This document shows, in pieces, positions 1 through 45,697 of a DNA stretch of 45,697 nt (its first letter is position 1; every line of letters begins with the position of its first letter). The notes under the pieces were generated by a model that worked only from the letters and a program-made list of their open reading frames with translations, ran no database searches and was not told where the DNA came from. Source of the stretch: Nocardioidaceae bacterium (GTDB taxonomy: Bacteria > Actinomycetota > Actinomycetes > Propionibacteriales > Nocardioidaceae); contig JAICWH010000008.1 of assembly GCA_025934895.1 (NCBI GenBank), positions 1 through 45,697 of the forward strand, read 5' to 3'. Both the position numbers and the translations under genes were made by a program.

Positions 1-38
1 CCCGCCATATGCGCCGGGTCGACGTTCCTGGGGGTCGG

Positions 39-779
39 TCAGCCGGGGAGCAGGGAGGCGGAGCCCTCGTCGAGGAACCAGACGGTCTCCTGCTCGCCGT
101 GCACGCCGACCGCCGGGATCTCGTGCACGTCGGGGGCACCGGTGCCCAGGGCCCTCGCGACCGCCTCCGCCTTGCCGTTCCCGGACACCAGGAACCACAC
201 GGCCCGGCTCCGGTTCAGGGCCTCGAAGGTCAGGCTGATCCGGTTGGGAGGTGGCTTCGGCGAGTCCTGGACGGGTACGGCGATCGCGTCGTCGATGTCC
301 AGCTGTGCGAACCCGGGGAACAGGGACGCGACGTGCCCGTCCGGACCGACACCGAGCATCACGACGTCGAAGCGGCCTCGACCCTGCGCTCGGAGCTCGT
401 CGCCGTAGGCCGTGGCCGCCTCGGCCAGGCTGGCGTGCCCGCTGTCGGAGGCAGGCATGGCATGAATGCGGGACGGGTCGAACGGCAGCCGCGACAGCAG
501 GGACCTCGTCGCCTGGCCGACATTGCGGTCCGGGTCGTCGGCGGGGACGTAGCGCTCGTCACCGAACCAGACGTCGACGCGGCTCCAGTCGACCAGCGCG
601 GTGTCGGGCGACGCGGCCAGCGTCTCGTGGACCGTCGCGGCGATCGTGCCTCCCGTCAGCGCAACGGACGGGACGCCGCCGCCGTGCTGCACCTTCACGA
701 GAGCCTCGATGAGTGAGGCAGCCACCAGGTCCGCGAGCTCCTGAGGCGACCCTGACCGTCGAACCATCGGGTCGCTCAC
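39..779 (-). CDS. pgl: 6-phosphogluconolactonase
   Basis: Hydrolyses 6-phosphogluconolactone to 6-phosphogluconate, the second oxidative step of the pentose-phosphate pathway, in the cytosol. The protein (about 246 aa) has the SugarP isomerase/PGL fold: SVALTGGT near the N-terminus, then DVWFGDERYVP and GVGPDGHVASLFPG, which are family signatures around the substrate site. The length is normal for the family. I chose GTG at 779 because AAGGAG lies 7 nt upstream; ATG at 767 is an in-frame alternative. It starts 1 nt after the opcA stop and is the last visible gene of the tkt operon. Confidence 0.93.
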   Translation of the reverse strand: MSDPMVRRSGSPQELADLVAASLIEALVKVQHGGGVPSVALTGGTIAATVHETLAASPDTALVDWSRVDVWFGDERYVPADDPDRNVGQATRSLLSRLPFDPSRIHAMPASDSGHASLAEAATAYGDELRAQGRGRFDVVMLGVGPDGHVASLFPGFAQLDIDDAIAVPVQDSPKPPPNRISLTFEALNRSRAVWFLVSGNGKAEAVARALGTGAPDVHEIPAVGVHGEQETVWFLDEGSASLLPG

Positions 780-780
780 C

Positions 781-1737
781 TCAGGACTCCTTCGCCGATG
801 ACCTCTTCGCGGCTCGCTTGCGGGCGGCCGGCTCGGTCCCTCCGTCGACCATGCACTTGACGGTCGCGGCGTAGACATCGTCCGGGTCGAGCCGCCGCAG
901 CTCCTCGTTGAGCAGCTCGTCGAGGCCGCGGCGCTTGAGCGCGACCGGACGGTCCGGCTGGCCGGGGGACGACAGCGTCGCGAGCCGGCCGTCCGAGCGG
1001 GAGATCTGCACGTCCCCGTCCTTGGTGCTCAGCACGACCGACGTGATCCCGGGACCTTCCGAGCTCTTGCGGGTCACCTCGCACCGCAACCGGTCTCCCA
1101 GCCACGCGGAGAGCAGGTCGGCGCTCGGGCTGATCCGCTCGGCCGTGACCGACGCGCTGAGCACCTTGCCGGGCTGCTGGTCCAGTGACGAGGCGAGCAG
1201 CGCACGCCACCCGGTGATCCGCGTCCAAGCCAGGTCGGTGTTGCCGGGGGCGTAGCTCACGCACTGGTTCAACATGGCCTTGGCCCGGTTGCGCGGTGCC
1301 GACGCCGCGTCGGTGATCCGCCGAGTGCCGAGGCTGCCGAGCGGGTCACTGGCCGGGTCGTCGGGTGCGTGCCCCGGCCACCAGACCACGACCGGGGAGT
1401 CGGGAAGCAGCAGCGGCAGCACGACGGACTGAGCATGCCTGACCACCTCCCCGGTGAGCCGGATCAGGGCGCGCTCGCCCGAGGCGCCCGAGCCGATGCC
1501 CACGCGGGCGTCGACCTGGGTCGGCCCGCGGGTGTCACCGAGGACCACCCCGAGGATGCGGGCCGGGTGCTCCTGGCTGGCGGATCGCGCGACCTTCATG
1601 GCCTCGTCGGCGTCCTCGTCGTCGGCGACGACCACCAGGGTCATGATCATCCCCATCGCCGGGCTGCCGGACCGCCTGCGGGCTCGGACGAACTCGGCGG
1701 CGATCGCCCCGGAGGTGGTGTCCAGCAGCTCGATCAC
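781..1737 (-). CDS. opcA: Glucose-6-phosphate dehydrogenase assembly protein OpcA
   Basis: OpcA is the actinobacterial and cyanobacterial partner of glucose-6-phosphate dehydrogenase, needed for its oligomerisation and full activity. The 318-aa protein starts MIELLDTTSGAIAAEF and has the family features SPVVVWWPG in the N-terminal half and a Lys/Arg/Ala-rich C-terminus. It sits 52 bp after zwf and directly before pgl, the standard actinobacterial order. No catalytic motif is expected. Known from family: allosteric/assembly role. Seen here: length, sequence style and context. Confidence 0.92.
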   Translation of the reverse strand: MIELLDTTSGAIAAEFVRARRRSGSPAMGMIMTLVVVADDEDADEAMKVARSASQEHPARILGVVLGDTRGPTQVDARVGIGSGASGERALIRLTGEVVRHAQSVVLPLLLPDSPVVVWWPGHAPDDPASDPLGSLGTRRITDAASAPRNRAKAMLNQCVSYAPGNTDLAWTRITGWRALLASSLDQQPGKVLSASVTAERISPSADLLSAWLGDRLRCEVTRKSSEGPGITSVVLSTKDGDVQISRSDGRLATLSSPGQPDRPVALKRRGLDELLNEELRRLDPDDVYAATVKCMVDGGTEPAARKRAAKRSSAKES

Positions 1738-1789
1738 CGGGGCCTCCCCGTGGTGGCGGCCCGCGCGCGATCGGTCTCCAGCAGGAAGG

Positions 1790-3343
1790 TCATGGCCGCC
1801 TCCAGGTGCGTCCGTCTCGGGCCAGCATCTTGACCGCCGACTCGGGGCCCCAGGTCCCGGCCTCGTAGGTGTCCGGTCGGCCGTGATCGGCCCAGTAGTC
1901 CACGATCGGGTCGAGGATCTGCCAGGACAGCTCGACCTCCTCGTGCTGGGGGAACAGGGGCGGGTCGCCGAGCAGCACGTCGAGGATCAGACGCTCGTAG
2001 GCCTCCGGCGAGGACTCGGTGAACGAGCCGCCATAGGCGAAGTCCATGTTCACGTCGCGGATCTCCATCGCACTGCCCGGGACCTTCGAGCCGAACCGGG
2101 TGGTGATGCCCTCGTCGGGCTGCACCCGGAACACCAGCGCGTTCTGGGTGAGCTCCTCGGTCGAGGTGTCCGTGAACGGCAGGTGCGGTGCCCGCTTGAA
2201 CACCACGGCCACCTCGGTCACCCGTCGCCCGAGGCGCTTGCCGTGCCGGAGGTAGAACGGCACCCCCGCCCAGCGGCGGGTCTCCACGTTGAGCTTGATC
2301 GCCGCGAACGTCTCCGTCCGCGAGTCCGACGGGATGTCCTGCTCCTCGGTGTAGCCGGGCACCTTCTGCCCGCCGGCCCAGCCCTCGGTGTACTGCGCCC
2401 GTGCGGTCGCCAGGTCCAGCCGTCGAGGGAGTACGACGGACGAGAGCACCTTCTGCTTCTCGAGCCGCAGGCTGTGCGCGTCGAAGGAGATCGGCTCTTC
2501 CATCGCGATCAGCGCCATCAGCTGCAGCAGATGGTTCTGGATCACGTCGCGAGCGGCGCCGATGCCGTCGTAGTACCCGGCCCGCCCGCCGATGCCGATG
2601 TCCTCGGCCATCGTGATCTGCACGTGATCGACGTAGTTGGAGTTCCAGATCGGCTCGAACATCTCGTTGGCGAACCTCATCGCCAGGATGTTCTGCACCG
2701 TCTCCTTGCCCAGGTAGTGGTCGATCCGGAACACCGACTCGGGAGGGAACACCTCGTGGATGGTCGCGTTGAGCTGCTGCGCGGTCTTCAGGTCGGACCC
2801 GAACGGCTTCTCGACGACGACCCGCCGCCAACTGCCCTCCTTCGGTGACGCCAGGCCGTGCTCCTTGAGCTGGCCGATCACGTCGGGGAAGAACCGCGGC
2901 GGAATCGACAGGTAGAAGGCGTGGTTGCCGCGCGTCCCGCGCACCCGGTCCAGGTCGGCGATGGTCTGCCGCAGCGTGTCGAACGCGACGTCGTCGGCGA
3001 AGTCACCCTGGACGAACCGGAAGCCTTCGGCGAGCTGCTGCCAGACCTCCTCGCGGAACTCGGTGCGGGAGTGCTCCTTGACGGAGTCGTGCACCACCTG
3101 CGCGAAGTCCTCGTCCGCCCAGTCACGGCGCGCGTAGCCGACCAGCGAGAAGCCCGGCGGGAGGAGGCCGCGGCTCGCTAGGTCGTAGATCGCCGGCATC
3201 ACCTTCTTGCGCGACAGGTCGCCGGTCACCCCGAACAGCACCATCCCGCAGGGCCCGGCGATCCGCGGCAGGCGCCGGTCCTGGGGGTCACGGAGCGGGT
3301 TGCCGTCGGTCCGGTGCGACTGCCGCCCGATGCGTGGGCTCAC
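1790..3343 (-). CDS. zwf: Glucose-6-phosphate 1-dehydrogenase
   Basis: Oxidises glucose-6-phosphate to 6-phosphogluconolactone with NADP+ as the entry to the oxidative pentose-phosphate branch. The 517-aa product carries the dinucleotide-binding loop FGVTGDLSRKK at residues 37-47 and the active-site signature RIDHYLGKE near residue 210, with the catalytic His in DHYLGK. It ends ARDGRTWRRP, typical of actinobacterial Zwf. The GTG start overlaps the pgi stop as GTGA, so translation is probably coupled to pgi. The N-terminal 30 residues, before the Rossmann strand, are Arg-rich and poorly conserved. Confidence 0.96.
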   Translation of the reverse strand: MSPRIGRQSHRTDGNPLRDPQDRRLPRIAGPCGMVLFGVTGDLSRKKVMPAIYDLASRGLLPPGFSLVGYARRDWADEDFAQVVHDSVKEHSRTEFREEVWQQLAEGFRFVQGDFADDVAFDTLRQTIADLDRVRGTRGNHAFYLSIPPRFFPDVIGQLKEHGLASPKEGSWRRVVVEKPFGSDLKTAQQLNATIHEVFPPESVFRIDHYLGKETVQNILAMRFANEMFEPIWNSNYVDHVQITMAEDIGIGGRAGYYDGIGAARDVIQNHLLQLMALIAMEEPISFDAHSLRLEKQKVLSSVVLPRRLDLATARAQYTEGWAGGQKVPGYTEEQDIPSDSRTETFAAIKLNVETRRWAGVPFYLRHGKRLGRRVTEVAVVFKRAPHLPFTDTSTEELTQNALVFRVQPDEGITTRFGSKVPGSAMEIRDVNMDFAYGGSFTESSPEAYERLILDVLLGDPPLFPQHEEVELSWQILDPIVDYWADHGRPDTYEAGTWGPESAVKMLARDGRTWRRP

Positions 3344-4980
3344 GACAAGGCTGACCGGAGGGCGGCGAGACCAGCGACCTGGTCGGTGAGGTGCAGGCGC
3401 AGCACCGGCCGGCCATGGTCGGCGAGGACCGTGGCGTCACCGGCGGACTGTGCCGCGATCAGCCTTCCGAAGGTGTAGTCCTTGCCCGGGACCGCGAGGT
3501 CCGCGACCGGCTCGGCAGTGATCTGCAGGTACACCCCCTCGGCCGGTCCGCCCTTGTGGAACTGCCCCGTCGAGTGCAGGAACCGTGGTCCCCAGCCGAA
3601 CGTCACGGGACGGCGGACCCGGTGCGCCAGCGTGCTGCGCACCTCGGCGAGGTCGGCGTGCTCGATGCGGTCGAGGTAGGCCATCACCGCGAGGTAGCCC
3701 TGTTGGCCGTCGACCTGGTCCAGCAGCGCGGACAGCGCGTCGACCAGCGTGCTCGCGCCGCCGAGCCAGTCACCGCCGAGGGCCCGGCCCTCAACGGCGC
3801 CGTCAGTGAAGTCCGCGGGCGTCTCGTCCGGCGACCCCTCCAGCATCGAGCGGGCGGCGACCTTCGCGCTCTCCACGTCGGGCTGGTCGAAGGGGTTGAT
3901 GCCGAGGATCCGGCCGGCCGCAGCGGTGGCGACCTCCCACAGCAGCATCTGTGCGCCCAGGGTGCCGGTGACCACGATGTCGGAGCCCGTCGAACCCGCG
4001 GACGGGTCGTCCCCGGCCACCGACGGGTCGGCGGCGGTGTCATCCGCGAGGTGTGCCACCGTCACGTCGTGCGGCGGCAGCGCCACCTCGGGCGCCGAGT
4101 CGTCGGCGACCACCACCGGCAGCAGACCCGTGCCCTGCTTGCCGGTGCTCTCCGCGATCAGCTGTTCGGCCCAGTCGGCGAAGCCGGTCAGCCCGGACCC
4201 CTGGTCGACGAGCACGAGCTTGTTGCGCAGGGGCTCGGTGCCGGCGATGGCCGCCCCGAGCCGGAGCCCGGGGTTCGCCTCGTCGTCGGCCGCCAGCAGG
4301 TCCGAGACCGAGTCGGCCTCGTCGAGCAGCCGCCCGATGTCCGCACCCGCCAGGGCGCTGGGCACCAGACCGAAGGCGGTGAGTGCGGAGTACCGGCCAC
4401 CCACGTCCGGGTCGGCGTTGACGACCCGGTTGCCGGCCGCGCGGGACTGCTCGTCCAGCGGGCTGCCCGGGTCGGTGACGACCACGATCCGGGAGGCCGG
4501 GTCGATGCCTGCCTCGGTGAACGCCTGCTCGTAGGCGCGCCGCTGCGAGTCGGTCTCCACCGTGGAGCCCGACTTGCTGGAGACCACGACGACGGTGCGC
4601 TCGAGACGGTCCTGCAGGGCGCCGCGCACCTGGTCGGGGTTGCTGGAGTCCAGGACGGTCAGCTCGACGCCGTACGTCGCGCAGATCACCTCCGGGGCCA
4701 GCGACGACCCGCCCATGCCGCACAGCACGACGTGGTCGGCGCCGGCCTCGACAAGCTCGCCGCGCAGTGCCGCCAGCTCGCCGACCAGCGGACGGGAGGT
4801 CTGCGGCAGACTCACCCAGGAGAGCCGCTTGGCGGACTCCGACTCCGCGTCGGCACCCCACAGCGTGGGGTCCTTGGCGAACAGCTTCCCGGCGAACCCG
4901 TCCTTGACCAGCCCGGGGACGTGCGAGGCGATCGCGTCGGCGGCCGCGCCGGTCGCGACGACCTCGAAGGTCTCGCTCAC
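3340..4980 (-). CDS. pgi: Glucose-6-phosphate isomerase
   Basis: Interconverts glucose-6-phosphate and fructose-6-phosphate, joining glycolysis to the pentose-phosphate enzymes encoded around it. The protein (546 aa, near the family's usual length) has the SIS-type sugar-phosphate site: [12 protein letters not shown] and the phosphate loop [11 protein letters not shown] place the start at GTG 4980 (VSETFEVV) because it overlaps the tal stop as GTGA and avoids an implausible Arg/Gly-rich 24-residue extension. A 4-bp overlap with zwf follows. In M. tuberculosis pgi lies elsewhere, so its place between tal and zwf is lineage-dependent. Confidence 0.93.
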
Positions 4981-6107
4981 TGTGCCTGTCCCTCGGTCCT
5001 CTGCTTGGCACCGTCCAGCTGGCCGCGCACCGTCTCTGCCAGGTCGTCCCACGACTTGACGAACTTGTCGACGCCCTCGTTCTCGAGGGTCTCGATGACG
5101 TCGTCGTAGTCGATCCCGAGCTTCTTCAGGTCGGTCATCACCTGACGTGCCTCGTCGTAGCGGGTGGTCACCTGGTCACCGTTGACCTCGCCGTGGTCGG
5201 CGAACGCCTGCAGGGTCTTCTCCGGCATCGTGTTCACGGTGTTCGAGACGACCAGGTCGGTGACGTACATCGTGTCCCGGTAGTCGGGGTTCTTCACGCC
5301 CGTCGACGCCCACAGTGGTCGCTGCACGTTGGCACCGGCGTCCTTGAGCGCGAGGAACCGGTCGCCGGAGAACTTCTCCTCGAACGCCTCGTAGGCGAGC
5401 CGGGCGTTGGCGATGCCGGCCAGACCCATCAGGTTGCCCGCCTGCGGGTCACCGGTCGCGTCGAGCCGCTTGTCGATCTCGGTGTCGACCCGCGAGACGA
5501 AGAACGAGGCGACGGAGTAGATCTTCGAGAGGTCCTTGCCTGCCGCCCGGGCCTTCTCCAGGCCCTCCAGGTAGGCGTCCATCACGGAGTCGTAGCGCTC
5601 CAGCCCGAAGATCAGCGTGACGTTGACGCTGATGCCCTCGGTGAGCACCTCGGTGATGGCGGGGGCACCTTCGGTGGTCGCCGGGATCTTGATCAGGAGG
5701 TTCTCGCGGTCCACCTCGGCCCACAGCCTCTTGGCCATCTCGATCGTGGCCGACTGGTCGTGCGCCATCGCGGGGGAGACCTCGATCGAGACCCGGCCGT
5801 CGAGCCCACCGGTGGCCTCGAAGGTGTCGGCGAGCACGTCGCAGGCCTGGCGTACGTCGCTCGTGGTGATGGTGAAGATCGCCTCGTCGACGTCCTTGCC
5901 GGCCAGGGCGAGCTCTCGGACCTGGTCGTCGTAGCGCTCACCGTTCGCGAGTGCGCTCGCGAAGATCGTCGGGTTGGTCGTGACACCGACCACCGAGCTG
6001 TTCTTCACCAGGTCGGCGAGGTTGCCCGTCTCGATGCGTTCACGGGACAGGTCGTCGAGCCAGATGGACACCCCTGCGTCAGCAAGAGCCTTGAGTCGTT
6101 CGGACAT
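4977..6107 (-). CDS. tal: Transaldolase
   Basis: Transfers a dihydroxyacetone unit between sugar phosphates in the non-oxidative pentose-phosphate branch through a Schiff-base lysine. The 376-aa protein shows the family features [15 protein letters not shown] (phosphate/sugar binding) and [10 protein letters not shown], where the Lys is the expected Schiff-base residue, and SINVTLIF-like strand segments. Length matches the actinobacterial long transaldolase. The start [12 protein letters not shown] at 6107 is preceded by GGAAGGAA 5 nt upstream, so the longer in-frame extension is rejected. Second gene of the operon, 57 bp after tkt. Confidence 0.95.
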
Positions 6108-6164
6108 CGGATTCCTTCCGGGTGCTTCTCGGTCGTGTCGTGCAGGTCTCTGGACCACGGATGG

Positions 6165-8255
6165 TCAGGAGGAGGAGTCGGAGATGCTCCCCTCCGCTGC
6201 GAGGGCGACCGCCTCCGCGGTGATCCCGAACTCGCGGTAGATCGTGGCGTAGTCGGCTGAGGCGCCGTAGTGCTCCAACGACACCATGCGTCCGGTGGAG
6301 CCGACGACCTCGCGCCACCCCATGGAGACGGCAGCTTCCACGCTCACCCGGGCCTTGACGATCGGGGGCAGCACCGTGTCCCGGTAGGACTGCTCCTGCC
6401 TGTCGAACCACTCGCGGCACGGCATGGAGACGACCCGGGCCGAGATGCCCTTCTCCGCGAGCAGCTCGCGTGCCTGCACGGCCAGCTGCAGCTCCGACCC
6501 GGTGCCGATCAGGATCACGTCGGGAGAGCCGCCCTCCGCGTCGATGAGCACGTAGGCGCCCCGGGCGACGCCGTCAGTGCTCGAGAAGCCCTGGGTGGCT
6601 CGCGGGTAGGTCGGGACGTTCTGCCGGGTCAGGATCAGGCCCGCCGGGTTGCCGGTGTTCTCCAGGATCGCCTGCCACGCGGCGACGGTCTCGTTGGCGT
6701 CACCCGGGCGTACGACGTCCAGACCCGGGATCGCCCGCAGGGCGGCGAGGTGCTCGACCGGCTGGTGGGTCGGGCCGTCCTCGCCGAGGCCGATCGAGTC
6801 GTGGGTCCACACGTAGATGACCGGCAGCTGCATCAGCGACGCGAGCCGCACGGCACCGCGCATGTAGTCCGAGAAGGTCAAGAACGTGCCGCCGTAGACG
6901 CGCGTGCCGCCGTGCAGAGCGATGCCGTTCATGATCGAGCCCATGCCGTGCTCGCGGATCCCGAAGTGCAGCACGCGGCCGTAGATGTCCCCGGAGAAGT
7001 CCTTGGTCGACAGCTCGGCCGGGATGAACGACGAAGCGCCCTTGGGGGTGGTGTTGTTCGACTCGGCGAGGTCCGCCGAGCCGCCCCACAGCTCGGGCAG
7101 CTCGGGGGCGATGGCGGACAGCACCTCACCGGACGCCTTGCGGGTGGCAATGCCCTTCGGGTCCGCGTCGAAGGACGGGAGAGCCTTCTCCCAGCCGGCC
7201 GGCAGGCTGCGGGTCTGCATCCGGTCGAACAGCTCGCGGCGGTCCGGGTTGTCGGCGGCCCACGCGTCGAAGCGCCCCTGCCACTCGGCCTCGGCGCGCT
7301 TGCCCTTCTCCAGGACGGCGCGGGTGTGCTCGATGACCTCGGGTGGCACCTCGAAGGTCTGCTCGGGGTCGAAACCCAGGATCTTCTTGGTGGCGGCGAC
7401 CTCCTCCACGCCGAGCGCCGAGCCGTGCGCCTTGCCGGTGCCCTGGGCATGCGGGGCCGGCCAGGCGATCACCGTCTTGAGGGCGATGAAGCTGGGCCGG
7501 TCGGTGGTGGCCCGCGCCTTCTCCAGCGCGTCCCACAGCTCCTGGACGTTCTCCTCGTACCTCGTCCCACCGTTGGTCCAGTCGATGCGGTGCACGTCCC
7601 AGCCGTAGGCCGCGTAGCGCGCCGGTACGTCCTCGGTGAAGGCGACGTCGGTGTCCCCCTCGATCGAGATGTCGTTGTCGTCGTAGATCAGCGTGAGGTT
7701 CCCGAGCTTCTGGGTGCCCGCGAGCGAGGACGCCTCCGAGCTCACGCCCTCCTCGAGGTCCCCGTCGCTGCAGATGGCGTAGATGTGGTGGTCGAAGACG
7801 CTCTCCCCGGGCGCCGCGTCCGGGTCGAACAGGCCGCGCTCGCGTCTGGCCGCCATCGCCATCCCGACAGCGTTGCCGACCCCCTGACCGAGTGGCCCGG
7901 TGGTGGTCTCCACACCCGCGGTGTGCCCGTGCTCCGGGTGACCGGGGGTCTTGCTGCCCCAGGTGCGCAGCGCCTTGAGGTCGTCCAGCTCGAGACCGAA
8001 GCCGGCCAGGTAGAGCTGGGTGTAGAGCGTGATGCTGCTGTGGCCGGCCGACAGCACGAACCGGTCGCGCCCCGGCCAGTCGGGGTCCGCGGGGTTGTGC
8101 CGCATCGCCTTCTGGAAGAGCGTGTAGGCGACCGGGGCCAGACTCATCGCGGTGCCGGGGTGGCCGTTGCCGACCTTCTGCACGGCGTCCATCGCGAGGA
8201 CCCGGGCCGTGTCGACGCCCCGTCTGTCCAGGTCGGTCCAGTCGAGCTTGCTCAC
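6165..8255 (-). CDS. tkt: Transketolase
   Basis: Thiamine-diphosphate enzyme moving two-carbon ketol units between sugar phosphates. The 696-aa protein has the expected order: pyrophosphate domain with [10 protein letters not shown] and the ThDP/Mg motif [13 protein letters not shown]-like segment (SDGDLEEG), a pyrimidine domain with [13 protein letters not shown] (catalytic Glu) and [18 protein letters not shown], and a C-terminal domain with [10 protein letters not shown]. The start is GTG at 8255, with AGAGGA about 11 nt upstream. It is the first gene of the tkt-tal-pgi-zwf-opcA-pgl operon. Confidence 0.97.
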
Positions 8256-8576
8256 GGGCCTCGGTTCCTCTCACGCAGTGGGTGGCGGCGACGGCCGCCG
8301 AGCAGATCTGGGGGGTCAGTGCCACTTCAGGTCCGGGGCCAAACGTTCGGTCCGGGAGGAGGCAGGACCCACCACCGTGTCGAGCCTACTCACGTCCGCG
8401 GACCAGGTGAACCCGCCCGTGCCGCGGCGCCAGCGGGCCGAGTCGCCACCTCGGACACCGGTCCGCGGCTCGCCCCGGCACAGCCGTCGGACGGCCCGCC
8501 GACTAGACTGCCCGGTGCGAGAGGGGCGCTCTGTGCCGCTCTGTCCCACCAGCCGTCAGCAGACCCGAGGTCCTTC
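8256..8576. other. Divergent intergenic region tkt / ctaB
   Basis: A 321-bp gap between divergent genes. Besides the tkt promoter, the plus strand has TAGACT at 8504-8509, a good -10 for ctaB with no clear -35, which would leave a leader of about 60 nt. No convincing small gene or structured riboswitch was recognised. Confidence 0.5.
8383..8411 (-). promoter_or_regulatory. Promoter of the tkt operon
   Basis: On the minus strand TTCACC (8411-8406) is followed after 17 nt by TAGGCT (8388-8383), a sigma70-type arrangement usual for vegetative actinobacterial promoters. Transcription would start near 8376, giving a leader of about 120 nt before tkt. This is inferred from sequence only. Confidence 0.5.
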
Positions 8577-9569
8577 TTGTCCGCCGTCGAACACCACGAG
8601 TCCCTCGAGGCCTCTCCCCAGGTGTCTGCCCCGGGGGCGTCGGCGCCCGGGACCCCGGCCGCAGGGACGGCGCCGGCGTCGACCGGTCGAGACATGCTGA
8701 CGGCGTACGTCGGTCTGATGAAGCCCCGGATCATCGAGCTGCTGCTGCTCACGACCGTGCCGGTGATGTTCCTCGCCCAGGGAGGCGTCCCGTCCCTGGG
8801 GCTGGTGGTCGCGACGGTGCTCGGGGGCACCCTGTCCGCCGGCAGCGCCAACGCCCTGAACTGTGTCTACGACGCCGACATCGACGAGCGGATGCGTCGC
8901 ACGAGACGTCGCGCGCTGCCACGGCACGTCGTCACCACCAGGGCGGCGCTGGTCTTCGGGCTGGCGCTGGGCGTGCTCTCGACGCTCTGGCTGGGGCTGC
9001 TGGTCAACTGGCTCTCCGCGGGGCTGGCCCTCGCCGCCAACGTGTTCTACGTCGTGGGCTACACGATGATCCTCAAGAGACGCACGACCCAGAACATCGT
9101 CTGGGGTGGCGCCGCCGGCTGCTTCCCGGCGCTGATCGGCTGGACCGCGGTGACCGACCGGCTCGCCTGGCCGCCGGTCGTCCTGTTCCTGGTGGTGTTC
9201 TTCTGGACCCCACCGCACTTCTGGGCGCTGGCGATCCGCTACCGGGAGGACTACGCCGCGGCCGAGGTGCCGATGCTGCCGGTGGCTGCGGGCGGCCGGG
9301 CGGTGGCCCGGCAGATCGTCGCCTACTCCTACGTGATGGTCGCCACGTCCCTGCTGCTGTGGCCGGTCGCGGGCACCGGCTGGTTCTACCCGGTGGTCGC
9401 GGCGGTGCTCGGTGGCGCCTTCCTGGTCGAATCCCACCTGCTGCTCCGCCGGTCCGCGGACAGTGACGACGTCGTCGCCCTCAAGCCGATGCGGCTCTTC
9501 CACTGGTCGAACATGTACCTCTCCCTGCTGTTCGTCGCGGTGGCGCTCGACCCCCTGCTGATGCGCTGA
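8577..9569 (+). CDS. ctaB: Protoheme IX farnesyltransferase (heme O synthase)
   Basis: Membrane UbiA-family prenyltransferase that adds a farnesyl group to heme b to make heme O for cytochrome oxidase. The protein has multiple hydrophobic helices and the two Mg-diphosphate motifs: NCVYDADID (N95, D99, D103 from the start chosen) and [14 protein letters not shown] later. The catalytic core begins [18 protein letters not shown] chose TTG at 8577 because GAGG lies 6 nt upstream (330 aa); GTG 8622 (315 aa) and ATG 8694 (291 aa) are possible and the first 40 residues are low-complexity. Paired functionally with ctaA nearby. Confidence 0.9.
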
Positions 9570-9573
9570 GCGG

Positions 9574-10122
9574 GTGCGTCCCACCAGCGAGCAGCTCGAG
9601 CAGGCCCGCGACCGGCTGCTGCCGGACGTGGCCGCACCCGGCCTGGCGGTGCTGTTCACCGGCATCAACCCCGGCCTCTACTCGGCGTGGACGGGGCACC
9701 ACTTCGCAAGGCCGGGGAACCGCTTCTGGCCGGCGCTGCACCGCTCCGGCTTCACGCCGCGGCTGCTGCTCCCCGGCGAGCAGCAGGAGCTGCTGGCGCT
9801 GGGTCTGGGAGTCACCAACGTGGTCGCCCGGGCGACGGCGCGAGCGGACGAGCTGACCACGGAGGAGATGGTGGCCGGCGGCGGGGACCTGCGCGCGAAG
9901 GTGCTCGGGCTCGGCCCGCGATGGCTGGCGGTCTGCGGCGTCACGGCGTACCGCACCGCGTTCGGTGTTCCCCGGGCGAGGATCGGGGCGCAGCCGGACC
10001 TGATGGGGCGCACGCGGGTCTGGGTGCTCCCCAACCCGAGTGGCCTGAACGCGCACTACACTCCGGCCGCCCTCGCGGACGAGTTCGCGCGGCTCCGGGT
10101 GGCCTGCCGGACCACCGCGTGA
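9574..10122 (+). CDS. mug: G/U mismatch-specific DNA glycosylase (Mug-like)
   Basis: Base-excision repair enzyme that removes uracil (or related lesions) from mismatches with G. The 182-aa protein has the family's two active-site motifs: FTGINPGLYSA at residues 28-38 (Asn of GINPG activates water) and the C-terminal loop NPSGLNAHYT. Length is normal. It starts with GTG 4 nt after the ctaB stop, so it is probably co-transcribed with ctaB, with no evident functional link. It ends tail-to-tail with ctaA. Confidence 0.88.
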   Translation: MRPTSEQLEQARDRLLPDVAAPGLAVLFTGINPGLYSAWTGHHFARPGNRFWPALHRSGFTPRLLLPGEQQELLALGLGVTNVVARATARADELTTEEMVAGGGDLRAKVLGLGPRWLAVCGVTAYRTAFGVPRARIGAQPDLMGRTRVWVLPNPSGLNAHYTPAALADEFARLRVACRTTA

Positions 10123-10178
10123 GGGGCGCGTAGCCGCCGCGGTTCGCGGTCACCAGCCGCCGTCGGACACTCAGCGCA

Positions 10179-11135
10179 TCAGACGGGAAGCCGCGCGTCA
10201 GCAGCCGCTCCGACGGGGTGGCCGGGTCGCTCCCGCACGCTGAGGACCAGCCAGGTCACGGCGGCGGACACCAGCGCGGCCCCGAGCAGGTGGAACGCGA
10301 CGAGTACGACGGGGAGGTCGGTCGCGTACTGCACGAAGCCGACGAGGCCCTGGGCCAGCTCGACGAGCAGCAGGGCGGTCGCGGCGCGGCGCGCGAGCGC
10401 TGGGGCACCCGAGGCGTGCACCACGAGGACCACCGCGACGCTCAGGCCGAGCAGCAGGAACACCAGGTCGGCGTGCAGCTGGCTCAGCGCACGGGGGTCC
10501 AGACCGTTGCGGGGGGCATGCGCGTCGCCGGCGTGCGGCCCGGTGCCGGTGACCACCGTGCCGACGTACAGCACCGCCCAGGCCACCGCGAAGACCGCTC
10601 GGGTCAGCCGGACCACGCCGGCGGGCACGAGCGGTCGCGGTGGCCCGTCGCCCTCCCCGACCCGGCGCACCAGCGCGACCGCGAGCCCGACCATCGCCAG
10701 GGAGACCAGCAGGTGCAGGGACACCACCCACGGGTTGAGGTCGGTGAGCACGGCGACACCGCCGATCACTGCCTGGGCGGGGACGCCCAGCGCGAGGAGA
10801 AGCGCGAGCCGCAGCACGGCGGACCGCCGGTAGCGCCAGGCCAGCACGAACGTCGCGACCGCCACCGCGGCGACCGCGAAGGTGAGCATCCGGTTGCTGA
10901 ACTCGATGGCGCTGTGCACCCCCATCGCTCGGTGCGGCACGAAGGACGCGCCGGTGCACCGCGGCCAGGTCGGGCAGCCCAGGCCCGACCCGGTGAGCCG
11001 CACCACGCCACCGGTCACGACGATCAGGATGTTGGCCACCAGCGACGCCACGGCAGCCCGCGGCATCCAGGTCAGCAGCCACGTCGGCCGGCTCCGCGGG
11101 ACCGTCTGCAGCGCCTCGCGCACGTCGACAACCAC
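10179..11135 (-). CDS. ctaA: Heme A synthase (CtaA/COX15 family)
   Basis: Integral membrane enzyme that oxidises the heme O methyl group to give heme A for aa3-type cytochrome oxidase. The 318-aa protein has eight predicted hydrophobic segments and the conserved heme/substrate features VVRLTGSGLGCPTWPRC, HSAIEFSNR, a histidine in SLHLLVSL, QLHADL and AFHLLGAAL. Two cysteines lie in the first extracytoplasmic loop as in COX15/CtaA type proteins. GTG start at 11135, 4 nt after the oleD stop; it therefore seems to be the last gene of the ole transcript or to have a promoter inside oleD. Confidence 0.92.
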   Translation of the reverse strand: MVVDVREALQTVPRSRPTWLLTWMPRAAVASLVANILIVVTGGVVRLTGSGLGCPTWPRCTGASFVPHRAMGVHSAIEFSNRMLTFAVAAVAVATFVLAWRYRRSAVLRLALLLALGVPAQAVIGGVAVLTDLNPWVVSLHLLVSLAMVGLAVALVRRVGEGDGPPRPLVPAGVVRLTRAVFAVAWAVLYVGTVVTGTGPHAGDAHAPRNGLDPRALSQLHADLVFLLLGLSVAVVLVVHASGAPALARRAATALLLVELAQGLVGFVQYATDLPVVLVAFHLLGAALVSAAVTWLVLSVRERPGHPVGAAADARLPV

Positions 11136-11139
11136 GACC

Positions 11140-12123
11140 TCAGGCTACCGGGGGCTGCCCGGCGGCGTACCACTCGGCCAGCCTGGCGAACCCCGCGTCC
11201 AGGTCGACCTGTGGGGTCCAGCCGAGCACCTGTCGGGTGCGCCGCTGGTCGAACCAATGCGCAGTGGACAGCTGCTCGGCCAGGAACCGGGTGATCGGCG
11301 GGGTCTCCTGGCAGCCGGTGACCGCCCAGATGCCGTCCACGGCCGCTCCGGCGAGCCGGGCCAGCCGCACCGGGACCTGCAGGTGGGGCGCCGGGACGGC
11401 GGCCGCCCGGCACAGCCGTGCCAGCACCTCCCGGACCGGCCGGGGCTCACCGTTCGACACCACCAGCGCCTCGCCGTGCGCTCGACCGCAGGCGTCCACC
11501 GCCGCCATCAGCGCGGCGGCCGCGTTCGCGACGTAGGTGGTGTCGATCAGCGCGGTGCCGTGCCCCAGCAGCGGCAGCCGGCCGGCGCCCGCCCGTGCCA
11601 CGAGGCGGCCGACCAGCTGGGTGTCACCGGGACCCCAGACCAGGTGCGGGCGGATCACCAGGACCGCCAGTGCGGCGGTGTCCGCAGCGAGGGCGAGCTG
11701 TTCGGCGACCGCCTTGGAGCGCGCGTAGTGCCCGCGGGCCGTCCCGGGATCCGCCGGCTCGGCCCCCGCTCCGACCAGCGACCGTCCCGCGTGCGCCACC
11801 GACGGCGACGACACGTGCACCAGCCGCGGGACTGCGAGCCGGCGGCAGGCCTCCACCAGGGTGCGGGTGCCCTCGATGTTGGCGTGCGCGTAGTCCGGCC
11901 ACCGGCCCACCACGTCGACCTTGGCGGCGAGGTGCAGCACGGCGTCCCGGCCGACCGCGGCGCGGAGCACGGCGGTGGGGTCCGCGACGTCGCCGAGGAC
12001 CTCCCGGCACGCGAGCCCGGAGGGTCGTCGCTGCAGGACGCAGACGTCGTCGCCGCGTTCGATGAGCGCCTGCGCGGTGGTCCGGCCGAGCATCCCGCTG
12101 GCGCCGGTCAGCAGCACCTTCAC
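11140..12123 (-). CDS. oleD: OleD-type NAD(P)-dependent 2-alkyl-3-oxoalkanoate reductase
   Basis: Extended SDR/3-beta-hydroxysteroid-dehydrogenase family enzyme. In olefin biosynthesis OleD reduces the 2-alkyl-3-ketoacid from OleA to the beta-hydroxy acid. The 327-aa protein begins MKVLLTGASGMLGRTTAQAL (TGxxGxxG nucleotide loop, residues 6-13), has HLAAKVDVVG, the Ser of HVSSPS and YARSK as the YxxxK catalytic pair. The GTG start overlaps the oleBC stop as GTGA. Assignment to OleD rather than a generic epimerase rests on family features plus the adjoining oleA and oleBC. Confidence 0.85.
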   Translation of the reverse strand: MKVLLTGASGMLGRTTAQALIERGDDVCVLQRRPSGLACREVLGDVADPTAVLRAAVGRDAVLHLAAKVDVVGRWPDYAHANIEGTRTLVEACRRLAVPRLVHVSSPSVAHAGRSLVGAGAEPADPGTARGHYARSKAVAEQLALAADTAALAVLVIRPHLVWGPGDTQLVGRLVARAGAGRLPLLGHGTALIDTTYVANAAAALMAAVDACGRAHGEALVVSNGEPRPVREVLARLCRAAAVPAPHLQVPVRLARLAGAAVDGIWAVTGCQETPPITRFLAEQLSTAHWFDQRRTRQVLGWTPQVDLDAGFARLAEWYAAGQPPVA

Positions 12124-14684
12124 GACGGCAGGGCACCTGCGAGGACGCGCGCGACCCGGGTGGCGACCCGCTGTCGGTCCACCTTCGAGGCGTGCCGGAT
12201 GTCCAGCGGCAGCCGCGAGGCGGTGAGGACGGCCGCGACCTCGGTTCCAGCGGCGGCCCGGACCGCCTCGGCCAGCCGCCGCTCCGCGAGTCGCATCCGG
12301 TCGCGTCGGGGACCACCGCTGGTGGGCACGACCACCAGCGCGACGACCTGCGTGCCCGCGGGCCCGACGCCGACGGCCGCGGCGGCCCGGACCTGCGGGA
12401 GGCGCTCGACGCGCTGCTCGACGCCGACCGGGGTGAGCACGCCGTGCGCGGTGGTGATGACATGCTGCAGCCGGCCCTCCACCCAGAGCCGGCCGTCGTG
12501 GTCGAGGTGCCCGACGTCACCGGTGCGGTGCCAGCCAGGGTCGCGGGAGCTGCTGCGCTCGGTCAGCCACAGCTGGTCGTAGCGGTCCTTGACGTGCCCG
12601 GCGCGCACGCAGATCTCACCGGTGCGGTCCGGCTCGCTGGTCAGCGGTCCTTCCGCCGTGCCGAGCGGGGTCAGCGGGCTGAGCGCCACCTCGACGGACG
12701 GCAGCGGCCGGCCCACGCACACGCCCTCACCGTCGCCGGCCTCGACGATCTCCTTCAGCGACACGTCGGTGACCGGCAGCGCCTCGGTCATCCCGTAGGG
12801 GGTGTGCGCCTCGGCGGCGGGCAGGACGCCGCTCAGCGACTCGAGCAGCGGAACCGGCACCGGGGCCCCCGCCGACATCAGCAGCCGCACCCGGCCCAGC
12901 GCCGTGGTCTGCTGCTGCGTCAGCCCGGCGGAGGTGGCCGCGACGTTGCGCAGCGCCGCGGGTGAGGCGAACACGACCGTGGCGTCGACGGCCGCCGCCG
13001 CGTCGGCCAGTGCGCCGGCGGTCAGGGTGCCCGGGGCCGTGACGTCGATGTCGGGCACAGCCGACCCGATCCCGAGGGCCGGGCCGAGGAGGGCGAAGGG
13101 GGCGAAGGCGGCGACGAGCCGGTCGTCGGAGGTGATGCCGTAGGTCGAGCGCAGCAGGTCGATCTGGGCCACCACCTGCTGGTGCCGGTAGACGACCCCC
13201 TTGGCCGGCCCGGTCGCGCCGGAGGTGAACACGACGGCACAGTCGCGATCGGTGGCCGGCTCCGCCGGCATCGGTCCGGTGGCCCCCTTGTGCGCGAGCT
13301 CCTCGAGGGTGTGCCACACCCCGAGGGCCCGGCTCAGCGGGAGGGGCAGCCGTCCGACGGCGATCCGGCTGCCGGGCAGCCGCATCAGGCGGGCAGCCGT
13401 CAGGCCGGGCACGGCGCCGACCAGGTGGTCCGGCGCGGCACCGCGCAGCGCCCGGCGCATCCCGGCGAAGCCGAGGCCCTTGTCGGCGACGACGATGACC
13501 GCCCCCATCCGCCACGCGGCGTAGACGACGGCAGTGAGGTCGGCGGACGGCTCCATCAGCAGGCCGATCCGGTCGCCGGGCCGGATCCCTGCGGACACCA
13601 TGCCGGCAGCGAGCTCGCGGACCCGGCGGTTCAGGGCGGCCCAGCTCACCCGGGCGCCTGCGACCTCGACGACAGCCGGGGTGGGGTCCCCCGCACGCTC
13701 CTCGAGCGCCGACCACAGGGAGCCGTTGGCCCGCTGGGCGAGCGGAGCGTGCGACCCCGCGTCGCCCGTGTCCGCCGTGAGGTCCTCGGCCCACTGCGCC
13801 ACCGCCGCGGCATAGCCGGGAGCGTCCTCGGTGACCAGGTGCGAGGCACCGTCGAAGCGGTGCACGCGTGCCTGCGGCAGCCGCTGCCTCAGGTCGGCGA
13901 GGTACCGCTCCCCGAAGACCGGGTCCCGCGGTCCCCACAGCAGCAGGGCCGGCACGTCGAGCGACCGCATGCCCGAGGCGATCGCCTCGATGCTCGGCCG
14001 GGACGGGTGGTGGGGCGCGAACGGGATGTCCGCGACGAAGTCACCCACGGACCGACGCTGGTGCCGGCTCGTGTACGGCGCGGCCAGCGCCCGTCGTACG
14101 TCACGGGGCAGCCTCGGGACCGACAGGGCACTGGTCGCGCGCACGAACAGGGGGGTCCGCACGCAGGCCAGCTCCCGGATCCACGGCACGTGAGCCAGCC
14201 GGATCAGGACCGGCCCGCGGTCGCCGGGCGGCTGCTCGACAGCGGTGTTCGCGAGCACCACGCCACGGACCTGGTCGCGGTGGGCGAGGGCCCAGCCCAG
14301 CGAGACCGCACCGCCCCAGTCGTGGCCGACGGTGACCACCGGGCCGGCGATGCCGAGGGCCGCCGTGAGGGTGCCGAGGTCGTCGACCCGTTGGCCGAGC
14401 AACCGGGGTGTCGTGAGCCGGTCCGACCAGCCCATCCCGAGCTGGTCCGGCGCCACCACCCGCCAGCCGGCAGGCGCAGCCCCGAGAAGGCCGCGCCACA
14501 GGTAGGACCACGTCGGGTTGCCGTGCACGCACAGCAGCGTGCCCCGGCTCGGCTCGACCCCGTTGTCCAGCAGGTGCCAGCAGCGGGGCACCCCGTCGGG
14601 GTCCGGCACCGTGACGGTGCGCGACCAGGCGAGGTCCACGCCCGGCAGGTCCGGGCCGGCCGTGGCGGTGGGACGCCGCCTCAC
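12120..14684 (-). CDS. oleBC: OleBC fusion: beta-lactone decarboxylase + beta-lactone synthetase
   Basis: One 854-aa protein with two enzymes. Residues about 20-305 are an alpha/beta hydrolase of the haloalkane-dehalogenase type (OleB): HGNPT oxyanion loop at 54-58, nucleophile Asp122 in VGHDWGG, acid Asp254 in GPRDPVFG, and His282 in ASHLVTED; it decarboxylates a cis-beta-lactone to an alkene. Residues about 320-854 are an adenylate-forming enzyme (OleC): VVFTSGATGPAKGV at about 485-498, TPYGMTEALP, WHRTGDVGHLD and the C-terminal HASKVDRQR lysine; it makes the beta-lactone from the beta-hydroxy acid. The GTG start (14684) overlaps the oleA stop as GTGA. OleB-OleC fusions are known in actinobacteria such as Micrococcus. 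Confidence 0.9.
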   Translation of the reverse strand: MRRRPTATAGPDLPGVDLAWSRTVTVPDPDGVPRCWHLLDNGVEPSRGTLLCVHGNPTWSYLWRGLLGAAPAGWRVVAPDQLGMGWSDRLTTPRLLGQRVDDLGTLTAALGIAGPVVTVGHDWGGAVSLGWALAHRDQVRGVVLANTAVEQPPGDRGPVLIRLAHVPWIRELACVRTPLFVRATSALSVPRLPRDVRRALAAPYTSRHQRRSVGDFVADIPFAPHHPSRPSIEAIASGMRSLDVPALLLWGPRDPVFGERYLADLRQRLPQARVHRFDGASHLVTEDAPGYAAAVAQWAEDLTADTGDAGSHAPLAQRANGSLWSALEERAGDPTPAVVEVAGARVSWAALNRRVRELAAGMVSAGIRPGDRIGLLMEPSADLTAVVYAAWRMGAVIVVADKGLGFAGMRRALRGAAPDHLVGAVPGLTAARLMRLPGSRIAVGRLPLPLSRALGVWHTLEELAHKGATGPMPAEPATDRDCAVVFTSGATGPAKGVVYRHQQVVAQIDLLRSTYGITSDDRLVAAFAPFALLGPALGIGSAVPDIDVTAPGTLTAGALADAAAAVDATVVFASPAALRNVAATSAGLTQQQTTALGRVRLLMSAGAPVPVPLLESLSGVLPAAEAHTPYGMTEALPVTDVSLKEIVEAGDGEGVCVGRPLPSVEVALSPLTPLGTAEGPLTSEPDRTGEICVRAGHVKDRYDQLWLTERSSSRDPGWHRTGDVGHLDHDGRLWVEGRLQHVITTAHGVLTPVGVEQRVERLPQVRAAAAVGVGPAGTQVVALVVVPTSGGPRRDRMRLAERRLAEAVRAAAGTEVAAVLTASRLPLDIRHASKVDRQRVATRVARVLAGALPS

Positions 14685-15706
14685 CAGACGATCTCGAGGC
14701 AGGACGCGTTCAGCCCGGACCCGATGCCCATCAGGAGGATGCGGTCCCCCTCGTCGAGGTCGTCGACCTCGCCGGCCAGCGTGAACGGCACCGAGACGGG
14801 GCCGATGTTGCCGCGGTCCGGGAAGGTCCTCGGCACCCGGTCCGGGTCGATGCCGAGCCGCTTGCACAGCGCGTCGGTGTGCACCTGGGAGATCTGGTGG
14901 ATGACGTAGCGGCTGATGCCCTGGTTCCAGCCGAACTCCTGGGCGGCGTCGGCCCACAGGTCCGCGGAGAGCTGCAGGCCGGCGTCGAGGAGACCCTTGA
15001 GGTCGGTCTGCATCAGGTCGTTGTCCCCGACGCACAGCTGGTGGTGCTCGGTGCCGGCCCGGCTCACCGCACCGACGACCCGGTGCCCCTCGGGGTGCTG
15101 GTCGGCGCGCCCGAGGACCATCGCGACCGCACCCGAGCCGAGGGTGAGCGTCGCGAACTGGGCCACCACGTCCTTGGCGGTGACGTCCGCACCGGACAGC
15201 CGCGCGATGGTCGCCTCCTGCACCCCCCGGGCGTCCTCTCCGTTGACGACCAGGGCGTAGTCCACCAGGCCCGCGTCGATCATGGCAGCGGCGATCTCGA
15301 TGCCGTTGACGAAGCCCAGGCAGGCGTTGGTGACGTCGAAGTTCTGGCACGAGGACGGCAGCCCGATCGCGTCGTGCACCGCCACGGCGGTGGCGGGCTC
15401 CAGCGCGGCCCGGCTGACCGAGGTGTTGACCATGAGCCCGATCGCGGCGGGGTCCACCCCGCTCTCGGAGATCGCCTTGGCCCCGGCGGTCGCAGCTCCG
15501 TCGACGAAGGAGACACCGTCCGGCCACCAGCGCCGCTCCCGGATCCCGGCGAGCCGCTCCAGAAGGCCGGGACGCAGCCCGACCCGCTGGTAGGTCTGCG
15601 CGAGCCGCTCGTCGAGCTCGTCGGAGGTGACCACGCGTGGGGCGTCGACCCTGCTCACCGTCAGCAGGGCGGTGTTGCGAAAACGGTGCGTGGTGTTCCC
15701 GGTCAC
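14681..15706 (-). CDS. oleA: OleA: head-to-head fatty acyl-CoA condensing thiolase
   Basis: Joins two fatty acyl-CoA molecules in a non-decarboxylative Claisen condensation to give a 2-alkyl-3-ketoacid, the first step to long-chain olefins. The 341-aa protein has the thiolase-fold catalytic set: Cys129 in TNACLGF, His270 in VIHQISQVH and Asn300 in RGNIGP, plus Glu103 (ALEPATA) where OleA uses a Glu from the partner subunit. KAS III-like proteins lack that Glu, supporting OleA. Start GTG 15706 gives a family-typical length; GGGA lies upstream. It lies 89 bp after the ABC permease stop and is coupled to oleBC. Confidence 0.9.
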   Translation of the reverse strand: MTGNTTHRFRNTALLTVSRVDAPRVVTSDELDERLAQTYQRVGLRPGLLERLAGIRERRWWPDGVSFVDGAATAGAKAISESGVDPAAIGLMVNTSVSRAALEPATAVAVHDAIGLPSSCQNFDVTNACLGFVNGIEIAAAMIDAGLVDYALVVNGEDARGVQEATIARLSGADVTAKDVVAQFATLTLGSGAVAMVLGRADQHPEGHRVVGAVSRAGTEHHQLCVGDNDLMQTDLKGLLDAGLQLSADLWADAAQEFGWNQGISRYVIHQISQVHTDALCKRLGIDPDRVPRTFPDRGNIGPVSVPFTLAGEVDDLDEGDRILLMGIGSGLNASCLEIVW

Positions 15707-15795
15707 GTCCTGGTCCCTATCCGATCTCAGCCGAGCCTGGGGAGCTGCCGGAGCTCGTGGCACGGTCCTGATGGTTCTACCCGCTGGCGGGCGGG

Positions 15796-16589
15796 TCACT
15801 CCCATCTGAACGTCCGCACGGTGAGCAACGTGCCGAGGACCGTCCAGGCGGCCAGCACGAGCAAGGGTCCCACCGCGAAGCCGCCGGTCAGCAGCGCCGT
15901 ACGCATGCCCGAGCCGAGCGCCCCGGAGGGCAGCAGGGCGAGCGCCCTGCCGGCGGGGCCGTAGGAGTCGGTCGGGAAGACCACGGCGCCGCCCGCGAGC
16001 AGCAGCAGGTAGATCAGGTTCGCCGCCGCGAGCGTCGCCTCCGCGCGCAGGGCGCCGGCGACGAGCAGTCCGAGCGAGGCGAACGCCGCTGTGCCGACCA
16101 GCACGCAGGCGAGGACGCCCAGGAGCCCGGGCGCGGAGACGGCGGGCGACCAGCCGAGGAGACCTGCCACGGCGCCGATCACCACGAACTGCAGGACCTC
16201 CACGACCAGCAGCGCGCCGACCTTGCCGGCGAGCAGGCCGGACCGGGGCAGTGGCGAGGAGCCGAGCCGCTTCAGGACGCCGTAGCGGCGCTCGAAGCCG
16301 GTGGCGATCGCCAGCGATGTGAAGCTGGTGGACAGCACCGCGAGGGCGAGGACGCCGGGAGTCAGCGTGTCGACCGGGCTGTGGGAGAACGTGAGGCCGA
16401 CGTGCCGGGCGGCGGTGATCCCGCCGACGAGCACGATCAGCGGCACCACGACGGCCAGCACCAGCTGCTCCCCGTTGCGGAGCAGCAGCCGGGTCTCCAT
16501 CCGGGCCTGGGCGAGCACCATCCGGGGCAGGGGGGCCGCGCCCGGCCGGGGGCTGAAGGCGCCGCGACGAGCCGGGGTCGTCGGGCACG

Positions 16590-16593
<4 letters not shown>
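15796..16593 (-). CDS. ABC-2 type transporter permease
   Basis: Membrane subunit (265 aa, about six hydrophobic helices) of an ABC exporter with the ATPase encoded just upstream; ATG overlaps the ATPase stop as ATGA. It has the ABC-2 permease style: short N-terminal cytoplasmic part, ERRYGVLKRLGSSPLPR coupling region between helices 2 and 3, and a final helix ending in VRTFRWE. Substrate unknown. Homologues next to ctaA and sufR occur in mycobacteria. It precedes oleA by 89 bp in the same direction, so it could be read with the ole genes. Confidence 0.88.
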
Positions 16594-17543
<950 letters not shown>

Positions 17544-17555
17544 CTCGCTAGTCTA
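17544..17555 (-). promoter_or_regulatory. -10 element of the ABC transporter (possibly ole) transcript, leaderless
   Basis: TAGACT at 17555-17550 lies six nt before the GTG start at 17543, placing the transcript start at or next to the start codon. No -35 hexamer is recognisable in the G-rich region upstream. Confidence 0.55.
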
Positions 17556-17677
17556 GGAACCCCCGCCCACCCCGCCCGCCCGAACCGGCCCCGACGTGAC
17601 CAGGGACATACCGCAGCTCTGGCCACCGAGGCGTGGGCGGCGGGTCGCAGCCGGGCGCCGAGTTAGGTCTGCCTTAT

Positions 17678-17715
17678 TTGAACCCGGCCCGCAATAACGA
17701 CACAATGGTGTTGTG
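17678..17715 (+). promoter_or_regulatory. sufR promoter with overlapping candidate SufR operator
   Basis: TTGAAC (17678-17683), a 17-nt spacer and CACAAT (17701-17706) form a promoter whose transcript would begin at the GTG start codon 17713. A perfect inverted repeat CACAA-N5-TTGTG (17701-17715) covers the -10 box, the start point and the start codon, an ideal position for autorepression. Synechocystis SufR is reported to bind CAAC-N6-GTTG; this site is similar but not the same, so the operator role is inferred. Confidence 0.6.
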
Positions 17716-18492
17716 GAAATGCTGGAGCGGACGGCGGAGGTCGACGGTCCGACCCGTCAGCGGGTGGCCCGCACCCTGCTGGAGCTCGGCCCGAGCACGG
17801 CGGCCGTCCTGGCCGACCGCCTCCGGCTCACCCCGGCCGCGGTCCGCCGGCACCTGGACCACATGGTCACCGAGGGCGCCGTCGAGGCCCGCCAGCCACG
17901 CGTGCACGGCACCCGCGGGCGCGGCCGCCCCGCCAAGCTGTTCGCGATCACCGACCTGGGGCGGGATCGCTTCGACCAGCAGTACGACGACCTGGCGGTC
18001 CAGGCTCTCCGGTTCCTCGAGGAGACCGGGGGCGGCGCCGCGGTGCTCGAGTTCGCCCGCCGCCGGGTGGCCCCCATCGAGCAGCACTTCGACCAGATCG
18101 TCGCGGCCGACCCGAAGCTGGCCCCGTCCCAGGCGTTGGCGCGGGCCCTGACCCAGGGCGGCTACTCTGCCTCGGTGCGACAGGGCCCCGTGGGGGAGCA
18201 GCTGTGCCAGCAGCACTGTCCCGTCTCCCACGTCGCCCACGAGTTCCCGCAGCTGTGCGAGGCCGAGACCGAGGTCATCTCCAGGGTCCTCGGCCGACAC
18301 GTGCAGCGGCTGGCCACCATCGCCCACGGCGACGGGGTCTGCACGACCTGCATTCCAGCCATCCCCAGCAGTCCGGCCATCCCCAGCAGTCCGGCCATCC
18401 CCGGCGCCGTCGCCGGGGCGACCCGCACCGACGAGCCATCAGCATCGCACCCACCCGCACGGTCCAGAGCACACGAGAGGCTGACCTCATGA
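17713..18492 (+). CDS. sufR: SufR, Fe-S cluster-sensing repressor of the suf operon
   Basis: Winged-helix regulator that holds an Fe-S cluster and represses suf genes when clusters are sufficient. The 259-aa protein has an N-terminal HTH ([20 protein letters not shown], residues 29-48), a wing with GRGRPAKLF (69-77), a helical middle and a cysteine cluster: C165, C169, C182 (LCEAE) and C210, C213 (GDGVCTTC). Conserved ligands are probably C169, C182 and C210. The C-terminus adds a low-complexity tail with two copies of AIPSSP and a third partial copy. The GTG start seems leaderless. The stop overlaps the sufB start as ATGA. Confidence 0.9.
18358..18404 (+). repeat. sufR: 18-bp tandem repeat in the sufR 3' end
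   Basis: GCCATCCCCAGCAGTCCG is present twice in tandem (18358-18393), with a partial third copy to 18404. It encodes AIPSSP repeats just after the last cysteines of SufR and is in frame, so copy-number changes would keep the sufB-coupled stop. Confidence 0.85.
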
Positions 18493-19934
18493 CCACCGTG
18501 GATCCCGGTATCAAGCCCGGCACGATCGACCAGCGCAACCCCGAGCTCGAAGGCATCGGGCGCTACCAGTTCGGCTGGTCGGACTCGGACGTGGCCGGTG
18601 CCACCGCCCAGCGCGGTCTCAACGAGGACGTCGTGCGCAACATCTCGACACTCAAGAGCGAGCCGCAGTGGATGCTCGACATGCGCCTCAAGGGCCTCAA
18701 GCTCTTCCACCGCAAGCCGATGCCGACCTGGGGCGGCGAGCTCGAGACGATCGACTTCGACAACATCAAGTACTTCGTGCGCTCCACCGAGAAGCAGGCC
18801 GCGACCTGGGACGACCTTCCCGCGGACATCAAGAACACCTACGACAAGCTGGGCATCCCCGAGGCCGAGAAGCAGCGGCTGGTCTCCGGTGTCGCCGCGC
18901 AGTACGAGTCCGAGGTGGTCTACCACCAGATCCGCGAGGACCTCGAGCAGCAGGGCGTCATCTTCGTCGACACCGACACCGCGCTGCGGGAGCACCAGGA
19001 CCTGTTCCGGGAGTACTTCGGCACCGTCATCCCGACCGGTGACAACAAGTTCTCCGCGCTGAACACCTCGGTGTGGTCCGGTGGCTCGTTCATCTACGTG
19101 CCGAAGGGCGTGCACGTCGACATCCCGCTGCAGGCCTACTTCCGGATCAACACCGAGAACATGGGCCAGTTCGAGCGGACCCTGATCATCGTCGACGAGG
19201 ACGCGTACGTGCACTACGTGGAGGGCTGCACGGCCCCCATCTACACCTCCGACTCGCTGCACTCCGCCGTCGTCGAGATCATCGTGAAGAAGGGTGCCCG
19301 CTGCCGCTACACGACGATCCAGAACTGGTCGAACAACGTCTACAACCTGGTCACCAAGCGCGCGACCTGCGAGGCCGGCGCCACCATGGAGTGGGTGGAC
19401 GGCAACATCGGCTCCAAGCTGACGATGAAGTACCCCGCCGTCTACCTGATGGGCGAGCACGCCCGCGGCGAGACGCTGTCCATCGCGTTCGCCGGCGAGG
19501 GCCAGCACCAGGACGCCGGCGCCAAGATGGTGCACGCCGCTCCGCACACCTCGAGCTCGATCATCTCCAAGTCCGTGGCCCGTGGCGGTGGGCGTACGTC
19601 GTACCGGGGGCTGGTGCAGGTCAACGAGGGCGCCCACCACTCGGCCAGCATCGTGAAGTGCGACGCGCTGCTGGTGGACCAGGTCAGCCGATCGGACACC
19701 TATCCCTACGTCGACGTTCGCGAGGACGACGTGTCCATGGCGCACGAGGCGACGGTGTCCAAGGTCTCCGACGACCAGCTCTTCTACCTGATGAGCCGGG
19801 GCATGGAGGAGGACGAGGCGATGGCGATGATCGTGCGCGGGTTCGTGGAGCCGATCGCGAAGGAGCTGCCCATGGAGTACGCCCTGGAGCTGAACCGGCT
19901 GATCGAGCTGCAGATGGAAGGTGCCGTCGGCTGA
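18489..19934 (+). CDS. sufB: Fe-S cluster scaffold subunit SufB
   Basis: Core scaffold of the SUF machine; with SufD and SufC it builds clusters from sulfur delivered by SufS/SufU. The 481-aa protein has FVPKG-like [15 protein letters not shown], the parallel beta-helix core with YVEGCTAP (SufB-specific cysteine), [18 protein letters not shown] and the C-terminal [21 protein letters not shown]. No intein interrupts it, unlike mycobacterial SufB. The ATG start overlaps the sufR stop. It is separated from sufD by an unusual 250-bp gap. Confidence 0.96.
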
Positions 19935-20191
19935 CGCCCCTTGCCTGCGCTTCCCGGGCTGGGCCCGCGGCCTACGCTGTACGCCGGCGGCGGGGACACC
20001 CGCTCGCTCGTTCCTCGCTCGCCGGCCATGCCCGAGCCACAGCCCCGCCGCCGGCGTACCGCTCCGGCCGCTCGGTGCCCGGGCTGCGGATCCGCGGACG
20101 GCGACGCACCGGCCCCTCGCAGGCGAGATGCCGGCCCGGGCTCCGGCTCGGGGCGCTTGGACGTAGTACTGAGAACTGACTGGAAGTTGTG
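19935..20191. other. Non-coding gap between sufB and sufD
   Basis: About 255 bp without a gene inside an otherwise tightly packed operon. It holds the palindromic element described separately and ends with GGAAG, the ribosome-binding site of sufD. Confidence 0.7.
19967..20071. repeat. Imperfect palindromic element (29-bp arms) inside the suf operon
   Basis: The left arm 19967-19995 and right arm 20043-20071 pair at 25 of 29 positions, including an uninterrupted 17-bp stretch GTACGCCGGCGGCGGGG. The 47-nt loop contains short CGCTCG-type repeats. Arms of this length and a 105-bp size fit a REP/MITE-like element or a strong RNA hairpin that could modulate sufD expression. No other copy was found in this window. 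Confidence 0.75.
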
Positions 20192-21370
20192 ATGGTGACT
20201 GTTACTGAGAGCCCGGGTGTGGTGGGGGCTGTGGAGACCAGCGACAAGGTCGCCAGCCATCTGCATGCGGTGGCGTCGTTCGACCTGGCTGACCATCCGA
20301 TGCCGCACGGGCGGGAGGAGGTCTGGCGGTTCACGCCGCTGAAGCGGCTGCGGGGGGCGCTGGACGACACGCCGACGCACGACGACGAATCGGGACCGGC
20401 CGCCACCTACGAGGTGCGCGCGGGTGACGAGGTGCTTCTCGGCACTCTCGCGCCCGGCGAGGAGCCGCGAGGCAGGGGCCTGGTGCCCGGTGACCGGGCC
20501 GCCGCCGTCGCGTCGAAGAACACCGAGAAGGCACTGCACGTCAAGGTGCCGGCCGACACGCTGGTCGCCGAGCCGGTGCACATCATCGTGCAGGGCGGCG
20601 CCGGCAAGCGCAGCAACGCCCACCACGTCCTGGAGGTCGGCACGCACGCGAGCGTGACCTTCGTGGTCGAGCACCGCGGTTCGGGTGTGCACGCGGGCAA
20701 CGTCGAGGTGATCGTCGGCGACGGCGCCAACGTCTCGGTGGTCAGCCTCCAGGACTGGGACGACGACGCCGTCCACGTCGGGCAGCACGAGGCCACCATC
20801 GGTCGGGCCGCGAGCTACCGCCACGTCAGCATCTCCTTCGGCGGCGACGTGGTGCGGCTGACCAGCAACGTGCGCTACGACGGACCCGGTGGCCAGGCCG
20901 AGATGCTCGGTCTCTACTTCGCCGACGCCGGACAGCACCTCGAGCACCGGCTGTTCGTGGACCACAACGAGCCGAAGACCCGTTCCAACGTGGACTACAA
21001 GGGCGCACTGCAGGGTGCGGGAGCGCACTCGGTCTGGGTCGGGGACGTGCTGATCCGCAAGGTGGCGGAGGGCATCGACACCTACGAGTCCAACCGCAAC
21101 CTGGTGCTCACCGACGGGTGCCGAGCCGACTCGATCCCGAACCTCGAGATCGAGACCGGCGAGATCGTGGGCGCCGGGCACGCCTCGACCACCGGGCGCT
21201 TCGACGACCAGCAGCTGTTCTACCTGCAGTCGCGCGGCATCCATGAGGACGACGCGCGCCGCCTGGTGGTGCACGGCTTCTTCAACGACATCATCCGCAA
21301 GATCGGCATCCCGCAGATCGAGGAGAAGCTCCTCGCCACGGTCGAGGCGGAGCTGGAGAAGACCGTATGA
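20192..21370 (+). CDS. sufD: Fe-S cluster assembly subunit SufD
   Basis: SufB paralogue that completes the SufBC2D scaffold. The 392-aa protein starts MVTVTESPG, has REEVWRFTPLKRL near the N-terminus, a beta-helix core, and the C-terminal signature ASTTGRFDDQQLFYLQSRGIHEDDARRLVVHGFF. I prefer ATG 20192, 5 nt after GGAAG, over the GTG at 20189. Its stop TGA overlaps the ATG of an 18-codon frame that leads into the Rieske gene. Confidence 0.93.
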   Translation: MVTVTESPGVVGAVETSDKVASHLHAVASFDLADHPMPHGREEVWRFTPLKRLRGALDDTPTHDDESGPAATYEVRAGDEVLLGTLAPGEEPRGRGLVPGDRAAAVASKNTEKALHVKVPADTLVAEPVHIIVQGGAGKRSNAHHVLEVGTHASVTFVVEHRGSGVHAGNVEVIVGDGANVSVVSLQDWDDDAVHVGQHEATIGRAASYRHVSISFGGDVVRLTSNVRYDGPGGQAEMLGLYFADAGQHLEHRLFVDHNEPKTRSNVDYKGALQGAGAHSVWVGDVLIRKVAEGIDTYESNRNLVLTDGCRADSIPNLEIETGEIVGAGHASTTGRFDDQQLFYLQSRGIHEDDARRLVVHGFFNDIIRKIGIPQIEEKLLATVEAELEKTV

Positions 21371-21423
21371 ACACCCCGACCGGATACTCGCTCCGCCCCG
21401 CCTCCGCCGGAGACCCCGCATGA
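21367..21423 (+). other. 18-codon micro-ORF linking sufD to the Rieske gene
   Basis: ATG at 21367 overlaps the sufD stop (ATGA), runs for 18 codons, and its TGA at 21421-21423 overlaps the Rieske ATG (ATGA). This could keep ribosomes on the mRNA through the 49-nt gap. The peptide MNTPTGYSLRPASAGDPA has no recognised function, and GGAG 8 nt before the Rieske start means the coupling may be dispensable. Confidence 0.35.
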
Positions 21424-21749
21424 CGTTCCAGCGCGCGTGTGGCATCGCCGACGTGGCCTCCGGCGCCGTGCTGGCCGTGGCCGTGGACGGCACCGACGTG
21501 GCAGTCGTCCGGGACGGGGACGACTGGTACGCGATCGACGACGAGTGCTCGCACGCGTCGATCCCGCTCTCCGAAGGCGACGTCGAGGGTTGCGAGATCG
21601 AGTGCTGGCTGCACGGCTCGCGCTTCGACCTCCGCACCGGCAAGCCGAGCGGACCGCCGGCGACCGAGCCGGTGCCGGTCTACGCCGTCCGCGTCGAGGA
21701 CGACGACGTGCTCGTCGACGTCGAGACGCCGCTGAACACCGACAACTGA
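21420..21749 (+). CDS. Rieske [2Fe-2S] ferredoxin-type protein of the suf operon
   Basis: Small soluble electron carrier (109 aa) of the NirD/BphF ferredoxin type. The cluster ligands are C43 and H45 (ECSHASIPL) and C62 and H65 (CWLHGSRF), with normal C-x-H-x16-C-x2-H spacing. It is conserved between sufD and sufC in many actinobacteria; a role as electron donor in cluster assembly, or as an early client, is inferred from position only. The start ATG at 21420 has GGAG 8 nt upstream. Confidence 0.9.
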   Translation: MTFQRACGIADVASGAVLAVAVDGTDVAVVRDGDDWYAIDDECSHASIPLSEGDVEGCEIECWLHGSRFDLRTGKPSGPPATEPVPVYAVRVEDDDVLVDVETPLNTDN

Positions 21750-21786
21750 CCCCTGACCCCTGAGACACCGAGAAGGACACCACACC

Positions 21787-22563
21787 ATGGCAACGCTCGA
21801 GATCCGCGACCTGCACGTCACCGTCGACACCGGCGGTGCCCACGACGGGAGCGACGGTCCCAAGGAGATCCTCAAGGGCGTCGACCTCGTGATCCGACCG
21901 GGCGAGACCCACGCCATCATGGGCCCGAACGGGTCCGGCAAGTCGACCCTGGCCTACTCGATCGCCGGCCACCCGAAGTACACCGTCACCCGCGGCAGCG
22001 TCACCCTGGACGGCGCCGACGTGCTCGCCATGAAGGTCGACGAGCGGGCGCGTGCCGGGCTGTTCCTGGCCATGCAGTACCCCGTGGAGGTCCCGGGCGT
22101 CTCGGTGTCGAACTTCCTGCGCACCGCCAAGACCGCCATCGACGGTGAGGCGCCCAAGCTGCGCACCTGGGTCAAGGACGTGAACACCGCGATGGCCGCC
22201 ATGAAGATGGACCCGGCCTTCGCCACCCGCTCGGTCAACGAGGGCTTCTCCGGTGGCGAGAAGAAGCGTCACGAGATCCTGCAGCTCGAGCTGCTCGACC
22301 CCCAGGTCGCGGTCCTCGACGAGACCGACTCCGGTCTGGACATCGACGCGCTCCGGGTGGTCTCGGACGGCGTGAACCGGTTCAAGGCGAACGGCGACCG
22401 GGGCGTCCTGCTGATCACCCACTACACCCGCATCCTGCGCTACATCACACCGGACTTCGTGCACGTGTTCGTCGACGGCCGGATCGCCGAGGAGGGCGGC
22501 CCGGAGCTGGCCGACCGGCTCGAGGCCGAGGGCTACGACCGGTTCACCACGACGACCGTCTGA
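21787..22563 (+). CDS. sufC: SUF system ATPase SufC
   Basis: ABC-type ATPase that powers conformational change of the SufBCD scaffold; not a transporter. The 258-aa protein has Walker A GPNGSGKS (about residues 46-53), signature FSGGEKKRHEI, Walker B VAVLDETDSGLDID (SufC-specific DETDSGLD) and switch His in LLITHYTRIL. Starts at ATG 21787 and precedes sufS by 31 bp. Confidence 0.96.
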   Translation: MATLEIRDLHVTVDTGGAHDGSDGPKEILKGVDLVIRPGETHAIMGPNGSGKSTLAYSIAGHPKYTVTRGSVTLDGADVLAMKVDERARAGLFLAMQYPVEVPGVSVSNFLRTAKTAIDGEAPKLRTWVKDVNTAMAAMKMDPAFATRSVNEGFSGGEKKRHEILQLELLDPQVAVLDETDSGLDIDALRVVSDGVNRFKANGDRGVLLITHYTRILRYITPDFVHVFVDGRIAEEGGPELADRLEAEGYDRFTTTTV

Positions 22564-22594
22564 TGCAGCCGCAACCGAGGAAAGGAGGCCGACC

Positions 22595-23872
22595 ATGACG
22601 GTCGAGACGGTCCACCTGCCCGGCCTCCTCGACGGGCTGGACGTGATCCGGGACGACTTCCCGATCCTGTCCCGCACGCTCGCGGACGGCCACCCGCTGG
22701 TCTACCTGGACAGTGCGAACACCTCGCAGAAGCCGCAGGTGGTGATCGACGCGATGGTGGACCACCTCGAGCGGCACAACGCCAACGTCGCTCGTGCCAT
22801 GCACCAGCTCGGTGCCGAGTCGACCGCCGGCTTCGAGGGCGGGCGCGACAAGGTCGCCGCATTCCTCAACGCACCCTCGCGCGAGGAGGTCATCTTCACC
22901 AAGAACGCCTCCGAGGCGATCAACCTGGTGGCGAACACCCTCGCCTGGGCCCGTGGGCCGCTGCAGGTCGGCGAGGGTGACGAGGTGCTGGTCACCGAGA
23001 TGGAGCACCACTCCAACATCGTCCCGTGGCAGCTGCTCACCGAGCGCACCGGCGCCCGGCTGCGCTGGTTCGGGATCACCGACGACGGGCTGCTCGACCT
23101 CAGCGACATCGACGAGCTGATCAACGAGCGCACCAAGGTGGTCTCCCTCACCTGGGTCTCGAACATGCTCGGCACCGTCAACCCGGTCGCGGAGATCGCC
23201 CGTCGGGCCCACGAGGTCGGTGCCGTGGTCCTCCTGGACGCCGCCCAGGCGGTCCCGCAGATGCCCGTGGACGTGCAGGCGTCAGGTGCGGACTTCGTGG
23301 TGTTCACCGGCCACAAGGTCACCGGCCCGACCGGGATCGGGGTGCTGTGGGGCCGTCGCGAGGTCCTCGAGCAGCTGCCGCCGTTCCTCGGGGGAGGCGA
23401 GATGATCGCGACCGTGTCGATGGAGCGGTCGACGTACGCGGGGATCCCGCACAGGTTCGAGGCCGGCACCCCACCGATCGTCGAGGCGGTCGGGCTCGGT
23501 GCCGCGGTGGACTACCTGGCTGCCATCGGGATGCACAACGTGCGCGCGCACGAGGAGGCCATCACCCGTTACGCGCTCGAGGGGCTCGCCACGGTCAGCG
23601 GTCTGACGGTGCTCGGGCCGCAGCAGGCCGAGCAGCGTGGCGGCGCGATCTCCTTCGAGATCGAGGGCATCCATCCCCACGACGTGAGCCAGGTCTTGGA
23701 CAGCCGCGGGATCGCCGTACGCGCCGGGCACCACTGTGCGAAGCCCGCGCACAAGCGGTTCGGGGTGCAGAGCTCGACGCGGATGTCGTCCTACCTGTAC
23801 ACGACGCCGGGCGAGATCGACGCGCTGGTCGACGGGTTGGAGTACACCAAGAAGTACTTCAGGGCGGGCTGA
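22595..23872 (+). CDS. sufS: Cysteine desulfurase SufS
   Basis: PLP enzyme that removes sulfur from cysteine as a persulfide for cluster assembly. The 425-aa protein has the PLP lysine K241 in FTGHKVTGPTG, His of EMEHHSN, and the persulfide cysteine C381 in RAGHHCAKPA. Class II (SufS) features fit, with SufU as partner. A strong ribosome site (AAAGGAGG) precedes ATG 22595. Confidence 0.96.
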   Translation: MTVETVHLPGLLDGLDVIRDDFPILSRTLADGHPLVYLDSANTSQKPQVVIDAMVDHLERHNANVARAMHQLGAESTAGFEGGRDKVAAFLNAPSREEVIFTKNASEAINLVANTLAWARGPLQVGEGDEVLVTEMEHHSNIVPWQLLTERTGARLRWFGITDDGLLDLSDIDELINERTKVVSLTWVSNMLGTVNPVAEIARRAHEVGAVVLLDAAQAVPQMPVDVQASGADFVVFTGHKVTGPTGIGVLWGRREVLEQLPPFLGGGEMIATVSMERSTYAGIPHRFEAGTPPIVEAVGLGAAVDYLAAIGMHNVRAHEEAITRYALEGLATVSGLTVLGPQQAEQRGGAISFEIEGIHPHDVSQVLDSRGIAVRAGHHCAKPAHKRFGVQSSTRMSSYLYTTPGEIDALVDGLEYTKKYFRAG

Positions 23873-23877
23873 GCGCC

Positions 23878-24363
23878 ATGGATCTCGACGCGCTCTACCA
23901 GGAGATCATCCTGGACCACTACAAGAACCCGCACCATGCCGGCCTGCGCGACCCGTTCGAGGCCGAGGTGCACCACGTGAACCCGACCTGCGGTGACGAG
24001 GTGACCTTGCGTGTGCACCTGTCCGGAGCCGGTGCCGACGCGGTCGTCGAGGACGTGTCGTACGACGCGGAGGGCTGCTCGATCAGCCAGGCCGCCGCGT
24101 CGGTGATGACCGACCTGGTGATCGGCCGGTCGCTGACCGACGCGCTCGCCGTGCACGAGAGCTTCCTGACCCTGATGCAGGGCAGGGGAGGGGTCGAGCC
24201 GGACGAGGACGTGCTCGAGGACGCGATCGCGTTCGCCGGCGTCGCGAAGTTCCCGGCGCGCGTCAAGTGCGCGCTGCTGTCCTGGATGGCGTGGAAGGAC
24301 GCGACGGCCCGGATCGTCGCGGGCGAGACCGCCGTACCCACCGAGACCGAGGAGACCCGATGA
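23878..24363 (+). CDS. sufU: Zinc-dependent sulfurtransferase SufU
   Basis: Accepts persulfide sulfur from SufS in Gram-positive SUF systems. The 161-aa protein resembles IscU but has the SufU arrangement: C38 and D40 (NPTCGD), C67 (EGCSIS) and C131 (RVKCAL) as zinc/sulfur ligands, plus the longer loop between C67 and C131. ATG at 23878 is 5 nt after the sufS stop; the stop overlaps sufT as ATGA. Confidence 0.94.
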   Translation: MDLDALYQEIILDHYKNPHHAGLRDPFEAEVHHVNPTCGDEVTLRVHLSGAGADAVVEDVSYDAEGCSISQAAASVMTDLVIGRSLTDALAVHESFLTLMQGRGGVEPDEDVLEDAIAFAGVAKFPARVKCALLSWMAWKDATARIVAGETAVPTETEETR

Positions 24364-24755
24364 CCGTCAACGAGACCCACACCCCCGACCACAGCGACCT
24401 GCCCGAGGTGGACACCACTGTCGCCGGGTCGCCGGGTTCCGAGGGGACCGTCACCGTGGAGGAGGTCACCGAGGCGATGAAGGACGTCGTCGACCCCGAG
24501 CTCGGCATCAACGTCGTCGACCTGGGCCTCATCTACGATGTGCACCTCGACGAGGGCAGCAACGTCGTCCTGGACATGACGCTGACCTCGGCCGCCTGCC
24601 CGTTGACCGACGTGATCACCGACCAGACCAACCAGGCGCTCGAGGGGCTGGTCAACGACGTGACGATCAACTGGGTCTGGATGCCGCCGTGGGGTCCGGA
24701 CAAGATCACCGACGACGGCCGCGAGATGCTCCGCGCCCTCGGCTTCAACGTCTGA
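24360..24755 (+). CDS. sufT: SufT, MIP18/DUF59-family Fe-S maturation factor
   Basis: Small auxiliary protein (131 aa) of the DUF59 family thought to assist Fe-S cluster delivery. After an acidic, Thr-rich N-terminal 35 residues it shows VTEAMKDVVDPELGINVVDLGLIYDV and MTLTSAACPLTDVI, with the conserved reactive Cys of AACPL, then WMPPWGPDKITDDGREML. Overlaps sufU by 4 bp and ends the core suf operon. In M. tuberculosis the equivalent gene also ends the operon. Confidence 0.93.
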   Translation: MTVNETHTPDHSDLPEVDTTVAGSPGSEGTVTVEEVTEAMKDVVDPELGINVVDLGLIYDVHLDEGSNVVLDMTLTSAACPLTDVITDQTNQALEGLVNDVTINWVWMPPWGPDKITDDGREMLRALGFNV

Positions 24756-24779
24756 GAGGGTCACGCGGATGACCGGCCG

Positions 24780-25574
24780 ATGACCTCGCCGCGGACCGTG
24801 CTCGTGCCCGCTGAGCGGGTGGTCCGCTGGTTCGACAACTTCGCGAGCCGGCACGGTGAGGCGTCCTACGCCGTGGCCGGCGGGCTGATGCACGCCTCGG
24901 CATCGGACAGCGCGTCGGCGCATGCCGCACTCCCCTTCGAGCGGGCGTACGACGGACCGGCCACCCCGGCCGCCCTCGCCGCCGCGGTGGTCGTCCCGCG
25001 CAGGTGGGGCGTGCTGCTGGTCCGCAAGGGCGGCTTCGCCGTCGCCGCCGTCGCGAGGGACCGGGTCGTCGAGTCGAAGGTGGGCCAACGCCACGTGCAG
25101 GGCCGCACCAAGGCCGGCGGGCAGAGCCAGCAACGCTTCGCACGGCGGCGGGACAACCAGGCCCGGCAGGCCTACGAGGCGGCCGCAGGGCACGCGGCAC
25201 GGATCCTCATCGGCCCGATCGCCGCCCTGGTGTGCGGAGGCGACCGCACCGCCGTGGAGCTGGTGCTCGAGGATCCGCGGCTGCGAGCGGCGGCCGCCCT
25301 GCGGGTCGGGCCCTGGCTCGCTGTTCCCGACCCGCGTCGAGCGGTCCTCGACCAGGCGGTCCGTGACGGATGCTCGGTTCTGGTGACCGTCTCGGATCCG
25401 CGGACAGGTCACGCAGCGTCGGCCGGAGATGAGTCGGCCGGAGATGAGTCGGCCGGAGATGAGTCGGCCGGAGATGAGTCGGCCGGAGATGAGTCGGCCG
25501 GAGATGAGTCGGCCGGAGATGAGTCGGCCGGAGATGGGTCGGCCGGAGATGGGTCGGCCGGAGATGATCCGTGA
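24780..25574 (+). CDS. acVLRF1-type peptidyl-tRNA hydrolase (Vms1-like release factor) with SAGDE-repeat tail
   Basis: Matches the actinobacterial Vms1-like release factor 1 family, eRF1-like proteins thought to release nascent chains from stalled ribosomes. The key segment is GRTKAGGQSQQRFARRR (residues 108-124), containing the GGQ-like catalytic loop with Gln115 and the following QQRFARRR. The C-terminus (about residues 214-263) consists of ten SAGDE-like pentapeptides and is highly acidic; this tail is not part of the family as I know it. Starts 24 nt after sufT, perhaps in the same transcript. Confidence 0.82.
   Translation: MTSPRTVLVPAERVVRWFDNFASRHGEASYAVAGGLMHASASDSASAHAALPFERAYDGPATPAALAAAVVVPRRWGVLLVRKGGFAVAAVARDRVVESKVGQRHVQGRTKAGGQSQQRFARRRDNQARQAYEAAAGHAARILIGPIAALVCGGDRTAVELVLEDPRLRAAAALRVGPWLAVPDPRRAVLDQAVRDGCSVLVTVSDPRTGHAASAGDESAGDESAGDESAGDESAGDESAGDESAGDESAGDGSAGDGSAGDDP
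25419..25568 (+). repeat. 15-bp tandem repeat, ten copies (VNTR-like)
   Basis: TCGGCCGGAGATGAG is repeated with almost no change: seven SAGDE, two SAGDG and one SAGDD codon sets. Near identity of copies, including synonymous positions, points to recent expansion by slippage. Because the unit is 15 bp, changes in copy number keep the frame and alter only the length of the acidic tail. Confidence 0.95.
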
Positions 25575-25618
25575 GACAGCGGCCAGCGCGGCCCGATGCC
25601 CGGGGGATGGTGCACGGC

Positions 25619-25672
25619 GCGCTCCCCATGGCAAGCGGGCGCATCCCACGGGTCATCACCCATGGGGAGCGC
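25619..25672. terminator. 13-bp inverted repeat between convergent genes, possible terminator
   Basis: GCGCTCCCCATGG (25619-25631) is the exact inverse of CCATGGGGAGCGC (25660-25672), with a 28-nt loop. It lies in the 147-bp space between the acVLRF1 stop and the stop of the small membrane protein gene on the other strand. There is no T-run, so a classical intrinsic terminator is not shown. Confidence 0.4.
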
Positions 25673-25721
25673 CCATCGCCCTGCATCCCCTGGTAATCCG
25701 CAGGGCGGGTCGGGTCGGCGT

Positions 25722-25967
25722 TCAGGCCGGGGCGGTCGGACCGGGTAGCTGCTCGACGTGCGGAGGCGGAGACACGGCGGTGACCGAGCGGGGGACCGGT
25801 CGACCGGTCAGGTCCTCGAGCACCGAGTCACCGGTCCGGCGTCCGGGAACACGGCGGCGCCGCCCCTGCGGTGGCACCGTCGCGGGGCGCCGCTTCCGCA
25901 GCAGAAGGAGGGCAGCGGAGACGGCCAGGGCGACGAGAGTGGCGAGGGCGGTGGTCCGCAGGGTCAT
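25722..25967 (-). CDS. Small single-pass membrane protein, function unknown
   Basis: An 81-aa protein with one hydrophobic helix (TALATLVALAVSAALLLL, about residues 6-23) followed by RKRR and an Arg/Pro-rich cytoplasmic tail, so it is probably N-out/C-in. The ATG start overlaps the aldo/keto reductase stop as ATGA, which supports it as a real third gene of the permease operon. I do not recognise the family. Confidence 0.6.
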   Translation of the reverse strand: MTLRTTALATLVALAVSAALLLLRKRRPATVPPQGRRRRVPGRRTGDSVLEDLTGRPVPRSVTAVSPPPHVEQLPGPTAPA

Positions 25968-26761
25968 GACGCCTGCCCCAGCCCGTCGAGCGCGGCCATG
26001 TCCTCGGGCGCCAGCTCGAAGCCCCCGACGTCGGCGTTGGCCCGGATCCGCTCCGCCCTGCTCGACTTGGGGATCACCACCACCCCCTGCTGGAGGTGCC
26101 AGCGGATGATCACTTGGGCCGGTGTGCGCCCCAGCCGCTTCGCGATCCCCGTGATCGTCGGATCCTCCACGGCGCCCCCCCGCAACCCGCTGTAGCCCTC
26201 GAGGACCACGCCCCGTGACCGGTGCCCGTCGAGGACTGCGGCGTCGAAGAGCAACGGGCTCCACCTGACCTGGTTGACCGCAGGCGGGGTGCCGGTTGCC
26301 GAGGTCACCTCGTCGATGAGGTTCACGTCGAAGTTGCTGACGCCGATGTCGCGCACCAGACCCGACTCGCGGGCCTCGGTGAACGCCCGCCAGATGTCGA
26401 CGTCGGCAGGTCCCCCTGCGGGCCAGTGCACCAGCCACAGGTCCACGCGGTCGGTGTCGAGCAGGTCCAGGCTCTGCTTGAGCGTGTCCAGCTCGCGCCC
26501 CGCCCGGTTGGGTGGGCACTTGGTGGTGACGAACACCTCCTCGCGCGGGACCGCGCTCTCCCTGAGCGCCTGCCCCACCTGGCCCTCGTTGCCGTAGATC
26601 ATCGCCGTGTCGAGATGCCGGTAGCCCGCCTCCAGCGCCGTCGAGGTGGCACGCACGGCGTCCGCGCCCTTGATCTGCCAGGTGCCGAACCCGAGCAGCG
26701 GCATCCGTGCGCCGCTCGGAAGGACTGCCACGTCGGACGGCAGCTGCGGTGCGTCGGTCAT
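25964..26761 (-). CDS. Aldo/keto reductase
   Basis: NADPH-dependent carbonyl reductase of the AKR5-like (2,5-diketo-D-gluconate reductase type) group, 265 aa. Catalytic tetrad visible: Asp and Tyr in HLDTAMIYGNEGQVG, Lys in FVTTKCPP and His in LWLVHWP. The cofactor segment VVVIPKSSRAERIRAN near residue 230 is typical for NADPH binding. Starts MTDAPQLPSD with ATG overlapping the permease stop (ATGA). Substrate unknown. Confidence 0.92.
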   Translation of the reverse strand: MTDAPQLPSDVAVLPSGARMPLLGFGTWQIKGADAVRATSTALEAGYRHLDTAMIYGNEGQVGQALRESAVPREEVFVTTKCPPNRAGRELDTLKQSLDLLDTDRVDLWLVHWPAGGPADVDIWRAFTEARESGLVRDIGVSNFDVNLIDEVTSATGTPPAVNQVRWSPLLFDAAVLDGHRSRGVVLEGYSGLRGGAVEDPTITGIAKRLGRTPAQVIIRWHLQQGVVVIPKSSRAERIRANADVGGFELAPEDMAALDGLGQAS

Positions 26762-28578
26762 CGCTGTGGCACCGGCGAGTGCACCACGACGTGCTGCACC
26801 GGGACGTCGTACTTCGCGCGCGCGTCGGCCACCACGTTGTGGCGGAGCCAGGTGGACCGGTCCTCGGGCTGGGTGGCGATCACGACGTGGTCGGGCCTGA
26901 ACTCGCGCATCGCCTTGTCGAGCGCCACCGGAGGCCGGTAGTCGCCGAGCTCGCCGCGAACCGTGAGGCCGAGGGACTGCAGGTCGCCGAGGGTCTGGTC
27001 CAGCCGCTGCTGAGCCGCCTCTGTGGTCGCCTGCCACACGAACGCTGCACCTTCGCGGTCGGCCTGACCGGTGTCGACCGGGTTGGCCGGTACGACGACG
27101 AGGTACTCGGCCTGCTCGCTGCCGCTCAGCCCCTGCAGGGCGTCGTGCAGCTCGCTCTCACCCATCGTCTGGTTGGCGAGCACGACGACGCGGTGCACCG
27201 GCGTGTCCGTAGCGGAGGAGACCAGCTCGTCGGCACTGACGGAGCCGCCACGCGCGCGGGTGACGAAGTAGAGCACCAGCACCACGGCCCAGGACAGCAG
27301 GCTGAGCAGCAGCTGCGACCGGGTGTCGTGGGTCAGGCCCATCTGCACCAGCACCTCGAGGATGCCGGCGCCGGCGAGGATGGTGAGCACCGGGAAGAAC
27401 CACATCTTGACCTTGAGGTCGGGGTTCGGCGTGCGCCGCCGCAGGACGAACTCCGAGGCGGCGATCAGCAGGTAGACGAACAGGATCACCGCCCCCGAGG
27501 AGTTCAGCAGCAGCAGGAACACGGTGTCCGGAGAGACGTAGGCCGCGATCACGCTGAGGAACCCGATCACGGTGGAGGCCAGGATCGCCCAGACCGGCAC
27601 GCCGCGGGAGTTGACGGTGATCAGCCGCATCGGGGCCTCCCGCCGGGCGGCGAGCACGAACAGCATCCGGGAGGCGGTGTAGAGCCCCGAGTTGAGGCAG
27701 GAGAGCACGGCGGTCAGCACGACCGCGTTCATGATGTGGTCGGCGTAGGGGATCCCCATCTGCTTGAACGCGGCGACGTACGGCGATGCGCCGAGCTGGC
27801 TGTCGTTCCACGGGACGATGCAGACCAGCAGGATCATCGAGCCCACGAAGAACGTGGCGACGCGGAAGATCACCGACTGCGTGGCTTTGGCGATCGCCTT
27901 CTCCGGGTCGTGGGACTCCGCCGCCGCCACCGTGGCGATCTCGGCACCGACCATCGAGAAGACCACGACGACGATGCTGGAGAAGATCGCGCTGGCACCG
28001 TGCGGCAGGAACCCGCCGTGGCTGGTCATGTTGCTCACGTCGAAGCCGTGGTTCGGCCACAGCCCGATGACGTAGAGGGTGCCGAGCACCAGGAAGGCCA
28101 TGATCGCGAAGACCTTGATGCCAGCGAACCAGTACTCGAACTCGCCGTAGGAGCCGACGGAGATGAGGTTGGTGGCCGTCATCAGCGTCATCAGGATGAG
28201 GGAGAGGAGCCACAGCGGAGCGTCGATCCAGAAGGTGAGGATCTTCGCGCCGGCCACAGCCTCGAAGCCGACGACGATCACCCAGAAGTACCAGTACAGC
28301 CAGGCGACCGAGAAGCCCGCCCAGCCGCCGAGCGCCATCCGCGCGTAGTCGGCGAAGGAGCCGGTCGACGGGTTGGCGGTGGCCATCTCGCCGAGCATCC
28401 GCATCACCAGCACGATCAGCACGCCGGTGATGAGGTAGCTGAGGAAGGCGGCGGGGCCGGTCTGGCTGATGACCACCCCGGACCCGACGAACAGCCCCGC
28501 GCCGATGACTCCACCGATCGCGATCATGGTCAGGTGACGCTGCTTCAGGCCTTTTTGGAGCGTGGTGGGTCCGGTCAT
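26758..28578 (-). CDS. APC-family amino acid permease with C-terminal stress-protein-like domain
   Basis: Residues 1 to about 455 form a 12-helix amino acid/GABA permease of the AAT group: GLKQRHLTMIAIGGVIGAGLFVGSG at the N-terminus (helix 1 substrate motif GxGxG-like), FADYARMALGGWAGF and EIATVAAAESHDPEKAI. Residues 457-606 are a soluble alpha/beta domain (PVHRVVVLANQTMG, EYLVVVPANPVD, PDHVVIATQPEDRSTWLRHNVV) like the universal stress protein/cytoplasmic domains attached to some transporters. Ordinary GabP-type proteins have about 460 residues. Substrate not identifiable. Confidence 0.88.
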   Translation of the reverse strand: MTGPTTLQKGLKQRHLTMIAIGGVIGAGLFVGSGVVISQTGPAAFLSYLITGVLIVLVMRMLGEMATANPSTGSFADYARMALGGWAGFSVAWLYWYFWVIVVGFEAVAGAKILTFWIDAPLWLLSLILMTLMTATNLISVGSYGEFEYWFAGIKVFAIMAFLVLGTLYVIGLWPNHGFDVSNMTSHGGFLPHGASAIFSSIVVVVFSMVGAEIATVAAAESHDPEKAIAKATQSVIFRVATFFVGSMILLVCIVPWNDSQLGASPYVAAFKQMGIPYADHIMNAVVLTAVLSCLNSGLYTASRMLFVLAARREAPMRLITVNSRGVPVWAILASTVIGFLSVIAAYVSPDTVFLLLLNSSGAVILFVYLLIAASEFVLRRRTPNPDLKVKMWFFPVLTILAGAGILEVLVQMGLTHDTRSQLLLSLLSWAVVLVLYFVTRARGGSVSADELVSSATDTPVHRVVVLANQTMGESELHDALQGLSGSEQAEYLVVVPANPVDTGQADREGAAFVWQATTEAAQQRLDQTLGDLQSLGLTVRGELGDYRPPVALDKAMREFRPDHVVIATQPEDRSTWLRHNVVADARAKYDVPVQHVVVHSPVPQR

Positions 28579-28685
28579 CGACGTCCTCGCATCTGCTCGA
28601 CGGGCTCAGGGCTCGACCGGGGTCCTACCCCGGACCCGAGTCTTTGTATCAGGTCGCCGGTCGAATCCGCGCTACCGTCGCCGGT

Positions 28686-28697
28686 TAGGGTCCTCGG
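28686..28697 (+). promoter_or_regulatory. -10 element of the PrmC-like gene, leaderless
   Basis: TAGGGT at 28686-28691 lies six nt before the GTG start at 28698, the spacing expected for a leaderless transcript. The -35 region is not clear. Confidence 0.5.
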
Positions 28698-29480
28698 GTG
28701 TCCGAGCGGCCCGCTCCGCCGCCCCAGCTGGTCACCCGGCTGCGGGCCGCGGGCTGCGTGTTCGCCGAGGACGAGGCGACGCTCCTCGTGGAGGAGGCCC
28801 GCTCCCCCGACGAGTTGGCGGCGATGGTGGCTCGGCGGGTAGCCGGAGAGCCGCTGGAGCAGGTGGTCGGCTGGGCGGAGTTCTGCGGCCTGCGGGTCGT
28901 CGTCGCACCCGGCGTCTTCGTGCCGCGGCGCCGCACGGAGCTGATGGTGCGTGAGGCGGCCGCCGTGCTGGACGGGCTCGGGCACCCGGTCGCCGTCGAC
29001 CTGTGCTGCGGCTGCGGAGCGGTGGCGGCGGCGTTGCTGGACGCGCTGGCCGGCCTCGAGGTGCATGCGTGCGACATCGACCCGGCGGCAGTGGCGTGCG
29101 CCCGCCGCAACCTGCCCGCTGGGCGGGTCCACCACGGGGACCTCTTCGACGCCCTGCCGGCGCGGCTGAGGGGCCGGGTCGACGTGCTGACGGCCAACAC
29201 CCCCTACGTCCCGACCGGGGCGATCGCCACCATGCCTCCCGAGGCCCGCGACCACGAGCCGATGGTCGCCCTCGACGGTGGCCCTGACGGGCTCGACGTC
29301 GCGCGGCGCGTGGCGGCTGCGGCTTCCTCGTGGCTCACGGCCGGCGGCTCGCTGCTGGTCGAGACGAGCCAGCCGCAGGCACCGGTCCTGGCCGAGGTCT
29401 TCGCGGACCACCGGCTGGCTCCCCGTGTGGTCACCTCGCGGGAGCTGGACGCGACCGTGCTGGTCGGCCGGTCGCCCTGA
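28698..29480 (+). CDS. PrmC/HemK-related protein N5-glutamine methyltransferase-like enzyme
   Basis: Class I SAM methyltransferase of 260 aa. It has an N-terminal helical part with GEPLEQVVGWAEFCGLRV, the SAM loop DLCCGCGAVAAAL (residues 101-113), acidic ribose-binding HACDIDP and NTPYVP (N167-Y170) where true PrmC has NPPY. This matches the PrmC-related subfamily of unknown substrate. Canonical PrmC lies near prfA, not seen here. GTG start with a leaderless-type -10. Confidence 0.82.
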   Translation: MSERPAPPPQLVTRLRAAGCVFAEDEATLLVEEARSPDELAAMVARRVAGEPLEQVVGWAEFCGLRVVVAPGVFVPRRRTELMVREAAAVLDGLGHPVAVDLCCGCGAVAAALLDALAGLEVHACDIDPAAVACARRNLPAGRVHHGDLFDALPARLRGRVDVLTANTPYVPTGAIATMPPEARDHEPMVALDGGPDGLDVARRVAAAASSWLTAGGSLLVETSQPQAPVLAEVFADHRLAPRVVTSRELDATVLVGRSP

Positions 29481-29562
29481 GACGCCCGGGGCCTGAGACG
29501 GCCGGGGGCCTGAGACGCCGAGGTGCCTGAGCCGCCCGGGGGCCTGAGCCGCCCAGGCCTCA
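29476..29562. repeat. 17-bp repeat array between two convergent genes
   Basis: Five units beginning CCTGAG(A/C)CG, at 29476, 29492, 29509, 29526 and 29543, fill the whole gap between the PrmC-like gene and bioN. The first unit holds the TGA stop of the upstream gene and the last borders the stop of bioN. GGCCTG (29541-29546) can pair with CAGGCC at 29554-29559, so the array might act as a two-way transcription block. Confidence 0.75.
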
Positions 29563-30165
29563 GTCGTCGAGGCCGCGGGCGGTCAGCGCCTCGCCGAGGG
29601 CATCCGCGTGCCGCAGCGACCGGACGATGAGGGGTACGGCGAACGCGCGCGGGCTCGCGCCCAGGCCCCGGGCCAGCTGCGCGTCACGGACCTCCTCGGC
29701 GAGCCCCGCCACGACCGGCACGCACCGGATGCCCAGGGCGATCAGCAGCCCGATCCGCTCGGGGTCGACCCGCAGCACCCGCAACGGCCGGCAGCCGGTG
29801 ACCACGGCGTCGACCAGGTCCGTCGTACGCGTGGTGAGGGTGACCAGGGACGCGAGCAGCACCAGCGCGGCCAGCACCCCGACCACGACGCCGGCCCGCT
29901 CCCAGCCGTTGACCACCACGTGGAAGACCGCCGTGAAGCCGAGGATCCAGACCAGGGGGCGGAGCTGGCCCAGCGCGACACGCACGGGGAGACCGGCGAC
30001 GGGGTACCCGGCGAGCACCGCCGCGAGTGCGGCGGCGACCTGCCACGGACGGTCGAGGAACACCGAGAGCACGCCGACAGCGACCATGGCGAGCAGCTTG
30101 GTCCCGGCCGGCAGCCGGTGCAGCACCGAGGACCCGGGGACGTAGAGGCCGATCGTGCTGGTCAC
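29560..30165 (-). CDS. bioN: Biotin ECF transporter transmembrane subunit EcfT/BioN
   Basis: Coupling membrane subunit of the energy-coupling-factor transporter (CbiQ/BioN family), 201 aa with four to five hydrophobic segments. The two coupling motifs with Ala-Arg-Gly are visible: AQLARGLGASPRAF and ALTARGLDD at the C-terminus; they contact the ATPase. The GTG start overlaps the ATPase stop as GTGA. Assigned to biotin because bioY heads the operon. Confidence 0.88.
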   Translation of the reverse strand: MTSTIGLYVPGSSVLHRLPAGTKLLAMVAVGVLSVFLDRPWQVAAALAAVLAGYPVAGLPVRVALGQLRPLVWILGFTAVFHVVVNGWERAGVVVGVLAALVLLASLVTLTTRTTDLVDAVVTGCRPLRVLRVDPERIGLLIALGIRCVPVVAGLAEEVRDAQLARGLGASPRAFAVPLIVRSLRHADALGEALTARGLDD

Positions 30166-30842
30166 GTCATCAGCGTCCGGTAGTGCCGCACTGCTGCGGC
30201 GGGCGCGTCGTCGAGCACCAGCCGTCCCTCGTCGAAGACCAGCACCCGGTCGAAGCCGTCGAGGAGGTCGAGGTGGTGGGTGACCAGGAGCACCTGCTGC
30301 GGGAGCCCTGCGACGACGCGGGCGACCAGCTGGGCGTTCCTGAGGTCGAGCAGGGTCGTCGGCTCGTCCATCACCAGCAACGCCGGTTCGGTCACCAGGA
30401 CCGAGGCCAGCGCCAGCATCTGCTTCTGGCCGCCGGACAGCAGGTGCGCGGGATGGTCCTGGTAGCCGCCCAGTCCGTAGGCGACCAGGGTCTTCTCGAC
30501 GCGGGAGCGGGCGTCGGCCTTGGCCATCCCTCGACGCCGCAGCCCGAACGCGACGTCCTCCGCCACGGTCGGCATCACGATCTGGGCGTCCGGGTCGGTG
30601 AAGCAGAAGCCGACCCGGCGGCGCACCTCACGACCCTGCGACCGCGTGTCCAGACCGTCCACCGTGACCCGTCCCGCGCTGGGGAGCACCAGGCCGTTGA
30701 GCAGCCGGGCGAAGGTCGACTTGCCGGAGCCGTTGGCTCCCACGACGCCCACGCGCTGCTCCTCGAGCCGGACGGTGACCTCCGAGAGCACGGTCCGCTC
30801 GCCGTAGCGGTGGCTGACCCCGACCGCCTCGATCACCGGCAT
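30162..30842 (-). CDS. bioM: Biotin ECF transporter ATPase EcfA/BioM
   Basis: 226-aa ATPase with Walker A GANGSGKS (about residues 33-40), Q-loop DPDAQIV typical of ECF ATPases, signature LLSGGQKQML, Walker B LLVMDEPTTLLD and switch His in VTHHLD. Its ATG start (30842) lies within the last 10 nt of the thiolase gene. Only one EcfA is present, as in the BioMNY systems of actinobacteria and proteobacteria. Confidence 0.92.
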   Translation of the reverse strand: MPVIEAVGVSHRYGERTVLSEVTVRLEEQRVGVVGANGSGKSTFARLLNGLVLPSAGRVTVDGLDTRSQGREVRRRVGFCFTDPDAQIVMPTVAEDVAFGLRRRGMAKADARSRVEKTLVAYGLGGYQDHPAHLLSGGQKQMLALASVLVTEPALLVMDEPTTLLDLRNAQLVARVVAGLPQQVLLVTHHLDLLDGFDRVLVFDEGRLVLDDAPAAAVRHYRTLMT

Positions 30843-31978
30843 CGCTCGACCACCATGGCAACCCCCTGGCCGCCGCCGACCGCGATGGCCGCCAACCCGT
30901 ACCGGCCGCCGTCGGCGCGCACCAGCTGCGAGAACAGCCGGACCAGAAGCACCGCGCCCGACGCCCCCCACGGGTGGCCGAGCGCCAGCGCGCCGCCCTC
31001 CACGCAGACCCGCTCGGGGTCGAGCGACAGTGCGTCGCAGCAGGCGAGCACCTGGCCGGCGAACGCCTCGTTGACCTCGATGACGTCGAGGTCGGCCAGG
31101 CTCAGCCCGGCCGCGGCCAGTGCCTGCTCGGTGGCCGGCACCACGCCCAGGCCGGGGAGGTTCGGGTCGACGCCGGCGGTGGCCGCGGCGAGCACCCGCA
31201 GGCCGGGTACGTCGAGCCGCCGGTGCGTTTGCGCGTCGACCAGGGCGACCACCGCCGCGCCGTCGTTGACCCCGCAGGCGTTGCCGGCCGTGACGGTCCC
31301 GCCCTCCGCCGCGGCCCGGAAGGCCGGCCGCAGGCGGCCCAGCCGCTCGAGGCCGAGTCCGACACGGGGCCGCTCGTCGCGGGACACCCCGTGAACGGGG
31401 ACCACCTCGGTGTCGAAGCCGCCCGCGTTCCGCGTTGCCACGGCGAGCGCGTGCGAGCGCGCGGCATAGGCGTCCTGGCGGGCCCGGGACACCCCGGCCT
31501 TCTCCGCCAGCAGGTCGGCGGCGTAGCCCATGTCCGGGTCGCCGATCCCGGCCGGTGCGAACGGCGCCCGGTCGTAGCGAACCGGCGGGTCGCCGGGCCA
31601 GAACCGCAGCGGAGCGGTCGAGACCGACTCGACACCGCCGGCGAGGACGACGCCCGAGGAGCCCCGCAGGAGGGCGACGCCGACCTCCACGGCGGCGAGG
31701 CCGGAACCGCACTGCCGGTCCACGGTCAGAGCCGGTACGTCGACCGGCAGACCCGCGGTCAGGGCGGCGACCCTGGCCACGTTGCCACCCGGGCCCATGC
31801 AGTTGCCCAGCACCACGTCCCGCAGCGGCTCGTCGGGCAGCTCGCCGCCCACCGCCGAGAGGACGGGCGCCGCGAGGTCCGCCGCCGGCACCCGCGCCAG
31901 GGCCCCTCCGGCGGTGCCGATGGGCGCGCGGAGCGCCGCCACCACGACGGGTGCCTCGGACCGGGGATTGGCGCTCAC
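30833..31978 (-). CDS. Thiolase-family acyltransferase lacking the second catalytic cysteine (YhfS-like)
   Basis: 381-aa thiolase. Conserved: nucleophile Cys90 (VDRQCGSGL), NEAFA near residue 303 and His335 (GGALALGHPWGASG). Not conserved: the C-terminal cysteine that acts as base in thiolases; the usual CIGGGQG reads AVGGGQG, with Ala366 at that position. The gene is embedded between an AMP-ligase and the biotin ECF ATPase and overlaps the latter by 10 bp. B. subtilis yhfS (acetyl-CoA acetyltransferase-like) holds the same place in the BirA-controlled yhfUTS operon. Role in biotin precursor or fatty acid turnover is inferred. Confidence 0.85.
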   Translation of the reverse strand: MSANPRSEAPVVVAALRAPIGTAGGALARVPAADLAAPVLSAVGGELPDEPLRDVVLGNCMGPGGNVARVAALTAGLPVDVPALTVDRQCGSGLAAVEVGVALLRGSSGVVLAGGVESVSTAPLRFWPGDPPVRYDRAPFAPAGIGDPDMGYAADLLAEKAGVSRARQDAYAARSHALAVATRNAGGFDTEVVPVHGVSRDERPRVGLGLERLGRLRPAFRAAAEGGTVTAGNACGVNDGAAVVALVDAQTHRRLDVPGLRVLAAATAGVDPNLPGLGVVPATEQALAAAGLSLADLDVIEVNEAFAGQVLACCDALSLDPERVCVEGGALALGHPWGASGAVLLVRLFSQLVRADGGRYGLAAIAVGGGQGVAMVVERCR

Positions 31979-31988
31979 CTCGTGAACG

Positions 31989-32978
31989 CTAGACCAGCCG
32001 CCGCGCCCTGCCTCCGTCCCCGGACAGCAGTGAGACCAGCGCCTGGCGGTCCACCTTGCCCGCTGCGGTCTGCGGAAGCGGGTCCAGGTGGAACCAGAGC
32101 CGGGGGCGAGCGGCTCGAGCCAGCTCGTCCTTGGCCACGGCGACCAGCTCCGGGTGGTCGGACGCGCTGGTCAGCACGACGGCCAGCAGCATCCCCCAGG
32201 TCTGGTGGGGGAGCCCGACCACGCTGACCTGGCCCGCGGCGCGGGCGGCCAGCGCGCTCTCCACCTCCGCGAGGCAGACGGTGCTGCCGCCGACGGTGAC
32301 CGCACCCGGGCGCCCGGTCACGGTCAGCCGGCCGTCCCGGAGCACGCCGGTGTCGCCGACGGTGGCGAAACCGTCCCCGCTCCGGCGCAGGGGGCCGGGC
32401 GGTCCGTCGTACCCGGCGCAGAGGTACGGCGAGCGCGCCCACACCTCCCCGCCGCGGACCGCCACCTCGACCCCGGGGAAGGCGCGGAGGTCCTCGACGT
32501 GCGACCCCCAGGCGACGAACGAGAGCTCGGCCGCCCCGTAGTAGTGGTGCACCCGGGCTCCGGCCGCCGCCGCGCGGTCGTGCAGGGCCGGGGACAGCCG
32601 GTCGCCGGCCACCACGACGGTGGTGCCCTCCAGCGGCAGGTCCTCGTCGAGGGCCCGGGTCAGCGTCGAGGGGGTCAGGTGAGCATGCGTCGCGGAGCCG
32701 GCGTCGTCGACGAGGACGGCCGAGACGGAGACGGTGTGCACCGCCGCGAACAGGTTCATGGTCGCGCTCAGCGGGCCGGGCACCCAGACCAGCGACGACG
32801 AGGAGAGACGGGTCAGCTCGGTGACCGCCGGGAACGAGGAGGTCCACGACTCCGTCGTGCGCGTCACCCAGCGGCCGGCGCCCGAGGTGCCGGACGTGGG
32901 GAGGGCGACCGGGACGCCGTCCGCCCGGGCGGCCAGGAAGCCGGCGACGGAGGAGACCCGGCGCGGGGGCTCAGACAG
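31989..32978 (-). CDS. Short AMP-binding acyl-CoA ligase-like enzyme in the biotin uptake operon (YhfT-like)
   Basis: Adenylate-forming enzyme: ALPTSGTSGAG (P-loop, about residues 25-35), HHYYGAAELSFVAW, GDTGVLRDGRLTVTGR (hinge) and AAGKVDRQAL with the catalytic Lys near 308. At about 329 aa it lacks the roughly 130 residues usually before the P-loop, like short MenE-type ligases. The frame has no ATG/GTG/TTG between the bioY 3' end and the P-loop. The best start is CTG at 32978, with GGGAG 7 nt upstream, overlapping bioY by 8 bp. An ATG at 33131 deep in bioY gives an implausible N-terminus. Substrate unknown; pimelate or a longer acid is a guess. Confidence 0.75.
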   Translation of the reverse strand: MSEPPRRVSSVAGFLAARADGVPVALPTSGTSGAGRWVTRTTESWTSSFPAVTELTRLSSSSLVWVPGPLSATMNLFAAVHTVSVSAVLVDDAGSATHAHLTPSTLTRALDEDLPLEGTTVVVAGDRLSPALHDRAAAAGARVHHYYGAAELSFVAWGSHVEDLRAFPGVEVAVRGGEVWARSPYLCAGYDGPPGPLRRSGDGFATVGDTGVLRDGRLTVTGRPGAVTVGGSTVCLAEVESALAARAAGQVSVVGLPHQTWGMLLAVVLTSASDHPELVAVAKDELARAARPRLWFHLDPLPQTAAGKVDRQALVSLLSGDGGRARRLV

Positions 32979-33564
32979 TGCTGCGCTCCCGTGCGCTCCG
33001 CCTACCGCTGCCCAGCAGTCCCGGGTAGGCCGCGTGCACTCCGCGCGCGACGACTGCGGCCACGACCACCTTGACCGCGTCCCCGGGGAGGTAGACCCAC
33101 GTCGCCACCAGGGCCGCCTCCACCGACACACCGGTGACCGCGGCCACTCCGGCGATGCCGAACGCGTAGAGCACGATGATGCCGCCGACGACGTTGGCCA
33201 CCAGGCCCCAGCTCACCCGGTAGGTCGCGCCGCCCCGCTCGGTCAGCCAGCCGACGACGTACGCCGCGACGGGCCAGCCGACCAGGAAGCCGACCGACGG
33301 GCTGGCGAACACGCCGAGGCCGCCGCGGGGTCCGGCGAGCAGCGGGAGACCCACGGCGACCAGTACCAGCAGCAGGACCACTGACAGGGCGCCGCGGCGC
33401 GCGCCTATCACGGCGCCGGCGAGGATGACGCCGAGGGACTGCGCGGTGATCGGGACGGTGAACCCCGGGGGCAGGAACGCGGGGACCAGGCCGAGGGCGG
33501 CGACGACCCCGGTGAAGGTCGCGATCAGCGCGAGGTCACGCGAGGTGGATCGGGGGGCCGGCAT
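32971..33564 (-). CDS. bioY: Biotin transporter substrate-binding subunit BioY
   Basis: Membrane S-component that binds biotin, 197 aa, six hydrophobic helices. Family signatures visible: VPITAQSLGVILAGAVIGARRGALS, LPLLAGPRGGLGVFASPSVGFLVGWPVAAYVVG and PGDAVKVVVAAVVA. First gene of bioY-ligase-thiolase-bioM-bioN. It starts 7 nt after a TAGACT box, so it is likely transcribed independently of the upstream peptidase gene. Confidence 0.93.
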   Translation of the reverse strand: MPAPRSTSRDLALIATFTGVVAALGLVPAFLPPGFTVPITAQSLGVILAGAVIGARRGALSVVLLLVLVAVGLPLLAGPRGGLGVFASPSVGFLVGWPVAAYVVGWLTERGGATYRVSWGLVANVVGGIIVLYAFGIAGVAAVTGVSVEAALVATWVYLPGDAVKVVVAAVVARGVHAAYPGLLGSGRRSARERSTV

Positions 33565-33577
33565 GCGAGGGAGTCTA
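33565..33577 (-). promoter_or_regulatory. -10 element of the bioY operon, overlapping the upstream stop codon
   Basis: TAGACT at 33577-33572 is seven nt before the bioY ATG. Its first three bases are the TAG stop codon of the metallopeptidase gene. A GCGACA about 20 nt upstream might serve as a weak -35. No BirA- or BioQ-type palindrome was recognised. Confidence 0.5.
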
Positions 33578-34474
33578 GAGCTGCCGGGCTCCGAAGGTGT
33601 CGCAGGCCCTGATGGTGCCCTGCTGCAGGCCCGTGGTGAACCACCGCTGTCGCTCGGCGGCGGACCCGTGGGTCCAGGTCTCCGGGTCGACCCGGCCCGA
33701 GCGGCTCTGGATCCGGTCGTCGCCGACGGCGGCCGCCGCGTCGAGGGCCCGGTTGATGTCGTCCTGCGTGAGGTCGGAGATGTAGGGCTGACCGGTGCTG
33801 TCCTCAGCAGTCGTGGCGTGCTTGGTCCAGATGCCGGCGAAGCAGTCGGCCTGCAGCTCCAGGCGCACCGAGTCGCTGGTCGCGCCCTGCTGGGTGCGGA
33901 CCCTGGACATCGTGCCGAGCAGGTCCTGGACGTGGTGGCCGTACTCGTGGGCGACGACGTAGGCAGACGAGAACGGCCCGCCCTTGGCGCCGAGCTGCCC
34001 CTGCAGCATGTCCCGGAAGAAGCTCGTGTCCAGGTAGACGTGCTTGTCGACCGGGCAGTAGAACGGCCCGGTCTGCGAGGAGGCGTTGCCGCACCCGGTC
34101 TGCACGCTGCCGCTGAAGATCTCGGTCTGCGCGCGAGCGTAGGTCCGGCCGGTCTGCCGAGGCAGCTCCGCGGCCCAGAACGACTGGATCGAGTTCACGT
34201 TCGCCACCAGGGCGCAGTCCGAGTCCTGGTTGGCGGCCGCACCGGTCGTGCACTGGTCCAGCGACCCGGCCGCGGGGTCCTGGGAGGAGGAGCCGCCGCC
34301 GAGCTGGCTCTGCACGACGAAGAAGATGATCACCAGCAGGATGCCGCCGAGGCCGCCGCCGACCCGCAGACCGCCGCCCATCGGCAGACCGCCGCCACCG
34401 AACCCGCCGCCACCGCCGCCTCGGCGGTTCCCGACCTGGCTGGTGTCGAGGCGGGCTCGTGGGTTGTAGCGCAT
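33575..34474 (-). CDS. Neutral zinc metallopeptidase, YpfJ family
   Basis: 299-aa membrane-anchored protein: Gly-rich N-terminal 43 residues, one transmembrane helix ([16 protein letters not shown], about 43-58), then an extracytoplasmic catalytic domain. Zinc motif HEYGHH at 176-181 and the downstream [11 protein letters not shown] (Glu207) complete the metal site. Four cysteines (C75, C87, C128, C140) may form disulfides outside the cell. Substrates are unknown. Divergent from the ABC-F gene. Confidence 0.9.
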
Positions 34475-34588
34475 TCACCGTCGTTGCCCCCGGTTGCGTA
34501 GACTATGCCCATGAGGTGCGCCACCGACTGAGCCCGGACGCCGCTCTGCGTCCGAAATGTTTCCCAGCTCGTCGAGGTTGAGGCTCCT
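34475..34588. promoter_or_regulatory. Divergent promoter region metallopeptidase / ABC-F
   Basis: A 114-bp gap. TAGACTA at 34499-34505 reads TAGTCTA on the other strand, so it may be a shared -10 for both directions; TTCACC about 19 nt upstream could be the plus-strand -35. The ABC-F gene has GAGG 6 nt before its GTG start. Confidence 0.4.
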
Positions 34589-36187
<1,599 letters not shown>

Positions 36188-36225
36188 ACTGCCCCTGCCC
36201 CTTCCGCTGCCCCTGCCCCTGCTTC

Positions 36226-36289
36226 GCCGACCCGGCGCGTCCGCAGGGCCGGAGGGTGCCGACCCGGCTGGTCCGCAGGGGTGCGGCTC
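36226..36289 (-). repeat. Two reverse-oriented copies of the 32-bp intergenic repeat
   Basis: GCCGACCCGGC begins at 36226 and again at 36258, a 32-bp period. The first copy matches the inverse of the downstream 32-bp unit at about 27 of 32 positions; the second is more diverged. They face the four forward copies at 36556-36683 across about 265 bp. Confidence 0.75.
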
Positions 36290-36555
36290 ACGCCGTCGCC
36301 AGTGGAGTCCCCCTGCGCAGGTCCCGATCGCGCCGACTCACCAAGGGAAAGTACCGACGATCAGAGTCGCCGTCATCGGTCGCAACGACCTGATGAGACG
36401 TGATCCGTTCGAATTCGTGTGACAGGTACGGCGGCTGGACCGGTGCAGGCGTCAAGGGTCGTCGGCGGCTCACCATCCCCCAACGCCGCCTCGTGCTCAG
36501 TCGGCCGGCGTCCTGCTCGAGCGGTGCGTCGCGGTCGACCGACGGGCGTCCACAA

Positions 36556-36683
36556 CGGCACCGATCAGCCCTGCGGATGGGCCGGGTCGGCACCGATCAG
36601 CCCTGCGGATGCGCCGAGTCGGCACCGATCAGCCCTGCGGTTGCGCCGGGTCGGCACCCAACAGCCCTGCGGATGCGCCGGGT
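36556..36683 (+). repeat. Four tandem copies of a 32-bp intergenic repeat
   Basis: Units start CGGCACC(G/C)A at 36556, 36588, 36620 and 36652 and run TCAGCCCTGCGG(A/T)TG(C/G)GCCG(G/A)GT; a fifth begins at 36684 but is truncated. Units are directly joined with no unique spacer, so this is not a CRISPR array. Confidence 0.92.
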
Positions 36684-36698
36684 CGGCAGGCTGAGACC

Positions 36699-36729
36699 TC
36701 CGACATCGGGGGGTGGGGGACACTAGGCT
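36699..36729 (+). promoter_or_regulatory. Promoter of the enoyl-CoA hydratase-like gene
   Basis: CCGACA (36699-36704) and TAGGCT (36724-36729) with a 19-nt spacer. The -10 box ends seven nt before ATG 36737, so the mRNA is probably leaderless; no ribosome site precedes the ATG. Confidence 0.5.
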
Positions 36730-36736
36730 CCTGGAC

Positions 36737-37594
36737 ATGGTCACCACCCACCGCTCGCCGGGCAGCTCCGCGGACGGGAAGGCCGGCTCTGCGGGCAGCG
36801 GAGGCGTCGCAGCGGAGGCGCTGGAGGCGGGGGGCCTGCGGCTGCACCAGGACGGCCAGGTCGTCACTGTCACCCTGGACCGCCCCTCGACCAGGAACTC
36901 GCAGACACCGGCCACCTGGCACGCCCTACGCTCGATCGGGGACTCGCTCGGGCCCGAGGTGCGCGTCGTCGTCGTCAGGGGAGCCGGCGAGACCTTCTCC
37001 TCGGGCCTGGACCGCCGGATGCTGGAGCCCGGCGGCCTGCCCGGCGAGCCGCCGCTGCTCGCCCTGCTCGACCTGCCCGACGACGAGCTGGCAGCGCGCA
37101 TCGGCACCTGGCAGGAGGCGTTCACCTGGTTGCGCCGACCTGACGTCATCACTGTCGCGGCTGTTCGTGGGGCGGCGGTGGGCGCCGGCTTCCAGCTGGC
37201 GCTGGCCTGCGACCTCCGGGTGCTGGCCACCGACGCTCGGTTCTCGATGCGCGAGCCGATGCTCGGACTCGTACCGGACCTGACGGGAACAAAACAGCTC
37301 GTCGACCTTGTTGGCTACTCGCGAGCGCTGGAGATCTGCGCCACCACCCGGTGGGTGTCGGCCGAGGAGGCCGCCGAGATCGGGCTGGCGACGATCGTCG
37401 TACCGCCCGAGGAGCTCGACGACGCGGTGACCGACCTGGTCGCAGCCCTGACGCAGCCGGTCCGAGGCGCGGTGGAGGAGACCAAGGCGCTGCTGCAGAG
37501 TGCCTCGCGGCTCTGTCTCGACGACCAGCGGCTGGCCGAGCGCGAGGCGCAGGTACGACGGTTCCGCGAGCTGGCCACACCAGGGGGCCAGTGA
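36737..37594 (+). CDS. Enoyl-CoA hydratase/isomerase family protein
   Basis: Crotonase-fold protein, 285 aa from ATG 36737. The N-terminal 30 residues are low-complexity. Oxyanion-hole segments are present: GETFSSGLDRRML and VRGAAVGAGFQLALACDLR. Of the two glutamates used by hydratases, the first is Gln153 (GAGFQ) while the second is kept as Glu173 (MREPMLGLVP); this pattern is nearer to enoyl-CoA isomerases or non-hydratase crotonases. Precedes the ABC exporter by 30 bp. Resembles EchA12 by genomic position. Confidence 0.85.
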   Translation: MVTTHRSPGSSADGKAGSAGSGGVAAEALEAGGLRLHQDGQVVTVTLDRPSTRNSQTPATWHALRSIGDSLGPEVRVVVVRGAGETFSSGLDRRMLEPGGLPGEPPLLALLDLPDDELAARIGTWQEAFTWLRRPDVITVAAVRGAAVGAGFQLALACDLRVLATDARFSMREPMLGLVPDLTGTKQLVDLVGYSRALEICATTRWVSAEEAAEIGLATIVVPPEELDDAVTDLVAALTQPVRGAVEETKALLQSASRLCLDDQRLAEREAQVRRFRELATPGGQ

Positions 37595-37624
37595 CGGGAC
37601 GACCGAGGGAGAGGGGGTGAGCCG

Positions 37625-39496
37625 ATGTCCATGGGCTCGGGCATGGGACCGGTCTGGCGGCACATGCGCACCGACCGCAGCGTCGCCTCCCAGAAGGTGA
37701 GCCGCGAGACCGTCAAGCGGGTCGTCGGCTTCGCGAAGCCGCACCGGCCCTCCATCGGCATCTTCCTGCTGCTGACCATCATCGACGCAGCCCTCGTCGT
37801 GGTCACGCCACTGCTGGTCAAGTCGATCGTGGACGACGGCATCCTGCGCCAGGACACCCGGCTCGTCGTCATCCTCGCCCTGGCCGCCGCGGCCGTAGCG
37901 GTCCTGGACGCGGGCCTCGCACTGGGGATGGGGTGGCTGTCCTCCCGCATCGGCGAGGGCCTGATCTACGACCTGCGCACCAGCGTCTTCGCGCACGTCC
38001 AGCGGATGTCGCTCGCCTTCTTCACCCGCACCCAGACGGGCGCGCTCGTCTCACGCCTCAACAACGACGTGATCGGCGCGCAGCGTGCGTTCACCTCGGT
38101 GCTGTCGAGCACCGTGTCCAACATGATCAGCGTCGTCGTCGTCGGCATCGCGATGATCGCGCTGAGCTGGCAGGTCACCTTCCTGTGCCTGCTGACCTTC
38201 CCGCTCCTGCTCGTCGCCTCCCACTGGGTCGGCCGCCAGCTGGCGGGCCTCACCCGGGACCAGATGCAGGGCAACGCCGATCTCGGCAACTCGATGACCG
38301 AGCGGTTCAACGTCGGCGGCGCCATGCTCCTCAAGCTCTTCGGCCGCCGCGCCGAGGAGGACGCCCAGTTCAGCGCCAAGGCGGGCTACGTCCGCGACCT
38401 CGGCATCCGGATCGCCCTGATCACCCGGGTGTTCAGTGCCACCCTGATGCTGATCCCGGCGCTCGCGACCGCGCTGGTGTACGGCGTCGGCGGCGCCCTG
38501 GTGATCCACCACACCCTCACCGTGGGCACCCTGTTGGCCCTGGCAACGCTGCTGCTCAGGCTCCTCGGTCCGCTGCAGGGACTCTCCAACGTCCGCATCG
38601 ACGTGATGACCGCCCTGGTCAGCTTCGAGCGGGTCTTCGAGGTCCTGGACCTGCCGTCGATGATCAGCGAGGACCCGCAGGCCGTGGCGCTGCCGCCGAC
38701 AGCGGCCAAGGTCGAGTTCGATCACGTCGCGTTCCGCTACCCGCGCGCCGACGAGGTGTCCCTGGCCAGCCTCGAGACGGTGGCCCGGGTGGAGTCCCGT
38801 GACAACGGCATGGTGCTCAACGACGTCACGTTCACCGCGCTGCCCGGCCAGATGGTGGCACTGGTAGGCCCCTCGGGCGCCGGCAAGACGACCATCACGC
38901 ACCTGGTGGCCCGGCTCTACGACGTGACCTCGGGCGTCGTACGGGTAGAGGGCCACGACGTCCGCGACGTGACGCTCCAGTCGCTGGAGGACGCGGTCGG
39001 CTACGTCACCCAGGACGCGCACATGTTCCACGACACGATCCGCGCCAACCTGCAGTACGCCCGCCCCGACGCCACTGACGAGCAGATCTGGCAGGCGCTC
39101 GACGCCGCCCAGATCGGCACCCTGATGCGCGCCCTTCCCGACGGCCTGGACACCGTGGTCGGTGACCGGGGCTACCGGCTCTCCGGCGGAGAGCGACAGC
39201 GGCTGGCGATCGCGCGGCTGCTCCTCAAGGCTCCGTCCATCGTCGTGCTCGACGAGGCCACGGCGCACCTGGACTCCGAGTCTGAGGTGGCGGTCCAGCG
39301 TGCCCTGGACCAGGCACTCGAGGGCCGTACGTCGCTGGTGATCGCGCACCGGCTCTCGACGGTGCGCAACGCCGACCTGATCCTCGTGGTCGACGACGGG
39401 CGCGTCGTGCAGTCCGGGACCCACGCCGACCTGCTCACGCAGGGTGGTCTCTACGCGGACCTCTACGAGACCCAGTTCGCGGTCCGCACCGGCTGA
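37625..39496 (+). CDS. ABC exporter, fused permease and ATPase
   Basis: Half-transporter of 623 aa that should dimerise. Six transmembrane helices lie in residues about 40-330 (first: IGIFLLLTIIDAALVVVTPLL), with RMSLAFFTRTQTGALVSRLNND in the intracellular coupling region. The ATPase domain has GPSGAGKTT, YVTQDAHMFHDTI (Q-loop), LSGGERQRLAIARLLL, IVVLDEATAHLD and IAHRLST. It resembles MdlB/MsbA-type exporters; substrate unknown. ATG start after a GGGGGTGA purine-rich site; likely an operon with the crotonase gene. Confidence 0.92.
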   Translation: MSMGSGMGPVWRHMRTDRSVASQKVSRETVKRVVGFAKPHRPSIGIFLLLTIIDAALVVVTPLLVKSIVDDGILRQDTRLVVILALAAAAVAVLDAGLALGMGWLSSRIGEGLIYDLRTSVFAHVQRMSLAFFTRTQTGALVSRLNNDVIGAQRAFTSVLSSTVSNMISVVVVGIAMIALSWQVTFLCLLTFPLLLVASHWVGRQLAGLTRDQMQGNADLGNSMTERFNVGGAMLLKLFGRRAEEDAQFSAKAGYVRDLGIRIALITRVFSATLMLIPALATALVYGVGGALVIHHTLTVGTLLALATLLLRLLGPLQGLSNVRIDVMTALVSFERVFEVLDLPSMISEDPQAVALPPTAAKVEFDHVAFRYPRADEVSLASLETVARVESRDNGMVLNDVTFTALPGQMVALVGPSGAGKTTITHLVARLYDVTSGVVRVEGHDVRDVTLQSLEDAVGYVTQDAHMFHDTIRANLQYARPDATDEQIWQALDAAQIGTLMRALPDGLDTVVGDRGYRLSGGERQRLAIARLLLKAPSIVVLDEATAHLDSESEVAVQRALDQALEGRTSLVIAHRLSTVRNADLILVVDDGRVVQSGTHADLLTQGGLYADLYETQFAVRTG

Positions 39497-39517
39497 GGAG
39501 AGCCGTCGCCGCGTCGC

Positions 39518-39529
39518 TAGGGTGAGCGG
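39518..39529 (+). promoter_or_regulatory. -10 element of the SDR gene, leaderless
   Basis: TAGGGT at 39518-39523 lies six nt before ATG 39530. No ribosome-binding site precedes the ATG, consistent with a leaderless transcript. Confidence 0.5.
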
Positions 39530-40285
39530 ATGGATCTGGGACTCGGCGGTCGCGTCTACATCGTCACCGGCGGGTCGGGGGGACTGGGCCGCGCCACCGC
39601 CGAGGCCCTGGTTGCCGACGGCGCGAAGGTGGTCCTGTCCGGTCGGCACCAGGAGTCGGTCGACGCTGCCGCGTCGGCGCTGGGGCCGGCTGCCACGGGG
39701 GTCGTGGCCGACAACGCGGCCCCCGACACCCCCGCCGCACTGGTTGCCGCCGCTCGGGGGACCTACGGCCGCCTGGACGGGGCGCTGATCTCGGTCGGTG
39801 GGCCCAAGGCAGGCACCGTCCTGGACACCGCGGACGAGGACTGGTCCGCCGCCGTCGAGTCGGTGTTCCTCGGCGGTCTGCGGCTCGGGCGGGACATCGG
39901 ACGCGAGCTCGGCGATGGCGGCGCCCTGGCCTACGTGCTCTCCTCCTCGGTCAAGGCCCCGATCAGCGGCCTCGCCATCTCCAACGGACTGCGGCCCGGA
40001 CTGGCGATGGTCGCCAAGAACCTCGCCGACGAGCTGGGCCCTCGCGGGGTGCGGGTCAACGGCCTGCTGCCCGGTCGCGTGGAGACCGAGCGGGTCCGCT
40101 ACCTCGACGAGCAGACCGGTGACGCTGCAGCCGCCAAGGAGCAGGTCTCCCGCACCATCGCGTTGCGGCGCTACGGACGGCCCGAGGAGTTCGCCGCGGC
40201 CGCGGCGTTCCTGCTCTCACCCGCTGCGAGCTTCATCACCGGCGCGATGCTCCCGGTCGATGGTGGCATGCTGCGGTCGCTGTGA
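39530..40285 (+). CDS. SDR-family oxidoreductase with altered catalytic residues
   Basis: 251-aa classical-length short-chain dehydrogenase. Nucleotide loop TGGSGGLG at 13-20 and the C-terminal RYGRPEEFAAAAAFLLSPAASFITGAMLPVDGG are typical. The catalytic Ser is present in VLSSSVK (138-140), but the YxxxK pair is absent: aligned on the following KNLADELG helix, the Tyr and Lys positions read Ser151 and Arg155 (SNGLR). This matches a FabG-like SDR subgroup known to lack the standard tetrad. Function unknown. The last 69 bp overlap the SURF1 gene on the other strand. Confidence 0.87.
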   Translation: MDLGLGGRVYIVTGGSGGLGRATAEALVADGAKVVLSGRHQESVDAAASALGPAATGVVADNAAPDTPAALVAAARGTYGRLDGALISVGGPKAGTVLDTADEDWSAAVESVFLGGLRLGRDIGRELGDGGALAYVLSSSVKAPISGLAISNGLRPGLAMVAKNLADELGPRGVRVNGLLPGRVETERVRYLDEQTGDAAAAKEQVSRTIALRRYGRPEEFAAAAAFLLSPAASFITGAMLPVDGGMLRSL

Positions 40286-41026
40286 CCCCTCGCTCTCCGC
40301 AGGAGGGGCACGCAGCCTGCGGCGCTCGTCGTAGGCCAGGTAGAGGAAGCCGAACACCGCCAGCACCCCGAAGAACCACCACTGCACGCCGTAGAAGAAG
40401 TGCGGTCCGTTGCCGAGGTCCGGGAGCTCGGCCGGCACCAGGGCGGTCCGCGCGGTGGGGGTCTCCTTCTCGGCGTCCACGAAGCCTCCGTAGACCGGCC
40501 CGGTCAACGAGCGGGCGATCTGGCTGCTCGAGATGGCCCGCGCGGAGCCATCGGTCACCGTCGCGGCGTCCCCGGTCGCGTCGACGCGCACCCAGCCGAC
40601 GACGGTCACCCGGCCTGCGGGCGGCGCCGGCGCGTCGACGTGGTTCGCGCCGACGTTCTCGGTCTTCAGCCAGCCGCGGTCCACGAGGAGGAGCGGTCCG
40701 CCCTCGGTGCGCAGCGGGGTCACGACGTCCACCCCCGAGGAGCCGTTGCGGGTCTGGTAGCGGATCACCACCGACTGGTCGCCCAGGTAGCGGCCGGTGG
40801 CCGTCACCCGGCGCCACTCGTCGCCCGCGGGGGCCTCCCGTCCGGGCTGCAGCACCCGGTCGACCCGTGTGGGTGGAGCGGCCAGGTTCGCCTCCGTCCG
40901 CGCGTTGGTGCTCTCCCGCTCGCGCAGCCGGTGGAACTGCCACTGCCCGAGCAGGAGGCAGCCGTAGGCCAGCACCACCACGGTGACGGCGAACAGCGCC
41001 CAGCGCCGGGTGAACATGAACCTCAC
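40217..41026 (-). CDS. SURF1-family cytochrome oxidase assembly protein
   Basis: 269 aa with the SURF1 layout: N-terminal transmembrane helix (RWALFAVTVVVLAYGCLLLGQWQF), an extracytoplasmic domain with PAGDEWRRVTATGRYL and LLVDRGWL, and a C-terminal helix in FYGVQWWFFGVLAVFGFLYLAY. SURF1 helps insert heme A into subunit I of aa3 oxidase, fitting ctaA and ctaB in the window. Start GTG 41026 (VRFMFTRRW) is preferred; ATG 41017 is possible. The last 23 codons are antisense to the SDR gene. Confidence 0.9.
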   Translation of the reverse strand: MRFMFTRRWALFAVTVVVLAYGCLLLGQWQFHRLRERESTNARTEANLAAPPTRVDRVLQPGREAPAGDEWRRVTATGRYLGDQSVVIRYQTRNGSSGVDVVTPLRTEGGPLLLVDRGWLKTENVGANHVDAPAPPAGRVTVVGWVRVDATGDAATVTDGSARAISSSQIARSLTGPVYGGFVDAEKETPTARTALVPAELPDLGNGPHFFYGVQWWFFGVLAVFGFLYLAYDERRRLRAPPAESEGSQRPQHATIDREHRAGDEARSG

Positions 41027-41102
41027 GGGCGCGAGCCTAGCCCGGCCCCCGACAGCCCCCGCCGCGTCCGACGGGCGGCATGCCGGCACCAGGCGAATCG
41101 TC

Positions 41103-41114
41103 TAGACTTGTCCG
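41103..41114 (+). promoter_or_regulatory. -10 element of moaA, leaderless
   Basis: TAGACT at 41103-41108 lies six nt before ATG 41115. This leaves no room for a leader or a molybdenum-cofactor riboswitch. No convincing -35. Confidence 0.55.
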
Positions 41115-42113
41115 ATGAGCACCGGACCCCTCCTCGACACGTTCGGCCGGGTGGCGACCGACCTGCGCGTGTCGCTGACCGACCGATGCAACCTGCGCTG
41201 CTCCTACTGCATGCCGGCGGAGGGGCTGGACTGGCTGCCCGGTGAGGAGGTGCTCACCGACGACGAGGTCGTCCGGCTGATCACGGTCGCCGTCGAGCGG
41301 CTCGGCGTGCGCGAGGTCCGGTTCACCGGCGGCGAGCCGTTGCTGCGTCGTGGCCTGCCCGACATCGTCCGTCGTACGACGGCCCTGCGACCGAGGCCGC
41401 AGACGTCGATCACCACCAACGGGCTGGGCCTGAGCCGGACCGCCGCGACGCTGGCCGAGGCGGGCCTGGACCGGGTGAACGTCAGCCTGGACACGGTGCG
41501 CCGGGAGGACTTCGCGACCATCACCCGCCGCGACCGGCTGCCCGACGTGGTCGCCGGTCTGGCGGCCGCCTCCGCCGCCGGGCTCGGACCGGTCAAGGTC
41601 AACGCCGTCCTGATGCGTGGAGTCAACGACGACCAGGCGCCCGAGCTGCTGCGGTGGTGCCTGGCCCGCGGCTACCAGCTCCGCTTCATCGAGCAGATGC
41701 CGCTCGACGCCCAGCACCAGTGGAGCCGCGAGAGCATGATCACCGCCGAGGAGATCTTCGCCTCGCTGAACGCCGAGTTCCTGCTCGAGCCCGCGGAGGA
41801 GCCCCGCGGCAGTGCCCCTGCGGAGCTGTTCACCGTCGACGGTGGAGTCGGCACCGTCGGCGTGATCGCCTCGGTCACCCGGCCGTTCTGCGGAGACTGC
41901 GACCGGGTGCGGCTGACCGCCGACGGGCAGGTTCGCAACTGCCTGTTCGCACGCCAGGAGAGCGACCTGCGGGCCGCGTTGCGCGACGGCGCGGACGACA
42001 ACGAGATCGCGGACCGCTGGCGGGTGGCCATGTTCGGCAAGCGAGCCGGTCACGGCATCGACGACCTCTCGTTCCTGCAGCCGGTCCGGCCGATGTCCGC
42101 CATCGGCGGCTGA
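41115..42113 (+). CDS. moaA: GTP 3',8-cyclase MoaA (molybdenum cofactor biosynthesis)
   Basis: Radical-SAM enzyme that starts molybdopterin synthesis from GTP. 332 aa: N-terminal [4Fe-4S]/SAM motif C25, C29, C32 (DRCNLRCSYCMP), GGEPLLRRGL, and a C-terminal second cluster PFCGDCDRVRLTADGQVRNCLF. Ends SAIGG, the conserved Gly-Gly tail needed for activity. No other mo- genes are in the window. Confidence 0.96.
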   Translation: MSTGPLLDTFGRVATDLRVSLTDRCNLRCSYCMPAEGLDWLPGEEVLTDDEVVRLITVAVERLGVREVRFTGGEPLLRRGLPDIVRRTTALRPRPQTSITTNGLGLSRTAATLAEAGLDRVNVSLDTVRREDFATITRRDRLPDVVAGLAAASAAGLGPVKVNAVLMRGVNDDQAPELLRWCLARGYQLRFIEQMPLDAQHQWSRESMITAEEIFASLNAEFLLEPAEEPRGSAPAELFTVDGGVGTVGVIASVTRPFCGDCDRVRLTADGQVRNCLFARQESDLRAALRDGADDNEIADRWRVAMFGKRAGHGIDDLSFLQPVRPMSAIGG

Positions 42114-42143
42114 CCTCCCGGCCAGGCTGGTCCGGTCGGCGGC

Positions 42144-44492
42144 TCAGGTCCGCGGCGCCCCGGCCACGACCGGGTTGGCGACCGCGCGGTTGTCGGCGAG
42201 CACCGTGAGCAGCTGGTCCAGCGGCATCGGCCGGTGCAGGAGATAGCCCTGGGCGTACGGCGCGTGCACATGGTCGCGGAGGTGCTCGAGCTGGCTGGCT
42301 CGCTCGATGCCCTCCACGACGACGTCGAGGCCGAGTGCCTGACCCATCATCGTGATGGAGCAGAGCAGGGCGCACGAGCGCTCGTCACGGTCGATGCCCT
42401 CGGAGAAGGACAGGTCGCTCTTGATGATCCGCACCGGCATCTGCTGCAGGTAGCCGATGGTGGAGAACCCGATGCCGAAGTCGTCGATCGCGAACGGCAC
42501 CCCCCGGTCGGACAGGGTCTGCATGGCCTTCAGGGACGCGGTGTCGTTGGCGATGCTGTCCCGCTCGGTGATCTCGAGCACCAGGCCTGCCCCGCCCATC
42601 AGAGCCAGCACGCGCTCGATCTTCGCGACGAAGTCGGGCTCGCGCATCTGCTTGGCCGAGACGTTCACCGAGACGTTCACGTCTCCGCCGCTGGCGGCGA
42701 GGATGGCCGGTGCGTCGCGGGCGGCGTGGGCCAGAACCACGTCTCCCAGCGCCACGACCAGGCCGGTGTCCTCGGCGATCCTGATGAACACGTCCGGCGG
42801 GACGTCGACACCGTTGGACCGCCACCGGGCCAGCGCCTCGACGCCGGTGATCCGCCCGGTCGAGACCCGGACGATCGGCTGGTAGACCAGGCTCAGGTCG
42901 CCGGCGGACACCGAGGCCCGCAGCGACTCGACGAGCTCGAGGCGCTGCAGCCGCGAGCGCCCGATGGCACGCTCGTACTCGACGTACTGGTTCTTCCCGC
43001 GGGACTTGGCCTCGTACATCGCGAGGTCGGAGTTGCGCAGCATGCTGTCGGCCGTCTCGCCGCTGTCGCCGAAGGCGACTCCGATGCTCGCGGACAGGGA
43101 CAGCTGGTGGCCGGCGACCTGTGCACCGCGGCCCAGGGAGGCCAGGATCCGGTCGCAGGCAGAGGCCACGTCGGTCACGTTGACGTCCTCGAGGAGCAGC
43201 GCGAACTCGTCGCCGCCGAGCCGTGCGACCGTGTCGCTCTGCCGGACACAGTCGCTGAGCCGTCGGGCCACGTCGACCAGCACGGCGTCCCCGGCGGCGT
43301 GCCCGAACCGGTCGTTGACCGGTTTGAACCCGTCCAGGTCCACGAACAGGAAGGCGATGCGCGTCCCCCGGCGCCGCGACATCGCCAGTGCGTGCTCGAC
43401 CCGGTCCAGGAGCAGCCCGCGGTTGGGGAGGTTGGTGAGCAGGTCGTGTCGGGCCAGGTGCGTCATGTCCTCGGTCATCCGCAGCCGGGAGAAGGCGTCC
43501 GAGGAGACCGCCACCATGGCCTTGAGCGCCTGCTCGTCGGCCGTCGTCGTCGAGCGCGCCCGGTGCCGTGCCGGTGCGACGATCCACCGGTCGCGCTGGC
43601 CGTCGTGCAGCTGCGCGCCGAGCTCGTTGGCGCCCGGCGGGGTGGCGCGGACCTCGACCTGGGTCATCCGCAGCAGCCGGCGTACGTCGTCGACCACCGC
43701 GTCCACGACCTGCCGGGTGTCCGAGAGCGTCTGGGCCCGGACCGCAGCGTCGAAGAGCACCGAGAGGCGCCGGGCGTTCTCGGCACCCCGGGTGCTCGCC
43801 CGGGTGGCGAACAGCAGCAGCCCGAGCGGCACGGCCAGCAGCAGCAGGGTCCACCAGGGTGGGCGGCGGCTGAGGACCGCACCGAGGTAGCCGAGGGAGT
43901 CGAAGGGCACGAAGGCCGCGACCGCGAACAGGGTGCCGCGCTGGAGGAGGTGCTCCTGGACGCGGGTGCTCGTCTCGAGCGCCACCGACACCGCCGACAG
44001 CACGAAGTCGGTGGTGAAGTAGCACGCGGCAGCCACGGCGACCGCGATCAGCTCCGACCCGGGCCGCGCCCCCGACGGGCCGGGGCCGCGGATCCAGGTG
44101 AAGACGGTCGCTGCGACCGCTGCGCCGAGGACACCGATGCCGATGTTGAACAGCTTCGCCATCGCCCTCCTCGCGGTGCTCAGCTGGCTGACGGTCACGC
44201 TCAGCGACCACAGGACGAGCGCCTCTTGTGGAGTCACGGTGCAGAGAAGGAACATCAAGATGGCGGACTCGAAGCCGACCTCGATGCCGCCGTCGGCCCG
44301 GTCCAGCACCACGGGGAACCGGGCGATGACCGCGACGAGGGGGACGGTCAGGACGAACAACCAGCCGGCGCTCGGGCCGTCACTGACCAGGACGACGCTG
44401 TAGTAGGCGACCATCGCCAGCCCCACGCCGAACACGCCGAGGTCGAACCAGCTGCTGCGCGAGGCGAACAGCGCGGCGGGGCGTCGAGCCAT
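42144..44492 (-). CDS. Membrane GGDEF-EAL protein (c-di-GMP synthesis and turnover)
   Basis: 782 aa. Residues about 1-230 hold seven or eight hydrophobic helices (MASE-like sensor), about 240-335 a GAF-like linker, GGDEF domain about 345-510, EAL domain about 525-770. The cyclase site is intact (RLGGDEF, GGDEF at 426-430) and preceded by RQSD, the inhibitory I-site. The phosphodiesterase residues are also intact: GVEALARW, NVSAKQM, LEITERD, IDDFGIGFST, IKSDLS, VVEGIE and AQGYL. Start ATG 44492 has GGAGG 4 nt upstream; the longer frame from 44531 is less likely. Signal unknown. Confidence 0.93.
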   Translation of the reverse strand: MARRPAALFASRSSWFDLGVFGVGLAMVAYYSVVLVSDGPSAGWLFVLTVPLVAVIARFPVVLDRADGGIEVGFESAILMFLLCTVTPQEALVLWSLSVTVSQLSTARRAMAKLFNIGIGVLGAAVAATVFTWIRGPGPSGARPGSELIAVAVAAACYFTTDFVLSAVSVALETSTRVQEHLLQRGTLFAVAAFVPFDSLGYLGAVLSRRPPWWTLLLLAVPLGLLLFATRASTRGAENARRLSVLFDAAVRAQTLSDTRQVVDAVVDDVRRLLRMTQVEVRATPPGANELGAQLHDGQRDRWIVAPARHRARSTTTADEQALKAMVAVSSDAFSRLRMTEDMTHLARHDLLTNLPNRGLLLDRVEHALAMSRRRGTRIAFLFVDLDGFKPVNDRFGHAAGDAVLVDVARRLSDCVRQSDTVARLGGDEFALLLEDVNVTDVASACDRILASLGRGAQVAGHQLSLSASIGVAFGDSGETADSMLRNSDLAMYEAKSRGKNQYVEYERAIGRSRLQRLELVESLRASVSAGDLSLVYQPIVRVSTGRITGVEALARWRSNGVDVPPDVFIRIAEDTGLVVALGDVVLAHAARDAPAILAASGGDVNVSVNVSAKQMREPDFVAKIERVLALMGGAGLVLEITERDSIANDTASLKAMQTLSDRGVPFAIDDFGIGFSTIGYLQQMPVRIIKSDLSFSEGIDRDERSCALLCSITMMGQALGLDVVVEGIERASQLEHLRDHVHAPYAQGYLLHRPMPLDQLLTVLADNRAVANPVVAGAPRT

Positions 44493-44558
44493 TCGTCCTC
44501 CGGTCTTGGTGACCCCACCAGTATCAGGCACCTATGGGCGCTGATGCGCGGTTTTGCG

Positions 44559-44804
44559 CTAGTCGCCCGATGCCTGCGGGGGTGGTACGTCGAGCGCCTC
44601 GACGGCGCGCAGGAAGCCTCGTGCTTCGAGGAAGTCGGCCAGGGTCTGCCGGTGCTCCTCGCAGGCCAGCCAGGACTTGCGGCGGTCCGGCGCGTGCAGC
44701 TTCGGGTTGTTCCACAGCAGCGACCAGACCGCCTCGGACCGGCACCCCCTGGCGGAGCAGACCAGCGGGCCGGCCGGTCCAGGTCCGGGCGTCGCGTCGC
44801 TCAC
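44559..44804 (-). CDS. Small Cys/His-containing actinobacterial protein, probably zinc-binding
   Basis: 81 aa. Core C-x4-C (VCSARGCRSEA), then SLLWNNPKLHAPDRRKSWLACEEHRQTLADFLEARGFL with a C-x2-H pair, so C, C, C and H could bind one zinc ion. Homologues are common in actinobacteria and are sometimes mislabelled acetone carboxylase. GTG start 44804 with AGGAG 9 nt upstream. Function unknown. Confidence 0.75.
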   Translation of the reverse strand: MSDATPGPGPAGPLVCSARGCRSEAVWSLLWNNPKLHAPDRRKSWLACEEHRQTLADFLEARGFLRAVEALDVPPPQASGD

Positions 44805-45018
44805 GCGGCCCGGCTCCTGCTGATCCGACCGGAGGCGGCCCCGGGAGGTAGGAACGGCGCCGGACGACCACGGGGGGAGTCGTCCGACGCCGTACGGGAA
44901 GCGGACCCAGACGGGGGAGACGGGATCCGCTCGGGCCGAGTCTTGCACGCGGACCGCGGCAGATCCAACAGCGTGTCAGATTCCTCCGGCGGCCGGCGCC
45001 AGGTCTTCGGAGCGGTGC

Positions 45019-45327
45019 TCAGAGCGGCGGCTGTCCGCCCTGGTGAGGGCTGATGGCACGCGCGGCGATGTCCGGGTCGAAGTAGGCGGGCCCCCCCGTG
45101 TCCGGCGCTGAGTTCGCGTTGGCGACCACCACGGCGATGGTGGGCAGGAAGAACGACGCGCCCACGAACACCCACAGCCACCAGTGACCCATGGAGAAGA
45201 TGGCCAGCACGAAGCAGAGCGTGCGGATCCCCATCGAGATGAGGTAGCGCTTCTGCCGTAGCGCGACGTCCTGCTTGTGGCTCCGCGTCGCGGTGGTGAT
45301 CCGGACCGGCGCCGGCTTCCTGGCCAT
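45019..45327 (-). CDS. DUF3099 family membrane protein
   Basis: 102 aa with two transmembrane helices (about 33-48 and 50-69: IRTLCFVLAIFSMGHWWLW and VFVGASFFLPTIAVVVAN), preceded by a basic N-terminus (PVRITTATRSHKQDVALRQKRY). This pattern matches DUF3099, an actinobacterial family without known function. TACGGT six nt before ATG 45327 suggests leaderless expression. Confidence 0.85.
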   Translation of the reverse strand: MARKPAPVRITTATRSHKQDVALRQKRYLISMGIRTLCFVLAIFSMGHWWLWVFVGASFFLPTIAVVVANANSAPDTGGPAYFDPDIAARAISPHQGGQPPL

Positions 45328-45339
45328 GCTTCTACCGTA
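45328..45339 (-). promoter_or_regulatory. -10 element of the DUF3099 gene, leaderless
   Basis: TACGGT at 45339-45334 followed by six nt and ATG 45327. The -35 region is weak. Confidence 0.4.
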
Positions 45340-45400
45340 CGTCGCATCCCCTTAGCATCACAGCGGAGCGAAGGATCCCCTACCACCACGAGGAGCTCTC

Positions 45401-45613
45401 ATGTCGAACCGTGTCTACCGGGTCACCGAGGTCGTCGGCACGTCACCGGACGGCATCGAGGACGCCATCCGCAACGGCATCTCCCGGGCCTCGCGCACGT
45501 TGCGGCACCTGGACTGGTTCGAGATGACCCAGGTGCGAGGCCAGGTCAAGGACGGTGAGGTGGAGCACTTCCAGGTCGGGCTGAAGCTCGGGTTCCGTCT
45601 CGAGGACGACTGA
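45401..45613 (+). CDS. Dodecin (flavin-storage protein)
   Basis: 70-aa small beta-alpha-beta-beta protein that forms dodecamers binding flavin or, in some bacteria, CoA/FMN. Family signatures VYRVTEVVGTSPDGIEDAIRNGI and RTLRHLDWFEMTQVRG are seen, including the Trp that stacks on the flavin and the Gln of MTQVRG. GAGGAG lies 6 nt before ATG 45401. Confidence 0.93.
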   Translation: MSNRVYRVTEVVGTSPDGIEDAIRNGISRASRTLRHLDWFEMTQVRGQVKDGEVEHFQVGLKLGFRLEDD

Positions 45614-45697
45614 GCCCTCCCGCCGGCCGAGGAGCCGGTTCCGAGCCGGCCGCCGGCAGCCGCTAGCGTCTGGGGCGACCGTCCCGGGCAGGGGCGC
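45614..45697. other. Window end, non-coding
   Basis: G+C-rich sequence with overlapping GCCGGC palindromes after dodecin. TAGCGT at 45664-45669 might be the -10 of a gene beginning beyond the window. Confidence 0.3.

Follow-up and report, generated by a model that had tools for sequence, protein, structure and literature searches.

An olefin operon probably inserted between the ABC permease gene and ctaA in a sub-lineage of one Nocardioidaceae genus

The window, the whole 45,697-nucleotide stretch of Nocardioidaceae DNA analysed here, carries an oleA-oleBC-oleD cluster (11140-15706, minus strand) that is, with good confidence from sequence comparison, a complete actinobacterial-type olefin operon inserted between an ABC permease gene and ctaA in one sub-lineage of the genus. 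The OleA-OleBC-OleD enzymes are of a known pathway type; what is new is the insertion site, the wider taxonomic range and the predicted stress-type control. In the resulting arrangement, an operon for the predicted synthesis of long-chain membrane hydrocarbons is set between two housekeeping genes, and the locus offers a clean case of operon insertion at a junction of core genes, with both neighbours left intact.

The insertion site and its neighbours

The coordinates bear out the initial annotation, which had placed the three ole genes exactly between ctaA and the ABC exporter genes. At one end lies ctaA, encoding heme A synthase (10179-11135, minus strand; Pfam COX15-CtaA, E 1.6e-25), and at the other end lie the genes of an ABC-2 type permease (15796-16590, minus strand; Pfam ABC2_membrane_3) and a DrrA-like ABC ATPase (16590-17543, minus strand; TIGR01188, E 6e-61). 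The cluster had also been described as adjacent to sufR, which is in fact two genes away and corresponds to a plus-strand frame divergent from the ABC genes (17713-18492; TIGR02702, E 4e-18, below the cut-off); the minus-strand frame at 17674-18327 was rejected as sufR. The insert begins right after the permease stop and ends four bases short of the present ctaA start. The left junction is the spacer between the permease stop and the oleA start (15707-15795, minus strand), which is partly alignable with those of two genomes of the same genus, G296 and G297, where oleA adjoins the permease gene as it does here. The right junction comprises the four bases between the oleD stop and the GTG start of ctaA (11136-11139, minus strand), and the N-terminus of CtaA is replaced compared to that of the empty-site relatives. 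Six bases before this start, inspection rather than statistics revealed the -10-like hexamer TAGCCT (11142-11147, minus strand), and G297 has TACCCT at the same distance, likewise by inspection. The hexamer may be a leaderless promoter, and ctaA would now rely for expression either on a site of its own or on read-through.

Family searches detected no mobile-element gene (integrase or transposase) between ctaA and sufR, no repeat pair was found at the ends of the insert, and no tRNA target lies near it, the only tRNA of the window being at 29381. The insert therefore has none of these four hallmarks of a genomic island or mobile element. Given the absence of mobile-element genes between the flanks, we infer illegitimate or homologous recombination as the probable mover. 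The suggested check of codon usage and G+C content gave no signal in either direction: GC3 of the ole genes (0.93-0.96) is the same as that of the flanks, and composition is hence uninformative on a foreign origin.

Synteny favours the first of the two possibilities raised initially, namely insertion or lineage-specific retention. With abutting defined as permease and ctaA matches on one strand no more than 120 bases apart, the two genes abut in 112 of the 116 Nocardioidaceae genomes that have ctaA, with a median match gap of 42 nt. The four exceptions are this genome (4667 bases), G297 (two contigs, with ole beside the permease gene), G348 (two contigs) and G080, which is the only other family genome with an enlarged gap (G080:C3:627957-628480, 523 bases). 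In four genomes of the same genus (G194, G294, G110 and G295), the permease gene ends in GAGTGACC, which overlaps the start region of ctaA. These four and 13 further family genomes that were fetched have ctaA immediately after the permease gene and, wherever their contigs reach, retain the arrangement tkt, ctaB, ctaA, permease, ATPase, sufR, sufBDCS, the ole-free gene order that the initial annotation gave for M. tuberculosis. Since the ole-free junction is common to nearly all of the family genomes, it is presumably the ancestral as well as the common state. Compared to this tkt/ctaB/ctaA-ABC-sufR-sufBDCS core locus of Nocardioidaceae, the window keeps all flanking genes and their orientations, but has ctaA and the ABC permease gene separated by the inserted ole operon of 4.6 kb.

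A survey of the seven genomes of the genus found ole in four (this genome, designated G000, as well as G296, G297 and G194), and no ole in G294, G110 and G295. The ole-filled site is seen in this genome only, plus the permease side of G296 and G297. In G297, ctaA does not come after oleD, as contigs end and other genes intervene. An aldehyde dehydrogenase-like gene follows oleD there (L098 1-2240, L097 8900-14942), and ctaA is on a separate contig, where its neighbours are sugar-nucleotide, phosphoheptose isomerase and glycosyltransferase genes; this junction has thus changed again. The G194 cluster belongs to the same ole clade as that of the window and shares 72-80% identity with it, but is located elsewhere in its genome, beside a sugar-lactone oxidase-like gene; the ctaA site of G194 is empty, and neither of the two genes flanking its ole was found in this genome.

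In the gene tree of the core locus and rpoC (rpoB being absent from key bins), this genome pairs with G294 (97/99). A clade of G000, G296 and G297 was not rejected by the tree test (p 0.083), and the same clade with G194 added was rejected (p 4e-6). Because G294 is nearest in the gene tree and has an empty site, a single insertion requires either that ole was later lost from G294 or that the genus tree branches slightly differently. There is a little less than an even chance that ole was located elsewhere in the genus ancestor and then moved within the genome to the present site, which is a sub-case of insertion and compatible with the explanation preferred here. Such a move agrees with the sister operon at another site in G194, and with the ole protein identity of 75-87% between G000 and G297, which is like that of the flanking genes; but it needs several losses to account for the ole-free G294, G110 and G295, and transfer between species of the genus fits the same data.

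A SigB-type motif upstream of oleA

Upstream of oleA there is a SigB/SigF-type promoter-like site, GAGT-N15-GGGTA (15778-15801, minus strand), the -35-like GAGT of which is formed by the last codon of the permease gene plus the first stop base; the site thereby spans the insertion junction. It resembles the Streptomyces SigB consensus GNNTN-N14-16-GGGTAY (PMC5402319, PMC8346170), the difference being that GGGTA is followed by G here, and often in the clade, rather than by the C or T of the published consensus. As GNNT occurs at N14-16 in 21% of background GGGTA sites, the junction-spanning -35 may be due to chance.

Of the 29 distinct sequences of the Nocardioidaceae-Geodermatophilaceae clade, 24 carry the pattern GNNT-N14-16-GGGTA between -120 and -30, against an expectation of 0.39 from shuffles (sd 0.62, maximum 4, 500 rounds). 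In the other ole groups, 5/77 sequences have it. Because the motif had first been noticed on this set, it was also searched in held-out Geodermatophilaceae, where 29 of 34 non-redundant sequences possess it (shuffles 0.63, maximum 4). Moreover, the genome has genes for SigB/F/G-type sigma factors, two of which score over the cut-off. Control of the ole operon by a stress-type SigB promoter is thus a new and well-supported prediction, in which the operon would be transcribed from its own promoter at 15801-15778, with the -35-like half contributed by the permease stop region.

It is rather unlikely, about one chance in four, that the GGGTA motif is instead a remnant of common ancestry or the site of another regulator. 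The motif sequences are indeed related and their -35 part is degenerate; nevertheless, GGGTA together with G and T at -19 and -16 is kept while the rest of the upstream region is poorly conserved, and the held-out set agrees. Beyond the promoter itself, we tentatively propose, with confidence somewhat short of one half, that ole in Nocardioidaceae and Geodermatophilaceae belongs to a SigB/SigF stress regulon, that the olefins are a membrane component induced by osmotic or drying stress, and that the operon moves between sites together with its promoter, which would be completed here by the ABC stop region. There is, to our knowledge, no settled role for head-to-head olefins in bacteria, and one of the two families is known from deserts and stone. 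The conserved stress-type promoter in both families makes for a testable question, that is, whether olefins are raised by salt or drying via a SigB-family factor. In L171, L172, L179 and other Arthrobacter-group loci, the sequence conserved before oleA is GCATAGTTAA, suggesting another promoter type.

The ole genes and their predicted products

The gene oleA (14681-15706, minus strand), encoding an acyl-CoA condensing thiolase, matches NF006720 with 451.5 bits (cut-off 285), and no other gene in the whole genome matches the OleA family model. Its product aligns over the full length with the solved OleA of Xanthomonas campestris (3s21), with an E value of 4.4e-88, and residues E103, C129, H270 and N300 align to the active-site motifs of the latter. 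It also contains the OleA thiolase pattern EPxx[AS]x(14,18)DxxNACL (PMC7158056) in the form of EPATAVAVHDAIGLPSSCQNFDVTNACL at residue 103. The oleBC fusion (12120-14684, minus strand) encodes a beta-lactone decarboxylase joined to a beta-lactone synthetase, with the Pfam domains Abhydrolase_1 at 49-288 and AMP-binding at 335-698. The OleB part is an HLD-like alpha/beta hydrolase that keeps GHDWGG and the C-terminal histidine in alignment with haloalkane dehalogenases, and the OleC part matches NF045786 (olefin beta-lactone synthetase) with an E value of 3e-79, under the cut-off of the model. The product of oleD (11140-12123, minus strand), a 2-alkyl-3-oxoalkanoate reductase, is an extended SDR with TGASGMLG and YARSK, and finds its best NCBIfam match in NF042422 (E 3e-90, 303 bits), below the cut-off of 580. 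Olefin-pathway models are among the best matches of both sub-threshold proteins, OleA alone being above its NCBIfam cut-off; judging by the model names, the equivalog cut-offs for OleC and OleD were apparently set on Xanthomonas/Shewanella-type proteins. The frames of oleA, oleBC and oleD overlap by four bases each, all on the minus strand, and the OleB, OleC and OleD homologues are all encoded no more than 5 kb away from oleA, in an arrangement collinear with that of named ole loci. The earlier reading of the catalytic residues of OleA, OleB, OleC and OleD as intact holds, in that the active-site motifs are present by alignment and motif position; the residue roles are those general to the families.

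By homology, OleA would condense two fatty acyl-CoAs and OleD would reduce the 2-alkyl-3-ketoacid, after which the OleC part would close the beta-lactone and the OleB part would decarboxylate it to yield a long internal alkene; these are the activities that we infer for the Ole enzymes. It is improbable, at less than one chance in ten, that the product is a beta-lactone or another compound rather than an olefin. Actinobacterial oleACD clusters that lack oleB do make beta-lactones (PMC7064751), but here the OleB part is present in fused form with the motifs mentioned above, and fused oleBC genes are also known from oleABCD clusters (PMC7064751).

Taxonomic range and origin of the ole genes

Among 395 genomes sampled from the class, 47 carry ole genes, as do 59 of 112 Geodermatophilaceae genomes, and the OleA cut-off was passed in 26 of 294 Propionibacteriales genomes. 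Families were named from loci that are identical to records with a name, those of Nocardioides sp. zg-1308 and a Propionibacteriaceae bin, and from a Geodermatophilus contig. According to a published statement, Micrococcales is the sole Gram-positive order with oleABCD, which is contradicted by the presence of ole in Nocardioidaceae and Geodermatophilaceae; the known range of Gram-positive ole clusters is thereby widened beyond Micrococcales. The literature searched, of incomplete coverage, contained no report of ole in the families found here. The oleABCD of Micrococcus luteus and other Micrococcales (PMC7158056) has the oleA-oleBC-oleD order and the oleBC fusion in common with the window, and the Arthrobacter-group clusters share about 47-58% protein identity with it. 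By contrast, the host here is of Nocardioidaceae, the site is the permease/ctaA junction, and the SigB-type motif is rare in the Micrococcales group.

The joined OleA-OleBC-OleD tree gave a support of 99 for the genus clade and 98 for Nocardioidaceae, with Geodermatophilaceae, the ole of which forms one clade, as the sister group (99). The OleA phylogeny, a check proposed at the outset, leads to the same grouping: a tree of OleA alone also places Nocardioidaceae and Geodermatophilaceae in a joint clade, with poor resolution inside it. A single clade of Propionibacteriales Ole was rejected (p 1.5e-37) with a test set that takes in G159. Since the sister of the Nocardioidaceae Ole proteins belongs to another order, an old transfer between the two families is likely, in either direction. 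Geodermatophilaceae ole is the nearest outside the family, with an OleA identity of 73-79% and the promoter motif common to both, but it resides at different genomic sites without ctaA, suf or tkt neighbours. Plasmid carriage was considered and rejected, as no close relative is on plasmids (best identity 31%).

Had ole been at this site in most actinobacteria, the arrangement would have counted as ancestral; yet none of the 105 other ole loci, comprising 25 from other Propionibacteriales and 80 named loci, is located at the permease-ctaA site, and no neighbourhood in common with them was identified. Descent from a common ancestor with ole at the site, followed by loss from most lineages, is thus highly improbable: patchy loss of the pathway is plausible in view of the single Ole clade in Nocardioidaceae and in the genus, but repeated exact losses restoring the tight junction of 112/116 genomes, with overlapping frames in the genus mates, are unlikely.

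Small groups of Propionibacteriaceae share ole sites of their own. Three groups of Propionibacteriales loci (L055/L057/L058, L053/L054/L056 and L040/L045) each have a conserved ole neighbourhood of their own, and the sites differ between the groups. In the Propionibacteriaceae locus L035 (G159), ole groups with Ornithinimicrobium instead of its own family, likely reflecting a transfer between orders. Finally, L059-L062, from four Propionibacteriales genomes (G173, G284, G035 and G230), contain distant OleA-like genes of 28-30% identity with an oleD-like gene nearby and, in one of the four, an oleC-like gene; they are possibly beta-lactone clusters.

Follow-up and report, generated by a model that had tools for sequence, protein, structure and literature searches.

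A ligase and a thiolase-fold protein encoded within a predicted biotin-import operon of a Nocardioidaceae bacterium: a candidate acyl relay with relatives in Bacillota

Five genes, bioY, ligase-like, thiolase-like, bioM and bioN, follow one another in that order on the minus strand at 29560-33564 of the window, by which we mean the whole 45,697-nucleotide stretch of Nocardioidaceae DNA that was analysed (GCA_025934895.1, JAICWH010000008.1:1-45697). Our best overall reading of this locus, which we put forward tentatively, is an import operon that also encodes a ligase-thiolase acyl relay, probably acting on a biotin-related acid.

Operon layout and transport genes

The initial annotation had described five packed or overlapping genes, an arrangement confirmed by coordinates and Pfam matches. 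Neighbouring genes overlap by about 8 nt (bioY/ligase), 10 nt (thiolase/bioM) and 4 nt (bioM/bioN), and a gap of 10 nt separates ligase and thiolase. The features to which we refer are as follows.

32971..33564, minus strand: bioY, ECF biotin transporter S component, 197 aa (Pfam BioY PF02632, 118 bits)
31989..32978, minus strand: short YhfT-type adenylate-forming ligase, ~328-329 aa (AMP-binding_C), with a probable CTG start at 32976-32978
32055..32057, minus strand: codon of the A10 lysine (TAAGKVDR), required for adenylation (K307 of P0001, invariant in 21/21 actinobacterial rows)
30833..31978, minus strand: YhfS-type thiolase-fold protein, 381 aa, without the catalytic Cys378 (Pfam Thiolase_N 171 bits, Thiolase_C 123 bits)
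31709..31711, minus strand: codon of the nucleophilic Cys (= Cys89), motif DRQCGSG, kept in 49/49 ligase-linked thiolases
30974..30976, minus strand: codon of the active-site His (= His348), motif GHPWGASG, kept in 49/49 ligase-linked thiolases
30881..30883, minus strand: codon at the Cys378 position, here Ala (AIAVGGGQG), placed by motif comparison
30162..30842, minus strand: bioM, ECF ATPase (ABC_tran; top NCBIfam model ECF_ATPase_1, under its cut-off)
29560..30165, minus strand: bioN, ECF T component (CbiQ family PF02361, 64.6 bits)

Pfam matches to BioY, ABC_tran and CbiQ thus fall within one gene set, and from family membership BioYMN is predicted to be a biotin transporter; its bioY is the sole BioY of the genome. 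The same BioY-BioM-BioN importer is encoded by bioYMN of Corynebacterium glutamicum, an auxotrophic host in which transport has been demonstrated experimentally (PMC3398298). Unlike the window, C. glutamicum has neither ligase nor thiolase between bioY and bioM. A search of the window against Rfam revealed no known RNA family. A gene for a neutral zinc metallopeptidase (PF04228; 33575-34474, minus strand) ends 10 nt before bioY; as such a gene also adjoins the locus in one relative (L036) and lies near it in another (L033), it may be co-transcribed with the operon.

The ligase and the thiolase-like protein

The window ligase is short: compared with a typical acyl-CoA ligase, its N-terminal part is missing. 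A GTG at 33131 lies 160 nt within bioY in a different frame and is probably not used as its start; apart from this codon, no ATG, GTG or TTG was found upstream of the P-loop. The likely start is the CTG at 32976-32978, which overlaps the bioY stop codon and is preceded by GGGAG, and a CTG-led Leu-Ser occurs at the same place in L033 and L036. The top NCBIfam model is PRK07638 (YhfT type), matched over part of its length at 91 bits, below the cut-off of 518. The alignment places in the window ligase the P-loop, the YGxxE motif, the A7 Asp, the A8 Arg and the A10 Lys; in its subgroup the P-loop lysine is substituted and the A8 hinge loop is shorter by one residue. Its structure model (pLDDT 91.0) matches MenE-type ligases, and by both sequence and fold the closest solved structures are those of MenE, the o-succinylbenzoate-CoA ligase. 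The module ligases nevertheless make up a clade of their own and carry a YYGxxE-SF-type motif in place of the YGMTETxGGCV of the MenE type: in the ligase tree, a branch with an SH-aLRT value of 98 separates those of both phyla from MenE-like and other ligases.

The product of the adjoining gene matches the general thiolase family TIGR01930 above its cut-off (345 bits), and its second-best NCBIfam model is PRK06690 (YhfS), at 322.8 bits and under the cut-off of 498; its AlphaFold model (pLDDT 92.4) likewise matches thiolases. In thiolases, Cys89 is the nucleophile, Asn316 and His348 form the oxyanion hole, Cys378 is the base, and Met288 of the VMG motif fixes the size of the acyl pocket (PMC3406046). 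We compared 49 thiolases linked to the ligase (26 from Actinomycetota, 22 from Bacillota, plus Listeria) with 32 thiolases without it (the 12 nearest plus another 20 paralogues, many of them encoded in the same genomes). In 48/49 of the linked set an Ala, Ser or Gly takes the place of Cys378, which is kept in 32/32 of the others, a contrast that lacks independent replicates, the loss being a single event on a tree computed with the Cys378 column removed. Judged from this tree, the loss is a shared derived trait and not a repeated correlation. Met288 is substituted in all 49 linked proteins, and Asn316 is also missing in one actinobacterial group. From these residues, the condensation machinery of the ligase-linked thiolases appears to be decaying while the acyl-transfer machinery (Cys89, His348) is retained. 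That both genes are degenerating as pseudogenes is ruled out by dN/dS values of 0.08-0.19 for ligase and thiolase genes, which indicate maintenance by purifying selection.

The window protein is therefore very likely not a normal thiolase, and with the catalytic base gone, the label "acetyl-CoA acetyltransferase" given to YhfS-type proteins is very probably mistaken. If the standard annotation implied by the TIGR01930 match were nonetheless right, an ordinary beta-ketothiolase and an acyl-CoA ligase would degrade the biotin side chain or some other acid, and the link to bioY would be genome context only. This is extremely unlikely: the base is absent from nearly all ligase-linked members, the gene set includes no dehydrogenase or hydratase, and degradation would hardly be sensible for a biotin-repressed set in auxotrophs.

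A few sequences depart from the common pattern at position 378. The sole ligase-linked thiolase that retains Cys378 is that of Listeria grayi (L062:4690-7724), despite the BirA operator, bioY and ligase at its locus; the residue may be ancestral or a reversion. In four other thiolases (L263-L265, L050) a Cys stands one position before 378 (AACSIGGG, AACAIGGG, ATCGIGGG).

Relatives and distribution in two phyla

The B. subtilis operon yhfUTS (BioY-YhfT-YhfS), a single BirA-regulated transcript, comprises the same three families as the window, as the initial annotation had proposed; the BirA control that it mentioned is published (PMC4016012). Scanning for the palindromic operator of BirA led to loci in Bacillota. 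Downstream of this operator, Listeria grayi has bioY, ligase and thiolase arranged as in the window; the arrangement is also that of B. halotolerans and B. mojavensis, whereas Aneurinibacillus and Pelosinus have BioY-thiolase-ligase; a survey of Bacilli recovered the pair in 17 further genomes. The B. halotolerans YhfT scores 543 bits against the PRK07638 cut-off of 518, and its YhfS also passes its NCBIfam cut-off. The window ligase falls in the same clade as Bacillus YhfT, though under the YhfT model cut-off, and the window thiolase, also under the cut-off of its YhfS model, in the same clade as Bacillus YhfS, Cys378 being lost in both (Gly in B. halotolerans, Ala in the window). On the thiolase tree the ligase-linked proteins of both phyla cluster, with Listeria at the edge. 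The window pair thus almost certainly shares ancestry with Bacillus YhfT-YhfS. The two systems differ in that the window operon has bioM and bioN in addition and that its ligase of 328 aa lacks the N-terminal part of the ~480-aa yhfUTS enzyme. In Staphylococcus aureus, compared through the literature only, yhfS-yhfT bear the same enzyme names and are likewise under BirA and biotin control (PMC6391492); unlike in the window, they are separate from bioY.

The order to which the window belongs was sampled with 148 genomes. Of these, 21 encode a ligase homologue that scores above 130 bits, the MenE-like paralogues reaching at most 83 bits, and in 21/21 the thiolase adjoins it. All 21 module genomes also carry BioY, compared with 87/127 of the others. 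The pair lies within ~4 kb of bioY in 16/21 and ~10 kb away in a further genome (G084); in the remaining four (G096, G078, G114, G140) it is located elsewhere, and the genes around such unlinked pairs (LysE exporter, glyoxalase, MFS, ABC) suggest no common substrate theme. The association of ligase, thiolase and BioY in the order is not due to chance. The initial annotation had held that its proposal would fall if the two neighbours proved sporadic. They are indeed patchy, occurring in 21/108 BioY-bearing genomes of the order and in about 9 of the 199 of the phylum (the ligase clade being found in ~9/286 genomes surveyed), yet where present the module is coupled to biotin transport genes.

The window bioY falls within an actinobacterial BioY sublineage that bears the module and stands apart from most ordinary BioYs (support 86-94). 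A single module BioY lineage spanning both phyla is unsupported, the Bacillota and actinobacterial module BioYs showing no firm grouping.

Two variant operons were also seen. In G140 (L202:5566-8545) the order is BioY-thiolase-BioM-BioN, the ligase is absent and the thiolase copy has lost Cys89 (ERGRASG) and looks degenerate; an intact ligase-thiolase pair lies elsewhere in that genome. L267, from a genome estimated as 64% complete (G441), has BioY-ligase-BioM-BioN, a ligase-only version in which no thiolase was found; the ligase of L268, like that of L267, has no thiolase found adjoining it.

The biosynthetic capacity of the hosts bears on one proposed role. In the window's genome (assembly 99.9% complete, 247 contigs) neither BioA nor BioB gave a match above the curated family cut-offs. 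Across the 21 module genomes of the order, some of the surveyed assemblies being drafts, both are missing in 16, the window's included, and BioA exceeds its cut-off in just 3. Lack of BioB is more frequent with the module than among the other genomes (16/21 against 64/127; Fisher p = 0.03), a weak signal uncorrected for kinship. BioB was also not found in Listeria grayi and several pair-bearing Bacilli, and most of the Bacillota module genomes tested have it. A BirA-type biotin protein ligase is present in 27/27 module genomes tested, which rules out that the pair replaces this enzyme.

These counts speak against the synthesis of a pimeloyl-type precursor, the role first suggested for the pair. 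In Bacillota such a role would fit the repression of the pair by biotin along with the biosynthesis genes, and the presence of BioB in most module genomes tested there. It is contradicted for the auxotrophs: with BioA and BioB absent in most actinobacterial module genomes, the pair cannot serve generally to supply a pimeloyl precursor, and the loss of the thiolase base needed for Claisen condensation or thiolysis weighs further against it. We regard it as very unlikely.

Candidate roles of the pair

In the reading that we prefer, BioY-BioM-BioN would import biotin, and the same operon would encode a two-protein acyl relay. The YhfT-type ligase, as its conserved catalytic residues suggest, would use ATP to turn a carboxylic acid into an acyl-AMP. 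The YhfS-type homologue would then load the acyl group on Cys89, aided by His348, and hand it to an acceptor; from its sequence and known thiolase chemistry, normal thiolysis or Claisen condensation with acetyl-CoA would not be expected without Cys378. In the last and weakest step, the acid would be biotin or a close vitamer entering through BioY, which the pair would convert, trap or deliver.

For the first two steps there is precedent. According to a review of work on surfactin (PMC10988940, citing Kraas 2010), B. subtilis YhfT formed acyl adenylates and no CoA thioesters. PhlC, the Friedel-Crafts acylase of Pseudomonas protegens, is built on a thiolase fold and has the Cys and His, yet does not function as a thiolase; it transfers acyl groups via Cys88 and a conserved His (PMC6392133). 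It belongs to another subfamily and acts on phenols in the PhlABC complex, and its likeness to a YhfS-type protein is one of mechanism. Together with the ligase motifs, these cases lead us to infer a relay in which the acid becomes an acyl-AMP and its acyl group moves to Cys89 and on to the acceptor; we consider this relay somewhat better supported than not.

The identity of the acid is more doubtful. Because of the operon setting and the distinct BioY sublineage in Actinomycetota, which is moderately supported in the tree, a biotin vitamer is the likeliest acid, and a substrate of the biotin type is a possibility that we take seriously without leaning on it. Fatty acids are a real alternative: the work on YhfT used them (PMC10988940), and loss of yhfT lowers surfactin (PMC7960918), both of which point to fatty acyl substrates and away from a biotin-type acid. 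Also counting against our preferred reading are the pairs distant from bioY, the ligases without an adjacent thiolase, and the Cys378 retained in Listeria grayi.

The main rival, which we hold to be rather unlikely, is a biotin-sparing recycling of fatty acids. When low biotin slows acetyl-CoA carboxylase, the pair would activate free fatty acids and pass them to ACP or another acceptor, and lipid synthesis would require less malonyl-CoA. This proposal leaves unexplained the position of the genes between bioY and bioM and the linkage to a BioY sublineage. Dedicated fatty-acid activation enzymes are, moreover, already present in these bacteria, which counts against it as well. It accords with the occurrence of the pair in auxotrophs and prototrophs, with the repression by BirA and biotin of yhfUTS (PMC4016012) and yhfS-yhfT (PMC6391492), and with the finding that in S. 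aureus biotin limitation works mainly via acetyl-CoA carboxylase (PMC12642757); YhfT is also reported (PMC10988940) to donate fatty acyl-AMP to a carrier protein.

Salvage of a shortened vitamer is a further proposal. The ligase would activate, for example, bisnorbiotin; the Cys378-less enzyme would act like a KAS, catalysing a decarboxylative condensation with malonyl-CoA or malonyl-ACP that does not require Cys378; and the enzymes of fatty-acid synthesis would rebuild the biotin side chain. The Gly, Ala or Ser at position 378 is presumably of the kind expected there in KAS enzymes, which lends the idea some support, and it fits auxotrophs and prototrophs, biotin repression and the coupling to transport. 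We consider it quite unlikely all the same, since Asn316, part of the enolate oxyanion hole, is missing in one actinobacterial group, and our literature search found no paper on bacterial bisnorbiotin salvage.

Returning to the relay, a more specific form of it would be independent of CoA: the acyl-AMP of a vitamer supplied by a dedicated BioY lineage would pass directly to the Cys of the thiolase-fold acyltransferase. We think this form on balance improbable; if true, it would constitute a new biotin-salvage step common to Actinomycetota and Bacillota.

YhfT and YhfS were already counted among the members of the BirA biotin regulon in Bacillus and Staphylococcus, but their role there had not been explained. 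Whatever that role is, it must also serve organisms unable to make biotin, and the presence of the same pair beside biotin-import genes in Bacillus relatives points to a putative acyl-transfer step tied to biotin supply in two phyla.
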